From: a virus
Reading direction: 5' to 3' (one strand)
Virus record (IMG/VR): IMGVR_UViG_3300021961_000044
Location: 1-64,000 of that record
Length of the DNA: 64,000 nucleotides
The notes under the pieces were generated by a model that was given only the letters and a program-made list of their open reading frames with translations, made no database searches and was not told the DNA's origin. This document shows positions 1 to 64,000 of this stretch, piece by piece. The first letter of the stretch is position 1. Every line of letters begins with the position of its first letter. A program made the position numbers and the translations under genes.

Positions 1-1
1 T

Positions 2-220
2 CTCGACGTTTCTTATAACGGTTGGGAAAATTACGAGACCTGGAATGTTGCTCTGTGGATCAACAATGACGAGGGTTTGTATCACCTTGCTATGGAGTGT
101 GGTGACTATCAATCCTTCTGTGATTACGTCGGTTCAGATGCAAAAACAGGTGACGGGGTTAAGTATAATGACCCCAAGGTAAATGTCATCCAGATCAATA
201 GCGATGTGTTCGACCTCTAA
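2..220 (+). CDS. Conserved phage protein, 5'-truncated (NYETWNVALW family)
   Basis: The reading frame is open from base 2, so the start lies outside the window; 72 residues are visible before TAA. The segment NGWENYETWNVALWINND is the hallmark of a small acidic protein family that is widespread in phages and of unknown function. The product is soluble, with no signal peptide or membrane segment. It runs in the same direction as every other gene here and is followed by 70 bases of non-coding sequence. Family assignment is from recall of the motif; no function can be given. Confidence 0.75.
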   Translation, partial: LDVSYNGWENYETWNVALWINNDEGLYHLAMECGDYQSFCDYVGSDAKTGDGVKYNDPKVNVIQINSDVFDL

Positions 221-290
221 GTAACACTCACTCCTGTCGCATGAGTATAAACTAGGCACCACACAGTTAACAACACTTTTCTTCGTTATT

Positions 291-428
291 ATGTCCAAGT
301 CCGTGATGCTTTCTCTTCTGGGTCGTGCTAACAATGGCACTGAAATCCTGGAGATTCTTGATAGTCTCACCGAAGACAATCAGCAGTCTGATGATAATGG
401 TCCTACGCTGAATCCCATCGATTTCTGA
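291..428 (+). CDS. Small conserved cyanophage protein (45 aa)
   Basis: ATG-initiated 45-residue frame beginning MSKSVMLSLLGRANNGTE and ending PTLNPIDF. A short helical N-terminal half (LLGRANNGTEILEILDSL) is followed by an acidic, Asn/Gln-rich tail. Similar tiny proteins with a SLLxRxNNGxEIL core occur in cyanomyoviruses as hypothetical proteins, which is why I accept so short a frame. The Shine-Dalgarno signal is poor. The function is unknown. It sits in the 70-200 base spaced, probably early-expressed set of small genes at this end of the window. Confidence 0.6.
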   Translation: MSKSVMLSLLGRANNGTEILEILDSLTEDNQQSDDNGPTLNPIDF

Positions 429-446
429 TAGTAACTGTGCGGGGGG

Positions 447-476
447 TTGACATCAGTCAGTCTCCCGTATTATAAT
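447..476 (+). promoter_or_regulatory. Consensus sigma70-type promoter
   Basis: A perfect TTGACA (447-452) is separated by 18 bases from a perfect TATAAT (471-476). Initiation would fall near 483. This is the expected form of a phage early promoter read by the host housekeeping RNA polymerase before late sigma gp55 is made. The first downstream gene starts at 632, leaving a leader of about 150 bases. Confidence 0.8.
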
Positions 477-507
477 AGCAGAGTATCAGTGAAACAACAG
501 TGTTTTA

Positions 508-544
508 GGGGCGGCGTTTATATCGTGCCGTGCCGCGTTGCCCC
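508..544 (+). promoter_or_regulatory. GC-rich hairpin in the untranslated leader
   Basis: GGGGCGGCG (508-516) can pair with CGTTGCCCC (536-544), giving nine pairs including two G-U, around a 19-base loop. It lies about 25 bases into the leader of the 447-476 promoter and stands out against the AT-rich surroundings. No U-tract follows, so it is not a standard intrinsic terminator; a stability or regulatory element, or part of a small RNA, is possible. The rest of the 429-631 stretch holds no convincing gene. Confidence 0.4.
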
Positions 545-631
545 CGTATATAAAAAAGGCAAACTACCCTAACCTACAGAGGTGACAAAACGCGAGCATT
601 ATATCATTCTAAAAAAAATTTTTCCGGAAGT

Positions 632-778
632 ATGAGAAGATATCAATACCGTCGCAGAGGTCCATATTGGAATTTCTGGAAGGTAGTATTGGCAGGATGG
701 ATGATTCGTTATCCACGCCCATTTTTTATTGCTTTTGGATTTTTATTAGTAGTCATATATAATACGCTTACAAAATAA
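632..778 (+). CDS. Small basic membrane protein (48 aa)
   Basis: ATG-initiated frame of 48 residues. The N-terminus is strongly basic and aromatic (MRRYQYRRRGPYWNFW), followed by RYPRP and a hydrophobic segment (about residues 31-44, FFIAFGFLLVVIY) that would span a membrane once, with the basic end inside by the positive-inside rule. The Shine-Dalgarno signal is weak (GGAAG). It is the first gene after the consensus promoter and is followed by a strong terminator, so it is probably a single-gene early transcript. Small membrane proteins of this kind are common early phage genes, but I do not recognise this one. Confidence 0.55.
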   Translation: MRRYQYRRRGPYWNFWKVVLAGWMIRYPRPFFIAFGFLLVVIYNTLTK

Positions 779-812
779 AACACAGAAAAAAATTACCGGA
801 TATATTTTTTGT

Positions 813-846
813 CCCCATAGGGTTTTCCGCCCTAGGGGTATTTTTA
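813..846 (+). terminator. Intrinsic terminator
   Basis: CCCC(A)TAGGG and CCCTAGGGG form a nine-pair stem with one bulged A around the loop TTTTCCG, followed by TATTTTTATT. It closes the transcript started at the 447-476 promoter, just after the small membrane protein. Confidence 0.75.
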
Positions 847-895
847 TTCGCATATATAGTAAGGAAAGAGAATAATCACATTATTCATAAGGTTC

Positions 896-1171
896 ATGAC
901 TAACAATTCTTATCCGAAGATCTATAACATCTTTGCTGGCGATAAATGTATTGCTGCAGAGGTACCCGAGGAAGAGTTCGATGCCCTTTGGCAGACTGTT
1001 CGAGGTATGGTAGGATTAATGCAGACTTCATATTCTTTAGAAGATCTACGTTATGAAGAATGGATAGATAGACCTATGACTGAAATTGGAAATGATATTG
1101 CTGCTCATAGACTAAAGCAACGAGTTGAAAAACAAAAGGAACTAGAAAGAATAAGGGAAGAAGATTCCTAA
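896..1171 (+). CDS. Conserved hypothetical protein (91 aa)
   Basis: Ninety-one residues, charged and soluble. The N-terminal half (YPKIYNIFAGDKCIAAEVPE) looks like a small beta-rich domain; the C-terminal third (residues about 70-90) is a Lys/Glu-rich helix. The start is supported by AAGG six bases upstream of ATG. It lies between an intrinsic terminator and a sigma70-like promoter. The general pattern matches short hypothetical proteins of cyanomyoviruses, but I cannot name a family or function. Confidence 0.65.
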   Translation: MTNNSYPKIYNIFAGDKCIAAEVPEEEFDALWQTVRGMVGLMQTSYSLEDLRYEEWIDRPMTEIGNDIAAHRLKQRVEKQKELERIREEDS

Positions 1172-1174
1172 GTA

Positions 1175-1203
1175 TTGACTAACCTATTATTCTCTGTTAA
1201 AAT
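1175..1203 (+). promoter_or_regulatory. Sigma70-type promoter before the glycosyltransferase
   Basis: TTGACT (1175-1180, five of six consensus) is spaced by 17 bases from TAAAAT (1198-1203, five of six). The predicted start near 1210 leaves an 18-base leader before the ATG of the next gene. Confidence 0.65.
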
Positions 1204-1227
1204 TTGAACTGAAACCAACCAAAAGTT

Positions 1228-2019
1228 ATGGCAAAAGGATTTACTGTAAAGACTGTCCCTCCAAAGAAATCAACACCAAAGACGGAATGGGACTACCCTG
1301 CAATTATGGAAAGAATGCGTGGTAAGACCATTGTGATGTGTCTGCCAGGTCGAGGCTGTTCTTACATCTTTATGAAGAACTTCCTGCAACTTTGTTTTGA
1401 TCTTGTTCAAAACGGTTGTGCAATTCAGATCTCTCAAGACTATTCGTCTATGGTCAACTTTGCACGTTGTAAGGTTCTTGGTGCAAACGTTCTGCGTGGT
1501 CCTAAGCAAATTCCTTGGGATGGCAAAATGAACTATGATTACCAACTCTGGATTGATAGTGATATCGTCTTTGACACTGGTAAATTCTGGCAACTCTGTG
1601 ATCTGGCATTCCCCGCACCAGACGAAGAGACAGGCGAAGTTGATGAGAAGGAGATTGTTTGTGGATGGTATCTCACAGAAGACGGTCATACTTCCTCTGT
1701 TGCTCACTGGCTTGATGAAGAAGAATTCCGCAAGAATGGCGGTGTTATGAATCATGAAACCATTGAGACCCTTAGCAAGCGTCAGAAACCCTTCACATGC
1801 GACTATACTGGATTTGGATGGGTACTGATCAAGAAGGGCGTCTTTGAGAACCTGGAGTATCCTTGGTTCGCTCCTAAGATGCAAGTCTTTGAATCTGGTG
1901 CAGTCCAAGACATGTGTGGTGAGGACGTATCATTCTGTCTCGATGCTATCGAAGCAGGCTTTAAGATCTGGTGTGACCCCCGCGTTCGTGTCGGTCACGA
2001 AAAAACTCGTATTATTTGA
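1228..2019 (+). CDS. Glycosyltransferase, GT-A fold (263 aa)
   Basis: Likely transfers a sugar from a nucleotide-sugar donor. The DxD-type metal/donor site is D110-S111-D112 in LWIDSDIVF, preceded by a Rossmann-like half with N-terminal beta strand TIVMCLPGRG. Downstream, a GFGWVLIKKGVF segment and a GEDVSFCLDAIEAGF segment match the acceptor side and catalytic region of GT2-like enzymes, and the closing GHEK supplies a His for the metal. The whole domain is about 260 residues with no extension or signal peptide. It stands behind its own sigma70-like promoter, so it is probably expressed early or middle. Acceptor unknown: host surface glycan, phage DNA or virion protein are all possible. Its codons are visibly more GC-rich than the baseplate genes downstream. 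Confidence 0.75.
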   Translation: MAKGFTVKTVPPKKSTPKTEWDYPAIMERMRGKTIVMCLPGRGCSYIFMKNFLQLCFDLVQNGCAIQISQDYSSMVNFARCKVLGANVLRGPKQIPWDGKMNYDYQLWIDSDIVFDTGKFWQLCDLAFPAPDEETGEVDEKEIVCGWYLTEDGHTSSVAHWLDEEEFRKNGGVMNHETIETLSKRQKPFTCDYTGFGWVLIKKGVFENLEYPWFAPKMQVFESGAVQDMCGEDVSFCLDAIEAGFKIWCDPRVRVGHEKTRII

Positions 2020-2045
2020 TCTACAAAATTTCTCGGAGATAAATT

Positions 2046-2183
2046 ATGGCAATTATGAAAGGTGGGAATTATACCCCCGGTAAGCCGAAAAAAACTCGTC
2101 AAGGCAACTCGAAAAATACGCTTCTCTCGGCATCTGCAAGAAACGGAAAGAAGAAAAGGTATAGAGGACAAGGTAGAGGATAA
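2046..2183 (+). CDS. Small basic protein (45 aa)
   Basis: ATG-initiated 45-residue frame, starting MAIMKGGNYTPGKPKKTRQG and ending in a Lys/Arg/Gly-rich tail (KKKRYRGQGRG). It is preceded by GGAG (CTCGGAGATAAATT) about eight bases before the ATG, a good Shine-Dalgarno. The charge suggests nucleic-acid binding, but this is inference. It directly follows the glycosyltransferase and precedes a perfect terminator, so it is the last gene of that unit. Comparable tiny basic proteins are found in cyanomyoviruses next to the gp25 gene. Confidence 0.65.
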   Translation: MAIMKGGNYTPGKPKKTRQGNSKNTLLSASARNGKKKRYRGQGRG

Positions 2184-2187
2184 TAAG

Positions 2188-2217
2188 AGAGGGTGATTCA
2201 TTCACCCTCTTTTTTTA
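2188..2217 (+). terminator. Intrinsic terminator
   Basis: A perfect nine-pair stem AGAGGGTGA / TCACCCTCT with loop TTCAT, followed by a T run. It separates the early-type unit from the late baseplate unit whose promoter lies three bases further on. Confidence 0.9.
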
Positions 2218-2219
2218 TG

Positions 2220-2227
2220 AATAAATA
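2220..2227 (+). promoter_or_regulatory. T4-type late promoter before gp25
   Basis: AATAAATA matches seven of eight positions of the T4 late promoter TATAAATA recognised by gp55. It lies just after a terminator and 27 bases before the gp25 ATG, with no -35 element, as expected for this class. Confidence 0.75.
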
Positions 2228-2254
2228 ACCTTATTAAAGTGCGTTTCTATACTC

Positions 2255-2656
2255 ATGCCTCTGGAAAGAGTCAGTCAAGGATTTAAAGATATATCAATGA
2301 CATTCGGAATGAATCCATTGACGGATGATCTTGTAGCACTTAAAAATGTCAATGCGATCAATCGTGCTATAAGAAATATTGTTCTTACCATACCAGGCGA
2401 AGTTCCCTTTAATCCTACATTTGGTTCTCATATTGGAGCATCTTTATTTGAAAATATGGATGAATTCTCTGCAAGAGAAATTAAAAATGAAATTATGATG
2501 TCGATTAAAAACTTTGAACCAAGAGTTAGACTTAATAATGTAAAAGTAACACCTAACTATGATGCTTATATTTTCGACGTTAGGATTGAATATGACATAA
2601 TTGGTAGTCCCATGCCAACACAAGTATTAGAATTTGCTCTCGTATCAGCAAGATAA
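2255..2656 (+). CDS. 25: Baseplate wedge subunit gp25
   Basis: Member of the GPW/gp25 family, the sheath-initiating component of the baseplate wedge that docks the first sheath ring. The 133-residue length matches T4 gp25 (132). The core RAIRNIVLTIPGEVPFNPTF followed by GSHIGASLFENMDEFS is the diagnostic signature of the fold, and the C-terminal half carries the alternating beta strands of the family. It is followed without a gap by gp6 (stop TAA then ATG), so the two are translationally linked; in T4-like phages gp25, gp6 and gp7 form the wedge core. Start chosen at the ATG giving MPLERVSQGF, directly behind the late promoter. Confidence 0.95.
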   Translation: MPLERVSQGFKDISMTFGMNPLTDDLVALKNVNAINRAIRNIVLTIPGEVPFNPTFGSHIGASLFENMDEFSAREIKNEIMMSIKNFEPRVRLNNVKVTPNYDAYIFDVRIEYDIIGSPMPTQVLEFALVSAR

Positions 2657-4582
2657 ATGACACTTCAAAACTTTACTTCACTAGACTTTGATCAAATAAA
2701 AGCGCTTCTGATTGAGTACATACGATCAGATCCAAATTTTACTGATTATGATTTTGAAGGATCTAACCTAAGTTCGATCATTAATTTGATGGCATATAAC
2801 ACATATGTCTCATCTTATAATGCGAACATGCTTGCGAATGAGGTATTTCTTGAGTCTGCTACACTCAGAGAAAACGTAGTTGCACTTGCAAGATCAATTG
2901 GATATACTCCAAGATCAAGAAGAGCAGCAAGAGCAACTGTAAGTTTTTTCGTTGATTGTACTGGTATTACTCCTGTTCCAACATCTCTAACACTGCAAAG
3001 AGGAATTGTTGCTGCATCCACAGGAAACTTTGCCAATCAAAGTTTTGTATTCTCAAGACCAGAAGATACAACAGTCGCAGTTGTAAATGGAATTGCATCT
3101 TTCGATGAACTAGAAATATGCGAGGGAAATAGAATTAGACAGGAATATACAGTAAATTCAACAAATCCAAATCAACGTTTTATTATTGATAATGTTGGGG
3201 TTGATACAGATACTTTAGTTGTAAGGGTTAAAGATTCGACAGCATCTACCACATGGGTATATTATCATCGCAAAGATGATCTTTTTGGATTGAATAGTGA
3301 GTCTAAAATCTTCTTCTTACAAGAGATTGAAGATGAAAGATATGAAATTACCTTTGGTGATGGCATTTTTGGTAAGAAATTGCAGGAAGGTAACATCATT
3401 GAGGCAGTTTATATTACATCTAACGGCGATAGTGCCAATGGAGTTAGTAATTTTGCCTTCAGTGGACGCCTTGTATACACCAGAAACGGTATAGAGTACG
3501 TAGTTTCTTCTGGAATTTCGATTTTAGGCACTGATCTTGGAGCTGCTGGCGGAGATTCTATCGAATCAATCGAGTCAATTCGTAAATTTGCACCAAAAAT
3601 CTACTCATCACAGAACAGAGCACTCACAGCATCCGACTATGAAGTGCTAATTCCATCAAAAGTTTACCCAGAAACCGAATCTATCTCTGTTTTTGGTGGA
3701 GAAGACCTAGTTCCACCTCAATATGGAAAGGTTTTTATCAGCATTAAACCCAAATTTGGCGATTTTCTTCCAAATTTGATCAAACAAGACATTGTTAGGG
3801 AGTTGAAAAAGTACTCTGTAGCGGGAATTGTCCCAGAAATCCTTGATTTGAAGTATCTTTACCTTGAAACTGAGTCTCAAGTGTATTATAACACAAATCA
3901 AGCGGCAAATGCAGCGGAACTTTCATCAATTATTCGCGGAAACGTTGAAAAATATGCAGATTCTACTGAATTAAACAGATATGGAGCAAGATTTAAGTAT
4001 AGTAAGTTCCAAAAAATCATTGATGACAGTAATCAAGCAATAACATCGAATATTACGAAGATTAGAATGAGAAGAGATCTTCGTGTGCTGTTAAATACTT
4101 TTGCAGAATATCAAATTGGTTTCGGCAATCAATTTTATATTGGCAATTTGACTGGATATAATATTAAATCAACCGCGTTTAGAGTTCAAGGAATCACTGG
4201 TGATGTATATCTTTCCGATATTCCAGATTCGGATAGACTAAATGGTTCTATTTTCTTATTCAATGTTCCTTCTCCAAATTCTAACGCTGTTACCATCAGA
4301 AAAAGAAATGTCGGAAGAATTGACTACGTAAATGGTATTATTACCTTAAGTGCGATAAACATCCAATCTGGAAAAGAAAAGGATGGTCAACAAATTATAG
4401 AAATTTCCGCAATTCCACAATCCAATGATGTTGTTGGTTTTCAAGATCTTTATTTGCAATTAGATGTTTCTAAGAGCACTATTGAAATGGTATCAGACAA
4501 TATTGCATCGGGTCTTGATGTTTCAGGATCTAACTATATCGTATCCTCTAGTTACACCACTGGGAATTTAGTAAGAGTATAA
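2657..4582 (+). CDS. 6: Baseplate wedge subunit gp6
   Basis: 641 residues, close to T4 gp6 (660). gp6 belongs to the baseplate J-like superfamily and forms the iris-like ring that connects wedges and opens during contraction. The N-terminus (QIKALLIEYIRSDPNFTDYD) and the segment DSIESIESIRKFAPKIY with SSQNRALTASDYEVLI (about residues 298-335) are typical of J-like baseplate proteins. The C-terminal 200 residues are beta-rich and less recognisable. It begins at the base after the gp25 stop and ends three bases before the gp7-like gene, so the three are one operon read from the late promoter at 2220. Confidence 0.92.
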   Translation: MTLQNFTSLDFDQIKALLIEYIRSDPNFTDYDFEGSNLSSIINLMAYNTYVSSYNANMLANEVFLESATLRENVVALARSIGYTPRSRRAARATVSFFVDCTGITPVPTSLTLQRGIVAASTGNFANQSFVFSRPEDTTVAVVNGIASFDELEICEGNRIRQEYTVNSTNPNQRFIIDNVGVDTDTLVVRVKDSTASTTWVYYHRKDDLFGLNSESKIFFLQEIEDERYEITFGDGIFGKKLQEGNIIEAVYITSNGDSANGVSNFAFSGRLVYTRNGIEYVVSSGISILGTDLGAAGGDSIESIESIRKFAPKIYSSQNRALTASDYEVLIPSKVYPETESISVFGGEDLVPPQYGKVFISIKPKFGDFLPNLIKQDIVRELKKYSVAGIVPEILDLKYLYLETESQVYYNTNQAANAAELSSIIRGNVEKYADSTELNRYGARFKYSKFQKIIDDSNQAITSNITKIRMRRDLRVLLNTFAEYQIGFGNQFYIGNLTGYNIKSTAFRVQGITGDVYLSDIPDSDRLNGSIFLFNVPSPNSNAVTIRKRNVGRIDYVNGIITLSAINIQSGKEKDGQQIIEISAIPQSNDVVGFQDLYLQLDVSKSTIEMVSDNIASGLDVSGSNYIVSSSYTTGNLVRV

Positions 4583-4585
4583 AGA

Positions 4586-7500
4586 ATGACAAGCAGCAGA
4601 ATCAAATTCAATCAAATCGTAGCCGATCAATTCCCTACGTATATCAGAGAAGAATTTCCAGCAGTACAAGAATTCTTTACCAAGTATTACTTGTCACAGG
4701 AATATCCTGGTGGAGCGCTGGATCTGTTAAACAACATTGACAAATATAATAGTATCGAAGAAGTTTCTGATCGATATGTTAATGATGCAGAACTAACTTT
4801 GCCTATAGGACTTTTTGATACTGAGATTAATGTTGCATCTACACAGGGATTTCCTGATAACTATGGTTTAATTAAAGTTGATAATGAATTAATTCTTTAT
4901 ACAGAGAAAAGTAACATTCAATTTAAAGGATGTGTTAGGGGATTCTTAGGGATTACCTCTTACGAAGACCCTTTAAATCCAGAGAATTTTATTTTTTCAA
5001 CATCTAATCAAGAAAAGCATGATCTTCAATATAGTCCAGAAGGTGTTGGACTAAAAAGAGTAACAAATTTAAGTGCTCTTTTCTTAAAAGAATTTTTCAA
5101 AAAAGTAAAATATAGACTTGCTCCTGGGTTTGAGAATAGAGAATTATTTTCTGGAACAGACGAAGAAACTAATAAAGAGATTGCAATAAAACAGTCTCGA
5201 TTTATTAAACAAATAAAAGATTTTTACAAAACAAGAGGAACAGACGAATCCTTTAAAATTTTGTTTAAAGCTCTTTATGGAGAAAAAGCTGAGATAGTCA
5301 GACCAAAAGAGTTTTTATTCAGACCATCTGATTCTCAATTTCAAGTTACTAAAGATTTTATTGTAACTCCAATTAGCGGAAATCCTGCAGAATTGGAGAG
5401 AAATACACTTCAGCAAGATGAGTATAAGGATATAACTAGAGCATATGCTCCTGTTGCTAAAGTAGAAAAAGTTACAACAGGTTTTACAACTTCAAACTAC
5501 TGGAGAGTTAGTATTGATGCGAATTATGATAGAGATATCATAATAAATGGATCCATCTATGGTAATTTTAAAGCACATGCCAAAACAAAAGTAATAGGAA
5601 ATATTTCAGCAGGATCTAGTTATATTGATGTCGATTCAACACTGGGATTTCCTCAAGATGGAGAATTGTATGTTGCTTATTCTGATGGAACTGTTGGTGT
5701 AGTAACATACAAAAATAAATCATTAACTCAATTTTTTGATTGTACTAATATAACAAATACCATTAAAGATACTGAAAATATTTTTATTAATACTTATGCA
5801 TATGGATATTCAAATGTAGATCAATCCCTTATCAAAGTAAGAATCACTCCAGTATTAGAAAATCCATCGGAAAATACAAATAACCATTATTATGAAAATG
5901 GAGAACTGATTGATATTAAGTCATTAGGAGAAGATGCTTCAACGAACGATATTTGGACAATTAATTCCAGTCCAACATATCAGGTAAAAAGTGTTTCTTT
6001 AGTAGATTCTCAACAAAAGTTATATTCTATTTCCACTTTTGATACAATTCTGTTAAAAATAGGAAATACTATCTCGATTGAAGATACCACAGGAACAAAA
6101 ACAGAAGCAGTAGTATTTGATATTACATCTGCCAATGCTTTAAGTGTGAGATCAGATACTCTATTGGATGTAAACAAAAAATATACTTTTACTAAAAAGT
6201 TGTCAAAAGTTAATGCAACTTATTTTACAAATATATCCCACTTAAATTCAAATGTAGAAAATGTTTATATTGATGGAAATAAAACTCTTATAGCGTCTCC
6301 ATCTATACCATCATATAGAAATCAACCACTTGACGTAACTTCCAAAAAAATTATATTTTCTGGAACATTTCCTCCTGTAGGTGTTGGATCTACCAACACC
6401 TACAATATTTCTCCACTTAAAGATCATGGTTTTTATACTGGCGATGCAGTATATTATTCTTTCCCAGTAAAAGAAACCTTAGATACTTTCTCTGGAGTTA
6501 CTCAAACTACATATCCAGAAGGAAATTTGGGAAGTAACTTCGAAGAGGGATTATACTTTATTAAAAGAATAGATGAAAATAATGTTCAATTTGCAAAAGG
6601 AAGATCTGATCTTTTCTATGGAAATTTTGTAAGTACACCATCTCCAGTAACTATCACTGGACAAGTACTTGAAGTTTATAATTTGAAAGGAAAAACTTTA
6701 GGAACGCAAAAACTCCTTAGAGAAATTTCCAAACCAGAAAAAGATGGCAAAAAATATGAGACCACTCCAGGAACTAAGACAGGCATATTTGTTAATGGAG
6801 TAGAACTTCAAAACTACAAATCAACTGATACTGTATATTATGGGTCTATCCAAAAAATTGACGTATCTGCTCCTGGAGAGGATTATGATATTATTAATCC
6901 GCCAATTTTGCACATTAGTGATTCTGTAGGGACAGGGGCTACTGGTTATGTTTCTGTTTCGGGTTCTTTAAAAGAACTTAGAATAATTTCACCAGGATTT
7001 AATTATATTGAAACTCCAGTCATCAAAGTAACTGGTGGAAATGGAACAGGAGCAAAAGCGGCTGTTAAATTAAATCAAGTTACTCATTATATAAATTTCA
7101 ATTCAACTGTTCTTGGACAAAAAGTAGGCATAGGAACAACTGTATCTACAATTGGTTTTACTACATATCATAAGTTTACAAATGCAGAAAAAGTTCTATA
7201 CAAAAATAATGGAGGGCAGGTAATTTCTGGTCTTTCTACCAATTCTGTCTATTATGTAAACGTTGTCGATCCTTATACCGTAAAACTACACCAAACAGAA
7301 AATCAAGCAGTACTTGGAGTCGGAACTGTTGTTTTACTTGACTATGGAACAGGAAATCATACACTCGAATCAGTATCCAAGAAAAATGTAATTTCAAAAA
7401 TAAACATAATTTCTGAAGGTCAAGGATATACTAATAGAAAACTAACAACTGGAATTGTAGGAATTAATACCGCGAGTAATACTATTACTATTCCAAATCA

Positions 7501-10500
7501 TAATTTTTCCACGGGAGAAAGAATTGTTTATGATGTGGATGGTACTTCTGTAGTTGGATTGATTCCAAAAACAAGTTATTATATTGATAAGAAAGATAAT
7601 GATTCTTTCAGATTATATCAATCTGGAATTGGATCTGATGGACAAGTTTATAATACAAAATTGTATGCAGATTTAAGAAATGTTGGATTAGGAACTCATA
7701 TTTTCAATTATCCGGAAATAGAAGTTACTATTGAAGGAAAGATTGGCATTTCTTCGTTATCAACAGAAGATTTTAAGGCAAGAGTTCAACCAATTTTTAG
7801 AGGTTCCGTCGAATCTGTTCATTTATCGAATGATGGAGTTGGATATGGATCTTCTGAAATTTTAAACTTTAATAGAGAACCTTTAATAAATCTTCAAACT
7901 GGAGAAGAAGCACAATTAACTCCAATTGTCAATAACGGACAAGTTGTAGAAGTTTTAGTAAATTCTAAAGGATCTGGATATAATTCATCTCCAACTCTAC
8001 AAGTTGTTGGTTCTGGTGTTGGAGCAGTAATAACTCCAGTAGTAGTAAACGGACAAATAGAATCAGTAAACGTCATTCATGGTGGAGTATCCTACAATAG
8101 ACAAGATACATCCATTAATGTAATTTCATCAGGAAAAGGTGCTAAGTTTTCTGCCACAATAAAAACTTGGACTGTTAATAATGTTATTGCTAACTATGAG
8201 CAGTTTACTGGAGATGATGGATTTATTACAAATGGAACGAATCTACAATATGGTCTTCAGTATACGCATTTATATTCACCAAGATCCCTAAGACAATCCT
8301 TATTTGGCATAGACTCAAAAGGAAATAAAGTATATGGATCTGTAGATCTAAAAATCAATAATGGTTTTGAAATTGATTCATTGTATCACTCTCCAATTAT
8401 AGGGTATGCATACGACGGAAATCCAATTTACGGACCATATGCATATTCTACTCTGACAGGGGGAGTAATAAAACAAGTTAAGAGTGGTTATAGATTGAGT
8501 CTTGCAAATGATCGCCCTCCATTCCCAGAAGGATTTTTTGTGGAGGATTACACCTTCTATCCAAGTTCAGATCCACTTGTATTAGATGAAAATAATGGAA
8601 GATTTTGTGTCACTCCAGAATATCCAAATGGCACATATGCATATTTTTCATCTATAAGTGAAAAACCAGATTCTACTGGAATTTATAAAGGATATAAGTC
8701 ACCAGTATTTCCTTATGTTGTAGGAAATTGCTATAATAATATTCCAAACAATTATAACTTTAAATCATTATCTAATCAAAATGATGTTGATTTAAATCAA
8801 ACTAATTACATCAGAGTTACAAATACTCATAAGATAAAAGGAAAGCAAAGTTCATACAATTACATAGATATTCCAAATAGTTTAAATCAAAAGACAGAGA
8901 TTAAATCTACATCTAAAGGTTCGATTGATGGAGTAGGAATTGTTACAGGTGGACAGAATTATAAAGTAGGTGATAGACCAATTATCAACTTCGAAGGAAG
9001 TGGAGGTTATGGAACTTTACTTGAAGTTGACAAAATTTCAGGAAAAGAAATTACATCTATTAGTGTTGCCACTAGTTCAATCTCTAATGTTGAATTTTTG
9101 CCAATATCAAATGGGGGATCTTTCTTGGCGATTGCTCCAAATCCTCATTATTGGGCAAATACCAATAAGGTAGTCGTATCTGGTCTAAGCACTACAAACA
9201 CCCTCCTTGCAGGGGCATATAGAGCAGGTATATCAACAGATAGATATGTCCTCACTGTTGGAGTTGGTACTGCTGGTGTTACTGGAATAGTAACGTACTT
9301 AAATATTTTTGGTGATTTATCTTATCCATCTTTAAAGGAAAATGATATCCTTTCGATTGGAACTGAAGATGTAAAAGTTTTATCTGTAGATCACGAAACA
9401 TCAAGAATAAGAGTTCTTAGAGGTCAAAATGGCACTGTTTCTACAGCGCATACAAATACAACAACAATAAGACAAAATCACAGAAAATTTAAGATTAATG
9501 TAGGATATAAAACGACATTCAATTATACAATAAACAAAGAGTTTTACTTCAATCCGATTGATTCTCTTGCCCTAACCGTTGGAATTGGAACAACCATAGT
9601 TTTTTCAAATCCAGGAGCAGGAAAGACAAATATATTTGTCCCACAAAAATCAATTTATCTTCCAGATCACGGTCTCAAAACTGGAGATCAAATTCTATAC
9701 AGAACTTATGGAGGAGATCCAATCGAAGTTTCTGTCGGTGGCATTAGTGCTGATTATTCAGTATCAGATCAGGAAATTTTTTACGTTGCAAAAATTTCTA
9801 ATGATTTGATCGGCATTGCAACAGTTAAAGTTGGTCTCGGATCCACAGGTTCCTTTGTGGGTGCTGGAGATAGTATTAGAGAATCATCTACATTATATTT
9901 TACTGGTATTGGAACTGGTGTATATCATAGCTTTAAAACACAATATCCAAATGTTGTTACTGGATCAGCAGAAAAGAATGAGGTAACAGTATCTCTTGCG
10001 AATACTCACGGACTTTTTAATAATGAAACAGTATTTGTCGATGTAAACGTTGGAGGATCTAAAACTGTTACTGTAAAATATAATGACAAAGCAAGAAGAA
10101 TCTTGATTGATCCAAAATCATTCACTTCTGTTGGCGTAAACACCTCAAAATCAGAGATTACAATTACCAATCATGGATTCAGATCTGGCGATAAGGTCGT
10201 TCATACTACTACCTCGAATGGTTATGGTCCTATTGATGGCGAATTATATTATGTTATTGTTGTCGATAATAATACCATCAAACTATCACAGAAAAAATCT
10301 GATGCATTAAGTTCCATTCCTTCTTATATTGGAATTACTAGCGCGTATTCTGGAGAAATTGGATTAGTAAATCCACCTATTCAAGTTTATGAAGATTCCA
10401 CTCTTGTTTTTGATGTTTCAGATTCTTCCTTGAGATTCTTGCAGCAATCCACAGAATATTCTGCATTTGAAATGCTATTCCATTCTGATTTATCATTCAA

Positions 10501-13500
10501 TAGTGTTTTTGAATCTTCCAGAACTTCAAATCAATTTGAGGTTTCTAGAATTGGCGAAATAGGAATATCTTCAAACGCAAAAGTGCAGTTGAAGATAAAC
10601 AAAAATATTCCAAAAGTTTTGTATTATAATTTTTCTCCAATAAACACAAACATTATTCCAGAAGAAAAATCGACAATTATTAGAGATGATGGAGTAACTG
10701 GATATAATGAAATTGTTAGAAATAAGAGTTTATATTCCGGAAAGCATAATGTAACTGTTTCATCCGGAACAACTTTCAAATATACACTCGACAAGCAACC
10801 AGAGTCTACTTCATATGAAAGATCTTCTTCCATATTGCATTATTCGACAAATTCTAAGAACGCATATGGACCTATAGAATCAATTTCTATTAAAAATGGA
10901 GGAAATAACTTTAGAAGACTTCCAGGTTTGTCTACATCCTTTATTTCTGATTTAGGTAGCAATGCAATATTATCACTGTCGGGATCTAATATAGGAAAAA
11001 TTGTATCTAAAAAGATAATTGATATTGGATATGACTTGCCATCCGATAAAACTTTAAAACCAAAAGCAAAATTACCACAAGTTTGCACTATCGAATCTCT
11101 TTCTTCAATAGAAAGTATTTCTATAACTTCTTTTGGAAGAGGATACACTGTTGCTCCGCAATTAGTCCTTATAGATGGAAGAAGAAAAGAAGTACTTCCA
11201 GAAGTCGATTTGAAATTCAAACTGGGAGACGTGAAGGTTGAGATTCTCAAAAATACATATGCACTGTCCAGAACCACTCCTATTATAATACCAATCTATA
11301 ATTCCAATGGTGTTGGAATTTCTAGCTTATCATTCAATTCTTCAGATCAAACAGTTACAGCAACTTTATCAGTTGGATTTAGTACAGCAGAGTCCTTCCC
11401 GTTCAATGTTGGAGATGAAATTTTTGTAGAAAATGCAAGTGTAACTGGAGCAACTGGAAACATTAAGGGATTTAATTCTAACGAATATAATTACAATTTC
11501 TTCGAAGTCACACAGGTATCGAAAAATATTGGTGGAATTGGAATTGTTACTTATAGTATGTCTAACGTTTTGGATGATAATGGCGATGTAGCTAATTTTG
11601 ATGCTACTAATTCTGCAGTAAGGATTATTCCTCGCAAATACATGCCTACATTTGATGTCAAAGTCAGCTCAAATTCATTTGCTATTGGAGAAACTGCTAA
11701 ATTTGGAAATAATAATGAATGCATTATTGAAGGATATAATTCAAATGCAAATATCTTAAAGGTAAGAGCACAAGAACAAATATCTGTTGGCGATATTATT
11801 GAAGGAAAATCTACACAAACAAAAGCAACTGTTAATGAAGTTGAAAGTTATGATGGATTCTATTCCATTGAAAGTTCTTCCTTAAGAAAAGGAGGATGGG
11901 AAAATAATGCTGGATTCTTGGGAGATAATTCTACTAGACTCCAAGATAATGATTATTATCAAAACTTCTCATACTCGATCAAATCAAGAGTTCCATTAGA
12001 AACTTGGGACGATGCTGTTAGTTCATTAAATCACACCACCGGATTTAAGAAGTTCTCTGACTTGCAAATTGAATCTAAACTCGATTATGTTTCCAATCGT
12101 GATCTTGTTGTCGATCTTCCTGCGCCAAACGACATTCCTGGAATTCAAGTTATTGTCGATTTAATTGGAATGGGAGATCTTAATTGTGTTTATGATTTCG
12201 ACTTAGTAAAAGAAAATTCATTCACAGTTGATGGAAAAATAGTATCCGATGAAATAATTTTCCAAAATGCAATTCTTACTGATTACTCAGAATCTATTGG
12301 AAATAGAGTATTGATTATTGATGATATTTCGTATCTGTTTAATAGCAACCCAAGACCAACAAGATTTAGTCCAGTTGCTAGATTTGACCTTGCAGATAGT
12401 AGAGTTAGAAAATTTATCACATATGCAAAAGACATTAGATACACTGGAGAAAGACAAGTACTCTTAGTAACTCTTCTTTATGATAATGATAATCTTTCAT
12501 ACATGAATCAATTTGGAAGAGTTGAATCTGTTTCCGATCTCGGATCTTTTGACTTCGCTATCTCTGGAACTGAGGGTGTTCTTAATTTCTATCCAGTAAA
12601 ATATTCCTTAAATGATTATGCAGTTTCAGCTTTAACCATTGGAATTAATGATTCCTACGTTTCTGGTCTTGGAACAACTACCATTGGAGATAGTGTAAGA
12701 ATCGTAGGAGCTTCAAAATCGGATGTAGTTTCTTCTATTGTTGAAATTCCAAGCTATTATAGTTCGGTTAAAGGAATTGTAGAGATAACAGGACATAATG
12801 GAGAATATGAGTACAACGAATTCAATTTGGTCCATAACGGAACTGAAATTGAATTTATTGATTATGGTCAGTTATCAAATCACAGTTATGATATATTCTC
12901 TGGATCTGGACTGGGAACTTTCTGGCCTTACATTAGTGGATCTACATTAAAAGTAGATTTTACCACTAACTTGGGACTATCTACAACTGGTTTTGGTGCT
13001 ACCGTTAACGCTTGGTTTGTTGCTCTTGCTGACACAAATTATAGTGGAATTGGATCGACAGCACTTAGATATGGAGAACTTAAATCCTCCTATGTAGCTA
13101 TATCATCATCATCAACTCCGACAACTCATATAGTATCGGATTATGTTGATCTTTATGATGGAGGTTATTTCTTAGTACAGGCATCAGACCCAGATAGCGG
13201 AGATCATCAATTCTCCGAAGTTGTCGCTGTTGATGACGATAGCGATGGTTTCATTACCGAATTTGCTATTCTTGAGACAAATCAAAATCTTGGAGTTGTA
13301 GGAATTTCTAAGACTGATGATATAACCAAGATAACATTTGAACCAGTAGCAGATAGAAATATCCAGGTCAAAGTTTTCTCCCATCTAATCCGTCCTACAA
13401 ATGATACAGGAACAAATATAACATTAGATTTCAATAATTCTATCGTTGACAGTTATCAAGGTTTATATGAAGGCACCTTATCAAACATCAAGAGAGCTTT

Positions 13501-16500
13501 CCCACTTAACCATGACAATAATCCAATTTTTAGAAGAGAAGTAGACTGCTCATCTTCTACAAATGTCAATGTTTCAAACAATACTATTCAAATTCCAAAC
13601 CATTATTTCGTAAGTGGAGAGGAAGTTCAGTATAGAGTTGCAGGAACAGGTTCATCTAATGCTATTGGAATTGCATCTACAAGTTTTGTTGGTGTAGGAA
13701 TAACAACAAAACTTCCAGGATCAGTTTATATAATCAAACTTAATGAGTCAGAAGTTCAATTAGCAAGAACAGCTGCGGAAGCACTTGCTTATGTTCCTGT
13801 ACCAATTAACATAACATCAGTAGGAATTGGAACATCACATAGTTTCACTTCTAAAAAGCAAAATTCAAAGGTCGTTGTTGCCATCGACAATGTTATTCAA
13901 TCTCCAATTGTTTCTACAGCAATTACAGCAAGTTTAGCAAAAGCAACAACTACTACTGAAAATGTACTTGAATTTTCTGGAATTACGTCGTTCTTTGGAA
14001 CAGATTTGATTCAAATTGATGATGAAATTATGAGAATTCAATCTATTGGTGTAGGAGCAACGAATAGTGTAAGGGTCAGAAGAGCATGGATGGGAACTGG
14101 TCTGGCTGGACACGGAACAGACGCTAAGATTACAAAAATTAATGGAAACTATAATATTATTGACAGTACAATTAACTTTGTAGATCCTCCATATGGACAA
14201 ACTCCACTTTCCACATCCACAAACAAACCATCGGAAAGAGATTGGATCGGTATAACAACTGGATCTAAATTCCAAGGAAGATCTTTCATGAGATCTGGTA
14301 CTCAAGGTTCAGATGAAGAAACATACACAAGAAATTACATCTTTGATGATATTTCTGAAAACTTTGACGGACAAACTAAGGTATTCACTCTCACTTCATC
14401 GGGATCAAGTGTAACTCAAATAGCAGACAAAAATGCTATTATCACAATTAACGATATTTTCCAAGGTCCAGGTCTTACAAGAGATTATACTTTAATTTCT
14501 GATGAAACTGTCGGAATAACATCAATCCAGTTTACTGGAACAGCAAGTTCCGTGGGTTATGATGTTAATAATGCATCTATTCCTGTTGGTGGTGTTATCG
14601 TTTCTGTTGGTTCTACATTTGGATTTGGATTGCAAGATTTAGTTTCTGCTGGTGGAACCGCTGTTGTTTCTGCAGCTGGAACAATCGCATCAATTAGCAT
14701 TGGAAATAGCGGATCTGGATATAGATCAGGAATTCAAACTGTTGTCAATGTTGGAGTTTATACATCTTCAACCTCAACTTACAGTATAACCAACATCGGA
14801 ACAGCAGCAATTAGTAATGGACACATTGTTAGTGTTGCTATTACAAACCCAGGTGCAGGATATACTAACACTAGTGCTCCTTACGTAGTATTTGATGCTC
14901 CACTTTCTTATTCCAATATACCTCTTGTCTATAGTTCACAATCAACACCAGGTTTCGGGACAGAAGCAAAAATTAATATTGTTGTTGGATCTGCTTCCAG
15001 TGTCGTTGATTTTGAAATTATTAATCTTGGATATGGTTATGGAAACGGAGAAATCCTTACAGTTGAAACTGGAGGACCCACAGGAATTCCAACTGATCCA
15101 ACTAAACCATATAGCGAATTCCAAATATCAATTCAACAAATTTTCAATGATAGATTTGCTGGATGGTCAATTGGACAACTTCAGATAATTGATGACGTAT
15201 CATCGCAATTTAATGGCACTGATTCAATTTTCCCAATTAGAGTTGCGGGTGATTTGATTTCTATTAGATCTTCTAGAGGATCAAACATCGACGTTCAAGC
15301 AACATTATTGGTATTTGTTAATGATGTTCTTCAAGTTCCAGGAGAAGGTTATTTGTTCCCAGGTGGAAGTTTGATTGAATTTACAGAACCTCCAAAATCT
15401 GGAGACACTTGCAAGATCCTTTTCTATAAGGGAAGTGGTGATATTGATGTTGTCGATAGAGATATTGTTGAGACTGTAAAGGTTGGAGATGAACTGACTA
15501 TTAATTATAATCCAGATTTAGGACAAACAACAATTTTCCAAGAAGAAGCAAGAACAGTAACAGAAATCAAGTCAATTGATTTTGTTGGCACTAATCCTTA
15601 CTTTGGACCAGGAAATAGTGATAATGAACAAATGATTAGACCAGTTACTTGGTGCAAGCAAACTGAAGACAAGATTATTGATGAAAAAGAAGTTGGAAAG
15701 GACAGAGATCATTACGAAGCGAATATATTCCCAACTGCTTATGTCACACAAACAGTAGGAACTGGTGTAACGATTATCTATGTCGATACATTAAGAACCT
15801 TGTTTAATGCTGCAAATGAAAACAATGCATCTTTACTCTTCCAGAATAAGATTAACATCTTATCACAGGATTCATTCACTTCCGCTGCTGCTACAGCAAC
15901 AGTTTCTTCTGCGGGAACTATAACTTCATTTACAATCAGCGATGGTGGATCTGGATTTGCATCCATTCCTTCTGTAACTCTTTCCAATCCAATTGGAATT
16001 GGATCAACGGCGTCTGCTACAGCAAGTATTCTCAATGGGTCTGTTGTTGCTATTGCAGTTTCCAATCCTGGATCTGGATATGCATCGACAAATCCTCCAA
16101 AAGTCCTTATTCAAGATGAACCATCTGTATTAGAAACTGATAATGTTCAGAGTTATAGTGGAGATTATGGAACAATTGTAGGATTTGGTGTTACTACTAG
16201 TGGTTTGACCACAAAAGTAATATTTGATCTTTTCATTCCTACAGATTCAGATCTAAGAGGAACCCACTATGTTTCTTCCGCAAGCACTATTAGCGGAATT
16301 AGCACTGGTGACTATTTTGTAGTCAGAGATTCCAATATTGGTTTTGCAGTAACTAATTTTGAAACTAGAAGAACCAACAGCACCACAATCGGTATTTGCA
16401 AATCTCATTTTGATGGCGTATATCAAGTAAATGACTTCCACGTAACATTTAGACCTGTTACTGGAATTGGCACCGTATCTGTAGTAAGAGTATTTGCTAA

Positions 16501-16879
16501 TGTTGCTGGACTTGGTTCCCAAAGTCTTTCAAATATTACTGGAATTGGATCTGTTGGATTGGGAGTTACTTCCCTTGGTGGAAATATTGAGTATTCTCAA
16601 GTTGCAATTAGTAGTGTAACTTTCGATAGTAGCACAATTACTTTCGATAGCACATTATATTCCTTTGATAATCAAGGAAATATAACTGGTATTGCTTTCA
16701 GCGGCAATGTTTTGGATTCTGCATTCTTCGGAAGATATAGTTGGGGTAAAATTGTTGTTGAAGGAAGAACTTCTTCGAACGAATTTAATTTCTATGGAGA
16801 TAATGGTGTCACTGGAATCAGTACTTCTGCTCTGATTACAAGAGAAAGATACTTAAAATATAGGAACTACATTAATTAA
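4586..16879 (+). CDS. Giant gp7-like baseplate protein with YHYH domain (4097 aa)
   Basis: Position after gp6 is that of T4 gp7, the wedge initiator. Residues about 10-240 resemble the C-terminal third of T4 gp7: FPAVQEFFTKYYLSQEYPGG, then (about 203-236) RFIKQIKDFYKTRGTDESF with ILFKALYGEKAEI, which parallels FFESRSYDFYSTKGIEASYK and FLFKVLYNEEVEIE of T4 gp7 (1032 residues). The remaining 3800 residues are beta-rich repeats: at least seven HGFxxGDxVxY units, several GSGYxxxP units, and a YHYH-like domain near residue 1268 (SPIIGYAYDGNPIYGP, then NGRFCVTPEYPNGTYAYF). Many VGIGTT links occur. There is no internal stop or frame change. Probably a wedge initiator fused to a very long adhesin or scaffold. 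The gp7 link is inference from weak similarity and synteny. Confidence 0.75.
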   Translation: MTSSRIKFNQIVADQFPTYIREEFPAVQEFFTKYYLSQEYPGGALDLLNNIDKYNSIEEVSDRYVNDAELTLPIGLFDTEINVASTQGFPDNYGLIKVDNELILYTEKSNIQFKGCVRGFLGITSYEDPLNPENFIFSTSNQEKHDLQYSPEGVGLKRVTNLSALFLKEFFKKVKYRLAPGFENRELFSGTDEETNKEIAIKQSRFIKQIKDFYKTRGTDESFKILFKALYGEKAEIVRPKEFLFRPSDSQFQVTKDFIVTPISGNPAELERNTLQQDEYKDITRAYAPVAKVEKVTTGFTTSNYWRVSIDANYDRDIIINGSIYGNFKAHAKTKVIGNISAGSSYIDVDSTLGFPQDGELYVAYSDGTVGVVTYKNKSLTQFFDCTNITNTIKDTENIFINTYAYGYSNVDQSLIKVRITPVLENPSENTNNHYYENGELIDIKSLGEDASTNDIWTINSSPTYQVKSVSLVDSQQKLYSISTFDTILLKIGNTISIEDTTGTKTEAVVFDITSANALSVRSDTLLDVNKKYTFTKKLSKVNATYFTNISHLNSNVENVYIDGNKTLIASPSIPSYRNQPLDVTSKKIIFSGTFPPVGVGSTNTYNISPLKDHGFYTGDAVYYSFPVKETLDTFSGVTQTTYPEGNLGSNFEEGLYFIKRIDENNVQFAKGRSDLFYGNFVSTPSPVTITGQVLEVYNLKGKTLGTQKLLREISKPEKDGKKYETTPGTKTGIFVNGVELQNYKSTDTVYYGSIQKIDVSAPGEDYDIINPPILHISDSVGTGATGYVSVSGSLKELRIISPGFNYIETPVIKVTGGNGTGAKAAVKLNQVTHYINFNSTVLGQKVGIGTTVSTIGFTTYHKFTNAEKVLYKNNGGQVISGLSTNSVYYVNVVDPYTVKLHQTENQAVLGVGTVVLLDYGTGNHTLESVSKKNVISKINIISEGQGYTNRKLTTGIVGINTASNTITIPNHNFSTGERIVYDVDGTSVVGLIPKTSYYIDKKDNDSFRLYQSGIGSDGQVYNTKLYADLRNVGLGTHIFNYPEIEVTIEGKIGISSLSTEDFKARVQPIFRGSVESVHLSNDGVGYGSSEILNFNREPLINLQTGEEAQLTPIVNNGQVVEVLVNSKGSGYNSSPTLQVVGSGVGAVITPVVVNGQIESVNVIHGGVSYNRQDTSINVISSGKGAKFSATIKTWTVNNVIANYEQFTGDDGFITNGTNLQYGLQYTHLYSPRSLRQSLFGIDSKGNKVYGSVDLKINNGFEIDSLYHSPIIGYAYDGNPIYGPYAYSTLTGGVIKQVKSGYRLSLANDRPPFPEGFFVEDYTFYPSSDPLVLDENNGRFCVTPEYPNGTYAYFSSISEKPDSTGIYKGYKSPVFPYVVGNCYNNIPNNYNFKSLSNQNDVDLNQTNYIRVTNTHKIKGKQSSYNYIDIPNSLNQKTEIKSTSKGSIDGVGIVTGGQNYKVGDRPIINFEGSGGYGTLLEVDKISGKEITSISVATSSISNVEFLPISNGGSFLAIAPNPHYWANTNKVVVSGLSTTNTLLAGAYRAGISTDRYVLTVGVGTAGVTGIVTYLNIFGDLSYPSLKENDILSIGTEDVKVLSVDHETSRIRVLRGQNGTVSTAHTNTTTIRQNHRKFKINVGYKTTFNYTINKEFYFNPIDSLALTVGIGTTIVFSNPGAGKTNIFVPQKSIYLPDHGLKTGDQILYRTYGGDPIEVSVGGISADYSVSDQEIFYVAKISNDLIGIATVKVGLGSTGSFVGAGDSIRESSTLYFTGIGTGVYHSFKTQYPNVVTGSAEKNEVTVSLANTHGLFNNETVFVDVNVGGSKTVTVKYNDKARRILIDPKSFTSVGVNTSKSEITITNHGFRSGDKVVHTTTSNGYGPIDGELYYVIVVDNNTIKLSQKKSDALSSIPSYIGITSAYSGEIGLVNPPIQVYEDSTLVFDVSDSSLRFLQQSTEYSAFEMLFHSDLSFNSVFESSRTSNQFEVSRIGEIGISSNAKVQLKINKNIPKVLYYNFSPINTNIIPEEKSTIIRDDGVTGYNEIVRNKSLYSGKHNVTVSSGTTFKYTLDKQPESTSYERSSSILHYSTNSKNAYGPIESISIKNGGNNFRRLPGLSTSFISDLGSNAILSLSGSNIGKIVSKKIIDIGYDLPSDKTLKPKAKLPQVCTIESLSSIESISITSFGRGYTVAPQLVLIDGRRKEVLPEVDLKFKLGDVKVEILKNTYALSRTTPIIIPIYNSNGVGISSLSFNSSDQTVTATLSVGFSTAESFPFNVGDEIFVENASVTGATGNIKGFNSNEYNYNFFEVTQVSKNIGGIGIVTYSMSNVLDDNGDVANFDATNSAVRIIPRKYMPTFDVKVSSNSFAIGETAKFGNNNECIIEGYNSNANILKVRAQEQISVGDIIEGKSTQTKATVNEVESYDGFYSIESSSLRKGGWENNAGFLGDNSTRLQDNDYYQNFSYSIKSRVPLETWDDAVSSLNHTTGFKKFSDLQIESKLDYVSNRDLVVDLPAPNDIPGIQVIVDLIGMGDLNCVYDFDLVKENSFTVDGKIVSDEIIFQNAILTDYSESIGNRVLIIDDISYLFNSNPRPTRFSPVARFDLADSRVRKFITYAKDIRYTGERQVLLVTLLYDNDNLSYMNQFGRVESVSDLGSFDFAISGTEGVLNFYPVKYSLNDYAVSALTIGINDSYVSGLGTTTIGDSVRIVGASKSDVVSSIVEIPSYYSSVKGIVEITGHNGEYEYNEFNLVHNGTEIEFIDYGQLSNHSYDIFSGSGLGTFWPYISGSTLKVDFTTNLGLSTTGFGATVNAWFVALADTNYSGIGSTALRYGELKSSYVAISSSSTPTTHIVSDYVDLYDGGYFLVQASDPDSGDHQFSEVVAVDDDSDGFITEFAILETNQNLGVVGISKTDDITKITFEPVADRNIQVKVFSHLIRPTNDTGTNITLDFNNSIVDSYQGLYEGTLSNIKRAFPLNHDNNPIFRREVDCSSSTNVNVSNNTIQIPNHYFVSGEEVQYRVAGTGSSNAIGIASTSFVGVGITTKLPGSVYIIKLNESEVQLARTAAEALAYVPVPINITSVGIGTSHSFTSKKQNSKVVVAIDNVIQSPIVSTAITASLAKATTTTENVLEFSGITSFFGTDLIQIDDEIMRIQSIGVGATNSVRVRRAWMGTGLAGHGTDAKITKINGNYNIIDSTINFVDPPYGQTPLSTSTNKPSERDWIGITTGSKFQGRSFMRSGTQGSDEETYTRNYIFDDISENFDGQTKVFTLTSSGSSVTQIADKNAIITINDIFQGPGLTRDYTLISDETVGITSIQFTGTASSVGYDVNNASIPVGGVIVSVGSTFGFGLQDLVSAGGTAVVSAAGTIASISIGNSGSGYRSGIQTVVNVGVYTSSTSTYSITNIGTAAISNGHIVSVAITNPGAGYTNTSAPYVVFDAPLSYSNIPLVYSSQSTPGFGTEAKINIVVGSASSVVDFEIINLGYGYGNGEILTVETGGPTGIPTDPTKPYSEFQISIQQIFNDRFAGWSIGQLQIIDDVSSQFNGTDSIFPIRVAGDLISIRSSRGSNIDVQATLLVFVNDVLQVPGEGYLFPGGSLIEFTEPPKSGDTCKILFYKGSGDIDVVDRDIVETVKVGDELTINYNPDLGQTTIFQEEARTVTEIKSIDFVGTNPYFGPGNSDNEQMIRPVTWCKQTEDKIIDEKEVGKDRDHYEANIFPTAYVTQTVGTGVTIIYVDTLRTLFNAANENNASLLFQNKINILSQDSFTSAAATATVSSAGTITSFTISDGGSGFASIPSVTLSNPIGIGSTASATASILNGSVVAIAVSNPGSGYASTNPPKVLIQDEPSVLETDNVQSYSGDYGTIVGFGVTTSGLTTKVIFDLFIPTDSDLRGTHYVSSASTISGISTGDYFVVRDSNIGFAVTNFETRRTNSTTIGICKSHFDGVYQVNDFHVTFRPVTGIGTVSVVRVFANVAGLGSQSLSNITGIGSVGLGVTSLGGNIEYSQVAISSVTFDSSTITFDSTLYSFDNQGNITGIAFSGNVLDSAFFGRYSWGKIVVEGRTSSNEFNFYGDNGVTGISTSALITRERYLKYRNYIN

Positions 16880-16880
16880 A

Positions 16881-16888
16881 CCTAAATA
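16881..16888 (+). promoter_or_regulatory. T4-type late promoter
   Basis: CCTAAATA in the 30-base gap after the giant gene, 21 bases before the ATG of the next gene. CTAAATA is the commonest variant of the late octamer in this window. Confidence 0.6.
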
Positions 16889-16909
16889 CTTTTAAAATCT
16901 TTTGCGATA

Positions 16910-19009
16910 ATGGCAGTACAAGGAATAGGCACAGGATCTAGTCCAAATGATGGAAACGGTGATAGTCTACTAGCAGGTGCTCTAAAAATAAATTCTAATT
17001 TTGATGAATTATATACTCTCCTTGGAGATGGGACCACATTAACTTCCAATGTGGTCAATGAACTTGTTGCAGGAAGCAATGTTTCTCTTTCTGCTACAAC
17101 AGGAAAAATTACCATCACTGCAACTGGAACCTCAAGTGCATTAGATTCTGTTTGGAGAACTACAGATGTAGGAATTAACACAGTTTCTAACGTTGGAATT
17201 GGAAGCACTGGTCCTGAGTCAGCATTAACCGTTTCTGGAGACGCTAAAGTTTCTGGTGTTGTCACTGCAACTTCTTTTGTTGGAAATTTAACTGGTGATG
17301 TAACTGGTGGTGCTACACAAGTATTCATTAGTACAACCACTTCCAACTCAATAACTAATACTTCATGGTTAGTTCCTTTTGTTGATGGATCTGGTGGTTC
17401 AAATAAACCACTTTATATTACTGGCGCTGGATGGGGGTTAAGATGGTTCAATCCATCTAAAGCACTGTTCGTTACTAATTCCACTGATGCGGATCAATCT
17501 GCTGATCCTGGAGCAGGAAAGGTAATTATTAGACCCAATGATGTAACAATTGGGGCAAATGTCAAAATTGATGGAAGTTCCGGAATTATTACCGCAACTA
17601 CATTGGAAGGTAATGCCACAGGTCTTACTGGAACTCCAGATTTGAATGTTGGAATTGTAACTGCTGTTAGTTTTGTTGGATCTGGTACTGCTCTAACTGG
17701 TGTTTCTGTTGGTAGCACCGATTATGTCACTGGTATAGCAATTACCATGGCAACAGGAAACTTCAGTGGAAATGTTTCTATTGGAGGAACCACTTCTATT
17801 GAAGGTGGTGTAACATTAGTAACTAATAATTCGACTGTTGCTGGCACTATTGGAACAACTGGAGAAATTAAACAAATTGGTGGAGTTCCATTTTATTATG
17901 ATGGATCTGCCTGGAGAGAGTTTGTTCTTTCTACAGGTGTTAGCACTACTCAAACTGCGGATACCAGTTGGGACAATGTTATCTTAAGATCTACTTATGA
18001 TACAGACTTTTATGATTCTAAATTCGAAGTTCATCCAATCCTAACTGGAGCTGGTGCTACTACTGTATCCAGTCCTGTTAAAATAGGAACAAAATCATTC
18101 AGAAATAATGGATCTACTGGTGCTGGTATATCTTATGCATATAGATCTGAATATGACTTCACTGGTCCATGGACCATAGAATTTTGGATTTACCACGATG
18201 CAACTCCTTCGGATTATCAAACTTTAGTATCACAGTGGTCAATGACCGATACGTCTAATAATTGGACATTTGGTATAATACCAGCTTCTACAAATATATA
18301 CTGGTACTGGTCAAATGAAGCAAAATCAACTAACCAATACGTGGGATACGTACCGACAGCAACTTTCAACAGTACTTATTTAAACAAATGGGTACATTAT
18401 GCACTTGTCAGAGAATCTGATAATGGTTCCATACACTTTTACATCAATGGTGTAGAATCATCTAGTACAATTACGGATCAAGTCATCGACAATGATATAA
18501 CTAGCACCAACGGAGCTGGATTGTATATTGGAGGAATAGAGAGCGACATCATAAACACTTTTAGTTGGAATAATTCCGGTTCTATCGATGCTTCCTTTGA
18601 TGATATTAGAATCTCGACCGTAGCAAGATATACTTCGGTAGGAGTTGCTACAACTGCCACATTTACTCCTTCTACTACTGCTCTTGAGACGACAGGAACA
18701 CTTACTAATGCATATACTCCACCTGGAAACAAACGTGGAGTAATTACTCTTGGAGCAACTCCAAGTTGGAAAGGAACTCCAGGTTGCACAGTTTCCCAAC
18801 AATCTAGTGGAAATTATCGTGTAAGTTTTGCAACTTCATACATTAGTAATCTTGATTATTCAGTTCTTTCACAGGCAACTGATCAAGGATATGCTTCATA
18901 TGTCGGTATCGCCAGATCAACTGAACATGTAGATATTTCGGTCAATAGACAGAGCAATGATGCTGCTGTTGATACTGGTTATTTGACTGTTCAGATAACT
19001 AATCTATAA
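16910..19009 (+). CDS. Baseplate-anchored adhesin, gp9/gp10-type N-terminus with LamG-like domain (699 aa)
   Basis: Residues 1-43 (GNGDSLLAGALKINSNFDEL then YTLLGDG) match the N-terminal baseplate-binding motif shared by T4 gp9 and gp10 (GTGDYLRKGGIKINENFDEL in gp10). Residues about 60-340 are beta-rich fibre repeats such as VSGVVTATSFVGNLTGDVTG. Residues about 362-568 look like a concanavalin A/LamG jelly roll: SFRNNGSTGAGISYAYRSEY, WTIEFWIYHDA, KWVHYALVRESDNGSIHFYI, SFDDIRISTVARYT. These domains often bind carbohydrate. The C-terminal 130 residues are of unknown fold. Inferred role: fibre-like host-contact protein attached to the wedge, between gp7-like and gp8. Whether it is the true counterpart of gp9 or gp10 cannot be decided here. 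Confidence 0.75.
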   Translation: MAVQGIGTGSSPNDGNGDSLLAGALKINSNFDELYTLLGDGTTLTSNVVNELVAGSNVSLSATTGKITITATGTSSALDSVWRTTDVGINTVSNVGIGSTGPESALTVSGDAKVSGVVTATSFVGNLTGDVTGGATQVFISTTTSNSITNTSWLVPFVDGSGGSNKPLYITGAGWGLRWFNPSKALFVTNSTDADQSADPGAGKVIIRPNDVTIGANVKIDGSSGIITATTLEGNATGLTGTPDLNVGIVTAVSFVGSGTALTGVSVGSTDYVTGIAITMATGNFSGNVSIGGTTSIEGGVTLVTNNSTVAGTIGTTGEIKQIGGVPFYYDGSAWREFVLSTGVSTTQTADTSWDNVILRSTYDTDFYDSKFEVHPILTGAGATTVSSPVKIGTKSFRNNGSTGAGISYAYRSEYDFTGPWTIEFWIYHDATPSDYQTLVSQWSMTDTSNNWTFGIIPASTNIYWYWSNEAKSTNQYVGYVPTATFNSTYLNKWVHYALVRESDNGSIHFYINGVESSSTITDQVIDNDITSTNGAGLYIGGIESDIINTFSWNNSGSIDASFDDIRISTVARYTSVGVATTATFTPSTTALETTGTLTNAYTPPGNKRGVITLGATPSWKGTPGCTVSQQSSGNYRVSFATSYISNLDYSVLSQATDQGYASYVGIARSTEHVDISVNRQSNDAAVDTGYLTVQITNL

Positions 19010-19014
19010 TCCTC

Positions 19015-19022
19015 AATAAATA
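19015..19022 (+). promoter_or_regulatory. T4-type late promoter before gp8
   Basis: AATAAATA in the 30-base gap, 17 bases before the gp8 ATG. Confidence 0.65.
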
Positions 19023-19039
19023 ACTAAAAAATTTGCAAA

Positions 19040-20590
19040 ATGGCTGCAATAATCACTGATCAGATAAGAATTTTAAATGCTAGTAATTTTGTTTCTGGTG
19101 TAACGACCGGAACAGATAGTTACTACACTTGGATTGGACTTCCCAATCCAAGTGACTATAAAAGTGACTGGGATGTAAGTCCTCCTTCACCGAAGGACAA
19201 CTTTGACGAAGAGAATGCATATTGGGACAATATGATTGCTCTGAAAAAAATTAATGAATCTGATATCAGACAAGTAGTTACTAAAAGGGTTTGGTCTTCT
19301 GGAACCAAATATGAGATGTACCGTCATGACTATAGCAGAACCAATACTGCTAAAGTTTCTGGTGCATCGAATCTTTATTCGACACCCTTCTATGTTCTAA
19401 ACAGTGATTATAGAGTTTATATTTGTCTTCAAAACGGAACAAGTCCAGAAAACCCATCAGGAAGACCTTCCCTCGATGAACCAAGATTTACAGATTTAGA
19501 ACCAAGAGCAGCTGGAAATAGCGGAGATGGTTATATCTGGAAGTATCTTTATACAATTAAACCATCCGAAATTGTAAAATTTGATTCTACATCATATATG
19601 CCAGTTCCTCAAAACTGGAGTACAAATGCAGACGTATCTCCAGTAAGAGATAATTCTGTCGATGGATCAATTAAGATTGTAACAATTACCAACAGAGGTG
19701 TTGGTGTAGGAACGGCAAACCAAATCTACACCAGAGTTCCTATTAAAGGGGATGGTGCTGGTGGAGAATGCACATTGGTCATCAATAATGATCAGCAAGT
19801 TGAATCAATTACGGTTTCCAATCAAGGAAGCGGATATACTTATGGAAATATTGATTTAGATGCTGGTAATGTTCCAGTTTCTACAACAAAACCTTTGTTT
19901 GATGTTATAATTTCACCTCAAGGTGGACATGGTGCAGACATTTATAGAGAATTGGGAGCAAATAACGTTCTTCTTTATTCTAGAATTGAAAATGATAATG
20001 AAAATCCAGATTTTATCACTGGAAATCAAATCGCAAGATTGGGTCTTGTAAAAAATCCAAAAGTTTATAATTCTTCCCAAATTTTAACCACAGATAAAGC
20101 TAGTTCTGCTTATGCTATTAGACTTACTGGAATTGGATATAGCACGGCAACATTTACAGCAGATTCATATATTACTCAAACAATTGGAACGGGACAAACT
20201 GCTGCTGGAAGAGTGATTAGTTATGATCAAGTAACTGGTGTTCTTAAGTATTGGCAAGATAGAACCGTTGCTGGATTTAATACTGTAGGAACTGCACAAA
20301 GCAATCCTCAATATGGATATGATATGTTTAGATTCACTGCTTCTCCTTCAACCGGAGGATCTTTAAATATTAATGGTGGATCTACTACCCTGTCTATCAG
20401 TACAAACTTTGCGGGTATTTCGACCGTAATAAATAATAAAACCTACTACTTGGGTCAATCTTTTGTCTCTGGTGTGTCTAATCCAGAAGTTCAAAAATAC
20501 TCTGGAGACATTTTGTACGTTGATAACCGACCTGCTATTACAAGGTCGTCTAGTCAAAAAGAAGATATCAAGATCATTTTGCAGTTCTAA
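19040..20590 (+). CDS. 8: Baseplate wedge subunit gp8
   Basis: Residues 1-190 align in pattern with T4 gp8: a short N-terminal strand, a WDVSPPSPKDNFDEENAYWD segment (T4 has a similar PPYPTDS then MWTHMM), IRQVVTKRVWSSGT, and the invariant GDGYIWKYLYTI. T4 gp8 is 334 residues; here 516, the extra being a C-terminal part that contains a VESITVSNQGSGYTYGN unit like those in the giant gp7-like protein. gp8 dimers join gp7 and gp53 at the wedge periphery. Six bases separate its stop from the next gene, so they form an operon. A VGVGTANQIY link also echoes the neighbouring giant proteins. Confidence 0.85.
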   Translation: MAAIITDQIRILNASNFVSGVTTGTDSYYTWIGLPNPSDYKSDWDVSPPSPKDNFDEENAYWDNMIALKKINESDIRQVVTKRVWSSGTKYEMYRHDYSRTNTAKVSGASNLYSTPFYVLNSDYRVYICLQNGTSPENPSGRPSLDEPRFTDLEPRAAGNSGDGYIWKYLYTIKPSEIVKFDSTSYMPVPQNWSTNADVSPVRDNSVDGSIKIVTITNRGVGVGTANQIYTRVPIKGDGAGGECTLVINNDQQVESITVSNQGSGYTYGNIDLDAGNVPVSTTKPLFDVIISPQGGHGADIYRELGANNVLLYSRIENDNENPDFITGNQIARLGLVKNPKVYNSSQILTTDKASSAYAIRLTGIGYSTATFTADSYITQTIGTGQTAAGRVISYDQVTGVLKYWQDRTVAGFNTVGTAQSNPQYGYDMFRFTASPSTGGSLNINGGSTTLSISTNFAGISTVINNKTYYLGQSFVSGVSNPEVQKYSGDILYVDNRPAITRSSSQKEDIKIILQF

Positions 20591-20596
20591 AAAGTC

Positions 20597-23500
20597 ATGC
20601 CACAAGAAATTAACCTTAACGTATCACCATACTTCGACGATTTTGATTCGGGAAAGGATTATTACAAGGTACTTTTTAAACCTGGTTATCCCGTTCAAGC
20701 GAGAGAACTGACCACACTTCAATCTATTCTTCAGAATCAGATTGAACAATTTGGACAATCTTTTTACAAAGAAGGCGCTAAAGTAATTCCGGGTCATTTT
20801 GGATACAATAAGTCTTATTATGCAATAAAAATTGACAATATTTCAAATGGCATTCCTGTAGATGCATATCTTACTGAACTCGTTGGACTTAAAATTACAG
20901 GTAGAAATTCTGGAGTAACAGCTGTTGTTTCTGGATTTTTGTATTCAAATGTTTCAGAAACTTCTAATGCGACCTTATATGTAAATTATCTAGGATCAAG
21001 TACAACTGATAACGCCTCACAATTTTTCAGTGATGGTGAAGATTTGTTTGCAAGCGATTCTATTATTACAGGATCACTCAGTAGTCCAGTAATTGAATCA
21101 GGAGAAACTTTTGCAACAACAATTTCTAATAATGCAAATGCAACTGGATCTTCGTTCTCCATATCAGAGGGAGTATACTTCATACGAGGAAGATTCGTAT
21201 CTGTTAAGGATGAAACTCTAATTTTAGAACAGTATTCATCAAATCCTTCTTATAGAGTCGGTCTTTATGTAAATGAAGAAATCGTAAATGCTGATGAAGA
21301 TGATACTTTAAATGACAATTCTCAAGGATTCAACAATTATTCTTCTCCTGGAGCAGATAGACTTAGAATTACTGTTTCTCTTTATAAAAAACCTTTAGAT
21401 GATAAAGATGATGCTAATTTCGTAGAATTAGTCACTATCAAAGACGGCGTTTTAAGAAGTCAAGAAAAGACAGAACTCTCCAATAGAGTTGGGGATGAAA
21501 TTTCAAGAAGAATTGCTCAAGGAACTGGAGATTATTATATTGATCCATTTTTAGTTTCTGCAAAAGAAACTTTAAATGATCTGAAAGGAAATGATGGTAT
21601 TTTTAGAGAAGGACAACTTACTTCTAATGGTTCAATTCCATCACCAGATTTAGCGACATATCAAATTTCTCCAGGAGCAGCAGTAGTTAGAGGATATGAT
21701 ATAAAAACTATTGCTCCAACTTTTATAGATTTTCCAAAAACAAGAACAACAAAAACTTTAGAAAATCAATCAATAATTTATAATACCGGATCCACACTTG
21801 TTCTGAACAGAGTTTTTGGATCTCCTACTATTGGGGTAGGAAATACTTATGTTTTAAGTTTAAGAAATGAAAGAGTTGGACTTGGATCTACTACTCCTGG
21901 CGGAAAAGAAATCGGGGTAGCAAGAGTATATGATTTCAAGTTAGAATCTGGATCATATGATAGTGAAAATTCAAATTTAAATAGATGGAATATTTCTCTG
22001 TTTGACGTGCAAACAGTAACAGAAATTAATTTAAATGAACCAATCACTTTATCCGTTCCAACCTTTATAAAAGGCAATAAGAGTGGAGCAACAGCTTACT
22101 TAAACAGTTCTGTTGCTGCTGGAACAGCATTAACGGTATATCAGACATCTGGGGATTTTCTTGTAAATGAGACTTTCTCTTTTGATGGAATTTCGAATAC
22201 TAGAGTAGCAACTTCAGTAACTTCATATGGAATGTCGGATGTTAAGTCCGTTTATGGAGTAGTTGGAGCAGCAAATTCTTTCACTGCGGATGTTTTACAG
22301 ACACCTTCTTTATCCATCGGAATCGCAACTATCAGTGCTATCGATGTAGAAACAGGGTTTAGTTCAATTCGTTCTTCGAATGAATTTTTCCCAGGATCAA
22401 TATCTATCAATAATCTTGTAAGATTTACTGATACATCTCTTCCAAATCCAGTTATCGCTAGAGTTGTTAGTGTAGGAACTACTCATGTAGTAATTGCAGG
22501 AGTTGCCACAGTAACAGGAATTACATCAAGCAAACTTCCAGATTCTACTCTTCAAGTAACTGATTTAACATATCTTACAACAAAATTAGGCGATTCTACA
22601 GACAATACTCTTTATACTAGACTCGCTAGAAAAAATATTTCAAATGTTTCTATAAACAATACTAATTTGACTGTACGAAAAACATACAGTAATTTGATTA
22701 TTGATGCAACTAAAAAATTATCCACTACTGTAAGTGCTGGAACAGATCTTCAATTTTTACCTTTTGATGAAGAAAGATATACACTGTTTAGATCTGATGG
22801 AACATATGAAGTATTGACATCTGATAAATTCGAATTTAGTTCTGACGCAAAAGAACTGCAAATTTATAATTTAAGTGGTTCAAATACTGGAGCGACCTTA
22901 GTTGCTACTCTCACAAAAACTAAAGTAAAAGAAAAAGTAAAAAGAAAAAATAGAGTAGGAACGCTTTTGATTCCATACTCAAATAACTCTGCTTCTGGTG
23001 TAGGAACTACTTCCATCAATGATGGTCTTACATATGGCAATTATCCATATGGAACAAGAGTACAGGATAAAGAAATTTCGTTGAATGTTGGAGATGCTAC
23101 GGATGTTTTGGGTGTTTTCGAGTCATTTGGAACTTCTGAACCTTTTGCTCCTCAAATGACTTTAGTCACCATTTCTGGACCAAGCAGCAAAACTTCTGAT
23201 TTGGTTATTGGTGAAGAGTTTGTTGGTCAGTCCAGCGGAGCAGTTGGAATGGTAGCAGAAAGAATAGATGATAATACTATTTCTTTCATCAGTCTGAATG
23301 AAATTGGATTCGCTGAAGGAGAAACTGTAATTTTTGATGAAACCGAAATTCAATCGGTAATTTCTAGTTTAACAACATCTAGCATTAATATTTCGAATAA
23401 CTATACATTCAAAAATGGTCAAACTGGCACTATTTTGGGTCATAGTTCCATCATTAGATCACAAAAATATGCTGCTCCAACAAGAAAGTTAAAAATTTAC

Positions 23501-26500
23501 TATACTAATGGATTTTTTGAATCTTCTGATGATGGAGATTTCGTAACTGCAAATTCTTATAAAGAATTTAACTATACAAATGATATCCAGTTTATAGGAA
23601 ACTCAAGAAATACTGATATTATTGACATTAGACCAAAAGTAACGAATTATAATGTATCTGAAGGTTCAAGATCTCCTCTTGAATTCCATGGAAGAACATT
23701 TGGATCTACAGGCAATAGTGCATCAAACGTTCTTGCGTCTGATGAAGCAATTACTTTGAATTATTCTTATTATGTTGGAAGAATTGATAGAATTTTCTTA
23801 TCTAAAGATGGCAAATTCCAAGTAAAATATGGAATTCCTTCAGATAAACCAGAAAAACCAGTAAACGTAGATGATGCTATCGAGATTTGTCAAGCAACAA
23901 TACCACCATATCTTTATGATGTGAAAAATGTATCTTTTAGCTTCTTACAGCATAAGAGATATACAATGAAAGATATTAAGAGACTTGAGGATAGAATCAG
24001 GAATCTTGAGTACTATACCACTCTTTCATTGCTAGAAACTGATACTAACAACTTGTTTATCGCTGACAATGAAGGTTTAAATAAATTTAAATCTGGTTTC
24101 TTTGTTGATAATTTCTCAACATTGCAACCACAAGATACAAGTAAAGAAGTTAAAAACGCAATTGATTATATTGCAAGAGAAGTAAGACCATCTCACTATA
24201 CAACATCTATAGATCTTCAGCCATATCCAACAAAACTGTCGTCTGAAGATTTGAGATTTAAACAACCAACTGGAGTTAATATTAGAAGAGGAGAAGATGT
24301 TGTAACTCTTGATTATTCCGAAACAGAATGGTTGAAGCAACCATATGCAACCAAGTCCGAAAGCGTAACTCCTTTTATTCTTAATTTCTGGGAAGGAACA
24401 ATCGCATTAACACCTTCATCTGACGTTTGGGTTGATCAAAAGAGAATTGATGCTAAAATTATTGAGGCTCAAGGAAATTATAATGAAACTCTTCAAAATG
24501 CTGTAGAAAATCTTGGCATTGATCCTCAAACCGGTCTTGCTCCAGTTGTTTGGAATTCTTGGGAAACTTTCTGGACAGGAAGAGAAGTTATTGGTGGAGA
24601 AAGAACTGTAACTAGATCTTTTGGTGGAGAATGGAGAGGAAACTTAGGGGGAGGTTGGAGCATTGCTGCTTATGGCACCAGAACCACTCAAGTTATTAGA
24701 GAACAAATTCAAGAAACTATTGATACTGGATATAAGACCAGAACTGGTACACAACAGCAATTTGTAGAGCAATGGGATAATACTTCTGTTGGTGATAGAG
24801 TTGTAAGTAAAGACTTGATCACAAGTATGAGATCAAGAAACATTACTGTTGACGGAAGAAGATTCAAACCTAAGACTAGAGTTTATGCTTTCTTTGATGG
24901 TGTTGATGTTACCAAGTTTGTTACACCAAAACTACTTGAAATCGACATGATTTCTGGTTCTTTCCAAGTCGGAGAAAAGGTAGTTGGAACTACTAGAGCA
25001 ACTGGTCTTGGGGAAGAAAAAGATAAATCCAAACCATACATTAAGTTTAGATTAGCAACTCCAAATCATAGAGAAGGTGAATATAATGCTCCAACTGTGG
25101 TTTACCCCATCAATCCGTATACTGATGAGGCAATGCCAACTGTATATTCGTCAACATCAACTATTCTTAACGTAGATACTTATTCTTTGTCCAACCAGAT
25201 AGATGGAGAATATTACGGATTTGGCGAAACTGGAATGATCCTAAAAGGAGAAACCAGTGGTGCTCAAGCAGTAATTTCAAACATGAGATTGGTGAGCGAC
25301 ATTGCTGCAAATGTACAAGGAAGTTTCTTTATTCCAGATGGTGATGTAATTGGATTCCCTAGATTTGAAACTGGATCAAAGACCTTTGAACTTAGCAGTG
25401 ACAATTCAAACAATAGAGATCTTTCAAGTACTCATGGAGTCGAAACCTTCATATCTTCTGGAACATTAGAAACTGTTCAAGAAAATATTATTTCTGTTAG
25501 AAATGCAAGAATTGAAACTATAGAAACATCTCAAACCGAAGATGTAAGAAGAACCACAGGAACGGTTGTTGTTGATTCTCAAGTTATTTCGCAATCAAGC
25601 AGACAGGTTATTATTGGTTATTATGACCCTCTTGCACAAACCTTCTTTGTTGAAGATGAAACTGGAATATTCTTATCAAAAGTAGATCTTTACTTCAGAA
25701 CTAAGGATGATGCAGATATTCCTGTTGGTGTTCAAATCAGAACCACTAAACTTGGAACACCAACACAAACTGTTCTTCCTTTCTCGGAAGTTTACTTAGA
25801 TCCTGCAAATGTAAATGTTTCTAATGATGCATCTGTCCCAACAACATTTACATTCCCAGCTCCAGTCTATTTGGATGGTCAAACAGAATACGCTGTTGTA
25901 GTAAGATCAAATTCCGCAAAATATAGTGTATTCATCTCTAGAGTTGGCGAAAATGATCTTATTTCTCAAGAATTTGTTGCCCAACAACCTTATCTTGGAT
26001 CTCTATTCAAATCACAAAACTCTTCTGTTTGGGAACCTTCTCAATGGGAAGATCTTAAGTTTACACTTTATAGAGCAGAATTTGTAGAGAATGGAACTCT
26101 TGAATTCTTCAATCCAACTCTTTCTGTTGGAAATGGTCAAGTCGCACCGCTCATTTCAAACCCAATTTCCTTAGAATCTAGAAGAATTAGACTCGGAATA
26201 ACATCTGCACTCTTAGATTCTGATCTAACCCTCGGCAATACTATTATTCAGAAAAATTCCAATGCTTCTGGAAAATATGTCGGCGGATCTGGTATTTCTA
26301 CAGGAACTCTGCAAGTAATAAATCCAGGTATAGGATATACTCCTTCTGCAGTTGATGGCGGTAGTTATACATTTACGGGAATTGCTTTAACATCTATCAC
26401 TGGAAACGGAATTAATGCAACTGCAGATATTCAAGTATCTGGTGGAATTGTTCAAAGTGCTACTATCGTAAATGGAGGAAATGGATATGTTGTTGGTGAT

Positions 26501-28060
26501 GTAGTTGGAGTATCTTCTCTTGGAAATTCTCCAGCAGGATCTAATTTAAGACTTTCTATTGTATCTATCGCAAGTACAACAGAACTTATACTTGAAAATG
26601 TACAGGGAGACTTTACAACTGGTACTGGATCAACTATCCAATATATTAATAATAGTCTTACCACTGTTGATATGAATAGTTCTAGTGGTGGTGGAGTGGA
26701 GGCAAATCTCGTTACTATCGAAAATACTGGTCTTTCATTCAAGGTAAATCATAAAAACCATGGCATGAATTTTGCAGGAAATAAGGTCATTATTTCTAAT
26801 GTACAATCTGATGTAGCTCCTACAAAATTAACTTCCCCATATTCTATTGATTCAACTGACCCAATTTCTGTAGAATCGTCATCTAATTTTGGTTTATTTG
26901 AAAATGTTGGTGTCGGCACAACAAATATAGGTTATGTTGTTATTGGTGATGAAGTTATTTCGTATACTAGTACTAGTGCAAATCAAATCGGCGGTGGAAT
27001 TGTTAGAGCTATTTCTGGAAACAGTAAAAATTATCCAGCAGGAACACCAGTTTATAAGTATGAATTAGGTGGAGTTTCGCTTAGAAGAATTAACAAACAA
27101 CATGACGTATCCTCGTCTAACATTGAATTTGATTCTTACTATATTGATCTTGATATGTCTTCTAATGGCACAGATAGAACCGTTGGAACAAGTTATCCCA
27201 AATTGTACTTGGGAGAGCAAAAATCTGCTGGAGGAAAGACAGTAAAAGCAACACAAAATATTGCTTATGAAATAATTTCTCCAATGCTTCAGAATACAAC
27301 TGTAAGGGGAACTTCTCTCAATGCTCAAATAAGAACAGTTACGGGACAAAGTATTGATGGATCAGAACAAACATTTGTCGATAAAGGATTTGAGAGTGTA
27401 ACTATCAATCAAACAAATTATCTTGATAGTCAAAGACTTATTTGCTCAGAAGTTAATGAAAATGAATTTTTATCAACTTTACCGAACAGCAAATCTTTCA
27501 ACATGAGAGTTTTACTTGGAACAACTGATTCTAGAATTAGTCCAGTTATAGATCTTCAGAGATCAAATATAATTCTAACATCTAATAGAGTTAATGCTCC
27601 TATTACCGATTACGCAAATGATCCAAGAGTAAACACTATTGATGAAGATCCTACTGCATTCCAATATCTTTCCAAAGAAAATAGACTCCAAACTCCAGCT
27701 TCTTCAATTAGAATCATTCTTGACGCGCATGTCAACGTTTTCAGTGATATTCGTGCTTTCTATGCAGTTGGAACAGAAGAAAACTTTGTACCTGTCTTTA
27801 CTCCATTCCCAGGATGGAATAATATAAATGGCATTGGAAACGTTATTGATCCATCCTTAAATGATGGGAAACCATCTCAGTTTGTATCACAATCTTCATC
27901 ATTAGGATTTACTCCTAATGAAATAGAATACAAAGAATATCAATTTGAAGTTAATAATTTGCCAGACTTTAGATTGTATAGAATAAAATTAGTATTAACC
28001 TCTACAAATCAAGCATATCCACCAAGATTTAAAAATCTAAGAGTGATTGCTCTTGCCTGA
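20597..28060 (+). CDS. Large DUF4815 virion structural protein (2487 aa)
   Basis: The N-terminus (YFDDFDSGKDYYKVLFKPGY then PVQARELTTLQSILQNQIEQ) is the DUF4815 signature seen in large virion proteins of cyanophages and other myoviruses. From about residue 1060 a second conserved core follows (RIDRIFLSKDGKFQVKYGIP, then RLEDRIRNLEYYTTLSLLE, a short helical segment). Around residues 1910-1990 there are GIGYTP and GGNGYVVGDVVGVSSLG units of the kind found in gp14 and the gp7-like giant. The last 250 residues contain SSIRIILDAHVNVFSDIRAF, a conserved end. Its place after gp8 suggests a peripheral baseplate or fibre role (T4 gp10-gp12 zone). No catalytic motif seen. Confidence 0.85.
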   Translation: MPQEINLNVSPYFDDFDSGKDYYKVLFKPGYPVQARELTTLQSILQNQIEQFGQSFYKEGAKVIPGHFGYNKSYYAIKIDNISNGIPVDAYLTELVGLKITGRNSGVTAVVSGFLYSNVSETSNATLYVNYLGSSTTDNASQFFSDGEDLFASDSIITGSLSSPVIESGETFATTISNNANATGSSFSISEGVYFIRGRFVSVKDETLILEQYSSNPSYRVGLYVNEEIVNADEDDTLNDNSQGFNNYSSPGADRLRITVSLYKKPLDDKDDANFVELVTIKDGVLRSQEKTELSNRVGDEISRRIAQGTGDYYIDPFLVSAKETLNDLKGNDGIFREGQLTSNGSIPSPDLATYQISPGAAVVRGYDIKTIAPTFIDFPKTRTTKTLENQSIIYNTGSTLVLNRVFGSPTIGVGNTYVLSLRNERVGLGSTTPGGKEIGVARVYDFKLESGSYDSENSNLNRWNISLFDVQTVTEINLNEPITLSVPTFIKGNKSGATAYLNSSVAAGTALTVYQTSGDFLVNETFSFDGISNTRVATSVTSYGMSDVKSVYGVVGAANSFTADVLQTPSLSIGIATISAIDVETGFSSIRSSNEFFPGSISINNLVRFTDTSLPNPVIARVVSVGTTHVVIAGVATVTGITSSKLPDSTLQVTDLTYLTTKLGDSTDNTLYTRLARKNISNVSINNTNLTVRKTYSNLIIDATKKLSTTVSAGTDLQFLPFDEERYTLFRSDGTYEVLTSDKFEFSSDAKELQIYNLSGSNTGATLVATLTKTKVKEKVKRKNRVGTLLIPYSNNSASGVGTTSINDGLTYGNYPYGTRVQDKEISLNVGDATDVLGVFESFGTSEPFAPQMTLVTISGPSSKTSDLVIGEEFVGQSSGAVGMVAERIDDNTISFISLNEIGFAEGETVIFDETEIQSVISSLTTSSINISNNYTFKNGQTGTILGHSSIIRSQKYAAPTRKLKIYYTNGFFESSDDGDFVTANSYKEFNYTNDIQFIGNSRNTDIIDIRPKVTNYNVSEGSRSPLEFHGRTFGSTGNSASNVLASDEAITLNYSYYVGRIDRIFLSKDGKFQVKYGIPSDKPEKPVNVDDAIEICQATIPPYLYDVKNVSFSFLQHKRYTMKDIKRLEDRIRNLEYYTTLSLLETDTNNLFIADNEGLNKFKSGFFVDNFSTLQPQDTSKEVKNAIDYIAREVRPSHYTTSIDLQPYPTKLSSEDLRFKQPTGVNIRRGEDVVTLDYSETEWLKQPYATKSESVTPFILNFWEGTIALTPSSDVWVDQKRIDAKIIEAQGNYNETLQNAVENLGIDPQTGLAPVVWNSWETFWTGREVIGGERTVTRSFGGEWRGNLGGGWSIAAYGTRTTQVIREQIQETIDTGYKTRTGTQQQFVEQWDNTSVGDRVVSKDLITSMRSRNITVDGRRFKPKTRVYAFFDGVDVTKFVTPKLLEIDMISGSFQVGEKVVGTTRATGLGEEKDKSKPYIKFRLATPNHREGEYNAPTVVYPINPYTDEAMPTVYSSTSTILNVDTYSLSNQIDGEYYGFGETGMILKGETSGAQAVISNMRLVSDIAANVQGSFFIPDGDVIGFPRFETGSKTFELSSDNSNNRDLSSTHGVETFISSGTLETVQENIISVRNARIETIETSQTEDVRRTTGTVVVDSQVISQSSRQVIIGYYDPLAQTFFVEDETGIFLSKVDLYFRTKDDADIPVGVQIRTTKLGTPTQTVLPFSEVYLDPANVNVSNDASVPTTFTFPAPVYLDGQTEYAVVVRSNSAKYSVFISRVGENDLISQEFVAQQPYLGSLFKSQNSSVWEPSQWEDLKFTLYRAEFVENGTLEFFNPTLSVGNGQVAPLISNPISLESRRIRLGITSALLDSDLTLGNTIIQKNSNASGKYVGGSGISTGTLQVINPGIGYTPSAVDGGSYTFTGIALTSITGNGINATADIQVSGGIVQSATIVNGGNGYVVGDVVGVSSLGNSPAGSNLRLSIVSIASTTELILENVQGDFTTGTGSTIQYINNSLTTVDMNSSSGGGVEANLVTIENTGLSFKVNHKNHGMNFAGNKVIISNVQSDVAPTKLTSPYSIDSTDPISVESSSNFGLFENVGVGTTNIGYVVIGDEVISYTSTSANQIGGGIVRAISGNSKNYPAGTPVYKYELGGVSLRRINKQHDVSSSNIEFDSYYIDLDMSSNGTDRTVGTSYPKLYLGEQKSAGGKTVKATQNIAYEIISPMLQNTTVRGTSLNAQIRTVTGQSIDGSEQTFVDKGFESVTINQTNYLDSQRLICSEVNENEFLSTLPNSKSFNMRVLLGTTDSRISPVIDLQRSNIILTSNRVNAPITDYANDPRVNTIDEDPTAFQYLSKENRLQTPASSIRIILDAHVNVFSDIRAFYAVGTEENFVPVFTPFPGWNNINGIGNVIDPSLNDGKPSQFVSQSSSLGFTPNEIEYKEYQFEVNNLPDFRLYRIKLVLTSTNQAYPPRFKNLRVIALA

Positions 28061-28065
28061 TAGTT

Positions 28066-28299
28066 ATGGATTATATTAAAGTTGAGGGTCACTCAAATTT
28101 AAAGAGAGACCCTCATACAAATTCCATCATCAATGATAATATGAAAGAATATAATGAATATATGAAAAGAAAAAACCTTAAATCTAAAGAGACTGATAAG
28201 ATACAAAACATTGAGGATGATCTTGCTAGAATTAAGGATGATATGGATGAATTAAAAACCTTAATAAGGAGTCTTATCAATGGATCCAGACAAAATTGA
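28066..28299 (+). CDS. Small charged coiled-coil protein (77 aa)
   Basis: Seventy-seven residues, strongly charged. Residues about 45-70 (IEDDLARIKDDMDELKTLIR) have a heptad pattern and should form a coiled coil; the N-terminal half (GHSNLKRDPHTNSIINDN) is probably extended. It begins five bases after the DUF4815 stop and overlaps the next small gene by 20 bases, so it is cotranslated with the baseplate operon. Small proteins with the SNLxRDPxTxAIIN pattern are known from cyanomyovirus virion regions. Function unknown; a virion assembly factor or minor structural protein is likely. Confidence 0.75.
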   Translation: MDYIKVEGHSNLKRDPHTNSIINDNMKEYNEYMKRKNLKSKETDKIQNIEDDLARIKDDMDELKTLIRSLINGSRQN

Positions 28300-28456
28300 A
28301 CTCACAAATTTAAATAAATCTTTGACATATGTCAAATCTGCAAGAGAGATTGATAAAGTAGATGACATAGAAGTGTTGAGAAACATTGCTAAAACATATG
28401 TCAAATTATATCTTAAGCAACAAGAAGTTCTTGCTTTTATCGGTGTTCCTGGGTAA
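28280..28456 (+). CDS. Small helical protein (58 aa)
   Basis: Starts at an ATG inside the end of the previous gene (20-base overlap, different frame), preceded by AAGGAG (AATAAGGAGTCTTATC), a strong Shine-Dalgarno that supports it as real. It is 58 residues, mostly alpha-helical (SLTYVKSAREIDKVDDIEV, then KTYVKLYLKQQEVLAFIGVP). No domain is recognised. The short frame, tight overlap and good ribosome site resemble accessory genes that sit between baseplate and neck genes in cyanomyoviruses. Confidence 0.65.
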   Translation: MDPDKIELTNLNKSLTYVKSAREIDKVDDIEVLRNIAKTYVKLYLKQQEVLAFIGVPG

Positions 28457-28468
28457 GAAAACATCGAC

Positions 28469-28476
28469 CATAAATA
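28469..28476 (+). promoter_or_regulatory. T4-type late promoter before the neck genes
   Basis: CATAAATA, 19 bases before the gp13 ATG, in the only gap between the baseplate operon and the neck genes. Confidence 0.7.
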
Positions 28477-28495
28477 CTCAAAAAGTGTTGAATAA

Positions 28496-29350
28496 ATGGC
28501 ACAGCCTACGACTAGAGCAACTTTGATAGAATACTGCAAGAGAAAACTGGGTGCTCCAGTTTTGGAAATTAACGTTGCCGATGAGCAAATTGATGATCTT
28601 GTAGACGATGCTATACAGTTTTTCCAAGAAAGACATTTTGATGGCGTCTATCAAACGTATTATAAGTATAAAATAACTCAATCTGATATTGATAGAGGTA
28701 GAAGTAGAGGTGGATCTAATACTGCGGTAGGAATCGCAACCACCACTGCATCTACTACTATTGCTGGAGATAGTTCCGCAACTACATTTACTTTTGAGGA
28801 AAATAGCAACTATTTACAAGTTCCCCCCAATATAATTGGTGTAAATAAAATTTTTAAGTTCGATGGTAGCAATACTATCACCAATAACATGTTTAGTATT
28901 AAATATCAACTGTTCTTGAATGATATTTACTACTGGGGGAGCACAGAACTTCTTTCATACTCCATGGTAAAGTCATATCTAGAAGATATTGATTTTTTAC
29001 TCAATACTGAAAAACAAGTAAGATTTAATAAGAGACAAGATAGATTATATTTAGATATTGATTGGGCATCAGCTACGACAAATGATTATATCGTCATTGA
29101 TTCCTATAGCACATTAAACCCAAATGATTATTCTAGAGTTTGGAATGATTCATTCCTCAAACTTTATTTGACGGCTTTGATTAAAAAACAGTGGGGACAA
29201 AATTTAATCAAATTCCAAGGAGTTAAACTTCCTGGAGGAGTCGAATTAAATGGTAGACAAATATATGATGACGCACAAAAAGAATTGGATGTCATTATGG
29301 AAAAAATGTCCAATACCTATGAACTTCCTCCAATGGATATGATCGGATAG
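28496..29350 (+). CDS. 13: Neck protein gp13
   Basis: 284 residues (T4 gp13: 309). The N-terminal KRKLGAPVLEINVADEQIDD followed by DAIQFFQERHFDG matches T4 gp13 (RRLGAPIINVELTPDQIYD ... ELYGEYHFDG). The C-terminal part, FLKLYLTALIKKQWGQNL, LPGGVELNGRQIYDDAQKEL and PPMDMIG, has the LPGGVxxxGxxxxxEA pattern of T4 gp13. gp13 forms the ring between portal and gp15 and seals packaged heads together with gp14. It has an insert of low-complexity Ser/Thr residues near 70-95 (GIATTTASTT). Four bases separate it from gp14. Confidence 0.93.
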   Translation: MAQPTTRATLIEYCKRKLGAPVLEINVADEQIDDLVDDAIQFFQERHFDGVYQTYYKYKITQSDIDRGRSRGGSNTAVGIATTTASTTIAGDSSATTFTFEENSNYLQVPPNIIGVNKIFKFDGSNTITNNMFSIKYQLFLNDIYYWGSTELLSYSMVKSYLEDIDFLLNTEKQVRFNKRQDRLYLDIDWASATTNDYIVIDSYSTLNPNDYSRVWNDSFLKLYLTALIKKQWGQNLIKFQGVKLPGGVELNGRQIYDDAQKELDVIMEKMSNTYELPPMDMIG

Positions 29351-29354
29351 TCAT

Positions 29355-30776
29355 ATGTTAAATCCCTTTTTCCAGCAAGGTTCAAAAACAGAACAAAGTT
29401 TAGTACAAGATCTCATCAATGAACAGTTGAGAATGTATGGTGTTGAGGTTCATTATATGCCTCGACAATTTATTACTACAAAAACGGTAATTGAAGAGGT
29501 AATTGAATCTTCTTTTAAAGAAGCATATCCTTTAGAGGCATATGTAGAAAATTTTGAGGGATACAATGACAATACTGTCATTCTTTCCAAATTTGGAATA
29601 CAGTCGCAACAGGAAATAACTTTAACTATTTCAAAAGAAAGATACGAAACTTATATTAGACCATTAGCACAACAAAACTCTTTAAATTTAGTCCCAGAAA
29701 GACCAAAAGAAGGAGATTTGGTTTATTTTCCACTTGGTGGAAGAATATTTGAAATAAAATATGTAGAGCACGAAAAACCATTTCATCAATTAAATTCTAC
29801 ATACGTTTATACTTTGAAATGTGAACTCTTCAGAATAGAAGATGAAGTTATTGATACTGGTATCGATGATGTAGATGATGAGCTTGTTGGAGGCACTAGT
29901 GTTGATGGATCAACTCCTCTTGGAGTTGGTGGTGCTATGTTGACTCTCAATATGGTTGGAGTTGCTTCTACTGCTACTGCTTCTACTGGTATCGTTAATG
30001 GATCAATTAATGCAATTTATATCAGTAATAGAGGTGGAGGTTATTCTTATGCTCCGCAAGTTGGATTTTCTTCTTCTCCAGAATACGGAGGAACTGGAAT
30101 TGGAACTGCAATTATGATTGGTGGAATAGTTGTATGTAATAAGAATGTAGATCCTGCTGATAAATCCGTCCAAGAAATCAGACTTATTAATCCTGGATAT
30201 GGATATACAGTTGCTCCTTTAGTTGCGGTTAGAGGAGATGGAACTGGATTTGCAGCTACAACGGGAATAACTACAGTTGGAGCAGTTGGATTTGTAACTA
30301 TCACATATGGTGGATCTGGATATACCACAGCACCAACGGTTACATTCTCTTCACCTGGAACTGGAACGACTGCTATCGGTGTTGCTGCAATTAATTCAAC
30401 TGGAAGTGTAACTGCTATCTATCTCACCAACTCTGGATCCGGTTATACTTCATCTCCAACAATTACTATTTCTGGAGCAGGATCAACTTCAATCGGAACA
30501 TTCCAACTTAATGAAATTGTTACCGGACAAACATCTGGAACAATAGCAAGAGTTAAGAATTGGGATAAACCTACATCAGTTCTCGATGTTTATAATGTCA
30601 ACGGAGATTTTATATATGGAGAAACCATAGTAGGTTCTGCATCTTCAGCAAGTTACAGATTGAAGAGTATTCAGGAATTCCCTAAAGATGATGGATTTAC
30701 TTCAAATTCCGAAATTGAGGCGGAGGCTGATTTAATTTTAGATTTTACTGAACAAAATCCATTTGGAGTCCCCTAA
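29355..30776 (+). CDS. 14: Neck protein gp14 with GSGYT-repeat insertion (473 aa)
   Basis: Residues 1-190 match T4 gp14: NPFFQQG, QSLVQDLINEQLRMYGVEV, HYMPRQFITTKTVIEE, FEGYNDNTVILSKFG, then a beta domain ending CELFRIEDEVIDTGIDDVD. T4 gp14 is 256 residues, so about 200 residues are extra. The insert (about 210-380) is a tandem of glycine-rich units: GGGYSYAPQVGFSS, GYGYTVAPLVAVRG, GSGYTTAPTVTFSS, GSGYTSSPTITISG. After these comes GEIVxG-like sequence and a helical end. The neck ring binds whiskers in T4; the insert may add neck decoration. Start chosen directly after the gp13 stop. Confidence 0.92.
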   Translation: MLNPFFQQGSKTEQSLVQDLINEQLRMYGVEVHYMPRQFITTKTVIEEVIESSFKEAYPLEAYVENFEGYNDNTVILSKFGIQSQQEITLTISKERYETYIRPLAQQNSLNLVPERPKEGDLVYFPLGGRIFEIKYVEHEKPFHQLNSTYVYTLKCELFRIEDEVIDTGIDDVDDELVGGTSVDGSTPLGVGGAMLTLNMVGVASTATASTGIVNGSINAIYISNRGGGYSYAPQVGFSSSPEYGGTGIGTAIMIGGIVVCNKNVDPADKSVQEIRLINPGYGYTVAPLVAVRGDGTGFAATTGITTVGAVGFVTITYGGSGYTTAPTVTFSSPGTGTTAIGVAAINSTGSVTAIYLTNSGSGYTSSPTITISGAGSTSIGTFQLNEIVTGQTSGTIARVKNWDKPTSVLDVYNVNGDFIYGETIVGSASSASYRLKSIQEFPKDDGFTSNSEIEAEADLILDFTEQNPFGVP

Positions 30777-30779
30777 ACT

Positions 30780-30787
30780 GTTAAATA
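30780..30787 (+). promoter_or_regulatory. Possible late promoter before gp15
   Basis: GTTAAATA lies 23 bases upstream of the gp15 ATG, six of eight matches to TATAAATA. It is a weaker candidate than the others. Confidence 0.4.
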
Positions 30788-30809
30788 GTAATTATTAATC
30801 CTTGGCAAA

Positions 30810-31805
30810 ATGTTTGAATATTTTTATAACGAAATTTTTCGAAAGACTATTATTGCTTTCGGTACCCTTTTTAATAACATCGAAATTCAGAAAACTGATT
30901 CTAACGGAGATGTAAGTAGCATCATTAAAGTTCCTCTTGCTTATGGACCTACACAAAAGTTTTTAGCAAGAATCAATCAACAAGCTGATTTAAATAATCC
31001 AACTGCAATGACATTGCCAAGGATGTCATTTGAATTTACTGGAGTTACTTATGATCCATCAAGAAAAGTAACTACAACACAAAGGTTTTTACAAAAAGAT
31101 TCTTCTGACGGAACTAAAACTAGAAAGGCATATATGCCAGTTCCCTACACGATGCAATTTGAGTTATCAATTATGTCAAAATTAAATGATGATGCATTGC
31201 AAATAGTAGAACAGATTTTGCCATATTTTCAACCTCAGTTCAATCTCACTGTTGAATTGGCATCAGATATAAATGAGAAAAAAGATATTCCAATTATCTT
31301 AGAAAATATTACTATGATTGATGATTACGAAGGTGATTATACAACGAGAAGAGTTTTGACCTATACATTGAGATTTAGCGCCAAAACTTATTTGTTTGGA
31401 CCAATTCCAGATGTTTCTGCAGATATTATCAAGAGAGCTACTGTTGCTATTGGTGCTGGTGATCCTTCAAATCAAAGAGAACTTACATATACACAAACAG
31501 CAAGAGCAATTAAAAATTATACTGGAAACGTTTTAACTTCTCTATCGGATGATGTTAAAACAACCGATACCTTAATTAAAGTCGATGATGCTTCTGGAAT
31601 TGTCAAAGATACATATTTGGATATAAACCAAGAAGAAGTATATGTAAGACTTGTTAGTGGAAATAATATTACAATAGATAGAGGAGTTGATGGCACAACA
31701 ATTAAGTCTCATTTGAAAGGAGATAGTGTCAAATCTATAACCTCCGAAGATAATAACCTGATTCAATTTGGGGATGATTTTGGATTTGACGGAACTGCAT
31801 CATGA
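30810..31805 (+). CDS. 15: Tail terminator / sheath stabiliser gp15
   Basis: gp15 caps the sheath and tube and connects the tail to the neck. The N-terminus MFEYFYNEIFRKTIIAFGTL, the central LPRMSFEFTGVTYDPSRK and the motif QIVEQILPYFQPQFNLTVE (T4: QIVEQILPYFQPHFNTTM) identify it. Length 331 against 272 in T4; the extra part is a C-terminal extension from about residue 225 onward (LTSLSDDVKTTDTLIKVDDA ... EEVYVRLVSGNNITIDRGV), a beta-rich module also found in cyanophage baseplate proteins (compare VDNELILYTEKSN in the gp7-like giant). Its stop overlaps the gp16 start by four bases (ATGA). Confidence 0.94.
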   Translation: MFEYFYNEIFRKTIIAFGTLFNNIEIQKTDSNGDVSSIIKVPLAYGPTQKFLARINQQADLNNPTAMTLPRMSFEFTGVTYDPSRKVTTTQRFLQKDSSDGTKTRKAYMPVPYTMQFELSIMSKLNDDALQIVEQILPYFQPQFNLTVELASDINEKKDIPIILENITMIDDYEGDYTTRRVLTYTLRFSAKTYLFGPIPDVSADIIKRATVAIGAGDPSNQRELTYTQTARAIKNYTGNVLTSLSDDVKTTDTLIKVDDASGIVKDTYLDINQEEVYVRLVSGNNITIDRGVDGTTIKSHLKGDSVKSITSEDNNLIQFGDDFGFDGTAS

Positions 31806-32254
31806 AAATGACTAAAAAATTCAACAAACTAAACGACTCCTTTGGAATTGAAGAAAATTCTATAGTTCCAGAAGTAGAGTCTGCTCCTATTGAGATTATT
31901 AACGATGATTCTGATGAAGAATTTGAAAAAACACCAGAGGTAAGAAAAGATTATAAGTATACAAGAAATCAATTATATTCATTAATAGAAAAAGGACAAG
32001 ATGCTATTAACGGTATCTTGGAATTGGCAGCAGAAACAGAACAACCAAGAGCATATGAAGTTGCAGCGCAATTGATTAAAAACGTTGCAGATACTACTGA
32101 CAAGTTGATGGATTTGCAGAAAAAATTAAAAGAGGTAGAAGAAGATACCAAACCAAAAGGTCCAACAAACGTAACTAATGCTTTGTTTGTTGGGTCAACT
32201 GCAGATTTGGCAAAACTTTTAAAGAACAAGCAACAAGAAGAGGATACTAAATAA
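31802..32254 (+). CDS. 16: Terminase small subunit gp16
   Basis: 150 residues (T4: 164). gp16 recognises DNA ends and stimulates gp17 during packaging. The N-terminal acidic region is followed by two helices (YTRNQLYSLIEKGQDAINGI and QPRAYEVAAQLIKNVADTTD) and by a tail GPTNVTNALFVGSTADLAKL, which corresponds to the MNIQNATVFMGSPTELMDE tail of T4 gp16. It overlaps gp15 by four bases. Unusually, the large subunit gene does not follow: a 10.8-kb fibre cassette lies between. Start at the overlapping ATG; a second ATG two codons later is an alternative. Confidence 0.9.
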   Translation: MKMTKKFNKLNDSFGIEENSIVPEVESAPIEIINDDSDEEFEKTPEVRKDYKYTRNQLYSLIEKGQDAINGILELAAETEQPRAYEVAAQLIKNVADTTDKLMDLQKKLKEVEEDTKPKGPTNVTNALFVGSTADLAKLLKNKQQEEDTK

Positions 32255-32277
32255 TAGTAAGAATATAAAAAGTTAAA

Positions 32278-32613
32278 ATGTCCGTTGCCGCAGTAAACAT
32301 AAGAATTGAAAAAGGCACTGATTTTGAATCAACTTTTACAGTCAATTCTACAGATGGATCTGCTTTCAATCTATCAAATTATAGTGCTACTGCAAAAATT
32401 AGGAAACATCCTAATGCTGGAACCGCAAAAACTTTTTCAACAACAATTACTTCATCTACGGGTGAAATAAAAATAACAATGAGTGATACAGATACCTCTG
32501 ATTTATCATCTGGAAGAAATTACTATGATGTAGTTATTCAACATTCATCTACAGAGAAGAAAACAAAAGTATTTGAAGGAATGGCAATAGTATCGGATAC
32601 CGTTTCCGTATAG
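32278..32613 (+). CDS. Structural protein, BppU-N-like beta domain (111 aa)
   Basis: The single beta-sandwich domain (IRIEKGTDFESTFTVNSTDG, FNLSNYSATAKIRKHP, TGEIKITMSDTDTSDL, NYYDVVIQ, VFEGMAIVSDTVSV) has the order of strands of the N-terminal domain of BppU-type baseplate upper proteins, which link receptor-binding proteins to the baseplate. This is a pattern match only. The 111-residue protein would be the domain alone with no fibre. It starts the fibre cassette 24 bases after gp16 and is followed four bases later by another small virion-type gene. Conserved in cyanomyoviruses beside fibre genes. Confidence 0.65.
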   Translation: MSVAAVNIRIEKGTDFESTFTVNSTDGSAFNLSNYSATAKIRKHPNAGTAKTFSTTITSSTGEIKITMSDTDTSDLSSGRNYYDVVIQHSSTEKKTKVFEGMAIVSDTVSV

Positions 32614-32617
32614 TAAA

Positions 32618-32935
32618 ATGGAATTTAAAGTAACTCTGGTAACAGGACAAAATTACAGTGTTCGTCTTAAAGAAGACAATAAATTCAAAGTAATTTCAAA
32701 TCTTACGCAGGCAGCAGAAGTGGCTAATTTTTCAGATTTAGGAGATTTTGACAATACTGGTGTTCAGGACGGATGGGTTCTGATGTACGACTCTGCAACT
32801 GGAAAAATTAAAACAGTTAATCCAGATCTCGTGTTCAGTAAAGCTGTTGCGGATAACAGTCTTCCTAGTGAGTTTATTGATCAATTGGATGGAGATCTTG
32901 ATGATAAGATCGATCTTGATGCGGGCTCTTTTTAG
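32618..32935 (+). CDS. Conserved fibre-cassette protein ending DLDAGSF (105 aa)
   Basis: 105 residues, acidic. An N-terminal beta hairpin (MEFKVTLVTGQNYSVRLKED) precedes DLGDFDNTGVQDGWVLMYDS, a pattern that recurs in cyanophage fibre proteins (DGWVLxYDxxxGKxxxVxP). The C-terminus DLDAGSF resembles the IDGGSF end of the neighbouring 696-residue fibre protein, suggesting a common terminal signal. It begins four bases after the BppU-N-like gene and lies upstream of a late promoter. Function unknown; probably a minor baseplate or fibre component. Confidence 0.65.
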   Translation: MEFKVTLVTGQNYSVRLKEDNKFKVISNLTQAAEVANFSDLGDFDNTGVQDGWVLMYDSATGKIKTVNPDLVFSKAVADNSLPSEFIDQLDGDLDDKIDLDAGSF

Positions 32936-32941
32936 AAAAAT

Positions 32942-32949
32942 TATAAATA
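32942..32949 (+). promoter_or_regulatory. T4-type late promoter, perfect octamer
   Basis: TATAAATA, identical to the T4 late consensus, 33 bases before the ATG of the 696-residue fibre gene. Confidence 0.8.
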
Positions 32950-32982
32950 ATTACACTAAAAATATAATAAGGTATAATTAAG

Positions 32983-35073
32983 ATGCCTGCACCTGTAATT
33001 CAATTTAAAAGGGGCAATTTAAGCAATCTTCCTGGTTTACAGGCTGGTGAACCCGCATTTACAACTGATACGTTCGACCTGTTTGTTGGATTATCTTCAA
33101 CCACTGATGCCAATAAGTTTTTTGGTTCTCATAGATATTGGAATAAAGAATCTACAACTTCTGGAAGTTCAGTAAATTTAGTCGAAGGAACTTCCAACGG
33201 TTCCAGTTATATCAGTTTAAAATCTCCAGATTCTCTTGCTGGCGTCACTACATATACTCTTCCAGCAGTTCCAGTTAATGGATATTTTCTGAAAACAAAC
33301 GCAGATGGAGAATTGTCTTGGGGACAAGCTGCGTCTTTTGCTGGAATCGTAACCTTTACCGATACTACAGAAAATACCTTAGGAAATGCGGACACTGGTG
33401 CTGTTCAAATTGATGGTGGACTGGGAGTTAATAAAAACGTTACTGTTGGTGGAAATTTAAACGTACAAGGATATTCTGAGTTTGTTGGTGTTGTAACATT
33501 CCAAGGTGGAACCATTAATCTTGGAGATTCTGATGCAGATGATATCAATGTTGCTGGTGAATTTGTATCCAACTTAATTCCAAATGCCACAGCTGAATAT
33601 GATTTGGGAAATGGTGATAAGAAATGGAGAAGTTTAAATGTCTCTGGATTCTGCACAAGTGGTGGGTTAAGAGTTGCTGGTCCTGCACAAGTTGGATCTT
33701 TAACAGTCGATTCTGATTTAAATGTAATTGGCAATGTAACTATTGGCGGTACATCTTTAAGTGTTTCCGCACAGTCTCTTGTAATTCGTGATCCTGACAT
33801 TGTTCTTGGATATAGAACAGATGGTAGCAATAACGATATTTCTACTGACACTACTGCCAATCATGGTGGTATCGCAATTGCATCTACAGAAGGATATCCT
33901 TTAGTAGATTTAGTAATTGCTGGAGTTGAAACATCTCCAGTAACTTATAAGAAATTGATGTGGTTTAAATCAGAGTCTTTCTCTGGTTTAGGCACAGATG
34001 CATGGTTATCAAACTATGCTATTGGTATTGGAAGCACACAGTTCCCAACAGGAACAAGATTAGCTGCTGGAAATGTTCAGTTTACTCAAGAAGATTTATC
34101 AGTTGTAAGAAATATCAATGCTTCTGGTGTTGGTACATTTGCTGGCGCACTTTACGTTGCAGGACTCGAAATTAGTGGTGGCGCTTCTATTGGAGAAGAT
34201 ATTAGAACAAGAAACTTAGATGTATCTGGAATTACAACGTTAGGTAATACAAGTACAGATATAGTTCAAATTTATGGTGATGCTAATTTTATTGCTTCTG
34301 TTCAAGCAGTAAACATCAATTCAAGTGGAATTGTAACTGCTACTACTTTTGATGGTAATTTAGCGCTTTCAAATGTTACTGGTCTTGGTGCTAATGTTTC
34401 TACATTCTTAGCAACTCCTTCCTCCGCAAACTTAGCAGCTGCAGTAACAGATGAAACTGGCACTGGTGCTCTCGTATTTGCAAACAGTCCAACATTAATA
34501 ACTCCTGCTCTTGGAGATGCATCTGCTACTACATTAACTACAAGTGGCGATGTAATAGTTGGAACCGCCATGAGCGCTCCAACTGTAAGAACAGCAACGA
34601 TTACTCATTCTAACGGTACTAATGCTGCTACAATTGATTCTAGTGGAAATTTAACTGCATCTCAAAATTTAACAGTTACAGGAAACCTGTATGTTAATGG
34701 ATCAACCACTCAAGTAAATACTTCTTCGATGACCGTCGAAGACAGAACAATTGAGTTAGGTTTGGTAGATGGTTCTGCTCCTTCATCAGCAACTACTTGG
34801 GACCTTGGTGTTCTCTTCAATTATAATTCTTCAGGTGCTAAGAAGTCTGCTGTTCTTTGGGAACATGCTGATGGAAGATTTAAGTTTGGATCACAAGTAA
34901 GCGATGGTGGAGGAACTGATAACGATAGTCCACAAATTACCGTTTCTAACTATGCTGCGATTGAAGTAAGTTCAATTTGGATTAATGATTGTGCTGGACA
35001 ATCACAATTAATTGATTGTTCTGGAGGAGTGAGAACACTTCAAAACATAACTATCGATGGCGGTTCGTTCTGA
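32983..35073 (+). CDS. Tail-fibre-like structural protein (696 aa)
   Basis: Residues 1-40 (IQFKRGNLSNLPGLQAGEPA then FTTDTFDLFVG) match the N-terminal anchor of phage fibre proteins of the Mtd_N type, where a basic residue-rich strand precedes GEPAFxTDT. Residues about 110-480 are repeated short strands such as TVGGNLNVQGYSEFVGVVTF and VTIGGTSLSVSAQ, typical of a trimeric beta-helical shaft. Near 550-690 a globular end (VEDRTIELGLVDGS, TWDLGVLFNYNSSGAKKSAV, INDCAGQSQLIDCSGGVRTL) ends in ITIDGGSF. Inferred function: fibre or adhesin attached to the baseplate. It is the first long gene of the fibre cassette behind a perfect late promoter. Confidence 0.8.
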   Translation: MPAPVIQFKRGNLSNLPGLQAGEPAFTTDTFDLFVGLSSTTDANKFFGSHRYWNKESTTSGSSVNLVEGTSNGSSYISLKSPDSLAGVTTYTLPAVPVNGYFLKTNADGELSWGQAASFAGIVTFTDTTENTLGNADTGAVQIDGGLGVNKNVTVGGNLNVQGYSEFVGVVTFQGGTINLGDSDADDINVAGEFVSNLIPNATAEYDLGNGDKKWRSLNVSGFCTSGGLRVAGPAQVGSLTVDSDLNVIGNVTIGGTSLSVSAQSLVIRDPDIVLGYRTDGSNNDISTDTTANHGGIAIASTEGYPLVDLVIAGVETSPVTYKKLMWFKSESFSGLGTDAWLSNYAIGIGSTQFPTGTRLAAGNVQFTQEDLSVVRNINASGVGTFAGALYVAGLEISGGASIGEDIRTRNLDVSGITTLGNTSTDIVQIYGDANFIASVQAVNINSSGIVTATTFDGNLALSNVTGLGANVSTFLATPSSANLAAAVTDETGTGALVFANSPTLITPALGDASATTLTTSGDVIVGTAMSAPTVRTATITHSNGTNAATIDSSGNLTASQNLTVTGNLYVNGSTTQVNTSSMTVEDRTIELGLVDGSAPSSATTWDLGVLFNYNSSGAKKSAVLWEHADGRFKFGSQVSDGGGTDNDSPQITVSNYAAIEVSSIWINDCAGQSQLIDCSGGVRTLQNITIDGGSF

Positions 35074-35089
35074 TAGATAAAATATAATT

Positions 35090-35097
35090 TCTAAATA
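35090..35097 (+). promoter_or_regulatory. Late promoter inside a terminator stem
   Basis: TCTAAATA overlaps the left arm of the terminator at 35093-35120. By T4 spacing, transcription would start near 35103, removing most of the left arm so the new RNA cannot form the hairpin. Confidence 0.5.
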
Positions 35098-35125
35098 GGG
35101 GAAGTAATCTTCCCCTATTTTTTTA
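35093..35125 (+). terminator. Intrinsic terminator abutting a start codon
   Basis: Twelve-pair perfect stem AAATAGGGGAAG / CTTCCCCTATTT with loop TAAT, followed by a T run that ends directly at the ATG of the next gene. Transcripts from the 696-residue fibre gene should stop here. Confidence 0.88.
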
Positions 35126-35355
35126 TGTCTGAAGAAGAATATAAGTCTGTTATTGCAACATATCAGCAAAAAGCATTTGAACTTTTTAATTCAAATATAG
35201 TTTTAGAATCACAAATACAAGCACAAAGATCCACTATTGAATCCTTAAGAACAGAAATAGAGCAAATGTCTTTTGAACTACAAACTCTTAGAGATCTTAG
35301 AGAAAAAGGAGAACAACAATCAAAAATAACTAAAAAAACTAGTATATCTCAATAA
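35125..35355 (+). CDS. Small coiled-coil protein (76 aa)
   Basis: 76 residues, almost all alpha-helical with heptads from about residue 15 to 62 (NIVLESQIQAQRSTIESLRT, then EIEQMSFELQTLRDLREKGE), ending in a polar tail. It should form a parallel coiled coil, possibly dimeric or trimeric. The ATG immediately follows the T run of the preceding terminator and there is no visible Shine-Dalgarno, so the message from the embedded late promoter would have a leader of only about 22 bases. A second terminator lies after it. Similar coiled-coil proteins occur between fibre genes in cyanomyoviruses; function unknown. Confidence 0.75.
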   Translation: MSEEEYKSVIATYQQKAFELFNSNIVLESQIQAQRSTIESLRTEIEQMSFELQTLRDLREKGEQQSKITKKTSISQ

Positions 35356-35369
35356 CATAAATAAATTAT

Positions 35370-35391
35370 ACCGATAAATATCGGTTTTTTT
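35370..35391 (+). terminator. Intrinsic terminator with late-promoter loop
   Basis: ACCGAT / ATCGGT six-pair stem with loop AAAT and seven Ts. The stem-loop itself reads GATAAATA, a late promoter octamer. Confidence 0.75.
35373..35380 (+). promoter_or_regulatory. Late promoter inside a terminator loop
   Basis: GATAAATA occupies the left arm and loop of the terminator. Initiation would fall near 35386, past the right arm, so promoter and terminator act on different transcripts. Confidence 0.5.
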
Positions 35392-35393
35392 AC

Positions 35394-35401
35394 GGTAAAT
35401 A
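35394..35401 (+). promoter_or_regulatory. Second possible late promoter
   Basis: GGTAAATA, 14 bases before the ATG of the 222-residue gene. Six of eight matches; the upstream octamer at 35373 is the better candidate. Confidence 0.3.
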
Positions 35402-35415
35402 CCACACCAAATTGA

Positions 35416-36084
35416 ATGGCCGATCCGAATATTAGGATAAAACGGTCTGCCATACCTGGCAAACAGCCTACGGCAGATCAGCTCCCGTTGGGAGAACTAG
35501 CTTTAAATACTAATGATGGAAAACTCTTTGCCTCTAAAAATGCAGGCATAGGCACAACAGTTTTCGCTGTAAACCCGTGGTCGGTTGGAACAGGAACCGA
35601 TTCTTATAATGCATATTTTACTGCTGGAAATGTTGGTGTTGGTAGCACAATCCCCACATCTAAATTAGATGTAGAGGGTGACATCAATGTTTCTGGTGTA
35701 ATAACTGCTAGTCAATTTATTGGTGGTGGTGTTGGTGTTGGAATTCAATCTGGGGGCACTGTCCTTGGATATGGAATTACAACACTGAATTTTATTGGTA
35801 CTGGAAATACTTTCTCTGTTAGCGGAACTACTGTCGATATCAGCATAGCTGCTGGTAGTGGAGGTGGTGGAACTGGAATCAGTTCCGTGATCATACAGAA
35901 AGATGGAACAAATATAGGTACTGGTTCCAGTACTATAAATTTCACTGGAACAGGTATTCAAACTGTTACATCATCTCCTAGCGGGATTACGACTGTTAGG
36001 GTTGAACTACAAGGCAATCTTGATGGTGGATTGCCAGATTCAAATTACGGCGGCATCGAAGCTATTGAAGGGGGAGGAATCTAA
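35416..36084 (+). CDS. Short fibre-like structural protein (222 aa)
   Basis: The N-terminus (IRIKRSAIPGKQPTADQLPL then GELALNTNDGKLFASKN) is a fibre anchor related to the Mtd_N-like ends of the genes on both sides. Residues about 70-110 carry the shaft-type motif VGVGSTIPTSKLDVEGDINV, also found in the later S74 protein. The C-terminal third is glycine-rich beta sequence (TLNFIGTGNTFSVSGTTVDI) ending in DGGLPDSNYGGIEAIEGGGI, a terminal motif I recall from cyanophage fibre proteins. It ends at the base before the collagen-like fibre gene. Probably a short trimeric fibre or connector; no chaperone domain of its own. Confidence 0.75.
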   Translation: MADPNIRIKRSAIPGKQPTADQLPLGELALNTNDGKLFASKNAGIGTTVFAVNPWSVGTGTDSYNAYFTAGNVGVGSTIPTSKLDVEGDINVSGVITASQFIGGGVGVGIQSGGTVLGYGITTLNFIGTGNTFSVSGTTVDISIAAGSGGGGTGISSVIIQKDGTNIGTGSSTINFTGTGIQTVTSSPSGITTVRVELQGNLDGGLPDSNYGGIEAIEGGGI

Positions 36085-39000
36085 ATGGCAACAAGAATTC
36101 AAATAAGAAGAGGCACTGCCGCTGCATGGACCTCAGCTAACCCTATTCTTGCCGAGGGTGAACTTGGCGTAGAGTTAGATACACAGAAATTTAAAATTGG
36201 TATTGGAACAACCAGTTGGAGTGGTCTAAGTTATGCAACTGGTATTCAAGGAACCACTGGTGCCCAGGGAATCCAAGGAACAACAGGTATCCAAGGGGAT
36301 ACTGGTATTCAAGGCATTACTGGTAGAGGTCTGAATATTGTAGGAAACGTTGCTACAGTTGGAGATCTCCCAGATCCCTATAGTGGATCTATTGGAGATG
36401 CTTATGTTGTAACAGGAACAGGCGATCTTCACGTTTATAATGGAACGAGTTTCGATAACGTTGGACAAATTGTTGGTCCTCAAGGAACCACTGGCGCTCA
36501 AGGAACCCAGGGTATCCAAGGCGAATCAATTCAAGGTACAACTGGATATAATGGTACCCAAGGAACTCAGGGTATTCAGGGTGATGATGGTGCTCAAGGA
36601 ATTGCTGGTGCCTTCGCTGCACAAGGTATTCAAGGAACCCAAGGTATTCAAGGTAGAGAACCTGATGTAGCACAAACAGAAAAAAATACAATTACCTTTT
36701 CTGCTACTGAAGGTCAAGTATCTTTTGGAGCAACATACGTTCCAAATGCGATTGATGTTTATCTGAATGGTGTCAGATTATCAGAATCGGAATATGTAGG
36801 AACAAGTGGAACTCACATTCTTCTTAATGATGGTGCTAATATAGGGGATGTTTTAGATCTCGTTAAATTTGACTTTGGTAATGCTTTTAGAGGTCTTCAA
36901 GGCGTACAAGGTCTTCAAGGATTACAAGGAGTTCAGGGTCTTCAAGGACCACAGGGAACAACTGGTATTCAAGGTGATGTTGGTATTCAAGGAAGTACTG
37001 GTGCTCAGGGAACTCAGGGAGTCCAAGGAACAACTGGTATCCAAGGTGATGTTGGTACCCAAGGAACTCAAGGGGTTCAAGGTGTTCAAGGCGAAATTGG
37101 ATCTCAGGGTCTTGATGGTGCATATGCAGCACAAGGTATCCAAGGCATCCAAGGTATTCAAGGTTTAACACCTGACGTTGCTCAAACAAGCAAGACAACA
37201 ATTAGTTTTTCTGCCAATGAAGGTCAAACTTCTTTTGCAGGAACATATGTAGCAGGAGCAATAGACGTATTCTTAAATGGCGTAAGATTATCAGAATCGG
37301 AATACGTAGGAACAAGTGCAACTAATATCGTCTTAAACGACCCTGCTAACGCTGGAGACGTACTTGATCTTGTTAAGTTTGATTTTGGTAATGCTCTGAG
37401 AGGTTTGCAAGGTGTTCAAGGAACACAAGGTATTCAGGGCGATCTTGGTATTCAGGGTATTCAAGGTCTTGACGGTGCTTATGCCGCTCAAGGTATCCAA
37501 GGTCCACAAGGTACTGATGGTGTTCAAGGAACAAGTGGTCGTGGTGTTACCATTCTTGGTAGTGTTTCTACATCTACAAATCTTCCAGGATATCCAACTT
37601 CTTATGGTGGATCTGTTGGTGATGGATATATCACTTTAGACACAGGTCACTTATGGACTTGGAACGGTAGTTCTTGGGACGATGTTGGTAACATCACAGG
37701 TCCACAAGGAACTACTGGAACACAGGGAACTCGTGGTATTCAGGGAACTACTGGTTCTCAGGGTCAAACAGGTATTCAGGGCGACTTAGGTATCCAAGGT
37801 ATTCAAGGAGAGGCATTACAGGGCGTTCAGGGGACGACTGGTATTCAAGGTGATCTTGGCATTCAGGGCGCTACTGGTGCTGGTATACAAGGTGCTACTG
37901 GCACTCAAGGTGAAACAGGTACTCAAGGTACAACAGGTACTCAAGGTCTTGATGGTGCCTTTGCTGCACAAGGTATCCAAGGTATTCAAGGTATCCAGGG
38001 TTTAACACCTGACGTTGCTCAAACAAGTAAGTCAACCATCACATTCTCCGCTAATGAAGGACAAACTTCTTTTGCTGGAACATATGTAGCGGGAGCTATT
38101 GATGTTTATTTGAATGGTGTTAGATTATCCGATTCTGAATATGTTGGAACAAGTGCAACCAATATTGTTCTCAACGATCCCGCCAACGCTGGAGACGTAC
38201 TTGATCTTGTCAAGTTTGATTTTGGTAATGCATTAAGAGGTCTTCAGGGAATTCAAGGAACAACTGGTATTCAAGGTTTTACTGGTATCCAGGGAAGTGA
38301 TGGTGCCCAGGGTCTTGCTGGTGAATATGCAGCACAAGGTATTCAAGGTACTGATGGTTCACAAGGTACCGATGGTACTCAAGGAACTACAGGACCTCAA
38401 GGAACCACTGGAACTCAAGGAACCACTGGAACTCAGGGAACACAAGGTATTCAAGGTGACAGTGGTCGTGGTGTTACTATTCTCGGTAGTGTTTCGACAT
38501 ATACAAGTCTTCCAGGATATCCAACTTCTTATAGTGGAAATATTGGAGATGGATACATTACTACCAATACTGGTCACTTATGGACTTGGAACGGTAGTTC
38601 TTGGGACGATGTTGGTAACATCACAGGTCCACAAGGAACTACGGGAACGCAAGGAACTCAGGGTGTACAGGGACCTTCAATTCAAGGTGCTCAAGGAACA
38701 ACTGGAATTCAGGGAACAACTGGAACTCAGGGAACTACAGGTCCACAAGGAACTACAGGTTTACAGGGAACTACAGGTCTCCAAGGTTTAACTGGTATTC
38801 AAGGAGACACAGGTCTTCAAGGTTTAACTGGTGTTCAGGGAACGGACGGTCTTGGAGCACTTACAGGAGTTACATCTGTAACTAGTGGAACATTCTTCCC
38901 ACTTTTCGTTTCTGGAACTGGAGATGTTTCTCCAAATATCAGAACAGAAGCAACCGCATTTGGTTATGACGCAGGAACCAACACTGTTACTGCCACAAAC

Positions 39001-39282
39001 TTCAATACAACATCGGACATTACACTGAAGAAAAATGTCAATATTATTGAAAATGCTATTGATTCGGTAAAACTTATCAACGGTGTCAAATTTGACTGGA
39101 AAGATAACGGAAGACCTTCTATTGGTGTTATCGCTCAAGATGTTGAGCAAGTTTATCCAGAATTGGTTTATGAAGTAGACGGACAGAAGACATTAAACTA
39201 TAGCGGTTTAATAGGTGTTCTTGTTGAAGCAGTTAAAGACCTTCAGCAACAAATTAACAATCTAAATAGTACTACAGGTTAA
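36085..39282 (+). CDS. Collagen-like tail fibre with S74 intramolecular chaperone (1065 aa)
   Basis: Domains in order: Mtd_N-like anchor (1-50; IQIRRGTAAAWTSANPILAE); seven blocks of Gly-X-Y triplets of the form GIQGTTGAQG that should fold as collagen-like triple helix; three 79-residue repeats (about 193-271, 363-440, 642-719; core TYVAGAIDVFLNGVRLSESE); three further domains of about 54 residues (80-133, 485-539, 794-848; core HLWTWNGSSWDDVGNITGP); and a C-terminal Peptidase_S74 chaperone (about 977-1060; SDITLKKNVNII, GVIAQDVEQVYPEL, NYSGLIGVLVEAVK), which trimerises fibres and is normally self-cleaved. The repeats make length variation by recombination likely. Role: host-contact fibre. 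Confidence 0.9.
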   Translation: MATRIQIRRGTAAAWTSANPILAEGELGVELDTQKFKIGIGTTSWSGLSYATGIQGTTGAQGIQGTTGIQGDTGIQGITGRGLNIVGNVATVGDLPDPYSGSIGDAYVVTGTGDLHVYNGTSFDNVGQIVGPQGTTGAQGTQGIQGESIQGTTGYNGTQGTQGIQGDDGAQGIAGAFAAQGIQGTQGIQGREPDVAQTEKNTITFSATEGQVSFGATYVPNAIDVYLNGVRLSESEYVGTSGTHILLNDGANIGDVLDLVKFDFGNAFRGLQGVQGLQGLQGVQGLQGPQGTTGIQGDVGIQGSTGAQGTQGVQGTTGIQGDVGTQGTQGVQGVQGEIGSQGLDGAYAAQGIQGIQGIQGLTPDVAQTSKTTISFSANEGQTSFAGTYVAGAIDVFLNGVRLSESEYVGTSATNIVLNDPANAGDVLDLVKFDFGNALRGLQGVQGTQGIQGDLGIQGIQGLDGAYAAQGIQGPQGTDGVQGTSGRGVTILGSVSTSTNLPGYPTSYGGSVGDGYITLDTGHLWTWNGSSWDDVGNITGPQGTTGTQGTRGIQGTTGSQGQTGIQGDLGIQGIQGEALQGVQGTTGIQGDLGIQGATGAGIQGATGTQGETGTQGTTGTQGLDGAFAAQGIQGIQGIQGLTPDVAQTSKSTITFSANEGQTSFAGTYVAGAIDVYLNGVRLSDSEYVGTSATNIVLNDPANAGDVLDLVKFDFGNALRGLQGIQGTTGIQGFTGIQGSDGAQGLAGEYAAQGIQGTDGSQGTDGTQGTTGPQGTTGTQGTTGTQGTQGIQGDSGRGVTILGSVSTYTSLPGYPTSYSGNIGDGYITTNTGHLWTWNGSSWDDVGNITGPQGTTGTQGTQGVQGPSIQGAQGTTGIQGTTGTQGTTGPQGTTGLQGTTGLQGLTGIQGDTGLQGLTGVQGTDGLGALTGVTSVTSGTFFPLFVSGTGDVSPNIRTEATAFGYDAGTNTVTATNFNTTSDITLKKNVNIIENAIDSVKLINGVKFDWKDNGRPSIGVIAQDVEQVYPELVYEVDGQKTLNYSGLIGVLVEAVKDLQQQINNLNSTTG
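36661..36897 (+). repeat. Intragenic fibre repeat A, copy 1
   Basis: First of three direct in-frame repeats coding for a 79-residue beta domain that separates collagen-like blocks. It is the most diverged copy, with KNTITFSATEGQVSFGATYV in place of the sequence of the other two. Confidence 0.85.
37171..37404 (+). repeat. Intragenic fibre repeat A, copy 2
   Basis: Second copy of the 78-79-residue domain. It is close to copy 3 in DNA; for example the run AACGCTGGAGACGTACTTGA is shared. Confidence 0.85.
37645..37715 (+). repeat. Exact 71-bp direct repeat, copy 1
   Basis: These 71 bases recur without a single difference at 38572-38642, 927 bases downstream. They code for the HLWTWNGSSWDDVGNITGPQ segment. 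Confidence 0.95.
38008..38241 (+). repeat. Intragenic fibre repeat A, copy 3
   Basis: Third copy of the domain, differing from copy 2 mainly at silent positions. Confidence 0.85.
38572..38642 (+). repeat. Exact 71-bp direct repeat, copy 2
   Basis: Identical to 37645-37715 and in the same reading frame. Recombination between the copies would delete 309 codons in frame. Confidence 0.95.
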
Positions 39283-39291
39283 TCTAGATAA

Positions 39292-39744
39292 ATGAACAAA
39301 ACTAGAGAAGTTGCAAACTTAGTTACTGAGAATAATATCTTTGTTAGCACCTCTAATAATAGAGTTGGCGTCGGATCCACTGTACCAGTAAGTAAACTCG
39401 ATGTTACTGGAGATGTGACTGCTGACAACTTCAATTCGGCTTCTGATGAGTCGATGAAGAAAAATATTGTCAGTATCGCAGATGCTATCGCAAAACTCGA
39501 TAGAATCAATGGCGTTTCTTTCGTATGGAAAGAAACAAATACCAAATCATATGGAGTTACTGCTCAAAATGTTCAGAGCGTATTTCCAGAACTGGTAAAT
39601 GATAATGGATCACACTTAACAGTCAATTATAATGGGTTAATTGGCGTTTTGATTGCTGCCGTAAAAGAACAACAAAAACTAATTGGTACTTTGTCGGACA
39701 GATTAGATGCTTTAGAAGGAAATAACCAAAGTGAAAACGTTTAA
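39292..39744 (+). CDS. Stand-alone S74 chaperone-domain protein (150 aa)
   Basis: 150 residues. A short shaft segment (VGVGSTVPVSKLDVTGDVTA, residues about 24-43) leads into a complete Peptidase_S74 domain (about 49-150): SDESMKKNIVSI, INGVSFVWKE, GVTAQNVQSVFPEL, NYNGLIGVLIAAVKEQQ, ending in a helix that continues as coiled coil (LIGTLSDRLDALEG). The same domain closes the adjacent 1065-residue fibre but the two differ clearly, so this is not a frame-broken duplicate. It may act in trans as a chaperone, or be a very short fibre tip, or replace the fibre C-terminus by recombination. The next gene starts at a GTG inside its end. Confidence 0.82.
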   Translation: MNKTREVANLVTENNIFVSTSNNRVGVGSTVPVSKLDVTGDVTADNFNSASDESMKKNIVSIADAIAKLDRINGVSFVWKETNTKSYGVTAQNVQSVFPELVNDNGSHLTVNYNGLIGVLIAAVKEQQKLIGTLSDRLDALEGNNQSENV

Positions 39745-39886
39745 ACAATTTCAAGAGGATTGGAGTAATAAATATAAAAAGAGTATCGATTGCTCTAACC
39801 CAAAAGGATTTTCCCAAAAAGCACATTGTGCGGGAAGAGCAAAAAGAGCAAGAGGTGAGAAAACAGCATCTAAATCAGTTTCATGA
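39731..39886 (+). CDS. Small Cys-pair basic protein, GTG start (51 aa)
   Basis: 51-residue frame from GTG to TGA, overlapping the preceding gene by 14 bases and the next by 4. The N-terminus VKTFKQFQEDW resembles MKNFKQFLSE of a nearby gene and the MKTYQEFIAE of T4 internal proteins. The core DCSNPKGFSQKAHCAGRAKR is a Cys-x12-Cys basic module that I recall as a recurrent small domain in cyanomyoviruses. The GTG is preferred because it restores the FKQF N-terminus. Inferred role: small basic virion-associated protein, possibly packaged. Confidence 0.7.
   Translation: MKTFKQFQEDWSNKYKKSIDCSNPKGFSQKAHCAGRAKRARGEKTASKSVS
39767..39774 (+). promoter_or_regulatory. Possible internal late promoter
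   Basis: AATAAATA lies inside the 51-residue gene, 108 bases upstream of the 480-residue gene. Because AT-rich coding DNA contains such octamers by chance, it is only a candidate. Confidence 0.25.
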
Positions 39887-41325
39887 AAAAGTATTGTCGT
39901 CTTTGTAAGAAAAAAGAACATCGTGAGGAATGCGGATTTGGTCCCAAAATGTGGGACAAGTATTCTGTAGATGATGCTACCGATAAAGAGCAAGAAACTG
40001 CTGCGAAAGAATCTGGAATTATTGATGTTGAAGAAGAAAACAAGAGTGGTGATAGTTCTTTGCGTGACTGGTTTACTAAGAGTCGCGCTTCTGATGGCAC
40101 CCCTGGTTGGGTTCAATTGGGCGGCAAATATGCAGGAAAACCCTGCGCCAAACAACCAGGACAAACAACTAAACCCAAGTGCGGTTCCAGCAAAATGAAG
40201 CGCAATCTTGACAAAGGTGAAGAAGAAGCGGCATTCCGTCGTAAAAATCGTAAAGATCCAAATCCAGATAGAGAGGGTAAGGCAATCAACGTGGCTACTG
40301 AAGAAATGAATTTGGATGAAAAGTGCTGGCAAGGATACACACAGAAAGGTATGAAAAAGAAAGGCAATAAAGTTGTTCCTAACTGTGTTTCTGTTGGCGA
40401 GGAAAAAGAAAAAGATCACGAATACTCTATGGCTCGTTCTGAGATAAAAACTCTCAAAAATGCTGCTAAGAGATTAGAAAAGAAAATGGGCAAAAAGGGT
40501 GAGGGAAATCTTGAAGCCTGGGTTCAATCCAAAATCACAAAAGCGGCGGATTATATTGACACAGCTGCGGACTATGTTACCAATGAAGAAAAAGATGCAT
40601 GTTACCATAAGGTAAAGTCTCGTTATAAAGTTTGGCCAAGTGCATATGCTTCTGGTGCATTAGTTAAGTGTCGCAAAAAAGGTGCTAAAAACTGGGGCAA
40701 GAGTACCAATAAAGAAGGATATGAATATTCAAACTGGAGAGAAGACTTCAAAGCAATGGAATATGAATTCATTGATGTGATTACTCCAGATCCACTGGAA
40801 CCAACAAAGGGAATTGGCAGTGAAATGATCGGAATTGAAGAGGCAGTAAGAGTTCCTCAAAAAACAGGAACAATTGTTTTTGTATACCTTACTTTTAGAG
40901 GAAAAGCATATACCATTCAAATGTTCTTCCCATCAGTAAAACTTCCAAGTAGATCTGAAATTCAAGATCAGATTGATAAGGTATATCCTGGAGGAAAGGT
41001 GAGAAGTTATCACACATCTGATTACAAACCAGGAGAACCAGTTTTTCATACAGAAGATTGGCAAAAAGTTAATAGACAAGATAAAACCGATGGATTAAGT
41101 CCTGCTGCTGTAAAAGCATACCGCAGAGAAAATCCAGGTTCTAAACTGAAGACCGCTGTGACCAAGAAACCATCAGAACTTAAAGCAGGTTCTAAGGATG
41201 CAAAGCGTCGTAAGTCGTTCTGTTCAAGAATGAGTGGCATGAAGAGGCGTCTCACTTCTGCTAAAACTGCCAGAGATCCTGATAGCAGAATCAACAAAGC
41301 ACTCCGTCGTTGGAACTGTAACTAA
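39883..41325 (+). CDS. Multi-module Cys-pair basic protein (480 aa)
   Basis: Lys/Arg-rich, with several short modules that each contain two Cys: CRLCKKKEHREEC (4-16); GWVQLGGKYAGKPCAKQPGQ with KCGSSKMKRNL (about 75-110); KCWQGYTQKGMKKKG with NCV (about 146-168); ACYHKVKSRYKVWPSAYASG then ALVKCRKKGAKNWG (about 237-270); and at the C-terminus SFCSRMSGMKRRLTSAKTAR with LRRWNC (about 445-479). A beta domain without Cys lies at about 300-370. Such modules occur singly or in strings in cyanophages and algal viruses (DUF5872/DUF6321-like, from recall). Overlaps neighbours on both sides (ATGA, TAATG). Possibly nucleic-acid or metal binding; no enzyme motif seen. Confidence 0.7.
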   Translation: MKKYCRLCKKKEHREECGFGPKMWDKYSVDDATDKEQETAAKESGIIDVEEENKSGDSSLRDWFTKSRASDGTPGWVQLGGKYAGKPCAKQPGQTTKPKCGSSKMKRNLDKGEEEAAFRRKNRKDPNPDREGKAINVATEEMNLDEKCWQGYTQKGMKKKGNKVVPNCVSVGEEKEKDHEYSMARSEIKTLKNAAKRLEKKMGKKGEGNLEAWVQSKITKAADYIDTAADYVTNEEKDACYHKVKSRYKVWPSAYASGALVKCRKKGAKNWGKSTNKEGYEYSNWREDFKAMEYEFIDVITPDPLEPTKGIGSEMIGIEEAVRVPQKTGTIVFVYLTFRGKAYTIQMFFPSVKLPSRSEIQDQIDKVYPGGKVRSYHTSDYKPGEPVFHTEDWQKVNRQDKTDGLSPAAVKAYRRENPGSKLKTAVTKKPSELKAGSKDAKRRKSFCSRMSGMKRRLTSAKTARDPDSRINKALRRWNCN

Positions 41326-41654
41326 TGAAAAACTTCAAACAATTTCTATCAGAAAGCGTCACTATTCACGGTGATTTTAATGGAACTCTTAATGTAGGTT
41401 CTGATCCAGTTCAACAAAAAGTTAATGAGCAGAATCAATATATTGCTGATGTTGTTTGGATGGGAAGTATTTACAGAATGAAAATCGAAAGAAAAGAATC
41501 GTTAAGACTTCCATCGACTCAAGAACTAGCAGAACAACTCCAGGGAGAATATCCTGGAGCAATCGTTCAAAGGATTTATCCATTAGAACCAAAACCAACA
41601 GTAAAAATCGCAGACGTAAAAAGGTATCATCCAGGAAAATTAGAGTGGGTATAA
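41325..41654 (+). CDS. Virion-associated protein with capsid-targeting-like N-terminus (109 aa)
   Basis: 109 residues. The N-terminal decapeptide MKNFKQFLSE resembles the capsid targeting sequence of T4 internal proteins (MKTYQEFIAE), and LSE followed by S fits the (L/I)xE cleavage rule of prohead protease gp21; gp23 in this window has the same FLSE at its maturation site. The remainder is a compact alpha/beta domain (QYIADVVWMGSIYRMKIERK, LPSTQELAEQLQGEYPGAIV, YHPGKLEW). The ATG overlaps the previous stop (TAATG). I infer a head-internal or head-associated protein; not shown by sequence alone. Confidence 0.65.
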   Translation: MKNFKQFLSESVTIHGDFNGTLNVGSDPVQQKVNEQNQYIADVVWMGSIYRMKIERKESLRLPSTQELAEQLQGEYPGAIVQRIYPLEPKPTVKIADVKRYHPGKLEWV

Positions 41655-41657
41655 ATT

Positions 41658-43022
41658 ATGGCTCAGTGGAATAAAGAAACTCAAGATTATTTAAATCAAG
41701 AAAGAACTCTTCATGAAGTTTTCATGTGTGCCGACAGGTATGGCAACATTGGAAATTGTGGCGTTTCCACTGGTGCTGGTGGCGGTAGTTATGATGCTTT
41801 TGGTCGTTCCAGAGTATCAGAACCATTCACGCTTGCTGATTATTCTCATCAATATGGACTCAATGAAGAGATTTTATCAAAGACAGTTGGCACTGCTTCT
41901 ACAGTAGTACATGAACGGAATAAAGCATCAGCATCTCTAGTTGTTGGAACTGGTGCTACAGATAAAACCATTCACCAGACTCGTATGTATCACCATTACA
42001 TGCCTGGTAAGTCTCAGTTTGCTCTGTCCAGTTTCAATTTTCAAGATGTCAGAGAGAACACCGTAAAGAGAACTGGATACTTTGACGACTACAATGGTGT
42101 TTTTGTTCAACAAGAAGGTGATGGAACAGTTTCTATCGTAAGAAGAGATTATGTTTCTGGCATTACATCTGACACGGTTATCAATCAGTCCAGTTGGAAT
42201 CTTGATAAACTAGATGGAACAACTGTATCCGGTATTGAACTAGATTTTACTAAAACTCAATTATTCGCAACAGACTTTCAGTGGTTAGGTGTTGGTAGAC
42301 TTCGTTGTGGATTTGTCATTGGTGGACAACTTATCTACTGCCATGAGTTCAATCATTCCAATATAGAAGAGAATGTCTATTGGTCTCAACCATCACTACC
42401 TATTCGTTGCGAGGTAGCAAATACGGGTGCTGCTGTTGGCATTACATCTATGCAGCAGATTTGTTCTACCGTCATGAGTGAAGGTGGATATGAGGAAAGT
42501 GGATTTGAATTCTCTACTGGCGATACAACTGCAATTTCTCTTCCTGGTTCTAATAATGCTCCTAATCATATCAAGTGTGTAATAGCAATTCGTCTTAAGA
42601 ATACTATTAATGGGTATCAAAATAGAACGACTGTAAGGATTACAAACCTGGAACTTCTGTCTACTGCGGCACCTTGTAAGTTTGACCTTTACAGAATGCC
42701 TAGTAATTCTAATATTACTGGAGGAACATGGGTAGATTTTGATGGTGATTATTCTGGTGTCCAGTATAATGTTGGTGTTGGAACAAACTTTAATCTCACT
42801 GGAGCATATTCCAAACTCACTGGATTCTTAGCAGCAAACAATCCTTCGGGCAACCAAAATTCTGGCGATGCTCGTCTCAGTCCATCTGCAGCAAAAAAAT
42901 CTTATCTATCACAGAACATAGATAGTAATGATAGTAATATTTTTGCTGTAGTAGTTCAAAATATGACAACAAATACGGCAAATGAAATTTATGCTGCAGT
43001 TCAATGGAGAGAAACTAGATAG
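41658..43022 (+). CDS. Conserved virion structural protein (454 aa)
   Basis: The signature YDAFGRSRVSEPFTLADYSH (about residues 45-64) and the following MYHHYMPGKSQFALSS, NGVFVQQEG, FATDFQWLGVGRLRCGFVIG, YCHEFNHSN and QPSLPIRCEVANT define a family of large, beta-rich structural proteins widely spread in myoviruses and jumbo phages. No catalytic site is evident. Here it lies last in the fibre cassette, three bases after the 109-residue gene and ten before gp17, so it is likely virion-attached. I cannot say whether it is part of the head, neck or fibres. Confidence 0.82.
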   Translation: MAQWNKETQDYLNQERTLHEVFMCADRYGNIGNCGVSTGAGGGSYDAFGRSRVSEPFTLADYSHQYGLNEEILSKTVGTASTVVHERNKASASLVVGTGATDKTIHQTRMYHHYMPGKSQFALSSFNFQDVRENTVKRTGYFDDYNGVFVQQEGDGTVSIVRRDYVSGITSDTVINQSSWNLDKLDGTTVSGIELDFTKTQLFATDFQWLGVGRLRCGFVIGGQLIYCHEFNHSNIEENVYWSQPSLPIRCEVANTGAAVGITSMQQICSTVMSEGGYEESGFEFSTGDTTAISLPGSNNAPNHIKCVIAIRLKNTINGYQNRTTVRITNLELLSTAAPCKFDLYRMPSNSNITGGTWVDFDGDYSGVQYNVGVGTNFNLTGAYSKLTGFLAANNPSGNQNSGDARLSPSAAKKSYLSQNIDSNDSNIFAVVVQNMTTNTANEIYAAVQWRETR

Positions 43023-43032
43023 GTAATTTTTT

Positions 43033-44679
43033 ATGAGTGAAGTATATCTTGGTAATCCCAATCTAAAAAAAGCAAATACTCAAATTGAATTTACGGAAGA
43101 ACAGGTCCGTGAATTTATTAAATGTAAAGATGACCCTGTTTATTTTACAAGAAATTATATTAAAATTGTCTCTCTCGATGAAGGTCTTACGCAATTCAAT
43201 CCATATCACTTTCAAGAAAAATTAATTCACAATTTTCATGAAAACAGATTTAACATTTGTAAGATGCCTCGCCAGACGGGCAAATCTACAACTGTCGTAT
43301 CTTACCTGCTCCACTATGCAGTTTTTAATGATAGTGTTAATATTGGCATCCTCGCTAACAAAGCAGCAACCGCAAGAGAATTGTTAGGTAGATTACAAAC
43401 CGCATATGAGAACTTGCCCAAATGGATGCAGCAGGGTATTATTTCATGGAATAAAGGTTCGCTGGAGTTGGAGAATGGCAGTAAGATATTGGCAGCTTCT
43501 ACGTCTGCAAGTGCTGTCCGAGGTATGTCGTTTAACATCCTCTTTCTCGACGAGTTCGCGTTCGTCCCGAATCATGTTGCTGACTCGTTCTTTGCATCTG
43601 TTTATCCTACTATTACTTCTGGTAAAAACACCAAAGTAATCATTGTATCTACTCCACATGGTATGAATCATTTCTACCGTTTGTGGCATGATGCAGAAAA
43701 AAGAAAGAATGATTATATACCAACAGACGTTCATTGGTCTGAAGTTCCTGGTAGAGATTTGGAATGGAAAGAACAAACGATTAAAAATACTTCCGAACAA
43801 CAATTCAAAATTGAGTTTGAATGCGAATTTCTTGGATCTGTCGATACCTTAATTAATCCATCAAAATTAAAAAGTTTTGTTTATGATGATCCCATACAAA
43901 AAAATGCTGGATTAGATGTATATGAAGCAGTAAAAGAAAATCATGATTATGTTTGCACTGTTGACGTTGCTAGAGGAGTTGGAGAAGATTATTCCGCATT
44001 TGTAGTTGTTGATATAACAGAATTTCCACATAAAGTAGTAGCAAAATATAGAAACAATGAAATTAAACCAATGTTGTTTCCGAATATAATATATGAAGTA
44101 TGCAAGAGTTATAATAATGCATATATTCTTTGCGAAGTAAATGATATTGGAGATCAAGTAGCAAGTATTCTCCAATATGATTTGGAATACCAAAATCTTC
44201 TTATGTGTTCTATGAGAGGTAGAGCAGGACAAATTGTTGGACAAGGATTTTCTGGAAAGAAAACACAATTGGGCGTCAAGATGTCCAAAACTGTTAAAAA
44301 AGTTGGATCATTGAATCTTAAGACTTTAATCGAAGAAAATAAACTCATATTCAATGATTATGAAATAATCTCAGAACTTACTACTTTTATATCAAAACAC
44401 AATTCATTTGAAGCTGAAGAAGGTTGCAATGATGACCTTGCAATGTGTCTTGTCATTTATGCATGGTTGGTCCAGATGGACTACTTCAAGGAACTTACTG
44501 ATCAAGATGTTCGTAAAAGATTATATGAAGAACAAAAAAATCAAATTGAACAGGACATGTCTCCTTTCGGATTTATTGTTGATGGAGTAAATGATTTGGA
44601 TAGTTTTGTCGATGCTGAAGGAGATAGATGGCATGTTGATGAATATGGAGACAGAGCATATATGTGGGAGTATATGTGA
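43033..44679 (+). CDS. 17: Terminase large subunit gp17
   Basis: Packaging motor ATPase and headful nuclease. Walker A is PRQTGKST at residues 79-86, Walker B ILFLDEF with D173-E174, coupling motif VSTPHG near 208. The RNase H-like nuclease has D311 (VDVARGVGEDYS), E368 (CEVND) and D467/D468 (CNDDLA), corresponding to the D-E-D triad of T4 gp17. 548 residues against 610 in T4, the shortfall being mainly at the two ends. Ten bases after the preceding virion gene, so it is read as part of the fibre-cassette transcript. It overlaps the next gene by one base (TGATG). The small subunit gene lies 10.8 kb upstream. Confidence 0.97.
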   Translation: MSEVYLGNPNLKKANTQIEFTEEQVREFIKCKDDPVYFTRNYIKIVSLDEGLTQFNPYHFQEKLIHNFHENRFNICKMPRQTGKSTTVVSYLLHYAVFNDSVNIGILANKAATARELLGRLQTAYENLPKWMQQGIISWNKGSLELENGSKILAASTSASAVRGMSFNILFLDEFAFVPNHVADSFFASVYPTITSGKNTKVIIVSTPHGMNHFYRLWHDAEKRKNDYIPTDVHWSEVPGRDLEWKEQTIKNTSEQQFKIEFECEFLGSVDTLINPSKLKSFVYDDPIQKNAGLDVYEAVKENHDYVCTVDVARGVGEDYSAFVVVDITEFPHKVVAKYRNNEIKPMLFPNIIYEVCKSYNNAYILCEVNDIGDQVASILQYDLEYQNLLMCSMRGRAGQIVGQGFSGKKTQLGVKMSKTVKKVGSLNLKTLIEENKLIFNDYEIISELTTFISKHNSFEAEEGCNDDLAMCLVIYAWLVQMDYFKELTDQDVRKRLYEEQKNQIEQDMSPFGFIVDGVNDLDSFVDAEGDRWHVDEYGDRAYMWEYM

Positions 44680-44909
44680 TGGATCTAGATGGGCAAATAA
44701 AGTTAGGTCATTTGTTATTGTCTGATAGAAAATGTAGAACTTGCAAAGAAATTAAAAATTTAGTTGATAGTTTCTATAGAACTAGAAAAGATAGAGGAGC
44801 AGTTGCTTCTTCATATTCATATGAATGTAAAGAGTGTACTAAAAAAAGAATCGTTATTGGGAGAATGGTTTCTAATGTATTGAATAAATGGGAATATCCT
44901 GATTGGTAG
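44679..44909 (+). CDS. Small Cys4 zinc-binding protein (76 aa)
   Basis: 76 residues from the ATG that overlaps the gp17 stop; a GTG five codons upstream is an alternative. Two knuckles, CRTC (about residues 19-22) and CKEC (about 50-53), can hold one zinc, with FYRTRKDRG and a basic tail between and after. The CxxC-x(n)-F-CxxC-R pattern is that of the zinc half of endonuclease VII/HNH-like proteins, but no nuclease half is present. It sits between large terminase and tail sheath. Could be a packaging accessory or a remnant of a homing-type endonuclease; not resolved. Confidence 0.65.
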   Translation: MDLDGQIKLGHLLLSDRKCRTCKEIKNLVDSFYRTRKDRGAVASSYSYECKECTKKRIVIGRMVSNVLNKWEYPDW

Positions 44910-44946
44910 TTCACGTCACATTTCCCCACTGAAAACATATTTTTTA

Positions 44947-44954
44947 ATAAATAT
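44947..44954 (+). promoter_or_regulatory. T4-type late promoter before gp18
   Basis: AATAAATA, 36 bases before the sheath ATG in an 80-base non-coding gap. Confidence 0.7.
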
Positions 44955-44990
44955 TTCCAGACAAACTGAGATTTTAACACGGAGAAAAAC

Positions 44991-47204
44991 ATGGCAACTC
45001 CACAATTATCTCCTGGTGTATTAACTAGAGAGGTTGACTTAACAGTAGGAAGAGCTGATAATGTCCTCGATAATATTGGGGCTATTGCCGGACCTTTTCC
45101 CATTGGACCAGTTAATCAACCTATTTTGATCACCAATGAGACAGAACTCATCGATACCTTTGGAAAACCATTAAGTACAGATGGTCAGTACGAGTATTGG
45201 ATGAGCGCAGCTTCATATCTTTCTTATGGTGGAATCATTAAGGTCGTTAGAGCAGGATCCACCGATTCTACTCTTTTAACTAATGCTAACGCTGGAGTAG
45301 GTGCTGCTTACACAACTACCCTCAAGATTGACAATTATGACGACTACACTGCTAATCACCAGGATGTTGATACTGACTACGCTTATGCTGCAAAAACTCC
45401 AGGCTCTAGACTTAACAATCTGAAAGTCTGTGTCATCGACGATCTTGCAGATCAAAGAATCGGCATCAACACAACCAACCTTGCTAATGCAGGTGCTTTG
45501 ATTGGATATGGTGTTACCACAGTTATCAACGCACAAACTCTTCCAGGTGCAGGAACAACACAATCCTTCAGTGGTTATCTGAAAGGTATTATTACAGGTG
45601 TTAGTACAGACAGCACAAACGGAAATAGCACAATCGACGTTAAGATTGTTTCTAGAGTATCTGCTGCTGGTACAGAAACAAATATTACTTATGCTGAGAG
45701 AAACAGAACAGCTTCATTCAGCACTTCAGATGCACTTTACTTTGTAAATAACTCTGGTATTAATACCGGTCTTTCTGGCACTGTTAGCGCATATACACCT
45801 ACAACTGCGGTTGATTGGTATAATGAGCAAACACTTGGTCTTACAAATGCAACAATCTATTGGAAGTCGATTGCTCCAAGACCAACAACTTCCAATTATG
45901 CATCTCAGAGAAACTGCAAAAACGACGCACTTAACGTTGCTGTTGTAGATGATTTGGGAACAATTACGGGAGTACAAGGAACTATCCTTGAAAAGCATGT
46001 TGGACTTTCCAAGGCAGCAGACGCTATTTCTGCAGTAAATTCTCCACAAAAGATTTACTACAGTCAGTATCTTGCAGACTTCTCACCAAATATCTACGCT
46101 GGATATAATCCATCTCAATCAGAAGATACTTATAATGGAACTGCTCCTAGAGCAACTGGTTACTCGGCAGCCTTCACAGCAGTAACAACTGCAAGTGGTC
46201 TTTGGGGACAAAATGCACAAGACGTAACCTTCAGTGCAATTGGTAACGTAACATATACCCTTGGTGGTGGTGTTGATTATTCTGCTACTGGCGGAATGAA
46301 GGCAACACTCGCAGATCAAATTACTGCATATGGTTACTTTGCTAATGAAGATGATGAAGCAGTTGACTTCTTGATCATGGGTCCTGGTTGCGATTCGATT
46401 GGCGAATCTCAAGCAAAAGCAAACTATCTGATTTCACTTGCAAATCAAAGAAAAGACTGTGTTGCTTGTGTTGGACCACATAGAGGAGGAATCGTTGGAC
46501 AAACCAATGCAACCACTCAAACAAATAACCTGATTGAGTACTTCAGCCCACTTCAATCTTCTTCTTATGCTGTATTTGATAGTGGATATAAGTACACTTA
46601 CGATAGATTTAATAACAGATTCCGCTATGTTCCAACTAACGCTGACGTAGCAGGTTTGATGTGCAGAACAGGAATCTTGGCATTCCCATGGTTCTCCCCT
46701 GCAGGTCAACAAAGAGGAATCATCAACAATGCAATTAAACTTGCATACAATCCAAACAAAGCTCAAAGAGATCAACTTTATCCTTTGAGAATCAACCCTG
46801 TTGTTAACAAGCCTGGTGTTGGTGTTCTCTTGTTTGGTGATAAAACCGCTCTTGGTTATGAAAGTGCTTTCGATAGAATTAATGTTCGTCGTCTGTTCCT
46901 TACAATCGAACAAGCACTTCAAACTAGTGCAGAAGCACAATTGTTTGAATTGAATGACGAATTAACAAGAGCTAATTTTGTTAACATTGTCGAACCATAT
47001 CTCCGCGATATTCAAGCGAAGAGAGGAATGTATGATTTCAGAGTCATTTGCGATGGAACAAACAACACTCCTGATGTTATTGATAATAATGAATTCAGAG
47101 CAGACATCTTTATCAAACCAGCGAAATCGATTAACTACGTCACTCTGACCTTCGTTGCAACCAGAACTGGTGTTGCATTTGAAGAAGTCATCGGTCGAGT
47201 TTGA
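44991..47204 (+). CDS. 18: Tail sheath protein gp18
   Basis: Major contractile sheath subunit. The N-terminus SPGVLTREVDLTVGRADN, the GAIAGPFPIGPVNQPILITN segment and ELIDTFGKP are characteristic of T4-type sheaths. The conserved C-terminal domain includes LMCRTGILAFPWFSPAGQQR, GIINNAIKLAYNP, LYPLRINPVVNKPGVGVLLF, FDRINVRRLFLTIEQALQTS and FVATRTGVAFEEVIGRV, which form the inner ring contacting the tube. 737 residues (T4: 659); the excess lies in the surface domains in the middle. A GGAG lies 8 bases before the ATG. First gene behind its own late promoter, followed by gp19. Confidence 0.97.
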   Translation: MATPQLSPGVLTREVDLTVGRADNVLDNIGAIAGPFPIGPVNQPILITNETELIDTFGKPLSTDGQYEYWMSAASYLSYGGIIKVVRAGSTDSTLLTNANAGVGAAYTTTLKIDNYDDYTANHQDVDTDYAYAAKTPGSRLNNLKVCVIDDLADQRIGINTTNLANAGALIGYGVTTVINAQTLPGAGTTQSFSGYLKGIITGVSTDSTNGNSTIDVKIVSRVSAAGTETNITYAERNRTASFSTSDALYFVNNSGINTGLSGTVSAYTPTTAVDWYNEQTLGLTNATIYWKSIAPRPTTSNYASQRNCKNDALNVAVVDDLGTITGVQGTILEKHVGLSKAADAISAVNSPQKIYYSQYLADFSPNIYAGYNPSQSEDTYNGTAPRATGYSAAFTAVTTASGLWGQNAQDVTFSAIGNVTYTLGGGVDYSATGGMKATLADQITAYGYFANEDDEAVDFLIMGPGCDSIGESQAKANYLISLANQRKDCVACVGPHRGGIVGQTNATTQTNNLIEYFSPLQSSSYAVFDSGYKYTYDRFNNRFRYVPTNADVAGLMCRTGILAFPWFSPAGQQRGIINNAIKLAYNPNKAQRDQLYPLRINPVVNKPGVGVLLFGDKTALGYESAFDRINVRRLFLTIEQALQTSAEAQLFELNDELTRANFVNIVEPYLRDIQAKRGMYDFRVICDGTNNTPDVIDNNEFRADIFIKPAKSINYVTLTFVATRTGVAFEEVIGRV

Positions 47205-47239
47205 TTTTATTATCTAATTAACACTAGGAGGACCCAAAA

Positions 47240-47866
47240 ATGGCTTACACAATCGAAAGTTTCAAAAGTGCTATGAAAGGGGGCGGTGCCCGCCCCAATC
47301 TATTTGAAGTTCAACTTACTTCATTCCCAGGTTCTGGAGCAGAATCTTTTAGTGCAACTAATTTCTCTATGCTTTGCAAGGCAGCTCAACTTCCTGCTTC
47401 AAACATCGCATCCATCGATGTTCCTTTTAGAGGAAGAACATTTAAAGTAGCTGGAGACAGAACTTTTGATCCTTGGACAATCACAATCATCAATGATGAG
47501 GATTTTGTAATTAGAAACGCTATGGAGCGTTGGATGCAAATCATCGGTCAATATGCTGATGGTTCAGGTAAAGTTAATCCTGCAGATTATCAAGTCAATG
47601 CAACAGTAAAACAACTTACCAGAAATTCTTCAACAGAAGGAAAAGGTGTTGCTACTGGTCAGGGACTGAGAGGAATTGCACAGTATAAATTCTACGGAAT
47701 TTTCCCAACTGCAATCTCCGCTATTGATCTGTCATTCGATTCTTCAGACACAATTGAAGAATTTACAGTTGATTTTGCTGTACAATATTGGACACCAGAA
47801 AACGTAACCGCAACCGGTAACAATGGTAGCCAAGCAGCACAAGATCAGGCAAATCTCGGAGCTTGA
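47240..47866 (+). CDS. 19: Tail tube protein gp19
   Basis: Forms the inner tail tube. The N-terminal MAYTIESFKSAMKGGGARPN, followed by NLFEVQLTSFPG, the central DVPFRGRTFKVAGDRTFDPW and the later FYGIFPTAISAIDLSFDSSD with VDFAVQYW are diagnostic of T4-like tube proteins. 208 residues against 163 in T4. A perfect AGGAGG lies ten bases before the ATG, the best ribosome site in the window, consistent with very high expression. It shares the gp18 transcript. Confidence 0.96.
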   Translation: MAYTIESFKSAMKGGGARPNLFEVQLTSFPGSGAESFSATNFSMLCKAAQLPASNIASIDVPFRGRTFKVAGDRTFDPWTITIINDEDFVIRNAMERWMQIIGQYADGSGKVNPADYQVNATVKQLTRNSSTEGKGVATGQGLRGIAQYKFYGIFPTAISAIDLSFDSSDTIEEFTVDFAVQYWTPENVTATGNNGSQAAQDQANLGA

Positions 47867-47886
47867 TAATCTTATATTTGAAATTG

Positions 47887-47894
47887 CCTAAATA
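47887..47894 (+). promoter_or_regulatory. T4-type late promoter before gp20
   Basis: CCTAAATA, 31 bases before the portal ATG. Confidence 0.65.
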
Positions 47895-47925
47895 GTCTAA
47901 GATAATTCAAGTTTAACTTATAATT

Positions 47926-49602
47926 ATGTCTAGGCTTTTTGGCTTTTCTATTGAAGATTCAGACGATAAAAAACCCGAACTCACACCGTCACCCGTTCCT
48001 CCTTCTAAGGAGGACGGGTCTGACTTTTATCTGAGTAGCGGGTTTTTTGGATCTTATGTTGATATAGAAGGAGTATATAGATCTGAATTCGATCTAATTA
48101 AAAGGTATAGAGAAATGGCATTGCACCCAGAGGTGGATGGTGCAATTGAAGATATTGTAAATGAAGCGATTGTCTCCGATACAAATGACAGTCCTGTACA
48201 GATTGAGTTGTCAAATTTAAATGCCAGTGACGGCATTAAGAAAAAAATTCGCAACGAGTTTAAATATATTTTAGAGTTATTAGATTTTGATAAAAAAGCA
48301 CACGAAATCTATAGAAACTGGTATATAGATGGTAGAATTTATTATCACAAAATAATTGACGTAAAAAATCCTAGTGAAGGAATTCAAGAACTTAGATATA
48401 TTGACGCATCTAAAATGCGTTATATTCGTCAAGAGAAAAAGAGAAAAGGAGATGAATTAAGACTTTCAAGTAATACAGAAAATCCATTAGATTATAATTT
48501 TCCAGAAATAGAAGAATATTTTATTTACACCCAAAAAGAAACTTATCCTATGGGAACACCTAGACCTGGAGGATATAGTGGAAGTTCAAATGGAATCAAA
48601 ATGACAAAAGATTCCATTTCATATTGCACTTCTGGATTAGTGGATAGAAATAAAGGAACTACCCTTTCCTATCTCCATAAAGCAATTAAATCTCTCAATC
48701 AACTTCGTATGATTGAAGACTCTTTGGTAATTTATAGATTATCAAGAGCACCTGAGCGTAGAATATTTTATATCGATGTTGGCAATTTGCCCAAAGTTAA
48801 GGCAGAACAATATCTTCGTGACGTTATGATGCGTTATCGCAACAAACTTGTTTATGACGCAAACACAGGAGAAATCAGAGATGACAAAAAATACATGTCC
48901 ATGCTTGAGGATTTTTGGCTCCCTAGACGAGAAGGTGGGAGAGGAACTGAAATCTCAACGTTGCCAGGTGGCCAAAACCTTGGAGAAATCACTGATATTG
49001 AATATTTTAAAAAGAAACTCTTCCGTTCGCTTAACGTCCCAACATCGAGAATGGATGGAGAAGGTGGGTTTAACCTTGGAAGATCTTCTGAGATCCTGAG
49101 AGATGAAGTTAAATTCAGTAAGTTTGTTGGACGTTTGAGAAAGAGATTTTCTGGAATGTTTAATGATATGTTGAGAACTCAACTCCTTCTCAAGAATATC
49201 ATTACTCCAGAAGATTGGAACATAATGAGTGAGCATATTCAATATGACTTCCTCTATGATAATCATTTTGCAGAAATGAAAGAAGCGGAGTTGATGAATG
49301 AAAGACTTGCTTTAGTTCAAACTGCAGAACCATATATTGGAAAATATTATTCACAAGATTATGTAAGACGTAAAATTCTCCGTCAAACAGATCAAGAAAT
49401 TATTGAAGAAGATATGATGATCAAAAAAGAAATTAAAGACGGAATAATTCCAGATCCAAGTGTACCTGTAGATCCAGAAACAGGAATGCCAATAGATTCT
49501 GCAGCAGGTATGGATTTAGGAAAACCTGTAATGGAACCCGAACTTAATGCGCCAGAAGTAGATGCATCTGCTATCGAAATGCCAAAAGGCGGCGAAATTT
49601 AA
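47926..49602 (+). CDS. 20: Portal vertex protein gp20
   Basis: Dodecameric portal through which DNA is packaged. Motifs: HPEVDGAIEDIVNEAIVSD (about 65-83), YRNWYIDGRIYYHKIID, SYLHKAIKSLNQLRMIEDS, LPKVKAEQYLRDVMMRYRNK, and the signature WLPRREGGRGTEISTLPGGQ from W331. 558 residues (T4: 524), with a low-complexity acidic/Pro-rich C-terminus (about 505-558) that may face the capsid interior. Followed by a late promoter and the core-protein gene. Confidence 0.97.
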   Translation: MSRLFGFSIEDSDDKKPELTPSPVPPSKEDGSDFYLSSGFFGSYVDIEGVYRSEFDLIKRYREMALHPEVDGAIEDIVNEAIVSDTNDSPVQIELSNLNASDGIKKKIRNEFKYILELLDFDKKAHEIYRNWYIDGRIYYHKIIDVKNPSEGIQELRYIDASKMRYIRQEKKRKGDELRLSSNTENPLDYNFPEIEEYFIYTQKETYPMGTPRPGGYSGSSNGIKMTKDSISYCTSGLVDRNKGTTLSYLHKAIKSLNQLRMIEDSLVIYRLSRAPERRIFYIDVGNLPKVKAEQYLRDVMMRYRNKLVYDANTGEIRDDKKYMSMLEDFWLPRREGGRGTEISTLPGGQNLGEITDIEYFKKKLFRSLNVPTSRMDGEGGFNLGRSSEILRDEVKFSKFVGRLRKRFSGMFNDMLRTQLLLKNIITPEDWNIMSEHIQYDFLYDNHFAEMKEAELMNERLALVQTAEPYIGKYYSQDYVRRKILRQTDQEIIEEDMMIKKEIKDGIIPDPSVPVDPETGMPIDSAAGMDLGKPVMEPELNAPEVDASAIEMPKGGEI

Positions 49603-49605
49603 GGC

Positions 49606-49613
49606 AATAAATA
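49606..49613 (+). promoter_or_regulatory. T4-type late promoter before the gp67-like gene
   Basis: AATAAATA, 28 bases before the ATG. Confidence 0.65.
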
Positions 49614-49641
49614 AATTATAGTTGTTTATTACAATATTAAC

Positions 49642-49815
49642 ATGGAAGAACTTTTAGATATGATCCAATCTGATGAATCACCTTCCCAAATCAGTGATAA
49701 GATCAAGGATATGCTTTTTGCAAAATCAGCAGAAAGAATCGAAGCTGCACGTCCAGAAGTAGCAAATTCTATGTTTGATGCTGACGAACCCTATGAGGAA
49801 GAAAGCGAAGAATAA
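49642..49815 (+). CDS. 67: Prohead core protein gp67-like (57 aa)
   Basis: 57 residues, ATG to TAA. MEELLDMIQSDESPSQISDK followed by KDMLFAKSAERIEAAR and an acidic end (DEPYEEESEE) parallels T4 gp67 (MEGLIEAIKSNDLVAARK ... LFAEAMAARTIDLIKEEK and a long acidic tail). The position between portal gp20 and protease gp21 is the same as in T4. gp67 is an internal scaffold component degraded by gp21. The acidic tail is shorter than in T4 (80 residues). Assignment rests on short similarity plus synteny. Confidence 0.78.
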   Translation: MEELLDMIQSDESPSQISDKIKDMLFAKSAERIEAARPEVANSMFDADEPYEEESEE

Positions 49816-49821
49816 TAAATA
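49814..49821 (+). promoter_or_regulatory. T4-type late promoter before the 182-aa gene
   Basis: AATAAATA overlapping the stop of the gp67-like gene, 29 bases before the next ATG. Confidence 0.6.
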
Positions 49822-49850
49822 ACTATTAAAGTGTATTTAATTTTAGAATA

Positions 49851-50399
49851 ATGGCTCATAGACCTGTAGGATTATCAACATCATTGGCAACTAGTGCCAC
49901 TTCTGGGATGACAAGTTCTTTTGTTGTCTCTTCAAATGTCATTAGGGTTGTTGCCGTAACGGCTGGTGCCCATGTAAAAATTGATAGCGCACCTACCGCC
50001 ACTACTAATGATTATTATATTCCTGCAGGAACTTCCGCTACCCTTGCTTTAACAAAAGCATCTAATAGAGTTGTTGGAATTACTACAGGAGCTTCTACCA
50101 CAATTACTTTCCCAGAAGGAACACAGTGTCCATTTGGAGTTGGAGATTTTATTACAATAACAGGTGGATCAAATTCGGCGCTGAATCTCCTCCATGTTGA
50201 AGTAACTAGTGTAGATACCACTTCAAATTTCAATGGAAATTTCCAAACCACATGTACAGTTGCTTATGACTCTAGTGCTGCTGGAGATTTTGCAGGAGCA
50301 GATGTCACAGCAAGCCTCTCAGTGAGATTGGCAGCTAGAACTGATACTGGCACTGGAACTTTACATGCACAACAAGTTCAAATTTCAGGAGTAGCATAA
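49851..50399 (+). CDS. Putative virion protein between gp67 and gp21 (182 aa)
   Basis: 182 residues, Ser/Thr/Ala-rich, all beta by pattern: MTSSFVVSSNVIRVVAVTAG, HVKIDSAPTATTNDYYIPAG, RVVGITTGASTTITFPEGTQ, FGVGDFITITGGSN, TCTVAYDSSAAGDFAGADVT, ASLSVRLAART. In T4 this slot holds core protein gp68, which is helical, so this is not gp68. The composition suggests a decoration or other surface-exposed virion protein; cyanomyoviruses carry similar genes annotated as structural. Its stop overlaps the gp21 start (TAATG), so protease synthesis is coupled to it. Confidence 0.72.
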   Translation: MAHRPVGLSTSLATSATSGMTSSFVVSSNVIRVVAVTAGAHVKIDSAPTATTNDYYIPAGTSATLALTKASNRVVGITTGASTTITFPEGTQCPFGVGDFITITGGSNSALNLLHVEVTSVDTTSNFNGNFQTTCTVAYDSSAAGDFAGADVTASLSVRLAARTDTGTGTLHAQQVQISGVA

Positions 50400-51049
50400 T
50401 GAAATTAATTAGGGAAGAAATTGAAAACGTAGAAATTATCGTAGAATCAAAAGGCGGTAAAAAGTCTCTTTACATCGAAGGAGTTTTTCTCCAAGGAGAC
50501 ATCAAAAACCGTAATGGTCGTATGTATCCAATGGAGACTCTTCGTCGCGAAGTTTCTCGCTACAATGAAAATCATGTTGTTGCTGGTAGAGCACTTGGAG
50601 AACTCGGTCATCCTGATGGTCCAACCGTCAATTTAGATCGTGTTTCTCATAAGATTGTTTCTCTGAAAGAAAGCGGATCCAACTTTATCGGAAAAGCAAA
50701 AATTCTCGGAACACCAATGGGAAAAATTGCGGCTTCTCTTTTAGATGAAGGCGTAAAACTCGGTGTTTCTTCTAGAGGTATTGGATCTTTAAGAGAAGAC
50801 CGTAATGGTATCAAAGTTGTTGGTGAAGATTTTATGCTAGCTACTGCTGCTGATATCGTTGCCGATCCTTCCGCTCCTGATGCATTCGTATCAGGAATTA
50901 TGGAAGGAAAAGAATGGGTTTGGGAAGGAGGCATTCTTCGTGAAAAGTTTGCTGAGCAAACCAAACGCAGAATTAATACTTTAGTCGATCAAAGAAAACT
51001 TGATGAACATAAGTTAAATTTGTTTGATGACTTCTTAAGAAGTCTCTAA
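50399..51049 (+). CDS. 21: Prohead core protease gp21
   Basis: Serine protease that matures the prohead by cutting scaffold, capsid and internal proteins after (L/I)xE. 216 residues (T4: 212). Candidate catalytic residues are H71 in GELGHPDG and S124/S125 in LGVSSRGIGSL, the pattern of herpes-type assemblin/gp21 proteases. The segment FLQGDIKNRNGRMYPMETLR near residue 29 is highly conserved in the family. The ATG overlaps the preceding stop, and 64 bases with a double late promoter follow before the scaffold gene. Confidence 0.94.
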   Translation: MKLIREEIENVEIIVESKGGKKSLYIEGVFLQGDIKNRNGRMYPMETLRREVSRYNENHVVAGRALGELGHPDGPTVNLDRVSHKIVSLKESGSNFIGKAKILGTPMGKIAASLLDEGVKLGVSSRGIGSLREDRNGIKVVGEDFMLATAADIVADPSAPDAFVSGIMEGKEWVWEGGILREKFAEQTKRRINTLVDQRKLDEHKLNLFDDFLRSL

Positions 51050-51067
51050 ACATTAAATATATTAATT

Positions 51068-51079
51068 TATAAATAAATA
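51068..51079 (+). promoter_or_regulatory. Double T4-type late promoter before gp22
   Basis: TATAAATAAATA contains a perfect octamer TATAAATA (51068-51075) and a second AATAAATA (51072-51079) four bases on, 34 bases before the scaffold ATG. Scaffold and capsid need high late expression. Confidence 0.78.
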
Positions 51080-51113
51080 TAGATTTAATACACAGGTAAA
51101 TCGGAGAGTTCAA

Positions 51114-52217
51114 ATGTCTAGTGACAACAATTTACAAGAAATGGAAGCAGGCACTAAGCAATCCAAAACTGCCGTTAATGCTGGTGCTGCAGCGGCGGAT
51201 TCAATGGATACTTCAGTTGCCGGAAGCTATGAAGATCTCGGTGGTCCTACCCCCGATAACTACAGATCTGACGACGATTCAGCAAAGTTAAAGACCCCTG
51301 GTGGATCTTTAAAGCAAGTTAAGGATGTAGTTAATAAGGGTGCTGGTGCCGCTGAAGCAGCTAAAGGAGTCAAGGAAGAAGAAGATCTTTCTGACGAAGA
51401 AGTAGTTGCTGAAGAAGAAACTACTGAAGAAGAAGTAGTTGCTGAAGAAGAAGTCACTGAAGAAACTACTGAAGAAGAAACTGAAGAAGTCATTTCTGAG
51501 TATGACATCGAAGAAGATGTCAATGCTCTTCTTCAAGGTGAGGAACTCTCCGAAGAATTCCAAGAAAAAGCACGCATGATTTTTGAAGCAGCAATCAACT
51601 CTAAGGTTGCTGTTATCGAACAACAAATCAAAGAAGAATATGCTGCAGCTTTCGCTGAAGCTATCGAAGAAGAGAAGACTGCTCTTGCTGAAAGAGTAGA
51701 TTCTTATCTCGAATATGTTGCTGACGAGTGGATGACCGAAAATACACTCGCAGTTGAAGCAGGTCTTAAGACCGAAATGACTGATTCATTCCTTGTTGGA
51801 ATGAAGCAACTTTTTGAAGAACATTATGTAACCATCCCTGAAGATAAATATGATGTGCTTGAAAGCATGGTAGATAAACTTGATGAAATGGAAACAAAAC
51901 TCAACGAGCAAATTGAGAAAAACGTTTCCCTAAACAAGCGTCTCGCAGAGTCGGTTGCTGAAGGAATCTTAGATCAAGTCTCTGAAGGTCTTGCACAGAC
52001 ACAGAAAGAGAAGCTCGCTTCACTTGCCGAAAGTGTTGAGTTTGAAAGTGAGACTCAATATCGTGAAAAACTGGAGACGCTGAAGGAGTCATATTTTAGC
52101 TCCAAGTCTTCATCTGCTAAGACTGAATCCATTTCTGAAGGAGTAGACGTAACTCCCGAATCTGTTTCGGGTACTATGGCTGCATACCTGAGAACCATGG
52201 GTTCCATTAGCAAATAA
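51114..52217 (+). CDS. 22: Prohead scaffold protein gp22
   Basis: Main internal scaffold, removed by gp21. 367 residues (T4: 269). A disordered N-terminus (SNLQ/GG-rich, about 1-90) leads into a very acidic low-complexity region (about 88-130, EEEVVAEEEVTEETTEE type) and then long amphipathic helices with coiled-coil character (about 145-330; VAVIEQQIKEEYAAAFAEAI, YDVLESMVDKLDEMETKLNE). The C-terminal end SGTMAAYLRTMGSISK is typical of cyanophage gp22. Position between gp21 and gp23 fixes the identity. No enzyme motif. Confidence 0.93.
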   Translation: MSSDNNLQEMEAGTKQSKTAVNAGAAAADSMDTSVAGSYEDLGGPTPDNYRSDDDSAKLKTPGGSLKQVKDVVNKGAGAAEAAKGVKEEEDLSDEEVVAEEETTEEEVVAEEEVTEETTEEETEEVISEYDIEEDVNALLQGEELSEEFQEKARMIFEAAINSKVAVIEQQIKEEYAAAFAEAIEEEKTALAERVDSYLEYVADEWMTENTLAVEAGLKTEMTDSFLVGMKQLFEEHYVTIPEDKYDVLESMVDKLDEMETKLNEQIEKNVSLNKRLAESVAEGILDQVSEGLAQTQKEKLASLAESVEFESETQYREKLETLKESYFSSKSSSAKTESISEGVDVTPESVSGTMAAYLRTMGSISK

Positions 52218-52270
52218 CCCCTGAATTTAATATTAATTCAAACGTAAACATCCACAAAAGGTAAACGCAA

Positions 52271-53692
52271 ATGTTCCAATCCGAGCATCTGCAGGAAAAG
52301 TGGGCACCTCTCCTCAATTATGAGGGTCTTGATCCTATCAAAGATTCGCACAGAAGAGCTGTAACCGCAGTCCTGCTTGAAAACCAAGAAAAATTCCTCC
52401 GTGAACAGTCTGCATTTGAGCAGTCTGGTTCATTCCTTTCCGAAGCTCCAACCAACAGCGCTGGTTCTTCCCCCGCTGGTTTCAGTGGTGGCGCAACTGC
52501 AGCTGGTCCTGTTGCAGGTTTCGACCCAGTTCTGATCTCACTGATCAGACGCTCCATGCCTAACCTGGTCGCTTATGACCTGGCTGGCGTTCAGCCTATG
52601 AGTGGTCCTACTGGACTCATCTTCGCGATGCGTTCACGTTACACCAATCAGTCTGGAACCGAAGCATTCTTCAACGAGCCTGATTCGGCATTCTCCGGAC
52701 GTGACAATGCATCCAACGTTGAGACAGGTCATAGCGACGGTCTCGCTGGTATGGGTACTACCGCTCAGAGCGGCAGCAACCCATCTGTTCTGAACCCTGT
52801 TGGTGCTGCTGCTTCCCTGAGCTACAATGTCGGTCAGGGCATGACTACTGCTGAGGCAGAAGGTCTTGACGGCACTGGCGATGATGCATTCAACCAGATG
52901 GCATTCTCGATCGAGAAAGTCACTGTTACCGCCAAGTCACGCGCACTGAAGGCTGAGTACAGCTTAGAACTGGCTCAAGACCTCAAGGCAATCCACGGTC
53001 TGAACGCTGAAGCGGAACTCGCAAACATTCTCTCCACAGAGATTCTTGCTGAGATCAACCGCGAAGTTATCAGAACTATCTACAAGGTTGCTGAAGTAGG
53101 TGCTGTTCAGAACGTTGCTACCGCTGGTACATTCGACCTCGACGTTGACTCCAATGGTCGTTGGTCTGTTGAGAAGTTCAAGGGTCTCCTGTTCCAAATC
53201 GAGCGCGATGCTAACGCAATTGCACAAAGAACTCGTAGAGGAAAGGGCAACATCATCATGTGCTCTGCTGACGTTGCTTCAGCACTGACCATGGCTGGTG
53301 TTCTCGATTACACCCCTGCACTCAACGCTAACCTGAACGTTGATGACACCGGTAACACCTTCGCTGGTGTTCTCCAAGGTAAGTATCGCGTCTACATCGA
53401 TCCTTATTCGGCAAACCTGACCTCCGCTAACGGAGCACCTGGTAACCAGTACTACGTTGTTGGTTACAAGGGTACTTCCCCTTATGACGCAGGTCTGTTC
53501 TATTGCCCATACGTTCCTCTCCAAATGGTCCGTGCCGTTGGTGAGAACTCCTTCCAGCCTAAGATTGGCTTCAAGACCCGTTACGGTCTGGTCGCTAACC
53601 CATTCGCAGAAGGAACCAACCAGGGTCTCGGTGCTCTGCACGTTAACCAAAACCGTTACTACAGAAGAGTTGCGGTTAAGAACCTCATGTGA
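52271..53692 (+). CDS. 23: Major capsid protein gp23
   Basis: Forms the HK97-fold hexamers of the head. The N-terminal propeptide ends at SGSFLSE (residues 52-58), the gp21 cleavage site (cut after E58; T4 cuts after E65). Conserved core: LISLIRRSMPNLVAYDLAGV, QPMSGPTGLIFAMRSRYTNQ, FSIEKVTVTAKSRALKAEYS, LELAQDLKAIHGLNAEAELA, LSTEILAEINREVIRTIY and the C-terminal LGALHVNQNRYYRRVAVKNL. 473 residues (T4: 521). The gene is visibly more GC-rich than its neighbours with C-ending codons, as expected for a very highly translated gene. No late octamer lies in the 53-base gap before it; it probably depends on the gp22 promoter. Confidence 0.98.
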   Translation: MFQSEHLQEKWAPLLNYEGLDPIKDSHRRAVTAVLLENQEKFLREQSAFEQSGSFLSEAPTNSAGSSPAGFSGGATAAGPVAGFDPVLISLIRRSMPNLVAYDLAGVQPMSGPTGLIFAMRSRYTNQSGTEAFFNEPDSAFSGRDNASNVETGHSDGLAGMGTTAQSGSNPSVLNPVGAAASLSYNVGQGMTTAEAEGLDGTGDDAFNQMAFSIEKVTVTAKSRALKAEYSLELAQDLKAIHGLNAEAELANILSTEILAEINREVIRTIYKVAEVGAVQNVATAGTFDLDVDSNGRWSVEKFKGLLFQIERDANAIAQRTRRGKGNIIMCSADVASALTMAGVLDYTPALNANLNVDDTGNTFAGVLQGKYRVYIDPYSANLTSANGAPGNQYYVVGYKGTSPYDAGLFYCPYVPLQMVRAVGENSFQPKIGFKTRYGLVANPFAEGTNQGLGALHVNQNRYYRRVAVKNLM

Positions 53693-53721
53693 TATAATTC
53701 ATATCCGTGTGAAGGAAGTGC

Positions 53722-53750
53722 GAGGAGGTCTTCGGACCTCCTCTTTTTTT
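53722..53750 (+). terminator. Intrinsic terminator with UUCG loop after gp23
   Basis: GAGGAGGTC / GACCTCCTC perfect nine-pair stem closed by a TTCG tetraloop and followed by seven Ts. It ends the scaffold-capsid transcript. Confidence 0.95.
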
Positions 53751-53751
53751 A

Positions 53752-53759
53752 TCTAAATA
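53752..53759 (+). promoter_or_regulatory. T4-type late promoter before the gp3-like gene
   Basis: TCTAAATA immediately after the gp23 terminator, 18 bases before the next ATG. Confidence 0.65.
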
Positions 53760-53777
53760 CATAAAAAGCTCAAAAAA

Positions 53778-54329
53778 ATGTTGGATTCACAATTAGATAA
53801 TAGAAATTTTTTATCCCCAACAGGGTTTAAATTTACTATTAAGAAAGCACCTGGAGCAACTTTTTTTTGCAACCAAGCAAATATCCCATCCTTAGATTTG
53901 GGAATTGCTGTGCAATCAACTTATTTAAAAGATATAGACGTTCCTGGTGACAAAATTAGATTTGGAGATCTCAATATCCAATTCTTAATAGATGAAAATA
54001 TGACAAATTATATTGAACTTCAAAAATGGATTCGTGGATTAGGATATCCAGAAAAACTTCAACAATTTGAAGAATGGAAACAAGAAGATATAATGTATCA
54101 ACATTTCTCCAAACAGGGAGATGAACCATATTCGGACGGAACTCTTCAAGTTCTAAACAGTAACAATATATCCAATATTGAAATAAGATTTAGAAGAATG
54201 TTTCCATACAGTCTTTCTACATTAAATTTCAATGCCACAGAAACAGATGTGAGCTACTTTACTGCTCAGGCATCTTTCAAGTATACTATATACGATATAC
54301 TCGATATCGAAGGAAACAAATTATTATGA
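53778..54329 (+). CDS. 3: Tail completion protein, gp3-like
   Basis: 183 residues (T4 gp3: 176). The motifs FFCNQANIPSLDLGIAVQST, DIDVPGDKIRFGDLNIQFLI and NYIELQKWIRGLGYP are those of tube-like tail proteins of cyanomyoviruses that are annotated gp3, the tail-tube terminator and sheath stabiliser. The fold resembles gp19-type tube proteins, so a second tube-like initiator (gp54 type) is the alternative. The place between gp23 and uvsY is the usual cyanophage position of gene 3. Its stop overlaps uvsY by four bases. Confidence 0.75.
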   Translation: MLDSQLDNRNFLSPTGFKFTIKKAPGATFFCNQANIPSLDLGIAVQSTYLKDIDVPGDKIRFGDLNIQFLIDENMTNYIELQKWIRGLGYPEKLQQFEEWKQEDIMYQHFSKQGDEPYSDGTLQVLNSNNISNIEIRFRRMFPYSLSTLNFNATETDVSYFTAQASFKYTIYDILDIEGNKLL

Positions 54330-54763
54330 GTTTTGATCTTGATAAAATTCAAGAAATGTGGGAAAAAGATTCTAAAATTGATATGGATAACTTGCATACA
54401 GAATCTACAAATATTCCTGTTTTACATGCAAAATATTTCCAACTCTACAATACCATCTTTCTTTTAAGAAAAAAAGCGGAACAACAAAGAAAAAATATTA
54501 GACATGAACGTTATGAATACTTTTCTGGAAAGGCAGATCCTGATGTTTATGTAGAGAATCCATTTCCAAAAAAGATTCGTGACAAAGATACTATGCAAAA
54601 ATATCTTGATGCCGATGAGAAACTTTCTTCGATTTGTTTAAAAATCGATTACTATGATACTATTCTTGTATATATTGAAAGTATTTTAAAACAAGTTACT
54701 AATCGCACATATCAAATAAAAAATGCAATAGAGTTTATGAGATTTAATTCGGGATTGGGATAA
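54326..54763 (+). CDS. uvsY: Recombination mediator UvsY
   Basis: Loads recombinase UvsX on ssDNA coated by gp32. 145 residues (T4: 137). IQEMWEKDSKIDMDNLHTES at the start, then a helical middle (LRKKAEQQRKNIRHERYEYF), SGKADPDVYVENPF (T4 has YYSGRGDGDEF), ADEKLSSICLKIDYYDTILV and the closing NRTYQIKNAIEFMRFNSG (T4: RGFAIKHIQDMRAFEAGK). It overlaps gp3-like by four bases and the following gene by one. Confidence 0.9.
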   Translation: MSFDLDKIQEMWEKDSKIDMDNLHTESTNIPVLHAKYFQLYNTIFLLRKKAEQQRKNIRHERYEYFSGKADPDVYVENPFPKKIRDKDTMQKYLDADEKLSSICLKIDYYDTILVYIESILKQVTNRTYQIKNAIEFMRFNSGLG

Positions 54764-54984
54764 TGGACAACGAAGACTGGATTTATGCTGATGAAGATTT
54801 TGATGCGGATATTCCCTATGTTGAACTTCAATTTGGAATTGAAGATCTAACAATTATTCATGATGCTGTCAAATTTAGTTATGAAAATTACTCTGAAGAT
54901 AATCCTGAAGGAAAACAAAGATTAAATTATCTGAGAGATTTTTTGTATAGGATTATTTTGGAATATAGGTTTAACGTAGACTAA
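54763..54984 (+). CDS. Small acidic protein (73 aa)
   Basis: 73 residues, net negative. The N-terminal MDNEDWIYADEDFDADIPYV is a disordered acidic tract; the rest is two or three helices (IEDLTIIHDAVKFSYENYS, QRLNYLRDFLYRIILEYRFN). The ATG overlaps the uvsY stop (TAATG). The acidic protein next to a ssDNA-binding mediator might mimic nucleic acid, but this is speculative. Homologues are common at this place in cyanomyoviruses and remain unnamed. Confidence 0.72.
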   Translation: MDNEDWIYADEDFDADIPYVELQFGIEDLTIIHDAVKFSYENYSEDNPEGKQRLNYLRDFLYRIILEYRFNVD

Positions 54985-54990
54985 TAAATA
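54983..54990 (+). promoter_or_regulatory. Late-type promoter before uvsW
   Basis: AATAAATA, 15 bases before the uvsW ATG. Late expression of UvsW also occurs in T4, where it unwinds origin R-loops and shifts replication to the recombination mode. Confidence 0.6.
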
Positions 54991-55005
54991 TCTACAGATG
55001 CATAA

Positions 55006-56487
55006 ATGCATGTGATTGATACTGAGTCAAATCTTATTATTACCAAATCAAACGAAGTATTTTTAAAGGTAAAAACGGAACCGCACATTGAGTATGAACT
55101 CAGAGACCATTTTACCTTTGAAGTTCCAAACGCAAAGTTTATGCCTCAATATAGGGGCAGAAATTGGAATGGAGAAATACATTTATTTGATATGAGATCT
55201 AAGCAAATTTATGTTGGACTCTTAGATAAGATTGTCCAGTTTTGCAAGAATCATGGATATACTTATAAATTTGAAGATAATAAATGGTATGGCACTCCAT
55301 ATGAAGAAAATGAAAATATCTCATATGAAGGAGTTAAAGACTATATGAATGCTATTTGCTCCCATTCTCCAAGGAAATACCAAATTGAGGGAGTATACGG
55401 TGCTCTAAAGCATAATAGAAAACTATTGATAAGCCCCACTGCGAGCGGCAAATCTTTGATGATTTATTCTCTTGTGAGATATTATGTAGACAAAGGAGAA
55501 AAAATCCTTTTAGTTGTTCCAACGACATCTCTTGTAGAGCAGATGTACAAGGATTTCCTTGATTATGGTTGGGATGTTGATTCATACTGCCACAAGATTT
55601 ATTCTGGTAAAGAAAAAAATATTGATGTTCCAGTAACAATTACTACTTGGCAATCTGTATATAAACTAGAACGTTCTTTTTTTGAAAAGTATGGTTGTAT
55701 TATAGGCGATGAAGCACATTTATTCAAGTCTAAATCTTTAATTCAGATTATGACCAAACTTCATCATGCCAAATACCGTTTTGGTTTTACTGGAACTTTA
55801 GATGGAACTCAAACACATAAATGGGTGCTTGAAGGATTATTTGGTCCATCCTATAAAGTGACAAGAACAGAAGAATTGATGAAACAAGGTCACTTGTCTC
55901 AACTGGATATTCAGTGTCTTATTCTTAAACATCCTTCAAAAAAATTTGATACCTATGAAGATGAGATACAATATTTAATTTCACACGAGCAAAGAAATAA
56001 ATTTATTACCAATCTTACTTTAGATTTAAAAGGAAATACTCTTGTGTTATTCAGTAGAGTAGAAGCACACGGAGCAGTCTTATATGAAAAGATAAATAGT
56101 AGTACACGAGTTGATCGTAGAGTATTTTTTGTGCATGGTGGAGTTGATGCTGAAGAAAGAGAATTAGTCAGAGAGATTACTGAAAGAGAAAACAACGCAA
56201 TCATCGTTGCTTCTTATGGAACTTTTTCTACTGGTATTAATATTAAAAACCTCCATAACGTTATCTTTGCATCACCCAGTAAATCGAGAGTTAGAAATCT
56301 CCAATCAATTGGACGAGTTCTTAGAAAGGGAAAAGATAAGTCTAAAGCAATGCTCTATGACATCGCTGATGATTGTTCAACTAAATCAAGAAGAAACTAT
56401 ACTTTAAACCACCTCATTGAAAGAATTAAAATCTATAATGAAGAGAATTTTAATTATGACATAATAACTATCAATCTAAAACCATGA
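55006..56487 (+). CDS. uvsW: DNA/RNA helicase UvsW
   Basis: SF2 helicase of recombination-dependent replication. Residues 1-100 form the N-terminal DNA-binding domain of UvsW; Walker A is SPTASGKS (143-150), motif II is DEAH (235-238), motif III FTGT near 260, and motif VI QSIGRVLR begins at Q433. 493 residues (T4: about 500). All helicase motifs are intact. The start at MHVIDTESN is the ATG behind the late octamer. Its stop overlaps the next gene by four bases (ATGA). Confidence 0.95.
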   Translation: MHVIDTESNLIITKSNEVFLKVKTEPHIEYELRDHFTFEVPNAKFMPQYRGRNWNGEIHLFDMRSKQIYVGLLDKIVQFCKNHGYTYKFEDNKWYGTPYEENENISYEGVKDYMNAICSHSPRKYQIEGVYGALKHNRKLLISPTASGKSLMIYSLVRYYVDKGEKILLVVPTTSLVEQMYKDFLDYGWDVDSYCHKIYSGKEKNIDVPVTITTWQSVYKLERSFFEKYGCIIGDEAHLFKSKSLIQIMTKLHHAKYRFGFTGTLDGTQTHKWVLEGLFGPSYKVTRTEELMKQGHLSQLDIQCLILKHPSKKFDTYEDEIQYLISHEQRNKFITNLTLDLKGNTLVLFSRVEAHGAVLYEKINSSTRVDRRVFFVHGGVDAEERELVREITERENNAIIVASYGTFSTGINIKNLHNVIFASPSKSRVRNLQSIGRVLRKGKDKSKAMLYDIADDCSTKSRRNYTLNHLIERIKIYNEENFNYDIITINLKP

Positions 56488-56885
56488 TGGAAGATGATTT
56501 TTATGCAACAATAAAACTAAAAACAGGCGAAGAAATATTTGCCAAAGTTTCACCATGCCATGAAGATGACAGAACTTTATTATTTCTTTCTTGTCCAATA
56601 ATATTAGAAGAAATCAAACATCCTAAAGGGGTTACTGGATACAAAGTAGAAAGATGGTTGAAAAGTTCTGATGGAGAGATGATAGTATTGGACATGGACA
56701 ATGTACTTACAATGTCAGAATCAAAAGATATGCACATAATAAATATGCATCAACATTTCAGCAGATCATCTAATGAAAAATCTCCATCAAATTCATCTCA
56801 TTCAGAGTTAAGTAGAAAAATGGGATTCTTAGGAAACGTTGATGAAGCAAAAGAATTATTAGAAAAGCTTTATAAAGAACATTAA
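56484..56885 (+). CDS. Conserved protein with LSm-like N-terminus (133 aa)
   Basis: The N-terminal half (DDFYATIKLKTGEEIFAKVS, TLLFLSCPIILEEI, GYKVERWLKSSDGEMIVLDM, DNVLTM) has the strand pattern of an Sm/LSm-type small beta barrel: a LKTGEEI turn, a linker, and a closing strand with D-N-V. The C-terminal half is polar with a helix (VDEAKELLEKLYKEH). The idea of an RNA-binding Sm-like fold is from pattern only. The gene lies between uvsW and gp55 and overlaps uvsW (ATGA). A second ATG one codon later could be the start. Function unknown. Confidence 0.7.
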   Translation: MMEDDFYATIKLKTGEEIFAKVSPCHEDDRTLLFLSCPIILEEIKHPKGVTGYKVERWLKSSDGEMIVLDMDNVLTMSESKDMHIINMHQHFSRSSNEKSPSNSSHSELSRKMGFLGNVDEAKELLEKLYKEH

Positions 56886-56939
56886 GCTATATTTGTCTCT
56901 TCAACCCTAACAAAGGTATTCTACTGATGTTTTAGAACC

Positions 56940-56969
56940 TTGTCAACTATTCACTGTAGATGTTATAAT
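56940..56969 (+). promoter_or_regulatory. Sigma70-type promoter before gene 55
   Basis: TTGTCA (56940-56945, five of six) and a perfect TATAAT (56964-56969) with an 18-base spacer. Initiation near 56976 would make a very short leader to the first start codon. It fits the need to make the late sigma before late transcription. The remaining bases between 56886 and 56939 hold nothing I recognise. Confidence 0.72.
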
Positions 56970-56993
56970 GTCTACATATGATAGTAAATACTT

Positions 56994-57530
56994 ATGATAC
57001 ATTCAGGAATGACTAAAAGAAAAAGGTCAGAACATTATGTAAATAATAAAGAATTTCTTGCAGCATTGATAACTTATAGAAATGATGTAGAAAATACATT
57101 TATTAAAAAGTTTGGAAGAGAACCAACCAAAGAAGATAGAGGCACAAAGTGGGATACTAAACCTCCTATCCCTCGCTACATTGGAGAGTGTTTTCTTAAG
57201 ATTGCTAATCACTTGTCATTCAAACCAAACTTCGTGAACTATATGTTCAAGGAAGATATGATTTCTGATGGCATTGAAAACTGTGTTCAATACATTCATA
57301 ACTTCAATCCAGAGAAGTCACAAAACCCATTTGCATACTTCACTCAAATCATTCACTACGCTTTCCTTCGTCGTATCCAAAGAGAAAAGCGTCAATTAGA
57401 CATCAAGAATAAGATTATTGAACGATCTGGATTTACTGAAGTATTTGACGATAACAATACTCTTGACGGATCCAACTACTCCGATTACAATAGCATTAAA
57501 GACGCTGTACACTCTAAACTTCGGTACTGA
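56994..57530 (+). CDS. 55: Late sigma factor gp55
   Basis: Sigma70-family factor for late transcription; it recognises TATAAATA without a -35 element. 178 residues (T4: 185). The core YIGECFLKIANHLSFKPNFV, EDMISDGIENCVQYIHNFNP and PFAYFTQIIHYAFLRRIQRE corresponds to sigma region 2 (RNA polymerase binding and -10 recognition); the C-terminal tail (about 150-178) would carry the sliding-clamp binding element. The ATG at 57009 (MTKRKRSEHY, AGGA directly before) is an alternative, and perhaps better, start five codons later. Followed directly by gp47. Confidence 0.93.
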   Translation: MIHSGMTKRKRSEHYVNNKEFLAALITYRNDVENTFIKKFGREPTKEDRGTKWDTKPPIPRYIGECFLKIANHLSFKPNFVNYMFKEDMISDGIENCVQYIHNFNPEKSQNPFAYFTQIIHYAFLRRIQREKRQLDIKNKIIERSGFTEVFDDNNTLDGSNYSDYNSIKDAVHSKLRY

Positions 57531-58580
57531 ATGAAAGTCGCTATTATCACGGATCAACATTTTGGATGCCGTAAAAATTCAAAATTATTTCATGATTATT
57601 TTTTGAAATTCTATAATGATATATTTTTTCCTACCTTGGAAAAAGAAGGAATTTCAGTAGTTATTGATATGGGAGATACGTTTGATAATAGACAAGGTAT
57701 TAATTTTGGTGCTTTAGCGTGGGCAAAAGATAATTACTATGATCGTTTGAGGAACATGGGTGTTCATGTTCATACGATTGTTGGAAACCATACTGCATTT
57801 TATAAAAATACGAATGAAATTAACGCAGTAGATTTGTTGCTTCGTGAATACAACAATGTTACTGTATATTCAAATGCAAAAGAAGTTAAGTTAGATAATT
57901 TAAATGTTCTTTTTATTCCTTGGATCAATCAAGAGAATGAAAATGAAACAGTCAAATTGGTTAAAAATACAACTTGTAAACTGGCAATGGGTCATCTTGA
58001 ATTAAATGGATTCAGGGCTCATCGTGGACATGTCATGGAAAATGGTATGGATACAGATCTTTTTAACAAATTTGAAAAAGTATACTCTGGACATTATCAT
58101 ACAAGATCTTCCGATGGTAAAATTTTCTATTTGGGAAATCCATATGAAATGTTTTGGAATGATGTAAATGACACTCGTGGATTCCATATATTTGATACAG
58201 AAACTCTAGAGCATGTTGCAGTCGATAATCCATATAAGTTGTTTTATAACATTTATTATGAAGATCAACCACATCAACTTCTAGATGCAAAAGTGTATGA
58301 GGATAAAATTGTAAAAGTTATTGTCCGTAAAAAATCAAGTTCTAAAAGATTTGAAAAATTTATTGATAAACTTTATGATGCTGGAGTATATGAGTTAAAA
58401 GTTGTTGAAACATATAATTTTGATGGATGGTATGAATCCGATGATAAAAAAACATATGAATCGGAAGATACGATGTCAATTCTAAACCGTTATATTGATG
58501 ATGCAGAAATAGAATTGGATAAGTCCCACATTAAGAATATTATGAGAACAGTATATCAAGAAGCATGTGAGATGATATAA
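57531..58580 (+). CDS. 47: Recombination nuclease subunit gp47 (Mre11-like)
   Basis: Metallophosphoesterase nuclease subunit of the gp46/gp47 (Rad50/Mre11) complex that resects DNA ends. All five phosphoesterase motifs are visible: D8-x-H10 (TDQHFG), G48-D49-T50 (MGDTFDN), G85-N86-H87 (GNHTAF), G154-H155 (GHLEL) and G187-H188-x-H190 (SGHYHT). 349 residues (T4: 339). The ATG follows the gp55 stop directly and its own stop overlaps the next ATG by one base (TAATG). Confidence 0.96.
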   Translation: MKVAIITDQHFGCRKNSKLFHDYFLKFYNDIFFPTLEKEGISVVIDMGDTFDNRQGINFGALAWAKDNYYDRLRNMGVHVHTIVGNHTAFYKNTNEINAVDLLLREYNNVTVYSNAKEVKLDNLNVLFIPWINQENENETVKLVKNTTCKLAMGHLELNGFRAHRGHVMENGMDTDLFNKFEKVYSGHYHTRSSDGKIFYLGNPYEMFWNDVNDTRGFHIFDTETLEHVAVDNPYKLFYNIYYEDQPHQLLDAKVYEDKIVKVIVRKKSSSKRFEKFIDKLYDAGVYELKVVETYNFDGWYESDDKKTYESEDTMSILNRYIDDAEIELDKSHIKNIMRTVYQEACEMI

Positions 58581-58852
58581 TGTATATTATTACTGTATTG
58601 GGAAAGGAGAGCGAAGGTGCTTATTCAGTTATGAGTGATGATGGAGAACATGTTCTCTATATGTTTGAAGATGAGGACGATGCTGTGAGATATGCTATGC
58701 TTTTGGAAGAAGATAGAGATTTCCCAGAAATGCATGTAATTGAAGTTGACGATGAAATGATGTTTCAGTTATGTGAACTAAACGATTATAGATATGCAGT
58801 TATATCTAAGAATGACATTGTAATTCCACCAGAACACCATGATTATATTTGA
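58580..58852 (+). CDS. DUF3110-like protein between gp47 and gp46 (90 aa)
   Basis: 90 residues, very acidic. YIITVLGKESEGAYSVMSDD, then LYMFEDEDDAVRYAMLLEED and MHVIEVDDEMMFQLCELNDY match DUF3110 of cyanobacteria and cyanophages (FEDEDDAxRYAxxLEAQ is the core pattern). Function is unknown in both. The gene is locked between the two subunits of a recombination nuclease: one-base overlap with gp47 and a 14-base overlap with gp46, so it is translated together with them. It may modulate that complex or be a host-derived regulator; both are inference. Confidence 0.82.
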   Translation: MYIITVLGKESEGAYSVMSDDGEHVLYMFEDEDDAVRYAMLLEEDRDFPEMHVIEVDDEMMFQLCELNDYRYAVISKNDIVIPPEHHDYI

Positions 58853-60551
58853 AAAAATTCGTTGGAAAAACTTTTTGTCAACGGGCAATCAATTTACTGA
58901 AATTAATTTATCCAATAAATCTACAACTCTGGTTGTAGGTACTAATGGTGCTGGAAAGAGTACAGTTTTGGATGCACTTACTTTTTCTTTGTTCGGCAAA
59001 CCATATAGAAAAATCAATAAACCACAACTTTCTAATTCCGTGAATGAAAAAGATTGTGTTGTTGAAATTGAATTTACTATTGGTCCTTCCAAATGGAAAA
59101 TAATTCGTGGAATCAAACCAAATAAATTCGAGATTTATAAAAATGATAATCTATTGAATCAAGACGCAAGTATTATTGATCAACAAAAATGGTTTGAGCA
59201 AAATGTCTTAAAAATGAACTATAAGTCTTTTACTCAAATTGTAATTTTGGGTAGCAGCACTTTTGTTCCATTTATGCAACTTTCCGCTTCTCATCGAAGA
59301 GAAGTGATTGAGGATCTTCTGGATATTAAAATATTCTCTTCAATGAGTAATATTTTGAAAGAAAAAATTCGTGATGTTAGGGAAGAAATTAAAGTCCTTG
59401 AACTTAAAAAAGAATCTCTCAAGGATAAAGTTGAAATGCAAAACAACTTTATAGAAGAATTGGAGAATCGCGGTAAAGAAAATATAAATCAGAAAAAACA
59501 TATTATAGAAAGTCTTATTAGTGAAGAAACTCTTTTGATGAATTCAAATGCTTCTATTGAGGAAGATATTTTTAAACTCACAAAGGATCTTGAAGATGTT
59601 TCTGGAGCAACAGAAAAACTTCGTAGACTTGGTGGACTCAAAGGAAAAATCTCACAAAAAGTATCAAACATTACAACAGAACATAAATTTTTTACAGAAA
59701 ATACGGTATGCCCTACATGTACGCAATCTATTGATGAAGAGTTTCGCCTAAATAGAATTAAGGACGCTCAAGATAAAGCAAAGGAGTTGCAGTCTGGTTA
59801 CAAAGAACTAGAGGAGGCAATTAAAGAGGAGGAAGAGCGAGAGCGTCATTTTTCCATTTTATCTAAGGAGATTACTTCTTTAACACATGGCATTTCTAAA
59901 AACAATACTAAGATATCTGGATGTCAACGACAGATCAGAGATCTGGAATCGGAAATTCAGAGAATTACCGATCAACTTGAAAACAGAAATACTGAACATG
60001 AGAAGTTAGAAACTTTTAAAAAAAATTTAATAACAACGGATAATTCTCTTTTTGAATACAAAGAGAATTTATCTAACTATAATTTTTCTTTTTCCCTACT
60101 CAAAGATGGAGGGGTTAAAGGAAATATTATTAAAAAATATCTTCCTCTGATAAATCAGCAAGTAAACAGATACTTGCAGATGATGGACTTCTATATTAAT
60201 TTTACTCTTGATGAGGAGTTTAATGAAACTGTAGAATCTCCTATTCATGAGAATTTTTCATATTCATCTTTTAGTGAAGGCGAAAAGATGAGAATCGATC
60301 TCTCTCTTCTGTTTACTTGGAGAGAAGTTGCTAGAATGAAAAATTCTATCAACACAAATCTTCTCATAATGGATGAAGTGTTTGATAGTTCTCTGGATGG
60401 TTTTGGTACAGATGAATTTTTAAAAATCATTCGGTTTGTCATCAAAGACGCTAACATTTTTGTTATATCCCATAAAACAGGAATGGAAGACAAGTTTGAT
60501 GATGTAATTAAATTTGAAAAAGTTAAAGGATTTAGTAGAGTGGCATTATGA
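58839..60551 (+). CDS. 46: Recombination nuclease subunit gp46 (Rad50-like)
   Basis: ABC-type SMC/Rad50 ATPase. Walker A GTNGAGKST at 34-42; long coiled coil from about residue 165 to 455 broken by the zinc hook C291-P-T-C294; ABC signature FSEGEKMR beginning at F478; Walker B LLIMDEVFD with D512-E513. 570 residues (T4: 560). The start lies 14 bases inside the preceding gene in another frame (MIIFEKIRWKNFLST), the expected N-terminus of the family. Its stop overlaps the next gene by four bases. Confidence 0.96.
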   Translation: MIIFEKIRWKNFLSTGNQFTEINLSNKSTTLVVGTNGAGKSTVLDALTFSLFGKPYRKINKPQLSNSVNEKDCVVEIEFTIGPSKWKIIRGIKPNKFEIYKNDNLLNQDASIIDQQKWFEQNVLKMNYKSFTQIVILGSSTFVPFMQLSASHRREVIEDLLDIKIFSSMSNILKEKIRDVREEIKVLELKKESLKDKVEMQNNFIEELENRGKENINQKKHIIESLISEETLLMNSNASIEEDIFKLTKDLEDVSGATEKLRRLGGLKGKISQKVSNITTEHKFFTENTVCPTCTQSIDEEFRLNRIKDAQDKAKELQSGYKELEEAIKEEEERERHFSILSKEITSLTHGISKNNTKISGCQRQIRDLESEIQRITDQLENRNTEHEKLETFKKNLITTDNSLFEYKENLSNYNFSFSLLKDGGVKGNIIKKYLPLINQQVNRYLQMMDFYINFTLDEEFNETVESPIHENFSYSSFSEGEKMRIDLSLLFTWREVARMKNSINTNLLIMDEVFDSSLDGFGTDEFLKIIRFVIKDANIFVISHKTGMEDKFDDVIKFEKVKGFSRVAL

Positions 60552-61342
60552 TTGAAATTGGTATTGTAGGAAACGGTTTTGTTGGAAATGCAGTCTATCA
60601 AAACTTCAGAGATAAAGTATCAACAAAAGTTTTTGATGTAGACAAGAACAGATCTCTCAATACTTTTGAAGAAATTTTGGAATGTGATTACATTTTTCTT
60701 TGTTTGCCGACACCAATGAGATTTGGTGGAGAATGTGATGTTTCCATTCTTGACAACTTCTTCGAATCTTTGCCTGATAATGTTCCAGGCACTTTTATTA
60801 TCAAATCTACAGTTCCAGTAGGAACTACTAAGAAATATGCTGAAAGGCATAATGTCATTCATAATCCAGAATTTCTTACCGCTAGAAATGCTGTTCAAGA
60901 CTTTGCAAATTCGGAAAGAAATGTGATTGGTGGCGATCTTGAATTGTGTCAAGACTTTGCAAGCATGTTCCACACTTGCTTCCCCCATATTCCGAATCAT
61001 ATTGTTACTTCTGATGAAAGTGAAACAATTAAATATTTTTCAAATACTTTTCTCGCATATAAAGTTGCATATTTTAATAAGATGTATGACTTTTGCGAAA
61101 AACATGGAATGAACTACGATGTAGTCTGTGACGGTGTTACTGCTGACAGTAGAATTGGAAAATCACACACAAGAGTCCCTGGAGTGGATACTGATCGTGG
61201 ATTTGGAGGAACCTGTTTCCCCAAAGATCTGAATTCCCTCATAGTTCAAATGGAAGAAGTTGGTGTGAACGCTGATATGCTAAAATCTGTTTGGGAATAC
61301 AATCAACAAATACGAAAGGTCATAGACTGGCCAGTTACCTAA
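60548..61342 (+). CDS. UDP-glucose 6-dehydrogenase-like protein, short form (264 aa)
   Basis: NAD-dependent nucleotide-sugar dehydrogenase fold. The Rossmann motif is IGIVGNGFVG (residues 4-13); STVPVGTTKKY (about 89), HNPEFLTARNA (about 105), and the catalytic Cys motif GFGGTCFPKDL with C223 are all kept. Cellular UDP-glucose dehydrogenases have about 390-450 residues with a C-terminal UDP-sugar domain; this frame stops soon after the central helical domain, so the C-terminal domain is missing. It could be a minimal enzyme or have an altered function. It overlaps gp46 by four bases. An auxiliary metabolic gene, presumably of bacterial origin; a link with the glycosyltransferase at 1228 is possible. 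Confidence 0.82.
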   Translation: MIEIGIVGNGFVGNAVYQNFRDKVSTKVFDVDKNRSLNTFEEILECDYIFLCLPTPMRFGGECDVSILDNFFESLPDNVPGTFIIKSTVPVGTTKKYAERHNVIHNPEFLTARNAVQDFANSERNVIGGDLELCQDFASMFHTCFPHIPNHIVTSDESETIKYFSNTFLAYKVAYFNKMYDFCEKHGMNYDVVCDGVTADSRIGKSHTRVPGVDTDRGFGGTCFPKDLNSLIVQMEEVGVNADMLKSVWEYNQQIRKVIDWPVT

Positions 61343-61546
61343 ATGACTACTCCAAATTGGCAACATCACTCCAAGAAAGAACAAAAAAGAAAATTAAAAC
61401 CGCAAGCATTAAGGTCTAGACGCGAAGCGTTAAGACACTTTAAGAAGAAGCACATGGGTCGTCCTAAGGGCGACCTTTCGTCGTATTATGGATTCATACG
61501 AAACGAGGACCATGATCTCACACGAAATCAAATCTCAACTTGCTAA
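61343..61546 (+). CDS. Small basic protein (67 aa)
   Basis: 67 residues, rich in Lys, Arg and His (KKEQKRKLKPQALRSRREAL, HFKKKHMGRPKGDLSSYYGF). The ATG follows the previous stop directly. The last 35 bases overlap the metalloprotease-like gene in another frame. Conserved small proteins with MGRPKGDLSSYYG are known from cyanomyoviruses, from recall. The charge suggests nucleic-acid or ribosome contact; unproven. Confidence 0.68.
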   Translation: MTTPNWQHHSKKEQKRKLKPQALRSRREALRHFKKKHMGRPKGDLSSYYGFIRNEDHDLTRNQISTC

Positions 61547-62078
61547 ACTTCTTGCTACGGAAGATCTGATTGTAGAGAATCGTAAGGTTGAAACGGCACA
61601 GTTTAATGTTCATACTCGTGTACTGACTCTTCCTATCTGGAGTAAAGCTAGTAATACTGTATATGATCTTCTTGTTGGACATGAAGTCGGTCATGCACTT
61701 TTTACCCCAGATGAGGATCTTCCAAAAACTATTCCTCACCAATTCATCAATGTAGTTGAAGATGCTCGTATTGAGAAATTGATGAAACGAAAGTATCCTG
61801 GTCTTGCTAAAACTTTTTTTGGTGGATATAAAGAATTGAACGAAGAAGATTTCTTCAATCTTGAAGATGAAGATATTTCTTCAATGAATCTTGCTGACCG
61901 AGCAAACCTTTTGTTTAAAATCGGCAATCATATTCAGATTCCTATTGAGTCTGGAGAAGAAACTGAAATCATCAATATGATTGAGAGACTGAAACTTTTA
62001 CTGATGTTCTCCTCGCAGCAGAAGCACTCTATAAGTTCTGTAAGCAAAAACAGCAGGAAGAAACTAAGATTCCTATAA
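61512..62078 (+). pseudogene. HExxH/VWA (CobT-like) gene, 5' part before a frameshift
   Basis: The first half of what is one gene in related phages. It carries a zinc-protease-type motif HEVGHALFTPDEDLP (His-Glu-x-x-His, about residue 59) followed by NVVEDARIEKLMKRKYPGL, a likely third ligand region. The start is the ATG preceded by GAGG at 61512; an ATG at 61488 lies in frame upstream. True coding leaves this frame near 61990: after RL the correct continuation ETFTDVLLAAEALYKFCK is found in the -1 frame, so the last 30 residues of this frame are out of phase. One missing G after CTG at 61990 would explain it. Confidence 0.72.
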
Positions 62079-62290
62079 ATTCGCTCGAATCTCAGCAGAG
62101 TGGTGGCAACCAACCTGCCTCTGACTTCTCCGATCAACCTGAGGGTGAGAATGAAAGTGATCAGGAAAAACCTGGTGAAACTGATTCTTATGGTGGAACA
62201 GCTAATAGCGAATCTCCAACAACAACTCCTTCTTCTGCTGGGGATTCTAGTGAACCAGAAGTAAAAACTGCGGAAAGTCTTGAAGATAGT

Positions 62291-63664
62291 TTGAAAAATC
62301 TTATCGATTCTGGAGCATGTGACAATGTTTATGTTGAACTTCCAAAATTGAATTTGGATACTGTTATTGCCAGCAACAAAGATGTTCATAATATCATCAA
62401 TAGTCATTTTGTTTCTCAACTGAAAAAATGGGAACGATTCGACACAGATGGTAGTCCTTTTGCAGAAAAAGATGCAGAATATCTTTCATTTAAGAAGTCT
62501 GCTCAAAAAGAAGTTAATTATCTTGTAAAAGAATTCGAGTGCCGCAAAGCAGCAGATTCTTATTCTCGTTCTACCACTGCTCGCACTGGTATTTTAGATT
62601 GCACCAAACTTCACACTTATAAGTATAATGAAGATCTATTCAGGAAAGTTTCCGTTATTCCTGATGGAAAAAATCATGGACTTGTATTTGTCCTTGATTG
62701 GTCTGGATCTATGGGTCAGGTAATGCTTGACACTATCAAGCAACTCTATAATCTGATTTGGTTTTGTAAGAAAGTTTCTATTCCTTTTGAAGTATATGCC
62801 TTCACATGCGAGTGGAAACGCCCGTTCTATGACGAATTGTTGGACAAGTATACTCCAGCTAATATTCAACCTCACTTTGAAAAGAAAGAAAATCTTCTGT
62901 TAGTTGATGAAACTTTTTGTATGATGAATCTTTTTACTAGCAAAGTAAAGGCAAATCAACTTGAAGACCAAATGCTTAATATTTGGAGAGTTTCTTGTTA
63001 TTTTTCAGGTTCTCGTTCTCTTTACACTATTCCAGATCAGTTGTCTCTTTCTGGAACTCCTCTGAATGAGTCTTTGATTGCTCTGCATCAAATTCTTCCT
63101 AAGTTTCAAAAGGAGAATAAACTTCAAAAAGTCCAATGTGTTATTTTGACTGATGGTGAAGCTAGTCCATTGAATAGAGTTGTATCTGTTCAACGTGATT
63201 GGGAAAAAGAACCTTATCTTGGATCTAGACGTTTGATTCCAGACATTACTTTTGTTCGTGATCGTAAACTTGGAACAACATATAGGGTGGAATATCAATA
63301 CCATAAGTTTACAGATCTTCTTCTCAATAATTTGAAAGATAATTTTTCGTATGTTAATTTTATTGGTATTCGTGTTCTTTCTTCCAGAGATGTGAATTCA
63401 TTTATTCGTTTGCATTTATCATACGATTCCAAAGAATTTCAAAAAATTCAAACCGATTGGAAAAAGCAAAGAAGTTTTAATATTAATAATTCTGGGTATG
63501 ATGCATACTTCGGAATTTCTGCAACTTCTTTGTCTCAGGATTCTGAATTTGAAGTGAATGATGGTGCAACAAAAGCGCAAATCAAATCCGCTTTTGTTAA
63601 ATCTTTGAAAACAAAAAAACTAAATAAAAAAGTTCTTGGCGAATTTATTTCTTTGGTGGTGTAA
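62291..63664 (+). pseudogene. HExxH/VWA (CobT-like) gene, 3' part after a frameshift
   Basis: This frame is open from 61985 and continues the upstream gene; the TTG at 62291 is the first usable start codon, but the protein-like sequence begins near 61990 (TFTDVLLAAEALYKFCK, then a Gln/Ser/Glu-rich linker). It holds a von Willebrand A domain with MIDAS motif D136-W-S-G-S (VFVLDWSGSMG) and a later VILTDGEA. Together the two parts would make about 715 residues. The HExxH plus VWA layout beside cobS is the CobT-like/MoxR-partner arrangement of cyanomyoviruses. The stop is TAA, next to the following ATG. Confidence 0.78.
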
Positions 63665-63853
63665 ATGGCAAAGTTTAATTATCCAAATTCATCCGAGAAA
63701 TGTCCGTACTGTGGTGAGAAACAGAAACCTTGTTCGGAAATAACAAGTTTGTCGCGAGCATATGCCCGCGCCGCCTGTAGGAAAAAATACAATGGTGTGC
63801 CAATCGACAAACTGATTGAAGATGGGCATCCAGACACCAATCCTGACCTATAA
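63665..63853 (+). CDS. Small zinc-ribbon-like protein (62 aa)
   Basis: 62 residues. CPYCGEKQKPC near the N-terminus and a second Cys at ACRKKYNGVP could make a Cys4-type zinc site. The middle SLSRAYARAACRKK is a basic helix. The ATG directly follows the stop of the CobT-like gene, so it is cotranscribed with cobT-like and cobS. Function unknown. Confidence 0.68.
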   Translation: MAKFNYPNSSEKCPYCGEKQKPCSEITSLSRAYARAACRKKYNGVPIDKLIEDGHPDTNPDL

Positions 63854-63876
63854 TAACTTCAGTTCAAAAAAACAAC

Positions 63877-64000
63877 ATGGCAATCTCTTCTGAGTACATT
63901 CGCACTTCTTTAAAAGCAACTTACGGAGAGTCTGTGACTACTGCTGATATTCGTGCATGGTGCGCTTTGAATGATAACAACTATCAAACCGTTACCAAAA
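63877..64000 (+). CDS. cobS: CobS-like AAA+ ATPase, 3'-truncated by the window
   Basis: Forty-one residues are visible before the window ends: MAISSEYIRTSLKATYGESV then TTADIRAWCALNDNNYQTVT. This is the N-terminal recognition domain of the CobS proteins of cyanomyoviruses (IRTSLKATxG, TTADIRxWC, NYQTVTK). The AAA+ core with Walker motifs would lie beyond 64000. CobS is the MoxR-type ATPase of the aerobic cobaltochelatase, and phages keep it next to a CobT-like VWA protein, exactly as here. The identity is firm by motif recall, but the ATPase part is unseen. Confidence 0.75.
   Translation, partial: MAISSEYIRTSLKATYGESVTTADIRAWCALNDNNYQTVTK

Follow-up and report, generated by a model that had tools for sequence, protein, structure and literature searches.

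A CobT-like gene, known as 'peptidase' in cyanophages, is interrupted by a one-base frame break in the given sequence of the viral record IMGVR_UViG_3300021961_000044, of which positions 1–64,000 were analyzed (64,000 nucleotides, referred to here as the window). The gene belongs to PHROG 459 and is normally a single ORF in T4-like cyanophages; we consider it likely that the break is a one-base deletion at position 61983 of this contig's copy, and that it is either an artefact of the assembly or the consensus or a minor variant chosen by the assembler. The virus itself would then make one protein of about 717 residues, and this protein would form a working MoxR-VWA pair with a CobS/NorQ-like AAA+ ATPase, whose gene is the second one downstream.

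The listed ORF lies on the plus strand, as do the other parts of the gene and the ATPase gene described below, spans positions 61488 to 62078 and encodes HEVGHALFTPDED. It begins with an upstream, in-frame ATG at 61488, and homology points to ATG 61512 as the start, because this codon is equivalent to the one at which the relatives start. The stretch from 61512 to 61982 carries the N-terminal part of the gene in its proper frame, as judged from the ORF and from its match to PHROG 459, and here the expected protein, HEVGHALF...EIINMI, can be followed up to I165 (61980–61982). The damaged codon comes next (61983–61984), and from 61983 onwards frame 0 specifies an out-of-frame tail of 31 residues that has no counterpart among relatives and whose stop codon ends at 62078. 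The remainder of the gene is found in the −1 frame, which opens just past a TGA at 61982–61984 and stays open for 559 codons, from 61985 to 63664; it reads ETETFTDVLLAAEALYKFCK... and then proceeds, according to ORF, profile and structural model, through the end of the N-terminal domain and a linker into a VWA domain with the motif DWSGSM. Apart from the one-base gap, the gene does not show any decay. A first-pass annotation made from the sequence alone had correctly recognized the open −1 frame between 61985 and 63664; its reading of the first frame as HEVGHALF...EIINMIERL is right as far as EIINMI, whereas the residues ERL, which follow 61982, are already out of frame.

The position of the lesion emerged from comparison with a near-identical contig, IMGVR_UViG_3300021962_000096 (64,990 bp), which aligns to window positions 1–62032 with 33 substitutions and two gaps. 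The first of these gaps is a single base at 61983, and the second contig is open across the site, reading ...EIINMI-(one residue)-ETETFTDVLLAAEALY up to its end at window position 62032. The single lost base postulated by the first-pass annotation is therefore real in the sense of this alignment, but it is not a G missing from the CTG (61989–61991) in front of AAAC, as had been proposed; the gap is located 8 nt further upstream. The same annotation had left the choice between an assembly error and a mutation, and this is in agreement with a deletion that is seen in one contig only. The near-identical contig stops 49 nt past the gap, and these 49 nt are identical in both contigs. The contig end may mark a spot that is hard to assemble, an idea that is only suggestive as the coincidence was noticed after the fact. 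An apparent clustering of contig ends near the linker, inspected by eye, is disregarded here since it is biased by how the loci were chosen. The second gap, at position 285, and 12 of the 33 substitutions fall within the first 500 bases of the record (window 128–496), where either the end of the contig is of poor quality or the two sequences have diverged locally. Among the other 21 substitutions, located beyond position 500, 16 are synonymous and five nonsynonymous when counted in the longest open frame, and the two contigs thus appear to stem from real strains that diverged under purifying selection. A 24-base pattern spanning the junction retrieved this one near-identical contig only, and one 24-base pattern downstream of the site retrieved no near-identical contig, in a collection that may omit records very near the genome of the window, so that further copies may exist.

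The wider set of relatives gave a uniform picture. We collected 163 loci, consisting of the best 80 from each of two viral-contig scans (160) plus three cultured phages, a sample that leans to near relatives and contains some contigs twice. Ten loci (L002, L039, L091, L114, L131, L139, L144, L153, L160 and L161) do not extend over both test positions and are outside the junction count, L002 having been compared directly. All of the 153 loci that cover the junction, corresponding to 123 distinct DNA sequences from the best 80 per scan and the three cultured phages, run through it in one frame. The arrangement that the first-pass annotation had named as its own refutation, relatives with two separate genes at the same junction, was accordingly encountered in none of these 153 loci. 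In the same best-80 sample, 150 loci reach residue 700, and the gene is in one frame in 147 of them (126 distinct gene sequences); the exceptions among these 150 full-length loci, the IMG/VR loci L032, L048 and L068, are broken elsewhere in the gene, so that sporadic breaks can be regarded as the background of this collection. The full-length relatives read ...NMI-(one residue)-ETETF..., with exactly one residue between the equivalents of the two window pieces in 142 of 147 cases and none in five, which means that one codon is damaged in the window.

A BLAST search detected similar DNA in 440 phage records, invariably at 60–80% identity, and 13 of these records, from cultured cyanophages, were examined (S-SRM01, S-SKS1, Bellamy, S-SM2, S-SCSM1, S-T4, SynMITS9220M01, S-SCSM2R, P-SSM2, S-B43, DSL-LC03, Sf-CH5 and Sf-FS3). 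HEVGH and DWSGSM reside in one ORF of 695–752 codons, measured from stop to stop, in all 13, and this ORF is annotated as one CDS in 12; in S-SKS1 it is open without annotation. In the latter phage (L171, HQ633071) the CobT-like gene is open from about 2966 to 5080 with no annotated CDS, and the long stretch at 5424–6667, the expected CobS-like position, is likewise devoid of an annotated CDS. The deletion was seen in no contig other than the one studied here, and we attribute it neither to programmed frameshifting nor to a fission of the gene that relatives would share.

Programmed −1 ribosomal frameshifting has been described for chlD, the magnesium chelatase relative of cobT (PMC9227772), and this precedent, together with a partial slippery stretch, CAAAAAC, in frame at 62045–62051, is what could be put forward for recoding in the present gene. 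This stretch is the nearest approach to a slippery site, as the overlap of the two frames does not contain any XXXYYYZ heptamer, and a shift at 62045 would introduce about 20 wrong residues. Two 100-nt stretches were inspected for a stimulatory RNA fold, and both lie within 0.5 SD of 200 mononucleotide shuffles in a calculation that covers folds other than pseudoknots (61997–62096: −15.4 versus −14.2 ± 3.1 kcal/mol; 62053–62152: −22.8 versus −21.0 ± 3.8 kcal/mol). A frame change is conserved in none of the 153 junction-covering loci of the best-80 scan sample, nor is a shift needed in the near-identical contig. With no heptamer, folds like those of shuffled sequences and no examined relative in need of a shift, we reject recoding as exceedingly improbable; the absence of a slippery heptamer and the improbability of programmed frameshifting had both been anticipated in the first-pass annotation.

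Another possibility is a gene fission yielding two products, with the VWA part re-initiated within the −1 frame. There is a precedent in the haloarchaeal virus HHTV-2, in which, according to PMC8651126, cobT is divided over two ORFs and the vWA part has an ORF of its own, and the −1 frame of the window has indeed remained open. However, its first ATG, GTG or TTG codon past 61985 is a TTG at 62291–62293, 102 codons into the frame, where no clear ribosome-binding site is seen, and re-initiation would need this or a later codon. Furthermore, in the model of a relative (L082, see below) the break falls within the N-terminal domain instead of the linker, and fission is absent from the 153 junction-covering loci of the best-80 scan sample as well as from the near-identical contig. 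Fission is therefore very unlikely, and the same low likelihood attaches to the notion that a real break in a core CobT-like gene represents the first step of fission, with a VWA part made from TTG 62291 acting together with the CobS-like ATPase.

A chimeric contig, in which two viruses were joined near the site, would be in line with the end of the near-identical contig 49 nt past the gap and with the weak correlation between the identities of the N-part and the VWA-part of the window over its relatives (Spearman 0.14, p 0.085; calculated for the window only). This explanation conflicts with the identity of the 49 nt in both contigs, with an ordinary mean residual of VWA-part identity given N-part identity (rank 101 of 147), and with gene order, which agrees with that of S-SRM01 on both sides; we deem its probability minimal. 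We thus discard both a fission of the gene and a chimeric assembly after testing them against the contig comparison, the relatives, S-SRM01, the identity residuals and the structural model.

What then is the origin of the deletion? When the complete 92,986-bp record was compared with ORFs of at least 70 codons taken from 100 kb of S-SRM01, matches were obtained for 79 of these ORFs, some of which are antisense or nested and do not represent genes; the CobT-like gene was the sole one split between frames among those matched. With no further frame break detected, an overall low sequence quality can be dismissed as the cause. The site at 61983 is not in a long homopolymer either, and an indel error is thus not specially expected there. 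Both observations are compatible with a real, recent frameshift mutation, by which the lineage would carry a null (truncated) allele, and the same applies to the absence of decay beyond the gap and to the 33 substitutions that separate the two contigs as distinct strains and make a private mutation possible. On the other hand, every junction-covering locus of the best-80 scan sample has an uninterrupted gene at the site, PMC8651126 assigns the gene to the core genome of cyanophages, and most of the remaining differences between the two strains are synonymous. Since only a single near-identical contig is available at the site, the decision between an artefact and a real mutation rests on base rates. 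An artefact is probably the cause, and a genuine recent null allele is the less likely explanation, to which we assign a limited though real chance.

The region preceding the CobT-like gene contains a short gene for a nucleotide-sugar dehydrogenase (60548–61342, 264 aa), situated between gp46 and the CobT-like gene, that matches PF00984 and part of PF03721 without a match to a C-terminal domain. Far upstream, at 36500–38850, the window harbors coding repeats of the Gly-X-Y type in many copies, often 18 nt apart, and blocks of 300 nt recur there at distances of 510, 837 and 927 nt; going by the letters, these repeats look collagen-like.

The two window pieces together cover the profile of PHROG 459 ('peptidase', 736 positions): the first aligns to positions 1–159 (E 1.1e-82) and the second to positions 160–735 (E 1.2e-177). 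The break at 61983 is the reason why the window copy is not the single ORF typical of PHROG 459/T4-GC146. HEVGH and DWSGSM are present in the window pieces, and the residues H58, E59 and H62 as well as D395, S397 and S399 are invariant in 36 relatives. Going by the HExxH residues, the protein may be a zinc metalloprotease, an assignment that we treat as putative. No Pfam family was matched by the N-terminal piece at E values up to 1, and the second piece matched UPF0164 only (E 0.036); on the 36 relatives Pfam yielded scattered weak matches, among them VWA_2 in two of the 36 (best E 0.075). A profile search of PDB sequences found none at E up to 1.

A structural model was calculated from the 36 aligned relatives for L082, the full-length relative with the most identical residues (mean pLDDT 70.4, pTM 0.57). 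In this model the N-terminal part, which contains the HExxH residues, is helical and is connected to a VWA domain by a linker predicted with low confidence (187–256). The damaged codon corresponds to L082 residue 159, which lies between helices 150–159 and 164–186 (block means near 90), about 27 residues ahead of the disordered linker. As this residue is inside the N-terminal part, the break would, according to the model, remove the last helix of this part and would not cleanly part the two halves. This speaks against the first-pass view that the HExxH half is separated from the VWA half, while the fused product of about 715 residues predicted there comes very close to the roughly 717 residues counted from ATG 61512. 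Structural matches, obtained by rescoring Foldseek's own matches and covering residues 265–719 of the L082 model, are headed by NorD of NorQD (9qh6_G, Z 14.3, rmsd 4.3, 247 aligned residues, 13% identity), followed by the MIDAS domain of midasin (8ql1_C, Z 13.8, rmsd 4.1, 224 aligned). NorD VWA chains occupy ranks 1 and 3–6 (Z 14.3 to 12.6), and other VWA proteins mostly score Z 10–11. The model thus predicts a NorD-like VWA fold for this relative.

A CobS-like partner gene is close by. The gene next but one downstream (63877–64980 of the record, of which 63877–64000 lies in the window) encodes an AAA+ ATPase, as indicated by its ORF and by matches to AAA_5 (E 8.3e-17) and CbbQ_C (E 1.7e-5); it also matches TIGR01650 (E 9.7e-20), yet with 71 bits against a cut-off of 558.55. 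This neighborhood resembles that of cyanophage 'peptidase' genes (S-SM2 SSM2_133, P-SSM2 PSSM2_150, S-SRM01 QPX48195.1), whose profile is matched end-to-end by the two window pieces. The 'peptidase' gene lies within a few genes past gp46 in S-SM2, P-SSM2, S-SRM01 and Bellamy, and in S-SRM01, Bellamy, S-SM2, SynMITS9220M01 and S-B43 the first or second gene downstream of it encodes a CobS-like or MoxR ATPase. The difference is that these genes are single ORFs whereas the window copy is broken at 61983.

With NorD-NorQ, the latter a MoxR-type AAA+ protein, and with midasin/Rea1, the gene shares the VWA half, as judged by the matches of L082, and the proximity to a CbbQ_C-bearing AAA+ ATPase; unlike them, with which identity amounts to 11–15%, the cyanophage protein carries an HExxH domain and a disordered linker in front. 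The C-terminal VWA domain with its MIDAS motif and the CobS-like neighbor are reminiscent of CobT of the cobaltochelatase CobNST, as are a match to PHROG 5298 ('cobalamin biosynthesis protein', E 1.4e-6) and weak matches to NCBIfam TIGR02442, which 28 of the 36 relatives show with E values of 3.7e-5 at best. In contrast to CobT, HExxH is invariant across the 36 relatives, L082 attains 22.4 bits where the TIGR02442 cut-off is 779.45, and the CobT model TIGR01651 was found in one of the 36 relatives scanned (E 0.038). The 36 relatives thus remain far below the curated NCBIfam cut-offs for cobaltochelatase. Judging from these comparisons, the pair may take part either in the synthesis of cobalamin or in some other remodelling task of the MoxR-VWA kind.

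The interrupted gene is a known one and occurs widely, and a new mechanism is most likely not involved here. PMC8651126 already states that the label 'peptidase' hides a CobT-like VWA protein that partners an ATPase of the CobS type; the pair is named cobST in PMC8651126 and PMC9503304, and cobS is listed among cyanophage core genes in PMC3037559. The apparent split should be annotated as a single gene carrying a frameshift specific to this contig, rather than as a pair of genes or as recoding. If the deletion is real, it would constitute a null allele that arose naturally in a core gene of cyanophages.
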